DNA of 21,024 nucleotides, from positions 1 through 21,024 of the IMG/VR virus record IMGVR_UViG_3300031787_000991, one strand, 5' to 3'. The position numbers and the translations under genes were made by a program. The notes below the pieces were generated by a model. That model saw nothing but the letters and a program-made list of their open reading frames with translations, did not search any database and was not told the DNA's origin. Of this stretch, positions 1-21,024 are shown one piece after another; within the stretch, counting starts at the first letter, position 1, and each line of letters begins with the position of its first letter. This DNA comes from a virus.

Positions 1-369
1 GGCCTAGACAATACTCCTAGTGAAGATGTTAAAGCTAACTTAACAAGATTAGCTAGGTTACTAGAAGATATTCGTAGAGTGTTAGGTAGACCTATAATGG
101 TTAACTCTGCTTATAGATCTCAAGAAGTAAATAAAGCTATAGGTAGTAAACCTACAAGTCAGCATTGCATTGGTTGTGCTGCTGATATTAGAGTGCCAGG
201 ATTAACACCTGACAATATTGTTAAAGAGATACTTAAAACAAACCTTGAGTATGACCAACTTATTCGAGAGTTTGATTCATGGGTACATATATCCATTCCT
301 AACAAGTTTGCAGATAAACCACGCAAACAAGTTCTAATCATAGATAAAGCTGGCACGCGTCCATACTAA
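1..369 (+). CDS. M15-type peptidase endolysin (5' end outside window)
   Basis: The reading frame is open from the first base, so the start lies upstream; 122 residues are visible. They match the zinc D-Ala-D-Ala carboxypeptidase/endopeptidase fold of the M15 family (Peptidase_M15_3 type), which cuts peptidoglycan cross-links. Visible motifs are SAYRS near residue 36, SQHCIGCAAD with likely zinc ligands H55 and D62, and SWVHIS with the third ligand H96. The acidic residues just before SWVH are in the usual place of the catalytic base. A SprT-like gene and a holin follow at once, which fits a lysis cassette and an endolysin role. A virion-associated hydrolase is a less likely alternative. Family is seen from motifs; the lysis role is inferred from context. 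The GTG at 79 is an internal codon, not the start. Confidence 0.85.
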   Translation, partial: GLDNTPSEDVKANLTRLARLLEDIRRVLGRPIMVNSAYRSQEVNKAIGSKPTSQHCIGCAADIRVPGLTPDNIVKEILKTNLEYDQLIREFDSWVHISIPNKFADKPRKQVLIIDKAGTRPY

Positions 370-373
370 TGCT

Positions 374-712
374 ATGAACCTTATCACTGTTGAAACGTGT
401 AAGGCAGTTTACAGAATGTTAAGTGAACTACCACCTTTTAACAAGTATAAGTTACCAAGACCTTCCGAGATAGAGTTTTTAGTTGTAGATGATCCTGGTC
501 TATATGGTCAGTATCAACCTGAACCACACTGCATAACAATCAGTACAGCTAAACAGAGTCATTTAGAAACTTTAGAGAGAACTATGGCACATGAAATGGT
601 GCATCTTATTTTATACCTACAAGGTAAAAGATATGAATTACATAACAAAAACTTCTATAAACTAACATATCAAATAGCCGCTATATACGGCTGGGAACCA
701 AAGGATTTATAA
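374..712 (+). CDS. SprT-like zinc metallopeptidase-like protein
   Basis: This is a 112-residue protein with an HExxH zinc-protease motif (HEMVH, residues 73-77). A third potential ligand, H90, sits in the segment LHNKNFYKL, which matches the H-G-x-x-F pattern of SprT-like domains. The catalytic base would be E74. SprT-like proteins are common in marine phages, but their substrate there is unknown. The gene starts 4 bases after the endolysin stop, and its own stop directly abuts the holin start, so it is in the same transcript as the lysis genes. It might assist lysis or process a virion protein; neither is shown by the sequence. No signal peptide is visible. Confidence 0.7.
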   Translation: MNLITVETCKAVYRMLSELPPFNKYKLPRPSEIEFLVVDDPGLYGQYQPEPHCITISTAKQSHLETLERTMAHEMVHLILYLQGKRYELHNKNFYKLTYQIAAIYGWEPKDL

Positions 713-898
713 ATGGTACAACACCACTTAGATGAAGCAACAAAGCATGTTCTGGATGGAGCATCAGTAGTCACAGTACTAGGTACTATGGCACAAGTAT
801 TACCTCCACTAGCAGCATTGTTTACTATTGTTTGGACATGTATTCGTATTTACGAAACAAAGACTGTTCAAAGAATACTAGGAAAGAAAAAGGACTAA
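713..898 (+). CDS. Class II holin
   Basis: This 61-residue protein has the layout of T7 gp17.5-like class II holins: a short polar N-terminus, a hydrophobic segment with a Pro-Pro kink (about residues 23-45, around LPPLAALFTIVW), then an RIYET segment and a basic tail ending KKKD. Such proteins oligomerise in the inner membrane at the end of infection and open holes that release the endolysin. The start codon directly follows the stop of the SprT-like gene. The neighbouring M15 endolysin supports the call. Confidence 0.82.
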   Translation: MVQHHLDEATKHVLDGASVVTVLGTMAQVLPPLAALFTIVWTCIRIYETKTVQRILGKKKD

Positions 899-899
899 T

Positions 900-1643
900 A
901 TGGCTACTTCAGGAACAACAACATTCAGTGTTACTCGCAATGACATTATTGAGTCTTCTTTAAGACTTTTAGGTGTTCTTGAAGAAGGAGCTCAACCTAC
1001 AGCTAATGCTATTGAGAATGCAAGTCTAGTTCTTAACATGATGTTAAAAGACTGGATGACAGATGGTATTAAACTATGGACAGTGGTTGAAATAACTCTT
1101 CCACTAGTAACTAATAAAACATCTTATACAATAGGCCCTGGTGCAGGAAATGATTTAATAACTAATAAACCTTTAAGATTGATTCAATCTTTTTTAAGAA
1201 ATTTATCAGTTAGTCCTTATATAGATTTACCTATGTCTATTCTTTCAGAACAAGAATACAACATCTTAGGTAGTAAGTTTTCTACAGGTACAGTAAACTC
1301 TGTATTTTATAAACCATCAGTATTAAATGGTACTGTTAAAGTATTCTTAACACCTAATTCAAGTACAGCTACAAACTATGAATTACATATGACTGTACAA
1401 CGTCCTATTGAAGATATTACAAGTGCTAATCAAACATTTGATTTTCCATCTGAATGGTATCAATGTTTACGTTGGGGATTAGCTTCTGAATTAGCAGCTG
1501 ACTATGGTCTTCCAATGGATAAACTTGCAGGTGTTATTCAAAGAGCAGAAAACTATAAACAAAGATTAATGGCATGGGACGTGGAATATGCTTCTACATT
1601 CTTCCAACCTGATATTAGAGCACAAGTACAAAGGTTTAGATAA
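900..1643 (+). CDS. P22 gp4-like tail accessory / head-tail adaptor protein
   Basis: This 247-residue protein resembles the P22 gp4 (tail accessory factor, packaged-DNA stabilisation) family. In P22 this protein forms a ring below the portal and seals packaged DNA. The N-terminus reads as the typical adaptor helices: a segment starting TRNDIIESSLRLLG, then ALVLNMML-like and KDWMTDGIKLW. A beta-rich middle and a C-terminal segment FPSEWYQCLRWGLASELA, often seen in gp4 homologues, follow. The gp10-like stabilisation protein comes next in a TAATG overlap, which is the expected neighbour order. The portal and capsid genes must lie elsewhere in the genome. Confidence 0.75.
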   Translation: MATSGTTTFSVTRNDIIESSLRLLGVLEEGAQPTANAIENASLVLNMMLKDWMTDGIKLWTVVEITLPLVTNKTSYTIGPGAGNDLITNKPLRLIQSFLRNLSVSPYIDLPMSILSEQEYNILGSKFSTGTVNSVFYKPSVLNGTVKVFLTPNSSTATNYELHMTVQRPIEDITSANQTFDFPSEWYQCLRWGLASELAADYGLPMDKLAGVIQRAENYKQRLMAWDVEYASTFFQPDIRAQVQRFR

Positions 1644-3406
1644 TGTCAGAAACCTTACGATTACCAATGAACTATGGGGTCGAGTTTCGTAATGATACTA
1701 CAGACAAAGGTTCTAAGATGGTTAACTGCTTTGCAGAAGACTATAATGGAACTATGTATGCAAAGAAAAGACCTGGATATACATCTTCAGGTGTAGACTT
1801 TGGTACTGGTACTGCACAAGGTTTATATACCTATGCTAATAGAATTTATGCAGTATTAAACAATACTCTTTATCGTACTGATTTAACTACCACTACTACA
1901 GTAGGAACACTAACAGGAACTACCACTCCTTGTTATTTTACTAATACCCTTAATGATGGATATTTGTTCTTTCAAAAGGGTGATAAAGGCTATACCTATG
2001 ATGGCACAACTCTAGCTCAAGTTAGAAGTGATGGTGTAGCTTTTATCAGTATTACTGCAGGTGGTACAGGATATGCATCTCCACCTACTGTAACATTTGG
2101 TCCTGAGTGGCAAGCTACTACAGCTTATAATCTTAATGATCAAGTAGCTTATGGAGCTAACTTATATACAGTAACAGTAGCTGGTACTACAGCATCTACT
2201 GCACCTACATTTACTAGTGGATCACAAGTAGATGGTACTGCTACATTAACTTATGCAGGAAATAGAGCTACAGGAAGTTCTTCTATATCAGGTGGTATTG
2301 TAACAGATATTGTTATTACTAATGCTGGTACAGGATACTTAAATGCTCCTACAATTACTATAGCAGCACCTGGTGGTTCAGGTACACAAGCTTTTGCTAC
2401 TTGTACTTTAAATGGATTTCCATCAGGTAATATAGTACCAGGTACAGCTTACTTTGATACTTATGTTTTTGTAATGACAGATGATGGTAAGATCTGGAAT
2501 AGTGAACCTAATGATCCTACTAAGTGGGATGCATTAAACTATATTACTGCTGAAGCAGAACCAGATAAAGGCGTAGCTTTAGCTAAACATTTTAACTATT
2601 TACTAGCTTTTGGTCAATGGTCTACAGAGTTCTTCTATGATGCTGCTCAACCAATAGGATCACCATTATTACCTAACCCTACATTCCGTATTGAGTTTGG
2701 ATGTGCTAATGGTAACTCAGTAGTAGAAATGCAACAAACAGTTGTATGGGTAGCTGTAGGACGTAATACTGGTAGAACAGTTCTTATGTTAGATGGTACA
2801 AGACCTGTACAAATTTCAGATGTATCAGTAGAAAGAATACTAAACCAATCTAGTTTACAAAATGTAAGATCATACTCTTTAAAAGTATCTGGTCATTACT
2901 TTTATGTACTTAACTTATTAGATGATGATTTAACTCTTGTTTGTGATATTAAATCTAAACAATGGTCTATTTGGACATCTTATGTTAATGGGCAAGAAAC
3001 CATATTAGATGGAGTATTTTTTACTTCTTATAATAATGAAGCATATGCACTTGACAATGACAACGGAGTATTGTATAATATTAGTGAGCATACTTATACT
3101 GATTTAGTTGGTCCTATCCAATTTAGAATCAGAACTCCTCTTATAGATGCTAACTCTACTAAACGTAAGTTTATTGGTAGACTAGAAATAGTAGGTGATA
3201 AGATTGGTGCTACCCTCCGAGTACGACATACAGATGATGATTATCAAAACTGGTCTCAATATCGTAATGTTGACCTAAACGCAATGAGAAGTGTCCTTTA
3301 TCAAAATGGTAACTTTAGACGAAGAGCTTATGAATATTTCTGCACAGACAACCAGCCAATTAGACTGCAAGCTTGTGAAATGGACATCGATCCCGGTACG
3401 GCATAA
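1643..3406 (+). CDS. P22 gp10-like DNA stabilisation protein with inserted domain
   Basis: This 587-residue protein resembles P22 gp10, the tail-hub protein that closes the portal channel and anchors tailspikes. The N-terminus (N-C-F-A-E followed by AKKRPGY, about residues 28-46) and repeated Tyr-rich beta-propeller-like strands (YTYANRIYAV, LFFQKGDKGYTYDG) are typical. Residues about 132-256 look inserted: two similar repeats, ITAGGTGYASPPTVTF and ITNAGTGYLNAPTITI, flank a stretch with W156, Y162, V168, Y170 and Y175 whose pattern resembles small carbohydrate-binding modules of phage tail proteins. The propeller pattern resumes at about residue 265. Translation is coupled to the gp4-like gene by a TAATG overlap. 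The last 116 bases overlap the largest possible reading of the next gene. Confidence 0.78.
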   Translation: MSETLRLPMNYGVEFRNDTTDKGSKMVNCFAEDYNGTMYAKKRPGYTSSGVDFGTGTAQGLYTYANRIYAVLNNTLYRTDLTTTTTVGTLTGTTTPCYFTNTLNDGYLFFQKGDKGYTYDGTTLAQVRSDGVAFISITAGGTGYASPPTVTFGPEWQATTAYNLNDQVAYGANLYTVTVAGTTASTAPTFTSGSQVDGTATLTYAGNRATGSSSISGGIVTDIVITNAGTGYLNAPTITIAAPGGSGTQAFATCTLNGFPSGNIVPGTAYFDTYVFVMTDDGKIWNSEPNDPTKWDALNYITAEAEPDKGVALAKHFNYLLAFGQWSTEFFYDAAQPIGSPLLPNPTFRIEFGCANGNSVVEMQQTVVWVAVGRNTGRTVLMLDGTRPVQISDVSVERILNQSSLQNVRSYSLKVSGHYFYVLNLLDDDLTLVCDIKSKQWSIWTSYVNGQETILDGVFFTSYNNEAYALDNDNGVLYNISEHTYTDLVGPIQFRIRTPLIDANSTKRKFIGRLEIVGDKIGATLRVRHTDDDYQNWSQYRNVDLNAMRSVLYQNGNFRRRAYEYFCTDNQPIRLQACEMDIDPGTA

Positions 3407-3761
3407 AGCATTATTAAAAGCCTTTGAAGGATATAAAGATTCAAGAAAGTGTTCTTTTGAACAGTTTTGTGAAAGAGTTAGAAATTTTAGTATTATTCCT
3501 GTAGAGAATAAAAATGGTATTGTTGGAGCTATTATGATTCGTAAGAATGAATTCCACATATCAGTTACTGAACCTTTTAATATGCGTAAATATATTAGAA
3601 CAGTATTTAATCCTCTATTTAAAAACTATTTAGAAGTAGTTACAACTGTTATAGAAAGTAATACTAAAGGACTACAATTTGTTAAACGTATTGGTTTTGA
3701 AGAAGTTAATCGTAAAGATAACATTATTTATTTAAGGATGGATCATGGGTGGAGTTGTTGA
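3330..3761 (+). CDS. GNAT-like small protein (T7 gp13-like position)
   Basis: The end is firm and the start uncertain. The frame is open from a GTG at 3291; ATGs lie at 3306 and 3330 and a GTG at 3375. I use the ATG at 3330 because GAAGAG lies just before it, giving 143 residues. The C-terminal half has a GNAT-like pattern: hydrophobic strand NGIVGAIMIR, strand-helix TTVIESNTKGLQFVKRIGFEE (written here without its last residues), and a final strand NIIYLRM. The G-x-x-F-x-x-R-x-GF segment is the usual motif B of N-acetyltransferases. Podoviruses often have a protein of this size and fold between the tail genes and the ejection proteins, where T7 has internal virion protein gp13. A virion or assembly role is inferred. 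Confidence 0.62.
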   Translation: MNISAQTTSQLDCKLVKWTSIPVRHKALLKAFEGYKDSRKCSFEQFCERVRNFSIIPVENKNGIVGAIMIRKNEFHISVTEPFNMRKYIRTVFNPLFKNYLEVVTTVIESNTKGLQFVKRIGFEEVNRKDNIIYLRMDHGWSC

Positions 3762-4689
3762 TTTTGTAGGAGACGTAGTTGGAGGAGCAGCCGACATCGT
3801 AGGTGATGTTGTTAGTGATGTTGTTGGTGAAGTATTTGACAACCCTATATTAGGTCTTGCTGCAGGTGTTGCTCTAGGGCCAGCTGGTTTTGGACTAGGA
3901 AGTGGAGCTTTAGGTGGAGCAGCCGCAGGTGCGGGTGTTAGTGCCTCAAGTATGGGTCTTATTGGGCCTACACTTATGGGAGCCGTTGGTGCGACTCCTG
4001 CCGCTTTAGCTGGTTATGCTGCTGCTACTGGAGCTGGTGCTGGTCTTCTAGGTAGTGCTGCCGCAGGTGGATTAACACTTGGTGGACTTACTAGTGCCGC
4101 TACACAAGCTCTGGGTTACATTCCATCTTCTATTGCTTCAGGACTTGCTGCTGGTGAGGTTGGTGGTATCCCTGCATCAAAAGGTATCTTTGGACAACTT
4201 AAACAAGTAGCTGATGTAGCTAAGTCAGGTTATGATATTTATAGTGCACTAACAGCTTCTAGAGGTATTTCTCCTGATGTAGCTCAATTACAAGCTGATC
4301 CTTTCTCTCCATTTAGAGCATCTGCTGCAGAAGATTTAGCAGCTTTAATGAAAGATCCTAATAGAGTATATGGTATGCCTGGTTATAAGTTTGCTCAAGA
4401 AGAAGGAGCTAAACAATTATTACGTAGTAGAACTGCTTTAGGTGGTGCACAATCTGGTGCAACATTAGCTTCTCTACAAAAATATGGTGCTGAGACTGCA
4501 CAGAATTGGTTTAATAACTACTACAACCAATTAACTCAATTATCAGGTGCAGGACAATCTCCAGCTGCAGGTGCTAATGCATTTAGAACTGCTTCTTACG
4601 ATCAATCTCTTGCAGAAAGAAATAGACAAGAACAATTGTTACAAGGTGTTATTGGCCTTGGTACATCAATTGGTAGCTTTTTTGGATAA
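3745..4689 (+). CDS. DNA transfer / ejection protein (P22 gp7-like)
   Basis: This 314-residue protein has an extremely Gly/Ala-rich, hydrophobic N-terminal half (about residues 35-150) and a hydrophilic C-terminal half with DPFSPFR, MPGYKFAQEEGAKQLLR and GALTLASLQKYG-like segments. Phage internal ejection proteins that enter the cell envelope during DNA injection share this combination. The ATG has AAGGATGGATC in front as ribosome binding site and overlaps the previous gene by 17 bases. It is the first of three consecutive large virion proteins, which matches the ejection-protein position in podoviruses. The family is recognised by composition and the C-terminal motifs, so the P22 gp7 equivalence is tentative. 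Confidence 0.65.
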   Translation: MGGVVDFVGDVVGGAADIVGDVVSDVVGEVFDNPILGLAAGVALGPAGFGLGSGALGGAAAGAGVSASSMGLIGPTLMGAVGATPAALAGYAAATGAGAGLLGSAAAGGLTLGGLTSAATQALGYIPSSIASGLAAGEVGGIPASKGIFGQLKQVADVAKSGYDIYSALTASRGISPDVAQLQADPFSPFRASAAEDLAALMKDPNRVYGMPGYKFAQEEGAKQLLRSRTALGGAQSGATLASLQKYGAETAQNWFNNYYNQLTQLSGAGQSPAAGANAFRTASYDQSLAERNRQEQLLQGVIGLGTSIGSFFG

Positions 4690-4699
4690 AGGATAAAAT

Positions 4700-6199
4700 A
4701 TGGCTAGTATTCCAATGTATCATGGTATTCCTAGTTTTAGCGAAGTTCAAGCTAAAATGGCTAGGGAAAAGATGGATGTTCTAAAAACAGAAGAAGCTCA
4801 GATTGAATTAGATGAACTTAAAACTGCTAAAGACATTATTAAAAAGCAAGCTATTGATGACTTAACTAAAACAAAAACAAGTCAAATGCCTCCTGCTATA
4901 CCTGGTGGTTATACTACTGGTACAGGATTTGATGGTCGTCCAGCAGTAATGCCTGAAGGTGCTATGTCACTCCAAGGTACTAAGTCTGCTGATGGTACAC
5001 CTATGCCTTCATTTATGACAGGAGCAGCTACAGAAGAACGTGTTAAAGAACCTGTAATGGATGAAACTAAACCTGCTACTATGGAAAGTTATCCAGGTAA
5101 AACAGCAGAACCTACTGTTGAAACACAACCAGTTGTTAAGACACCTATTCAACAAGCTAAAGTAGCTACTCAAGACTTTATTAAAATTAATGATCAAGTT
5201 AATGCTGCTTATAAAACAGCTGAACTATTTAAACAAAATGGTCTTTTACTTCAATATCAAAAACAACTTAAGGTTGCACAAGACTTAGAGAATACTCGTA
5301 CAATAGCTCAAGAACGACGTATGGATTCTGCTAAGAAAGTTCTTGAAGTTACTGGTCAGATTGCACAAGGTTATATTGATGCTGATCCTCAAAATAAAGA
5401 TGCAGCTTGGGGTACGGCATTAATGCAACTTAATGCTGCTGGTATTCCTGTTGATGATTTAATGAGAATTCCTCCAGAGTTAAGAGAACAAGTAGCTCAA
5501 CAATATGCTGACTCTGCTATCTCTGGTGCTAATAAACTTAAACTAGAACTTGAATATCTAAAAGAATCAGGACGTAATAGACGTGCTGAAGAGTCTAATA
5601 GAATTAGAGAAGATCTAGGTAATAAACGTTTACAAGCACAAGCACGTAATCAAGAAGCTGTACAATTACGTTTTGACAAGAGTATGGAACTTAGAGAGTT
5701 CAATGCTATGAAGGGTAAACTTAGTACAATTATTAGTGCTGCTAATAGAGATCGTTCAGACATTGAAGCTAAGTCTGATGACATTAACTTTAGAATTAAT
5801 GGTCTAAGAAGTGGTACTATCTTAACAGACAAGTATGGTAACAAGCTCACTAAAGAAGCTCGTATAGCTGAAGTTACTGCATTACAGGAGGATTTAAATG
5901 CACTTGATGGTCAACGTAAAAAGATTGATGAAGAAATCAAAGGTTATGAAGCTAAGCTTAAAGAAATGCCAGTCCCTAAAGGTGGTTCTAAAGAAGAAGC
6001 TTCTACTACTTCAAAAGAAGTTAAAGAAGATACCGTTGGTAAACCAAGTCAGCAAGATATTAATTTAGCTGTACAAGCTATTAACCAACGTCCTGAAGCA
6101 TTAGAACAGATTAAAGCTAACTGGTCTAAACTTCATCCAGATGCTAAGTTTGAAGATTATATTAAGTTAAATCCGAATAAAGCTAGCACTAAAAAATAA
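4700..6199 (+). CDS. Internal virion / ejection protein, coiled-coil rich
   Basis: This is a 499-residue, strongly charged, soluble-looking protein. It has long helical stretches rich in Lys, Glu, Gln and Arg (about residues 155-230 and 270-420, for example LKLELEYLKESGRNRRAEES) that probably form coiled coils. A Pro/Thr/Met-rich linker spans about residues 60-150. I see no catalytic motif. It starts 10 bases after the preceding ejection protein, with AAAGGATAAA as ribosome binding site, and precedes the transglycosylase-bearing protein. Its place and composition match the middle internal core protein of T7-like phages (gp15) or P22 gp20. It could be either; the sequence alone does not decide. 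Confidence 0.6.
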   Translation: MASIPMYHGIPSFSEVQAKMAREKMDVLKTEEAQIELDELKTAKDIIKKQAIDDLTKTKTSQMPPAIPGGYTTGTGFDGRPAVMPEGAMSLQGTKSADGTPMPSFMTGAATEERVKEPVMDETKPATMESYPGKTAEPTVETQPVVKTPIQQAKVATQDFIKINDQVNAAYKTAELFKQNGLLLQYQKQLKVAQDLENTRTIAQERRMDSAKKVLEVTGQIAQGYIDADPQNKDAAWGTALMQLNAAGIPVDDLMRIPPELREQVAQQYADSAISGANKLKLELEYLKESGRNRRAEESNRIREDLGNKRLQAQARNQEAVQLRFDKSMELREFNAMKGKLSTIISAANRDRSDIEAKSDDINFRINGLRSGTILTDKYGNKLTKEARIAEVTALQEDLNALDGQRKKIDEEIKGYEAKLKEMPVPKGGSKEEASTTSKEVKEDTVGKPSQQDINLAVQAINQRPEALEQIKANWSKLHPDAKFEDYIKLNPNKASTKK

Positions 6200-6211
6200 T
6201 AAGGAGTAACG

Positions 6212-9200
6212 ATGGATTCTAATCCTTACCTTAGTGGTATAGAAAGTTATTCGCCTTCAAAACCTTCTTCTTATGGTAAGACTCAAGAAGATGCTAATAT
6301 TCAAGGGTACCTTTCCAATTTAAGTAAAGCTGAGAAAGCTGACTATAATACTATTGTAGGTGGTAGTACCTTTGACGACTATAGTAAACATCCTGGTGTA
6401 GTAGGAGTAACTACTAAAGAAGGTCCTAGTACTGCTGCTGGTCGTTATCAGATTACTAAAACAACATATGACAGATATGCCAAGAAACTTGGTATTACTG
6501 ACTTCTCTCCTGAATCTCAAGACAAGATTGCTTTAGAACTTATTAAAGACAATGATGCTCTTGAAGATGTTAAAAAAGGAAACTATCAAGCCGCTAACGC
6601 AAAGTTAGGTGGTGTATGGGCAAGTTTACCTTCTAGTAAGTACAATCAACCTAAACGTTCTAGTACTTGGATAGAAGAAAACTTTGATACTGCTCCTTCT
6701 AAAAACCCTTATCTTGAGGGTTCATTCAAAGCTACTGATGTTAAAACACCAGAGCCTGAGCCTGAGAATCCTTACTTGAAAGGGTTAGCCAGGCCTCCTT
6801 CAAATCCCTATCTTAACGACGTTCCTGCTAAGTCTGAAAGTGATATTAGTGCAGCTCGTTCCTTTGGTAAAGCGGCTGGGGGTAGCGCTGCTGTTGGTAT
6901 CGCTGCTACTCCAGCAATGGCTTTGGGCGCTGAACTTGGCGCGACCGCTGGCACTGCTGTAGGTGGACCAGTAGGTGGTCTAGTAGGAGGAGTTGTAGGT
7001 GGTGTTGGAGGATTCCTTGGTGGTGCTAAAGCTGTTGAATATGCTTTTGATAAACTACCAGACTCTGTAAAAGAAGTCATTGGTTATGATCCTCAAACAA
7101 GACAAAAAGAAATAGAAGCTAATCCTGAAACATCTTTTGCAGGTCAACTATCAGGTAACCTAGTTCTATTTAGACCAGGTGCTCTAAAAGATATTGTATT
7201 AGAAGGTGGTAAAAAGATTACACCTGCAATGCAACGTATTGGTATGGGTACTGCAGGTGGTTTATTTGAAGCTGGTAATGAAAAATTAGCTGGTGAAGAT
7301 CTTAATGCACAACGTATCATAGAAGCTGCTGGCTTTACAGCTGTAGCTGCTAAACCTACTGCCTATACGAAGAAGGTAAATGAAGTAGTAGGTAATACTG
7401 TTGGTAACATTGTTCCTAGATTTAATAGATCATTAGATGAATTTGCTAAGACTCGTCAATCTACAGAAGAAGTAGGAGCTAATGAGTGGACATCTAAATG
7501 GGCTGTACCTGAAACAACAGAGACTGGTATACCTATTAAAGTAGCTAAGATTGTAGATGCTGAAGGCAATCAAGCTGTACAGAAAGATGGTAAACCTGTT
7601 ATAGCTCGTCACTATCGTAATGAAGATGGTTCATCTAAAGAAATCATTATGGACTTAGATGAAGCCCTTAATCGTTTTGAAGATAAGCCATGGGTTAAAG
7701 CTGGCTTAGATGAAAATGCATTTAAGACTCCTTATGAATATGCACAGTTCATTCTTAAACATGAAGATGAACATACTCGTCTATCATTTGAAGAATGGAA
7801 ACAAATGCAAGACCCACAAGGTGATTTATTTGCACAGGATAAATCAGGTGTGTTTACAGAAGAACAACTTCGTAAAGACTATGAACATTACATTAATAGA
7901 CAAGCTTATCATGCTGTTAAAGAAGATCCTTATGTCTCACAACCAGATGTAGAAGTTCCTAAAATACCTAAAAATGCAGCCGAGAATGAAACATGGTTAG
8001 CAGATGCTTTCTTTGCTTTAGATAAAGGTGGAGAAAGAGATATGATTATTGCTAGAGCAAGACATGAAGCTGCTACTAAAGCGGGTGTTGATACTGCTAT
8101 GAGACAAAGATGGAGAGCTTATGCCGAAGGTAGGGCTGAACTTGATCCTAATGAATTAGAATTGTTTAAGAAGTATGCTAATCAAGAATTAATGGAACGT
8201 AAACGTTTAATTAAATATGCCCAACAAAAAGGATGGACAATACCTACTGATTTAGAATCTACTGTAACAGGTGAAAATGTTCCACGTATCTTTATCCCTA
8301 AACAAGGAGATAAATTTGAAAAAGCTTTAAATATAATTAGTGGTGGTGAATTTGGTGGGTTTAATCCTAATATAGCTAGGAAACCTGGAGCTGCTATGGC
8401 TCGTTCTGTATTTGCTGGTGAACTTCCTAATGGTAAACGTATCATTTTACAACAAGGTTCTGATGGTTCTGTATACCAATGGGTAAATGGTAAAGCTGTA
8501 CCTTTTGCTAAAATGAGTGAGGTAGGTGTATTTAGGCCTGGTGAAACAGTTAAAAATGCTTTTATAAAAGAAGCTTATGAACCTGAAATTGAACTTAATA
8601 CTCCTTTTACTTATGAAAAAGATTTCCAAGGAGTAGTATATCAACGTTTAACAGAATTACGTAACTTTATTAGAGCTAATAAATTCTTAGAAGATATTAA
8701 AGATTCTTCTTGGTTTAAAGAAAATGCATTTAAAACAGAAGGTAAATCTATACCTGAAGGATTTAGACGTCCTAAATATTTAGATAGAGTTCCTCAATTT
8801 GATGGTTATGTTTTTAAAGATGACATTGCATCTATTATAGAAGATTTTGCTAAAGTAAATGATATGAATGCACTTACTTATTTAAGTGGTGCTTTAATTA
8901 AAAACATGATGCTTAACCCTTTACCTCACATGATGAATGAGGGTTGGCATTTATTTAATGCTCGTGGTCTATCAGGTTGGGTAACACCAGCAGGTATCTA
9001 TAGATTTGCTAAAACAGGTATGCCTGCTCTTAAATCTGTTATTACTCAAGATGCTGAGTTTAGAGAAACTTTAAGACTTGGTGGTTCATTACTATCTGCT
9101 AGAGTAAGAAACAATGCATTTGCTGAGGAGATGTTTGCTAAAGCTAATAGAGAGTTTTCACAAACTCCAGAGTTCCAAAGTTTAGCTAAACGTATGGCTA

Positions 9201-10054
9201 TGAAGCCTATTCAGTTATATGAAGCTATATCTAAAAAAGCTAATATAGCTATGTGGACAGTTCGTGACATGATGTATATGCAACTGATCAATGAAAAGAT
9301 GATGTATGAAGGATTAACTAGAGCAGAAGCTATTAAAAGTGTAGAACGACACATGCCTAGCTATCGTATACCTCATAAAGTCATGGGTTCTAGAGCTTTA
9401 TCTGAAGTCTTACAAAATCCTAATGTTACTGTCTTTAGTAGATACCACTATGGTTTAGTTAACTCATTAAAGAATACTGCAGCAGATATTGCAGCTATCA
9501 GACATGGACAAGCAGGTTTAAAAGACTTTTTACATGGTATGGATACAGCTGCTGCTATTGCTGTAGCTATTGCTGCACTCTATCCATTACAAGATATGAT
9601 TGCTCAATGGTTAACAGGTAATGAAAATGCTACTGTAAGACGTGCTGGTCCTTACCATATATTCCATGCATTACATGGTATAGCAAGTTTAGAAAAAGAT
9701 CCTATGGCGGTTGTTTCTTCATTTTTAACTTTTAACCCTGCCTTACTTGCTGGAGCTCAACTCATAGCAAATCGTAAACTTTATAATGGTCAACCTATAT
9801 ATAACCCAGAGGATAGTGGTGAAAAGATAACAAGTGATATTACAGACTATACTATAGGTCAAGTACCTCAAGTAAGTCAAGCTATTAAAGCTGGTAAAGA
9901 AGAAGATGAAGGCTTTAAGAATTGGATGGCTCGTCAGATTGACGTAGAATCACCTACTCAAGAAACTGTTATGAAACGTGAGAAGATGGTTGGTAGAAAA
10001 GAAAAAGCTGGTCCTCGTAGAACAATGAAGTGGGAAGTTGAACAGGAAGACTAA
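6212..10054 (+). CDS. Large internal virion protein with lambda-R-like transglycosylase domain
   Basis: This 1280-residue protein is likely ejected into the envelope, where it locally opens peptidoglycan for DNA entry. Residues about 35-150 match lambda endolysin R (GH104 lytic transglycosylase): IVGGSTFDDYSKHPG, STAAGRYQITKTTYDRY, LGITDFSPESQDKIALEL and VWASLP. The likely catalytic acid is E41, in the AE pair before the IVGG strand. NPYL recurs at residues 4, 165, 186 and 198. A Gly-rich hydrophobic stretch (about 222-272) may insert into membrane. HEDEH at 517-521 has the form of a zinc-protease motif. The rest is helical, with another hydrophobic run near 1110-1130. The ribosome binding site is AAGGAG. 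It is the T7 gp16 equivalent by size, domain order and position. Confidence 0.78.
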   Translation: MDSNPYLSGIESYSPSKPSSYGKTQEDANIQGYLSNLSKAEKADYNTIVGGSTFDDYSKHPGVVGVTTKEGPSTAAGRYQITKTTYDRYAKKLGITDFSPESQDKIALELIKDNDALEDVKKGNYQAANAKLGGVWASLPSSKYNQPKRSSTWIEENFDTAPSKNPYLEGSFKATDVKTPEPEPENPYLKGLARPPSNPYLNDVPAKSESDISAARSFGKAAGGSAAVGIAATPAMALGAELGATAGTAVGGPVGGLVGGVVGGVGGFLGGAKAVEYAFDKLPDSVKEVIGYDPQTRQKEIEANPETSFAGQLSGNLVLFRPGALKDIVLEGGKKITPAMQRIGMGTAGGLFEAGNEKLAGEDLNAQRIIEAAGFTAVAAKPTAYTKKVNEVVGNTVGNIVPRFNRSLDEFAKTRQSTEEVGANEWTSKWAVPETTETGIPIKVAKIVDAEGNQAVQKDGKPVIARHYRNEDGSSKEIIMDLDEALNRFEDKPWVKAGLDENAFKTPYEYAQFILKHEDEHTRLSFEEWKQMQDPQGDLFAQDKSGVFTEEQLRKDYEHYINRQAYHAVKEDPYVSQPDVEVPKIPKNAAENETWLADAFFALDKGGERDMIIARARHEAATKAGVDTAMRQRWRAYAEGRAELDPNELELFKKYANQELMERKRLIKYAQQKGWTIPTDLESTVTGENVPRIFIPKQGDKFEKALNIISGGEFGGFNPNIARKPGAAMARSVFAGELPNGKRIILQQGSDGSVYQWVNGKAVPFAKMSEVGVFRPGETVKNAFIKEAYEPEIELNTPFTYEKDFQGVVYQRLTELRNFIRANKFLEDIKDSSWFKENAFKTEGKSIPEGFRRPKYLDRVPQFDGYVFKDDIASIIEDFAKVNDMNALTYLSGALIKNMMLNPLPHMMNEGWHLFNARGLSGWVTPAGIYRFAKTGMPALKSVITQDAEFRETLRLGGSLLSARVRNNAFAEEMFAKANREFSQTPEFQSLAKRMAMKPIQLYEAISKKANIAMWTVRDMMYMQLINEKMMYEGLTRAEAIKSVERHMPSYRIPHKVMGSRALSEVLQNPNVTVFSRYHYGLVNSLKNTAADIAAIRHGQAGLKDFLHGMDTAAAIAVAIAALYPLQDMIAQWLTGNENATVRRAGPYHIFHALHGIASLEKDPMAVVSSFLTFNPALLAGAQLIANRKLYNGQPIYNPEDSGEKITSDITDYTIGQVPQVSQAIKAGKEEDEGFKNWMARQIDVESPTQETVMKREKMVGRKEKAGPRRTMKWEVEQED

Positions 10055-10908
10055 TGGCTATACAACTCCCACCAATACCTAACAATCCAATCACTGACGT
10101 ATTCGTATGGCGTGATTGGTTCTATAAAGTATCACAAGCTCTTGTACAACAAGCTTCTATTGCTTGGAGTTCTATTGACTTTACTGGTTCTAATTTACAA
10201 GATATTCAGACTAGACAGCACAACGCTCTACAGAATATACAGGGTGGTATTGCGTCACAATACTACCATCTAAGTCAAGCTCAGTATAATTCTCTTAGTG
10301 CTTTAACTAGTTTACCTATAACAGTACCTAATGGTGGTACCGGAGCTACAACCTTAACAGGATATGTATATGGTAATGGTACTAGTCCTATGACTGCTAG
10401 TACTACAATACCTATGTCTGCTATTGTAACAACATATGGTGCTTTTCAGAATACAGCTGATCAAAACTTAGCTGCTGCTAACACAGCTTATACGGTTGTT
10501 TTTAATACAACTGATGTATCTAGTAATATAACACGAGCTTCTAATCAGTTTACTATATCTACCGCAGGTACTTATAATATACAGTTTAGTTTACAGTTAG
10601 TTAATACAGATAGTCAAGCACATGCTGCTGAAATATGGTTAAGTTTAAATGGTACAGATGTAGCAGGAACAGCTAGTAAATATGATGTTCCTTCTAGTCA
10701 TGGGTCTTCTGATGGTTACCTTATTGCTGTAGCTAACTTTTTAGTTACAGTAACTGCAGGGCAGTATATAGAACTTAAAATAGCTGCTAATCAAGTAGAG
10801 AATGGTACTACAGATGGTGTATATATTGAAGCTTATGCTGCTCAAACTACACCTTATGTCAGACCTTCTATTCCTTCTTCAGTTATTACCATAACTCAAG
10901 TAGACTAG
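10054..10908 (+). CDS. Tail protein with probable C1q-like receptor-binding domain
   Basis: This 284-residue protein begins by TAATG overlap with the large ejection protein. The N-terminal 90 residues include WRDWFYKVSQALVQQAS and GGIASQYYHLSQAQYNSL; the second is a widespread phage tail-fibre segment. A linker with NGGTGATTLTGYVYGNG (about residues 93-110) is also typical of tail fibres. The C-terminal 140 residues are Thr/Ser/Asn-rich beta strands (FTISTAGTYNIQFSLQL, AEIWLSLNGTDVAG, GQYIELKIAANQV) in the order expected for a C1q/TNF-like jelly roll, a common trimeric receptor-binding tip. It is the last structural gene before the convergent junction. It could be the adhesin itself or an adaptor for one. 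Confidence 0.68.
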   Translation: MAIQLPPIPNNPITDVFVWRDWFYKVSQALVQQASIAWSSIDFTGSNLQDIQTRQHNALQNIQGGIASQYYHLSQAQYNSLSALTSLPITVPNGGTGATTLTGYVYGNGTSPMTASTTIPMSAIVTTYGAFQNTADQNLAAANTAYTVVFNTTDVSSNITRASNQFTISTAGTYNIQFSLQLVNTDSQAHAAEIWLSLNGTDVAGTASKYDVPSSHGSSDGYLIAVANFLVTVTAGQYIELKIAANQVENGTTDGVYIEAYAAQTTPYVRPSIPSSVITITQVD

Positions 10909-10924
10909 ATTCATGATTTTACCG

Positions 10925-10953
10925 ATGTTAAAAAGCCTATAGTATAGTATAAT
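10925..10953 (+). promoter_or_regulatory. Possible promoter for pqqA
   Basis: A perfect -10 box TATAAT lies at 10948-10953. Seventeen bases upstream is ATGTTA (10925-10930), which matches only three of six -35 positions. If used, transcription would start near 10960, inside the inverted repeat, giving pqqA a leader of about 75 bases. The -10 overlaps the left arm of the repeat, so it could equally be a coincidence of the TATAG-rich sequence. Confidence 0.35.
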
Positions 10954-11017
10954 ATTACTGTAGCCTAGAAAAATATGTGTTTTTTTATACACAAACTATC
11001 TAGTCTATACTATACTA
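10940..11017 (+). repeat. Long interrupted inverted repeat in pqqA leader
   Basis: TAGTATAGTATA (10940-10951) is perfectly complementary to TATACTATACTA (11006-11017), 12 bp. Inside are two more complementary pairs: CTAGA 10965-10969 with TCTAG 10999-11003, and TGTGT 10976-10980 with ACACA 10989-10993. If transcribed whole it could fold into a long bulged hairpin that ends 4 bases before the pqqA ribosome binding site region. The arms are also internally repetitive (TATAG steps). It may be an RNA hairpin that shields or processes the mRNA, or a DNA operator. Which one is not decided by the sequence. Confidence 0.55.
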
Positions 11018-11034
11018 AACGAAAGGAATATACT

Positions 11035-11106
11035 ATGTGGACTAAACCAGCTGCAACAGAAATGCGTTTTGGCTTTGAAGTTACAATGTACGTAATGAAT
11101 AAGTAA
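11035..11106 (+). CDS. pqqA: PqqA, pyrroloquinoline quinone precursor peptide
   Basis: This 23-codon gene encodes a peptide that begins MWTKPAATEM and ends GFEVTMYVMNK. That is the canonical PqqA pattern: an N-terminal W-x-K-P, R-x-G-F, then E-V-T-x-Y with E15 and Y19. In the PQQ pathway the radical SAM enzyme PqqE, with the chaperone PqqD, cross-links these two side chains; protease, PqqB and PqqC then complete the cofactor. The ribosome binding site AAAGGA (11022-11027) sits 7 bases before ATG. The gene stands alone between the last structural gene and a terminator, and no pqqB-E is in the window, so maturation would need host enzymes. It would be an auxiliary metabolic gene for hosts with PQQ-dependent alcohol or sugar dehydrogenases. 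Identity is strong despite the small size because both cross-linked residues and the flanks are present. Confidence 0.9.
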   Translation: MWTKPAATEMRFGFEVTMYVMNK

Positions 11107-11201
11107 GTTTGTTAAACTACCGTCAAAGGATATAGTAAGTTGGGATTTTTGTAGTTTTCGTACCAACGTGTAATAAACTATCAAATTTGAGACTTACTTA
11201 T
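11099..11201 (+). other. Potentially structured 3' region of pqqA
   Basis: No gene is visible from the pqqA stop to the terminator. Nested complementary segments are present: ATAAGTAAGT (11099-11108, overlapping the pqqA stop) with ACTTACTTAT (11192-11201), ATAGT (11132-11136) with ACTAT (11177-11181), and GTTGG (11139-11143) with CCAAC (11163-11167). TCAAATTTGA at 11181-11190 is a perfect palindrome. The transcript could fold into one long closed structure. It is not a recognisable tRNA. A stability element or small RNA is possible, but short helices can arise by chance in AT-rich DNA. Confidence 0.35.
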
Positions 11202-11206
11202 ACGGT

Positions 11207-11240
11207 AATAAAAAAGGGGCTTTCGGGCCCCTTTATTATT
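11207..11240. terminator. Bidirectional intrinsic terminator at the convergent junction
   Basis: The stem AAAGGGGC (11213-11220) pairs with GCCCCTTT (11227-11234) around a TTTCGG loop. On the + strand it is followed by TTTATTATTT. On the - strand the flank reads as a run of six T, the stronger tract. It lies 106 bases after pqqA on one side and ends at the last - strand gene on the other, so it would stop both converging operons. Confidence 0.88.
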
Positions 11241-11398
11241 TAATTAGCTGCTTTAGGTTTTAAGAAATCAATTACTTCGTCAAAAGTCTTAAAGACCAAA
11301 TTGTTTTGCTCTGGTCTTTGCTCACCAAATATTTGCTTGGTTGTTGTTACCAGAAAACCATTATCAACTTTATTAATTTGCACTGTTGTGTAATTCAT
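11240..11398 (-). CDS. Small conserved-looking phage protein, 52 aa
   Basis: This 52-residue protein begins MNYTTVQINKVDNGFLV and ends VIDFLKPKAAN. The ribosome binding site AAAGGAGAT lies 5 bases before ATG, one of the best in the window, which supports a real gene. An N-terminal beta hairpin and a C-terminal segment FKTFDEVIDFL (amphipathic helix) recall small uncharacterised phage proteins that are often found beside ribonucleotide reductase. I do not recognise a function. It is the last gene of the - strand operon; its stop lies at the edge of the terminator. Confidence 0.72.
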   Translation of the reverse strand: MNYTTVQINKVDNGFLVTTTKQIFGEQRPEQNNLVFKTFDEVIDFLKPKAAN

Positions 11399-11408
11399 AC
11401 TATCTCCT

Positions 11409-11543
11409 TTAAAAATTAACTATTGCTCTAACTAAAAATAAATCTACTACAAGAAACCAATCATGATTGTCTTTATCTACTGCTTGGCCGTCCACTAACT
11501 CTATACCAAAGGTACAGCCTTGTATTAAATGAAAGGTAATCAT
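11409..11543 (-). CDS. Small protein coupled to ribonucleotide reductase, 44 aa
   Basis: This 44-residue frame begins MITFHLIQGCTFGIELVDG and ends FLVRAIVNF. Its ATG overlaps the ribonucleotide reductase stop as ATGA, the classic sign of translational coupling, which is the main reason to call it. It has one Cys in a QGCTFG segment and a hydrophobic C-terminal helix or strand (WFLVVDLFLVRAIV). No family is recognised. Position suggests a role tied to nucleotide metabolism, but nothing in the sequence proves it. Confidence 0.6.
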   Translation of the reverse strand: MITFHLIQGCTFGIELVDGQAVDKDNHDWFLVVDLFLVRAIVNF

Positions 11544-13429
11544 GTTTGTACTCCTACAACTTCACAGACACCCGCAGCACAACTAAGTTCTTGAGTGCCT
11601 GTTGTTGTATCTTCTTCCTCTTTTAAGTTACCCCAATCGATTGAAGGGAAACTAGCTACAAAAGAATCATACTGCTCTTTTGTTATTTCTTGATATGGTG
11701 CCTGCTTATACACGTGATCTGAGTGTGGTAAGAGAGACACACCTGAAACATCACTGAAGTTGTTATAAATCCAAGCTCCAATGTTCAAGAATTCATCATC
11801 TTTATAGTATACAGTAATAGACGGATTATGTTCTGTCCAGTTCTTTTGATATACACTATAAAGCTGTAACTGTTCAATTGCATTTGTTTCATTACGAGTT
11901 ACACCAGATTCAGTTCCTTTTTGTGGGAAACTAAATACAGTAATGTCACTCGGTTTAGTTACGTCTGGTTCGTTGGGGACTCCTGCTGACTTGAAGAACA
12001 ATGTGAGCGGGTCTTTATTGTCCATACGTACGGTTCTAATATAATACTGGCTATAAGCAGGATGTATACCGCTAGAGCAACCCACCAATTGGGAAACAGT
12101 ACCACTAGGTTTAACAGTAGTAATAGCAGCAGATTGAGGAATACCAAGCTTCTCAGCCCATACTTTGTTAGTCTCGATAGCATATTCACGTAGCTCCTTT
12201 AACCATTTAATACATTCATCAGTAGGTTTACTGAGTATAGGATGATCCATAATACCTGTCATACTTACACCAAGTAAACGTTCTTCTTCTTGATTACGTT
12301 TCCAGTCACTTCTTAAGTATCTAAAGTTTGTAAGGGTGGATTGAAATGTCCCGATAATTGTTGCGACCCTGACTTTTTCTTTAAGACTAGCAAGGGTATC
12401 ATTCTCTCTGATGACAACTTCACTGAGATTGCAAAGTCCTTTAGATCGCAGGATAATTTCTCCGCAAGGGTTTGTACCATACTCAAAGCCTTCAACATCT
12501 CTTCTTCCGTTAGAGCTTGCTTTTTTTGTAGCTGCAACTCTATTAAATATACCTCGTTCACCACTTTTCGAGTCATATAATGTTCCCCACTCCTTTAAGA
12601 AAATACCTACATCAGGTTTTTCTGTATAGGCTACTGAGTTATTGGCAAGAGCACGTTGCACATCACTTTCCCACCAAGCTCCGTTCTTTGCGTTTCGCAT
12701 TCTATCGTCGGTGAGGTTTGACAAGCTGATAAGAGCAGACCTACGCACACCACCAACAATAACAATATCAGCAACTTTACATACGAGATCATGACATTCT
12801 AAGCTGTTAAGCTTTCTCCCTGCTGCTTTTTTAAAAGTATGAACCGTAAATGAGAACAAGTCCTCGAGAGGCTTAGGGCCAGACGCTCTGCCTCCAAAAG
12901 TCTTAAGCCGAGTTCCTGCAGGTCTGATTCCTGAAGTATCCCATTTAGGCAATCGTCCTGAATATAAGAGGCTAATAAGTTCACGGTATGCACTTGCCCA
13001 TCCAATTCTTGAATCTTTGACTCTAATTGTTGTGTCAGTTTCATGAAATTCCTCTGCTATACTAGGTAAGTTATTAGTAAACTGACGTTCAACACTAAAG
13101 CCTACACCAGTTCCACACATTAAAATATACATCACTTCATCAAAAGCTTTAGGTGAGTCAATAGCTACAAAGCTACAGTTATAACCTGCAATCTCATCAC
13201 GTTCTAAAGCTGGTCCTGCTGTCATTAAACAGCGCATACTAGGCATAACATCTAAGTTATGTATAGATTTATTTACATCATCTGCAGGGAATGTATCTGG
13301 GAATCTATTCTTAAAGAATCCAGTGTATCTGTCTACAGTTTCTTTCCACGTCTCTCTACGGTTCTCCTCAGGAAGCCATCTAGCATATCGGCTTGCATGA
13401 ATAAAACGTTGATAATCTGTCAATTGCAT
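11540..13429 (-). CDS. nrdJ: Cobalamin-dependent class II ribonucleotide reductase
   Basis: This 629-residue enzyme should reduce ribonucleotides to deoxyribonucleotides using adenosylcobalamin. It follows the monomeric Lactobacillus leichmannii RTPR type. Visible hallmarks are GYNCSF with C85 (redox Cys), TNPCGEI with N320, C322 (thiyl radical Cys) and E324, CNLSE with C333 (second redox Cys), and the C-terminal pair C617-x4-C622 that passes electrons from thioredoxin or a similar donor. C322 to C333 and C617 to C622 have the same spacing as C408/C419 and C731/C736 of the L. leichmannii enzyme. The protein is about 110 residues shorter than that enzyme, mainly between C85 and C322. It starts by TAATG overlap with the 58-aa gene. 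Activity depends on host B12 supply. Confidence 0.93.
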   Translation of the reverse strand: MQLTDYQRFIHASRYARWLPEENRRETWKETVDRYTGFFKNRFPDTFPADDVNKSIHNLDVMPSMRCLMTAGPALERDEIAGYNCSFVAIDSPKAFDEVMYILMCGTGVGFSVERQFTNNLPSIAEEFHETDTTIRVKDSRIGWASAYRELISLLYSGRLPKWDTSGIRPAGTRLKTFGGRASGPKPLEDLFSFTVHTFKKAAGRKLNSLECHDLVCKVADIVIVGGVRRSALISLSNLTDDRMRNAKNGAWWESDVQRALANNSVAYTEKPDVGIFLKEWGTLYDSKSGERGIFNRVAATKKASSNGRRDVEGFEYGTNPCGEIILRSKGLCNLSEVVIRENDTLASLKEKVRVATIIGTFQSTLTNFRYLRSDWKRNQEEERLLGVSMTGIMDHPILSKPTDECIKWLKELREYAIETNKVWAEKLGIPQSAAITTVKPSGTVSQLVGCSSGIHPAYSQYYIRTVRMDNKDPLTLFFKSAGVPNEPDVTKPSDITVFSFPQKGTESGVTRNETNAIEQLQLYSVYQKNWTEHNPSITVYYKDDEFLNIGAWIYNNFSDVSGVSLLPHSDHVYKQAPYQEITKEQYDSFVASFPSIDWGNLKEEEDTTTGTQELSCAAGVCEVVGVQT

Positions 13430-13605
13430 TAGTCTATATCCCCGTTCATTGATAATTGTTTGTTAAAGTAATCATAACGTTCTTCTATACGCTCGAAGAA
13501 AGCGTCTACTAAATCATAAGAGTTAATGTTTAAAACTTCTAGAAGAGTAATCTCATCATACTCTTCTGCTAGTTTTTCTTTGATTTCTTGGAGCGTTAAA
13601 GTCAT
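13429..13605 (-). CDS. Conserved small phage protein, 58 aa, acidic
   Basis: This 58-residue protein begins MTLTLQEIKEKLAEEYDE and contains ITLLEVLNINSYDLVDAF and a helix FFERIEERYDYF. It is strongly acidic and helical. Similar short proteins starting with a T-L-x-E-I-K-x-K-L helix and E-x-T-L-L-E-V-L-x-I occur beside nucleotide and replication genes in marine podoviruses; the function is unknown. The stop and the ribonucleotide reductase start share a base (TAATG), so the two are probably co-translated. The ribosome binding site is weak (AGAAAG). Confidence 0.75.
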   Translation of the reverse strand: MTLTLQEIKEKLAEEYDEITLLEVLNINSYDLVDAFFERIEERYDYFNKQLSMNGDID

Positions 13606-13606
13606 G

Positions 13607-13906
13607 TTATGCTTTCTTTTTAATTTTTATCACTTTAGAATCAGATTCTAAACGATCTGCTACAAGCTTAGCATATCCAGCTATATCAACCCAGTTATCT
13701 AAATAATCAGGATCACCATTAATCATTCTAGCTATTTTATCACAAATAACATCTAATGCTTGTTGTTGATCTGGGGCTAAGTTTTTATTTATTGAAATTA
13801 AATTTGTATTAATAACAGCTTTTAATGTTTGGCATATACGAGCATGGTTACTAAATGAGCCATATCTACTACCTCGTTCTTGTAATACATCATTTATATT
13901 AGTCAT
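13607..13906 (-). CDS. DUF6378-like phage protein
   Basis: This is a 99-residue protein. The upstream ATG at 13924 is rejected: the frame from there reads MYKGEN, and that DNA is itself the ribosome binding site AAAGGAG for the ATG at 13906. The predicted transcription start near 13920 also lies inside the longer frame. Motifs RGSRYGSFSNHARICQTLK, ALDVICDKIARMINGD and DNWVDIAGYAKL form the helical pattern of the DUF6378 family, which is common in phages and reminiscent of MazG-like all-alpha pyrophosphatases, though I cannot verify the E-x-x-E metal site. It is first in the suboperon with ribonucleotide reductase, which fits nucleotide-pool management (inference). Confidence 0.78.
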   Translation of the reverse strand: MTNINDVLQERGSRYGSFSNHARICQTLKAVINTNLISINKNLAPDQQQALDVICDKIARMINGDPDYLDNWVDIAGYAKLVADRLESDSKVIKIKKKA

Positions 13907-13926
13907 ATTTTCTCCTTTGTACATAT

Positions 13927-13955
13927 ATTATACCATGTTATTTAAAACTTTACAA
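13927..13955 (-). promoter_or_regulatory. Sigma70-type promoter for the nucleotide suboperon
   Basis: Read on the - strand, TTGTAA (13955-13950) and a perfect TATAAT (13932-13927) are separated by exactly 17 bases. Transcription would start near 13920, about 14 bases before the DUF6378-like start codon and just ahead of its AAAGGAG. This is the largest intergenic gap inside the - strand cluster, so it probably gives ribonucleotide reductase its own promoter. The -35 box is part of the first unit of the 22-bp repeat array. Confidence 0.72.
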
Positions 13956-13999
13956 TGTCTCTTATAAACCTTTACAAGTTATTAGTTAAACATTTACAA
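13943..13999 (-). repeat. Three 22-bp-spaced TAAA-nn-TTTACAA repeats
   Basis: Copies lie at 13943-13955 (TAAAACTTTACAA), 13965-13977 (TAAACCTTTACAA) and 13987-13999 (TAAACATTTACAA). The period is exactly 22 bp, about two helical turns, so all copies face the same side of DNA. Each core TAAA-nn-TTTA is an inverted repeat, as expected for a dimeric regulator. The first copy contains the promoter -35 box, and the last runs over the stop of the exonuclease gene. An operator array is the simplest reading. Confidence 0.65.
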
Positions 14000-14732
14000 G
14001 TTTCAAAGAGCCTTTTTCTTTAAGATTTTGATTGTCTCTAAACCAGTTACCACAGGTTCTACATTGATATCTTTGATACTTACCAGCAGAGGTCATGTTA
14101 TAACCACGTCTTTGAAAGTTAGTAGATGCACAAGTAGGACAGCATAAACCTTTGTTCTCAAGTATGTTACGATTAAGATGGTTTTTAATCCAAGGTTTAA
14201 ACTTCTCATATACCTTTTCTAGAAGAATAACATCGTTCTTGTTATACTCTTCCATGATCTTCCATGCTTTAGGGATACCTGCCATACATTGTACCCATAA
14301 CTCATGACCACTATGTTCAGTTTTCTTACCTAAACCTAGTGATTGAGCAACATAGTCTAGCTTGTTAGATACAAATCTAAACCTACCTTTAGCTACAGTA
14401 AGTAAATCAATTTCTTTAAATGGTGCAGGAGGAAACATGCCATGTAATAAGAACTCCTTATTAAGTGAAGGTATGTCAAACCGTTTACCATTGTAATGGA
14501 TAACAGCATCAGCTTCGTCAAGAAGCTTATGAATTCCTTCTAGCATTTTCTTGTCACCACTTTTCTTTACAGAATCAAAGATCATCTTTTTATCACCCAG
14601 CCATTTGGCTGCATAACACATGACGTAGGACGATTCTTGTAATTGATTAATGCCGATGTTTTGATCCCAGATGCCCCAAACGTGAGCTACGTTGGGAGCC
14701 ATCTCGATGTCAAGCAATAAAATTTTACTCAT
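13986..14732 (-). CDS. RNase H-like 3'-5' exonuclease with C-terminal zinc ribbon
   Basis: This 248-residue protein has the DEDD exonuclease layout: LLLDIEMAP (D8, E10), HYNGKRFDIP (D86) and EYNKNDVILLEKVY (D167), like the RNase_H_2/YprB group of predicted phage exonucleases. After residue 195 there is a zinc ribbon with C198-x2-C201 and C224-x2-C227, of the type also found in transposase InsA-like domains, probably for nucleic acid binding. It may degrade host DNA or process replication intermediates; the substrate is inferred. It is separate from the polymerase proofreading domain. The start lies just after the tiny 18-codon frame and its stop sits in the 22-bp repeat array. Confidence 0.78.
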   Translation of the reverse strand: MSKILLLDIEMAPNVAHVWGIWDQNIGINQLQESSYVMCYAAKWLGDKKMIFDSVKKSGDKKMLEGIHKLLDEADAVIHYNGKRFDIPSLNKEFLLHGMFPPAPFKEIDLLTVAKGRFRFVSNKLDYVAQSLGLGKKTEHSGHELWVQCMAGIPKAWKIMEEYNKNDVILLEKVYEKFKPWIKNHLNRNILENKGLCCPTCASTNFQRRGYNMTSAGKYQRYQCRTCGNWFRDNQNLKEKGSLKLVNV

Positions 14733-14735
14733 AAA

Positions 14736-14792
14736 TTACTCCGAAAAGAATGATGATAGTAGTAATAATCCTGCCAAGAATATTAATATCAT
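14736..14792 (-). CDS. Candidate 18-residue hydrophobic microprotein
   Basis: An ATG overlaps the stop of the 66-aa gene as ATGA and opens an 18-codon frame that reads MILIFLAGLLLLSSFFSE. It fills the only gap between that gene and the exonuclease. The peptide is almost entirely hydrophobic with one acidic end, long enough to span a membrane once. No Cys is present, so it is not a lipoprotein. It could be a real micro-membrane protein, or merely a re-initiation leader for the exonuclease, whose start follows 4 bases after the stop. Confidence 0.35.
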   Translation of the reverse strand: MILIFLAGLLLLSSFFSE

Positions 14793-14989
14793 TTGTAGTT
14801 TTGCCTTTCATCTAACATCATATCAGCAATTCTATATGCTTCTTTAGGAATGTCATCACGTTTAACATGATCAGCTTCTAGTAAACCATGCATAGCTTCT
14901 AAGGCAAAGTAATCCCTTAGGTTCATACCTGTATAGATTTGTTTGTTTTGATCTTGACACGGGAAAGCAGGTGAGTTACCTTTACTCAT
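14789..14989 (-). CDS. Conserved small phage protein, 66 aa
   Basis: This 66-residue protein has the pattern of a widespread phage hypothetical family: SPAFPCQD at the start, then GMNLRDYFALEAMHGLL, then a helix EAYRIADMMLDER. The G-M-x-L-R-D-Y-F-A motif is the recognisable part. Function is unknown. It overlaps the 64-aa gene upstream (ATGA) and the 18-codon frame downstream (ATGA), so it belongs to the coupled replication operon. Confidence 0.8.
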   Translation of the reverse strand: MSKGNSPAFPCQDQNKQIYTGMNLRDYFALEAMHGLLEADHVKRDDIPKEAYRIADMMLDERQNYK

Positions 14990-15180
14990 TGTACTTGTCC
15001 TCCTTCTTCTTTAAATAAGTCTAGCTCTTGTTGAGCTTGATCTGTTGCAATACTAAAGACACCACGTCTAACTAACTCTTTAATAGCTAAGTCCATTAGG
15101 AATGAAGCTTCATTAGGATCTACATGGAAATCAAAGTCCAAAGATCCATCAGGGTTTTGTACACAATTGCTTATAATCAT
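14986..15180 (-). CDS. Small phage protein, 64 aa
   Basis: This 64-residue acidic protein begins MIISNCVQNPDGSLDFDFH and contains ASFLMDLAIKELVRRGVFSI and a Gln/Glu-rich tail. It looks like an N-terminal beta hairpin and a C-terminal helix. No function is recognised. It starts inside the last 32 bases of the endonuclease I gene in another frame and ends with an ATGA overlap into the 66-aa gene. Confidence 0.7.
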   Translation of the reverse strand: MIISNCVQNPDGSLDFDFHVDPNEASFLMDLAIKELVRRGVFSIATDQAQQELDLFKEEGGQVQ

Positions 15181-15535
15181 TTAACCAATCCTTTCTAAAA
15201 TCTAACCAAAGGAATCCATTGTCTTCAGCCCATTTGGAATAGGTAGTCTTGCTTTTCTTGTTAAGTTTATTGTTAGGATTCATAAACAAAAAGATAATTG
15301 TGGTATCAGGATGTGAGTCCCTAAACCAAATCATCTTCTGTCTTGTATCTAAATCTAACTTGCCTTTTGCTTCTAGGTAAATCTTTCTACGCCCTGTTTT
15401 AAAGTCTGGAATGTAAGTCCGTTCTTTCTCAGGTTGTATATACTTGAACTTGTCTGGTTCGTATTTAACTGATGGGTATTCCTTCTTCAGTATTGTCCAA
15501 ACTTGTTCCTCCAACTTGCTCTTGAACGAGGGCAT
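15149..15535 (-). CDS. T7-type endonuclease I (Holliday junction resolvase)
   Basis: This PD-(D/E)xK nuclease cuts branched DNA such as four-way junctions before packaging and helps degrade host DNA in T7. I choose the ATG at 15535 because GGAAGGA lies 8 bases upstream, giving 128 residues. The ATG at 15592 would add 19 residues but has no clear ribosome binding site. Catalytic residues by comparison with T7 are E9 (KLEEQV), D44 (YIPDF), E55 and K57 (YLEAKG). The E9 to D44 spacing of 35 equals E20 to D55 in T7. The protein is slightly shorter than the T7 enzyme (149). Its start lies 71 bases inside the flap exonuclease gene in another frame. Confidence 0.88.
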   Translation of the reverse strand: MPSFKSKLEEQVWTILKKEYPSVKYEPDKFKYIQPEKERTYIPDFKTGRRKIYLEAKGKLDLDTRQKMIWFRDSHPDTTIIFLFMNPNNKLNKKSKTTYSKWAEDNGFLWLDFRKDWLNDYKQLCTKP

Positions 15536-16190
15536 TGAATCTATCCTTCCAGTTTTCGTTTTCTTTACGTCTAATCCAAAGGACTCGACCATTCATTATA
15601 AACTCTTCATCATTGCTATATGCTTCACGTACAGCATCAAACATTTGTTTTTCAGTAACACAACCAGCTAATATCTTTTCAGCTTTCTTGGGCCCTACTT
15701 TTTCTATGCCCTTGATATTATCAGCTCTGTCTCCAGTTAAACATTGCATGTAAAAGTGTTTAATAGCTTCTTCTTCTGTTACATTTATAAACTCATCTTT
15801 AACAAAGTTATAATGACGCCCAGGGATCATCAATAAATCTTTATCAATGGAGCAGATAATTGTGTCCCCATTTTGATTGATCCCCATAGCATCATCGGCT
15901 TCTTGCCCATCTATAACTTCAGCATTAAAGGTAGCAATAAGATACTGCCTGCAAGCTTCTAACCAAAAAGGTTTCTCTTTAGGTCTGTGAGCTTTATATT
16001 CAGGATATATTGTATACCTAAAGTTATCTTTACCAGTAAGGAAGAGACGATACTCGTCAGCTTCTGTATTAACTAGGATAGAATCTACTAGATCCTCTGC
16101 CCTGGCAAATACAAAGTCTTGAGCATCGTCTTCTTGACACGTACAGGCAACCCTGTAAGCTACAATATCAGCATCTATAAGTGCTTTCAT
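15465..16190 (-). CDS. 5'-3' exonuclease / flap endonuclease (T7 gp6-like)
   Basis: This 241-residue FEN-family nuclease has metal-binding acids in LIDADIVAYR, the arch segment YPEYKAHR, GQEADDAMG, ICSIDKDLLMIPG, and a helix-three-turn-helix LTGDRADNIKGIEKVGPKKAEKI for DNA binding. It would remove RNA primers and host-derived or recombination flaps during phage replication, like T7 gp6 or T5 exonuclease. It begins by TAATG overlap with the SSB gene. Its 3' end overlaps endonuclease I by 71 bases, and the extra C-terminal tail (GGTSLDNTEEG) is encoded there. Confidence 0.9.
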   Translation of the reverse strand: MKALIDADIVAYRVACTCQEDDAQDFVFARAEDLVDSILVNTEADEYRLFLTGKDNFRYTIYPEYKAHRPKEKPFWLEACRQYLIATFNAEVIDGQEADDAMGINQNGDTIICSIDKDLLMIPGRHYNFVKDEFINVTEEEAIKHFYMQCLTGDRADNIKGIEKVGPKKAEKILAGCVTEKQMFDAVREAYSNDEEFIMNGRVLWIRRKENENWKDRFNALVQEQVGGTSLDNTEEGIPIS

Positions 16191-16705
16191 TATACTGGAA
16201 TGTCATCCTCTAAATCATCAAAGTTAATTTCCTTTGTTGGATTAGATTCTTTAGCAAATACATAAGCTTCAAACTCTTTAGCAGTTGCAATAACATCAGC
16301 TACTTTAGAGCCTTGACCTAATAGATCTACCGCAGTGGAAAGACTGCTCTGACGAATGATATAGACTTGTCTAGCTGCTCTTTCTTCTTTAGTTTCGTAG
16401 TTACTTCCTGTAACTCTACCGCCTGTTGCTGGTTTTGATTCTGGTGTAGCCACTGATCCATCTCCTCCAATACCTGTCCATTGCCAATATCCATTTGCAT
16501 CCTTTGTTGTAGTTACATTTACTTGAGCACCTTTAGTTAATTCTTTAATATAATTAAAGACAGAAGGATTACTAAAAGACATAAGCTTTTTATTAGCTAC
16601 TTGTCCTTGTTCATTCTTGTATGTAACTTCGATAGATTGATATGATCTACCATTCTTTGCTGCATGTGTATTGGGTGAACCTACGTCTACAATATTAATT
16701 AACAT
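16190..16705 (-). CDS. ssb: Single-stranded DNA-binding protein
   Basis: This 171-residue protein has an N-terminal beta-rich OB-fold-like part (SIEVTYKNEQGQVANKKLM, GYWQWTGIGG), a flexible Gly/Ser/Pro middle (about residues 85-105), a helical part, and an acidic end DDLEDDIPV. That end imitates the D-D-D-I-P-F tail of bacterial SSB, which recruits replication partners. It lies between polymerase and exonuclease genes, as expected for a T7 gp2.5-like role. The OB fold is inferred from pattern; the acidic tail is direct evidence. The start overlaps the end of the polymerase C-terminal gene by 11 bases. Confidence 0.82.
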   Translation of the reverse strand: MLINIVDVGSPNTHAAKNGRSYQSIEVTYKNEQGQVANKKLMSFSNPSVFNYIKELTKGAQVNVTTTKDANGYWQWTGIGGDGSVATPESKPATGGRVTGSNYETKEERAARQVYIIRQSSLSTAVDLLGQGSKVADVIATAKEFEAYVFAKESNPTKEINFDDLEDDIPV

Positions 16706-17414
16706 CTATTATCTCCATGTTACCCCATGTTGGTCCTACTTGACACTCTACCCTCATGGGAAGGTTAAATTCTACTCCAAATAACTTCTTAAAGTTAAGA
16801 GGAATATCCGTAAAACATTGATCAACAATCTTTACTATACTAATATTATCGCATACTTTAGAATCAAAGTCAACTATAATAGAATCATGTACAGTATTGA
16901 TAAGCTTGATCTTTTCCATACCTTTAAGTCTATTAGCTAAAGATACTCTTGCTATAGCCATCAGGTCCGCACCAAGACCTTGAACTGGGTAATTCAAGAT
17001 CTTAGTACGAGGCCATTTGACTTTGCCATACTTTACTTCTGGCTCATAGTTATAAACTCTACCTGTCGGCATCGTTATCTTTCTGTCTTTCATAGCTGTT
17101 GCCACAATCTTTTTATGCCATTCACCAAGTCCCGTATACTTGCTATAGAACTCATCAATAACATTTTGCCAGAATGATTCCGAATTAGATACATCAGTAA
17201 AATTAGTATCGTTAGCGTAACTATAGGCGGAACCTCCATAGATAAGCCGAAACACAAAAGTTTTAGCAATAAGACGAGAAGGTAAACCAAAACGGTTCTG
17301 ATTATCAGTATGCTGATCGACATTGTTCCATATCTCGTCATACGCTGTTTTGTCTTGACTTAAATAAGAAGCACATACCCACTCAAGAGCTTTGGCATCT
17401 GCCTGTAATAGCAT
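16695..17414 (-). CDS. DNA polymerase family A, C-terminal part (motifs A, B, C)
   Basis: This is the catalytic half of a Pol I/T7-type replicative polymerase, 239 residues from the ATG at 17414. It opens inside the motif A strand: MLLQADAKALEW, with catalytic D6. Motif B is RLIAKTFVFRLIYG (K51, F55, Y59, corresponding to K758, F762, Y766 of E. coli Pol I). Motif C is TVHDSI (H176, D177). The ribosome binding site AAAAGG sits just before the start. It lacks the exonuclease, thumb and first palm parts, which are encoded by the separate gene at 17498-18658. The two products must assemble non-covalently. The reading frame differs from both the N-terminal gene and the 40-codon gene between them. 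Confidence 0.9.
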   Translation of the reverse strand: MLLQADAKALEWVCASYLSQDKTAYDEIWNNVDQHTDNQNRFGLPSRLIAKTFVFRLIYGGSAYSYANDTNFTDVSNSESFWQNVIDEFYSKYTGLGEWHKKIVATAMKDRKITMPTGRVYNYEPEVKYGKVKWPRTKILNYPVQGLGADLMAIARVSLANRLKGMEKIKLINTVHDSIIVDFDSKVCDNISIVKIVDQCFTDIPLNFKKLFGVEFNLPMRVECQVGPTWGNMEIIDVN

Positions 17415-17505
17415 CACATTCCTTTTGTTTTTCTGCTACTTTGATTTGTTCAAATGCTTGTTCAGCACCTTGTTCGTTAAACTCTTGTACATAATCTTTA
17501 CTCAT
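17383..17505 (-). CDS. 40-residue gene between the two polymerase halves
   Basis: This 40-codon frame begins MSKDYVQEFNEQGAEQAFEQ and continues IKVAEKQKECDAITGRCQSS. The ATG overlaps the stop of the polymerase N-terminal gene by 8 bases (ATGAGTAA), with GGGAG in front as ribosome binding site. Its last 32 bases overlap the start of the polymerase C-terminal gene, whose ribosome binding site lies inside it. The peptide is hydrophilic, Gln/Glu-rich and probably helical, with two Cys six residues apart. I recognise no family. It could be a scaffold joining the halves, a remnant of a mobile intron or intein, or simply a coupling frame. Confidence 0.6.
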   Translation of the reverse strand: MSKDYVQEFNEQGAEQAFEQIKVAEKQKECDAITGRCQSS

Positions 17506-18658
17506 ATCTACTCCCGAATAATGTTTTAATTTCGCCATCAAAGTTTTGTAGGTTTGGTTTACTTGAACTAAGTCTACCTGTTCTAGCCACACATTGATTA
17601 AGCTGTCCGTGTAATCTTCCTTCATGCCAGTTCATCTCCTTTCTTAAATCTACCAGTCCTTTGTAGTAAGCTGTTAAACGTTTCTCTAGTGTAGCACGTT
17701 TTAATAATACTTCAACTAGATCTTTAGCATATTTACTTCTAGTCTTTAAAGACTTTAAGGTCTGATCATCTGTTGAAAAGAAACCTTCTTTAGTTAACTC
17801 CGATCCTTTAATCGGGTTAATAAGTCTAGGGAATGTTATTTCATGTTCGACCCACCTTTCTTTTGTTTGTCCTTTTCTTTCTCCCGTTTTAAACACACCA
17901 ATAGCTTCTCTCCTCCTGACTTTAATAATGCCGCCATAGAGAAGACTAGATACATGCTCCGTGCTATTAGGATTAAACTCCACAAGGTCATGATATTCCA
18001 TAAGGATTTTATCAATGACCGCAATTTGATCTTCAAGTTCTGTAGCCAAAATAGTACTGCTATTCTCATCAAATAAAAGTCCATTAAATTCCATCTCCTG
18101 TAATATAACTAAGTCTTGGTTATGCAAACTAATAAGTCTTTGCATGTTCTTTGCGGATGACGCAAATTCTTCCATTTGTTTCTCATATACTTTTTGCGTT
18201 AAAAACAAATCTTGTTTAAGATAATCTTCAAGTAAGTCTCTTGGTATCTTGTCAGTATCTACCCCATTCTTCCAATATTCAGTAGCAATAACGTCAAGTT
18301 TACTACCCAGATCATAATAAGCAGCGACACTATTGAGACTTGGATAGGGATATTGTTGGCCCGTAAGTATAAAATGTACCAACTGACAATCCCAAACACG
18401 TTTACCCATAAAATTAATTCCATACTTCCGTATCCAATGCAAATCAAATTTGATATTAAAACCAACCAATACATCTGCCCCATTAACTTTGGCTTGTACT
18501 TCTTCCAAACGAGTTCGATAAGGTTGATCATCATACTCGATGCTATATACACTAGCATCAGTATCAAGCAAACCAATATAACAAAGCTTATTAGTTTCGT
18601 CAAAAGGATTCCCTTTGTTACTAATAGTTGTTTCAACATCTAGTATTAAGCTGCGCAA
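17498..18658 (-). CDS. DNA polymerase family A, N-terminal part (exonuclease, thumb)
   Basis: This 386-residue protein carries a 3'-5' proofreading domain: ILDVETT (D7, E9), VGFNIKFDLHW (N68, D72) and YLKQDLFLTQ (Y146, D150). The thumb and palm entry follow, with FNPNSTEHVSSLLYGG and the family A motif CVARTGRLSSSKPNLQN (about residues 359-375). It stops after TLFGSRYE, where an intact polymerase would run on into motif A, now in a separate gene. The start codon is TTG, supported by AAAGGA 7 bases upstream and by immediate entry into the first exonuclease strand. Proofreading residues are all present, so this half looks functional. Confidence 0.9.
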   Translation of the reverse strand: MRSLILDVETTISNKGNPFDETNKLCYIGLLDTDASVYSIEYDDQPYRTRLEEVQAKVNGADVLVGFNIKFDLHWIRKYGINFMGKRVWDCQLVHFILTGQQYPYPSLNSVAAYYDLGSKLDVIATEYWKNGVDTDKIPRDLLEDYLKQDLFLTQKVYEKQMEEFASSAKNMQRLISLHNQDLVILQEMEFNGLLFDENSSTILATELEDQIAVIDKILMEYHDLVEFNPNSTEHVSSLLYGGIIKVRRREAIGVFKTGERKGQTKERWVEHEITFPRLINPIKGSELTKEGFFSTDDQTLKSLKTRSKYAKDLVEVLLKRATLEKRLTAYYKGLVDLRKEMNWHEGRLHGQLNQCVARTGRLSSSKPNLQNFDGEIKTLFGSRYE

Positions 18659-18801
18659 TCGCCAGTCCTTTGGTTAAGTGGATAAAATTTATTTACTTCT
18701 TCTAAGATATCTGAACCTTGTGGTATTAGATCTATTATATCGTAAACATCTTCTGATGTCAAATCAGGTCTTACTTTTAAAATCTCTTCTAATAAACTCA
18801 A
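18646..18801 (-). CDS. Small acidic protein, TTG start, 51 aa
   Basis: This 51-codon frame starts with TTG and reads SLLEEILKVRPDLTSEDVYD after the initiator, ending NQRTGDCAA. The TTG overlaps the stop of the 47-aa gene as TTGA, the exact analogue of the ATGA couplings elsewhere, and GAGGAG lies about 8 bases upstream. It is helical and acidic, with no recognised family. Its last bases overlap the polymerase N-terminal gene, and AAAGGA for the polymerase lies inside it. It would be missed by callers that require ATG. Confidence 0.6.
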   Translation of the reverse strand: MSLLEEILKVRPDLTSEDVYDIIDLIPQGSDILEEVNKFYPLNQRTGDCAA

Positions 18802-18941
18802 AATAAACACTCCTCAAATGTAGTTAAATCAATCTTAGCTTCTTTGTACAACACAGTACCACTAGCGGGATAGTCAAACCATCTTATGATTGTGCCATTC
18901 CAATCTAGTAATACCCATCTAGTCCACTTAGATGTCTTCAT
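18798..18941 (-). CDS. Small Trp-rich phage protein, 47 aa
   Basis: This 47-residue protein begins MKTSKWTRWVLLDWNGTIIR, continues WFDYPASGTVLYKEAK and ends FEECLF. Four Trp and alternating hydrophobic residues suggest a small beta sheet. It starts 14 bases inside the helicase gene and ends in a TTGA overlap with the 51-aa gene. It fills what would otherwise be an unexplained gap between helicase and polymerase, and no function is recognised. The ribosome binding site (AAGG) is close to the ATG, so coupling to helicase translation is likely. Confidence 0.62.
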   Translation of the reverse strand: MKTSKWTRWVLLDWNGTIIRWFDYPASGTVLYKEAKIDLTTFEECLF

Positions 18942-20169
18942 ACCTTGCAATCTCTGGTTTAATTAATACTTGTGTAGAACCGTGACGTAAGTCTGGTAGT
19001 GTATCTTTATCACCAATAAGTTTATTCTTACTGATGTTAAAGTATCTAGTACGACTTGTATTGTCTTGTTCTTTACCTATTCCCAAGATCCAATCAGCTT
19101 CGCCTTGCTTCGCTGTTTTAGAACCGTCAACCATGTCCATGGTAAGAAATAGTTTACCTTCTGCTTCACCACTGGCTTGTGATACAGCGATGACTGGTGC
19201 GTATGTTTTAGCAATCTCTCTTGCCCATTGATAAATTTGTTTGAGTTCAAGGTCATTACGATCTCCTTTAAATCCACGGATCTTATCTATCTGATCAAAG
19301 ATAATAAGAGCAGGGTTATAATGTTTAAGTACAGCTTCTATTCTATGCTTACTACTTGAGTCTTCAAAGTCTAGGATTTTAATTCTGTCTTGAGTGAGCT
19401 CGTCATAGCGGGCCTGCTTAACTTCATCGTTAGTGAACAGGTCATTAATGTTGAGTCCAAGAGCTGCTTGGAACACTCTGATCCCAACCTTATTCCCTTG
19501 CTCTTCATTGTTAAACCAAAGGATGTCACCATCAGTTTGGCTGACCATGTTAGTAATTTCTGACGCAAGAAACGTAGTCTTTCCAGTTTCGGGACGAGCG
19601 AAGATAAACCCAAAGTCACCTTTGCGAAGAGATCCAAGACTTTTGTTAAGCCAATCAACACGCCAACGTAGGCCTGGTGTTTGTATTTGTGTTTCATATA
19701 ACTCCTTTAAGTTCATTCTTACTGGTTTAATTTCTTCTACTTCAATTTCTTGATGTTCAAAGTCATTGAACAGTTCTAGTAATTGAGCAGTGGTTTTCTT
19801 ACCTGCTTCTACATCCAACGCAGTCAATGCTACTTGACCAGCAAGTGAACGTCTTCTGTGTTCTTCTAACAGTCCTATTAGTAGTTCTCTGTTAGTAACA
19901 TCTTGTGAAAAGACGTCTTCCAACAAGGAAGACAGATCTTTTCTTTCATTATCTTTTAATAAATAATTACTATTATAAAATATATCTAATTCATTTATAT
20001 TTATAGTAATAGTATTTATATATTTATTATAATATAAATCTATTATATTAAATAATTTATATAATTCATTATAATTAATTTTAATATAATTAATGTTAAC
20101 ATATCTGTAATACTTTGTAAAGAGTTCTTTGTCTTCACAGAACAATTTAATTATCTGTTTTTCAACCAT
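18928..20169 (-). CDS. DnaB-like replicative helicase
   Basis: This 413-residue RecA-fold helicase should unwind DNA 5'-3' at the fork. The core shows Walker A ARPETGKTT (191-199, K197), FNNEEQG with the likely catalytic Glu at 222-223, and Walker B ALIIFDQID (287-294), then AVSQASGEAEGK. It is the helicase half of T7 gp4 without the fused primase, which is a separate gene just upstream with 19 bases overlap. Residues about 22-70 are Ile/Asn/Tyr/Lys-rich and encoded by DNA with under 10% GC, unlike the rest of the gene. The N-terminal region may bind the primase, but it is not a clear DnaB N-terminal domain. Confidence 0.9.
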   Translation of the reverse strand: MVEKQIIKLFCEDKELFTKYYRYVNINYIKINYNELYKLFNIIDLYYNKYINTITININELDIFYNSNYLLKDNERKDLSSLLEDVFSQDVTNRELLIGLLEEHRRRSLAGQVALTALDVEAGKKTTAQLLELFNDFEHQEIEVEEIKPVRMNLKELYETQIQTPGLRWRVDWLNKSLGSLRKGDFGFIFARPETGKTTFLASEITNMVSQTDGDILWFNNEEQGNKVGIRVFQAALGLNINDLFTNDEVKQARYDELTQDRIKILDFEDSSSKHRIEAVLKHYNPALIIFDQIDKIRGFKGDRNDLELKQIYQWAREIAKTYAPVIAVSQASGEAEGKLFLTMDMVDGSKTAKQGEADWILGIGKEQDNTSRTRYFNISKNKLIGDKDTLPDLRHGSTQVLIKPEIARYEDI

Positions 20170-20840
20170 TCAACTATTTCTCCTGTGTTATATTCTTTAG
20201 GATCTTTGGGTGTAATAATAACATCAGCATTGATTCCTTTTTGTTTTAAATTTCTAGCCATTTTAACAGCTTCTACTGCTTTATCCCTATCCAACCATAT
20301 CTTTACATTTTTAAAGCGTTCTAGGATGGTTTCTGTAAGTTTTAGAGGCATAGTAGAACCTAATAGAGGTGTGGCACATACACCCCCATTAGATTTTACC
20401 ACCTTAATTGAAGACACTACGTCTTCCACACAAACTAGTGTATCACCTAACCCATAGAATATCAAGGGTTTTTTACCCTTTGATCTATACTTTGCTCCAT
20501 ATCCACTAAAATTCCTACCTTGATAATATTCAGGTGTGTTAAGTAACACTAACATTTGATTGTCATTGTTCCACCCAATTTTATATGACTCAGCGTCCTG
20601 TTTAGTTAACCCATATTGTAAGAGCCATTGCATAGGTTCTTTCGGTATGTTATAGTCAACATCCAGATCGAATGAGGAGGAGTCCTCACTCACAGTAGGA
20701 CTCAGACGAAGACGAGCGGATGCAAGGTCATTATTCTTTTTGGTATAGCCACAACCAAAACAATATGACCCATCTGTATACTCAGCTAAGTTATCTCTAC
20801 TGCCACATTTAGGGCAATTAGTATGTCTTATGAACGACAC
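20151..20840 (-). CDS. DNA primase (zinc finger and TOPRIM)
   Basis: This 229-residue primase should make RNA primers for lagging-strand synthesis. A zinc finger C9-x2-C12 ... C27-x2-C30 reads the template signal, and the TOPRIM domain has CVEDVVSSIK (E139) and IWLDRDKAVEA (D184, D186). The order and size match the primase half of T7 gp4. The start codon is GTG; it overlaps the preceding stop as TAGTG and has GGAAG 5 bases upstream. The gene overlaps the helicase by 19 bases, so primase and helicase are probably made together and act as a complex. Confidence 0.9.
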   Translation of the reverse strand: MSFIRHTNCPKCGSRDNLAEYTDGSYCFGCGYTKKNNDLASARLRLSPTVSEDSSSFDLDVDYNIPKEPMQWLLQYGLTKQDAESYKIGWNNDNQMLVLLNTPEYYQGRNFSGYGAKYRSKGKKPLIFYGLGDTLVCVEDVVSSIKVVKSNGGVCATPLLGSTMPLKLTETILERFKNVKIWLDRDKAVEAVKMARNLKQKGINADVIITPKDPKEYNTGEIVEWLKNR

Positions 20841-21024
20841 TAATCTTCCACCTCTAGTTTAATTTTGCCTATGTATTCCCATTCCCCCGTTAAAGGTATT
20901 GGTGAAAATTCATAGTTATCATCTAAATACACATACAAATATTGTGGCTCTTTAGGTTGTGGTTTAATTTCATTATCTTTAGCATTATCGTAAGCACTAA
21001 ACACTTCATCATAAAACTTATCAT
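20840..21024 (-). CDS. Small protein, N-terminus outside window
   Basis: The last 60 residues of a frame that enters from the right edge are visible, ending in KIKLEVED. Segments EPQYLYVYLDDNYEFSPIPL and GEWEYIGKI suggest a small acidic beta-rich protein. Its stop overlaps the primase GTG as TAGTG, so it is the gene before primase in the same operon. No family is recognised and the start is not visible. Confidence 0.6.
   Translation of the reverse strand, partial: DKFYDEVFSAYDNAKDNEIKPQPKEPQYLYVYLDDNYEFSPIPLTGEWEYIGKIKLEVED

Follow-up and report, generated by a model that had tools for sequence, protein, structure and literature searches.

A free-standing pqqA gene in a phage with a very likely Methylophilaceae host, and its occurrence among other methylotroph viruses

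Cyanophage psbA and similar AMGs replenish one consumable host part during infection. With regard to PQQ, one phage pqqA, carried by VP_266 from Lake Baikal, was read in 2020 as an AMG for methanol oxidation (PMC7678222), and pqqA was listed among reservoir viral genes in 2026 (PMC13188868). A sequence-only reading of the DNA analysed here could not tell whether related phages with pqqA had been reported; because of these two reports, phage pqqA as such has to be regarded as already known. Zobellviridae-like phages of OM43 have been divided into groups I and II, of which group II joins MEP401-type replication to a different morphogenesis module, and the auxiliary gene list of the paper describing them does not contain pqqA (PMC10580990).

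The window, by which we mean the whole 21,024-base stretch of viral DNA that was analysed, contains an exact 23-codon frame with a stop codon (11035..11106, + strand) encoding the 23-aa PQQ precursor peptide MWTKPAATEMRFGFEVTMYVMNK. The sequence-only reading had seen the hallmarks of PqqA in this frame, including E15 and Y19, and had proposed a profile search as a check. That search supports it clearly, with full-length matches at 42.4 bits to Pfam PF08042 (cut-off 21.1) and 40.4 bits to NCBIfam TIGR02107 (cut-off 20), both curated cut-offs being well exceeded. The E-x3-Y spacing of the Glu and Tyr that give the PQQ atoms is present in the peptide, and the residues cross-linked by PqqE are E15 (GAA, 11077-11079) and Y19 (TAC, 11089-11091, + strand). 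Many Methylophilaceae PqqA copies are letter-for-letter the same peptide, and a six-frame search of the entire record found this frame as its single PqqA. The gene is also, as expected of a pqqA, short, self-contained and preceded by a signal for the start of translation; adjacency to pqqBCDE, which is usual in bacteria and not strictly defining, is absent for viral pqqA in the stretches read. No solved structures of PqqA were found. On these sequence criteria the identity of 11035-11106 as a true PqqA gene is directly observed and confirmed, and cross-linking by PqqE with PqqD and conversion to PQQ are inferred for the phage peptide only from its identity to host PqqA.

The phage setting is likewise a matter of direct observation, in keeping with the initial description of structural genes on the left of pqqA and replication or nucleotide genes on its right. 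The left side carries an endolysin, the packaged-DNA stabilisation or head closure protein Hc3 (1643..3406, + strand), which served as the marker of this phage lineage, a protein of the DNA-ejection type and a virion protein of 1280 aa that includes a lysozyme domain, and the structural (late) module ends with the upstream neighbour of pqqA (10054..10908, + strand). Convergent on the right are a class II (B12-dependent) ribonucleotide reductase as the downstream neighbour (11540..13429, − strand; 56% identical to that of MEP402), an exonuclease, a split DNA polymerase A (16695..18658, − strand), a helicase and a primase. The polymerase lies in two frames, as in the OM43 phage MEP402 (58-70% identity); the frames, 16695-17417 and 17498-18658, have a small ORF between them, and MEP402 is organized alike (gp13, gp14, gp15). 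With phage genes on both sides of a host-like metabolic gene, this part of the AMG definition is met. Five relatives that cover the site have pqqA in the same place, 9.2-9.5 kb past the start of the head-closure gene.

Nine right-hand proteins are collinear with MEP402 at 43-70% identity, and the endolysin is 66% identical to that of P19250A, a phage of LD28. The MEP401-type replication module that characterizes OM43 phage group II is present, and the TerL and MCP genes fall outside the 21-kb window. Because of the protein matches to MEP402 and P19250A and the group II-like arrangement, the host is very likely a Methylophilaceae methylotroph; it is inferred, as are the hosts of most other contigs with pqqA.

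The ribosome-binding site attributed to the gene is real, since a Shine-Dalgarno sequence (AAAGGA, 11022..11027, + strand) stands 7 nt ahead of the ATG, and the translation signals are seen to be intact. The attributed terminator exists as well (11213..11234, + strand; terminator scan, two found against 0.1 expected), but it begins 107 nt beyond the pqqA stop codon and is a bidirectional intrinsic terminator that also serves the convergent replication operon. A TATAAT (10948..10953, + strand) could be the −10 box of a promoter belonging to pqqA itself; it is aligned and kept in the five syntenic relatives and is unproven. A full sigma-70 promoter was not scored at this position by the promoter scan, which overall did not exceed shuffles (4 found against 2.7 expected), so the claim is limited to the −10 box. 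A 99-nt foldable 3′ element (11107..11205, + strand) is 88-91% identical to sequence 3′ of pqqA in four other phage loci (L688, L697, L071 and L091). It folds better than shuffles when the terminator is included (z −2.98), through a stem of ACCGT...AGTAAGT with ACTTACT...ACGGT, and may represent a small RNA or a 3′ end that confers stability; Rfam gave no meaningful match to a known structured RNA near pqqA. The leader (10934..11021, + strand), in which an inverted repeat (TAGTATAGTATA ... TATACTATACTA) surrounds a small hairpin, is specific to the window. Its hairpin was rejected as a functional element, being unconserved in relatives and not significant over the transcribed part (z −1.1).

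Relatives of the 23-aa gene were sought by degenerate sequence-pattern scans of IMG/VR. The GFEVTMY pattern returned at least 120 loci, with an in-frame PqqA in all 120 matches listed, and a second pattern for a different PqqA sub-type returned 112 new loci and 8 already seen, again with PqqA in 120/120; some of the latter loci lie in contigs of 172-215 kb. Since every listed match of each pattern was a PqqA, the window gene is far beyond chance. In the 232 viral loci read, which are partial, no match to PqqB, PqqC, PqqD, PqqE or methanol dehydrogenase was found. A Shine-Dalgarno sequence precedes 120 of the 120 viral pqqA genes examined from the first scan (at least 120 loci) against 28 in shuffles, a terminator lies no more than 150 nt downstream in 60 of 115 genes, where shuffles give 2.8, and TATAAT occurs in 40 of 120, compared with 15.9 in shuffles and 3/129 host genes. 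Because of this enrichment, viral pqqA genes look like independent transcription units.

Presence among relatives is patchy. The gene occurs in 23 of 50 longer relatives drawn from five lineages, and in 16 of the 28 that reach at least 30 kb, so that universal carriage by methylophages is not supported. No copy was detectable in one relative with 97% TerL identity to P19250A or in another with 95% to MEP402. Because completeness values are lacking for the relatives, some absences may reflect truncation.

Other PqqA types were also encountered in viral contigs. A pattern for the alphaproteobacterial type (GMEVTSYES) matched one contig only, L704 (MKWSAPIVQEVCVGMEVTSYESAEIDTFN). A Klebsiella-type free-standing pqqA (MWKKP..D.RLGLEVTLYISNR) with a TATAAT-like box and a terminator was seen in L757, L715, L724, L744, L755, L767, L776, L806 and L814, and this viral type had no match in E. 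coli genomes. L757 (11244-11510, pqqA start 11064) is a lambda-like prophage contig of ~40 kb with a J-like 1075-aa protein. Its pqqA lies at the edge and adjoins the start of a TonB-dependent receptor resembling the PQQ importer PqqU/YncD. The pqqA of this group could be either prophage cargo or chromosomal flank.

Four different PqqA queries of INPHARED (50,697 records) each returned the same twelve records, namely nine Methylophilales/Methylophilaceae isolates (P19250A, Venkman, MEP301, MEP401, MEP402 and four Melnitz), one uncultured phage and two records named 'Acinetobacter phage MD-2021a'. One of the last two was opened (CAKLQF020000010.1) and rejected as a phage; it is a mislabelled bacterial chromosome with polyphosphate kinase and a whole pqq operon. 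Beyond the remaining ten, the four queries found no real phage with PqqA among the 50,697 records. A methylophage without pqqA could have been missed because INPHARED cannot be listed by host. That the gene spreads over unrelated methylophages is observed directly: the TerL and MCP of P19250A, MEP301, MEP402 and Venkman have no detectable mutual similarity, and Melnitz is a T4-like phage.

The mislabelled record, together with some prophage contigs of ~40 kb that carry pqqA at an edge, raises the question of whether pqqA contigs are bacterial fragments misclassified as viral. For the window this is refuted by the phage modules on both sides of the gene, and for the isolates it is rejected as well. 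As nine cultured-phage records carry pqqA and pqqB-E are absent from all 232 viral loci read, we regard misclassification as scarcely conceivable.

In the ten INPHARED phage records pqqA is unannotated or lies under an opposite-strand hypothetical ORF, none of the phage records opened has a pqqA annotation, and PHROGs v4 contains no family matching the peptide. The expectation that gene callers would overlook such a gene thus proved correct, and a 23-codon gene slipping past gene callers and PHROGs would account for the trait having escaped notice. pqqA goes unmentioned in the open-access papers on Venkman, MEP301, MEP401/402 and Melnitz. In Melnitz (L318, 6101-6304) the gene, MKWTKPVAQEMRFGFEVTMYIMTR, lies just ahead of a tRNA-Leu gene, beneath an opposite-strand hypothetical ORF.

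The AMG definition further asks that a gene be maintained by selection for its product, and this is met by low pN relative to pS and by the locus being kept in five relatives. Among 100 distinct viral pqqA genes of 69 nt, mean pS was 0.58 and mean pN 0.096, and W2, P5 and R11 were invariant. The invariance of G13 to Y19, including E15 and Y19, is no evidence because it was fixed by the search pattern. As far as these alignments go, the viral peptide is preserved by selection, and the purifying pattern itself is directly observed. Exchange with hosts appears to have been repeated. On the pqqA gene tree at least 31 switches between the virus and host labels are needed, against 71-87 in shuffles, which fits repeated exchange, with the reservation that 72 nt are too short for a firm tree.

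These same data bear on whether host-derived pqqA DNA is merely a passenger, retained because it offers a site for integration or recombination and not for its product. Such a role would suit the window gene, which is identical to the nearest host gene at 69 of 72 nt with an exact stretch of 51 nt, and it would suit the position of pqqA beside recombination genes in Venkman and MEP301. However, viral copies have on average diverged from host copies at synonymous sites (pS 0.61) with the peptide kept (pN 0.091), and only two nucleotide sequences are exactly shared between the viral and host sets. Moreover, all 120 listed copies of the first scan are complete genes with a Shine-Dalgarno sequence, and no integrase was seen in the window. 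With the peptide conserved despite synonymous divergence, a role as attachment site or passenger is the less likely account, and we consider it improbable.

On the host side, PqqA was found in 120/120 sampled Methylophilaceae genomes, in 1-12 copies each, PqqE exceeded its cut-off in 112 of the 120, and a PQQ alcohol dehydrogenase did so in all six genomes checked. The host family is thus observed to hold pqqE and many pqqA copies, and pqqB-E are observed to be missing from the phage stretches read. OM43 strain LSUCC0665 has three pqqA far from pqqE (pqqA at 52 kb and 875 kb, pqqE at 765 kb), and because of these distant copies the action of PqqA in trans is taken to be normal in Methylophilaceae. 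OM43-type hosts have pqqA apart from pqqBCDE, in part as tandem pairs, and tandem pairs ~200 bp apart were seen in L145, L148 and L205. A PQQ producer grown on methanol likewise has five pqqA, three of them separate from operons (PMC9851590). In Gluconobacter, overexpression of pqqA alone raised PQQ, second only to pqqB, according to the account of Wang 2016 given in PMC7936290.

The best-supported function of phage pqqA is substrate supply, with the biochemistry inferred. We consider it probable that the window gene, a true pqqA, is an AMG of a lytic-type phage of Methylophilaceae methylotrophs, feeding the host PQQ pathway and methanol dehydrogenase during infection. Phage-made PqqA would enter the host's own PQQ pathway in trans, where PqqD would bind it and PqqE would cross-link E15 to Y19, after which proteases together with PqqB and PqqC would complete PQQ. 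The cofactor would then serve the host PQQ-dependent methanol dehydrogenase, so that methanol oxidation and energy supply could persist during infection. A single small peptide may suffice, since the cell already contains PqqBCDE, which act catalytically, but each PQQ made costs one PqqA molecule. Once the phage has shut down the expression of host genes, a shortage would be expected first for PqqA. It is inferred that the gene is expressed during infection, that PqqE modifies its product, that PQQ rises, that host metabolism is altered and that the phage benefits.

The opposite effect was raised by the sequence-only reading, which suggested a decoy for PqqE/PqqD. Phage PqqA would occupy PqqD/PqqE and lower PQQ synthesis, slowing the host pathway or a PQQ-dependent process harmful to the phage. 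An excess of a short substrate peptide could indeed saturate these proteins, and no measurement excludes it. Yet the phage peptide is the normal host substrate, identical to host PqqA with both cross-linked residues retained, which points to turnover into PQQ and not to an enzyme block, and for this reason a decoy is the less likely role. Loss of a cross-linked residue would be expected in some lineages of decoys, a class left unsampled because the scans required E15 and Y19. Overall we hold the decoy to be quite improbable.

The recipient of the supply could also be a methanol dehydrogenase encoded by the phage, an idea put forward for Baikal VP_139/VP_266. VP_266 was reported with both pqqA and a methanol dehydrogenase gene (PMC7678222). 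The lack of any such homolog in the 232 partial viral loci, and of any MDH annotation in the complete P19250A, MEP301, MEP402 and Venkman records, makes this explanation very doubtful for the phages considered here.

Supply to the host enzyme remains our preferred reading, and several points count against it. The hosts already have several pqqA copies, and limitation by PqqA there is only assumed. The presence of pqqA is patchy, with some relatives possibly incomplete. Cells may turn PQQ over only slowly, many bacteria can take it up from outside, and an OM43 medium contains it, so a gain for the phage in the course of a single infection is not self-evident.

Beyond the window, we lean towards the view that phages of PQQ-making methylotrophs commonly carry a free-standing pqqA as a trait specific to their host range, that repeated host exchange has spread it over unrelated lineages, from small podoviruses to contigs of >170 kb, that it has been overlooked so far, and that infection of methylotrophs widely targets PQQ supply and hence methanol oxidation. 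If this is true, phages of very abundant methanol consumers of seas and lakes commonly bring the consumable part of the MDH cofactor pathway. The cultured MEP401/402, Venkman, Melnitz and P19250A with their hosts offer a testable handle on phage steering of methanol oxidation, and pqqA is a possible host marker for uncultured phages. As pqqA shows, genes of fewer than 30 codons escape phage annotation.

The window gene can be placed against several known systems. It shares its length, W-x2-P start, GFEVTMY core and E-x3-Y spacing with the PqqA family (PF08042, TIGR02107); it differs in being phage-encoded and alone, without pqqBCDE, whereas the biochemistry of the family was shown for bacterial copies. 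VP_266 is, like the window phage, a predicted Methylophilaceae-infecting phage contig with pqqA, described as one population with no claim of a general trait (PMC7678222). It is T4-like and has a methanol dehydrogenase gene, whereas the window phage is an MEP401-type recombinant with no MDH in 21 kb. The module arrangement is that of OM43 phage group II, whose TerL and MCP have been described as relatives of the Cyanophage PP and phage hairong proteins (PMC10580990). The OM43/LD28 isolates P19250A, Venkman, MEP301, MEP401/402 and Melnitz have pqqA with 77-96% peptide identity to that of the window, and MEP402 also shares the replication module, but the gene is unannotated in their records. Relative to these systems, what seems new is the breadth of the trait, its presence in cultured methylophages and its independence from MDH, which appear unreported in the open-access literature (the P19250A paper excluded). 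The apparent restriction of pqqA to methylotroph phages in reference records likewise appears unreported in that literature. Compared with cyanophage psbA, the part brought by pqqA is a peptide substrate that is turned into a cofactor and not an enzyme or photosystem subunit, which would make phage pqqA a clear case of an AMG with a peptide substrate instead of an enzyme.
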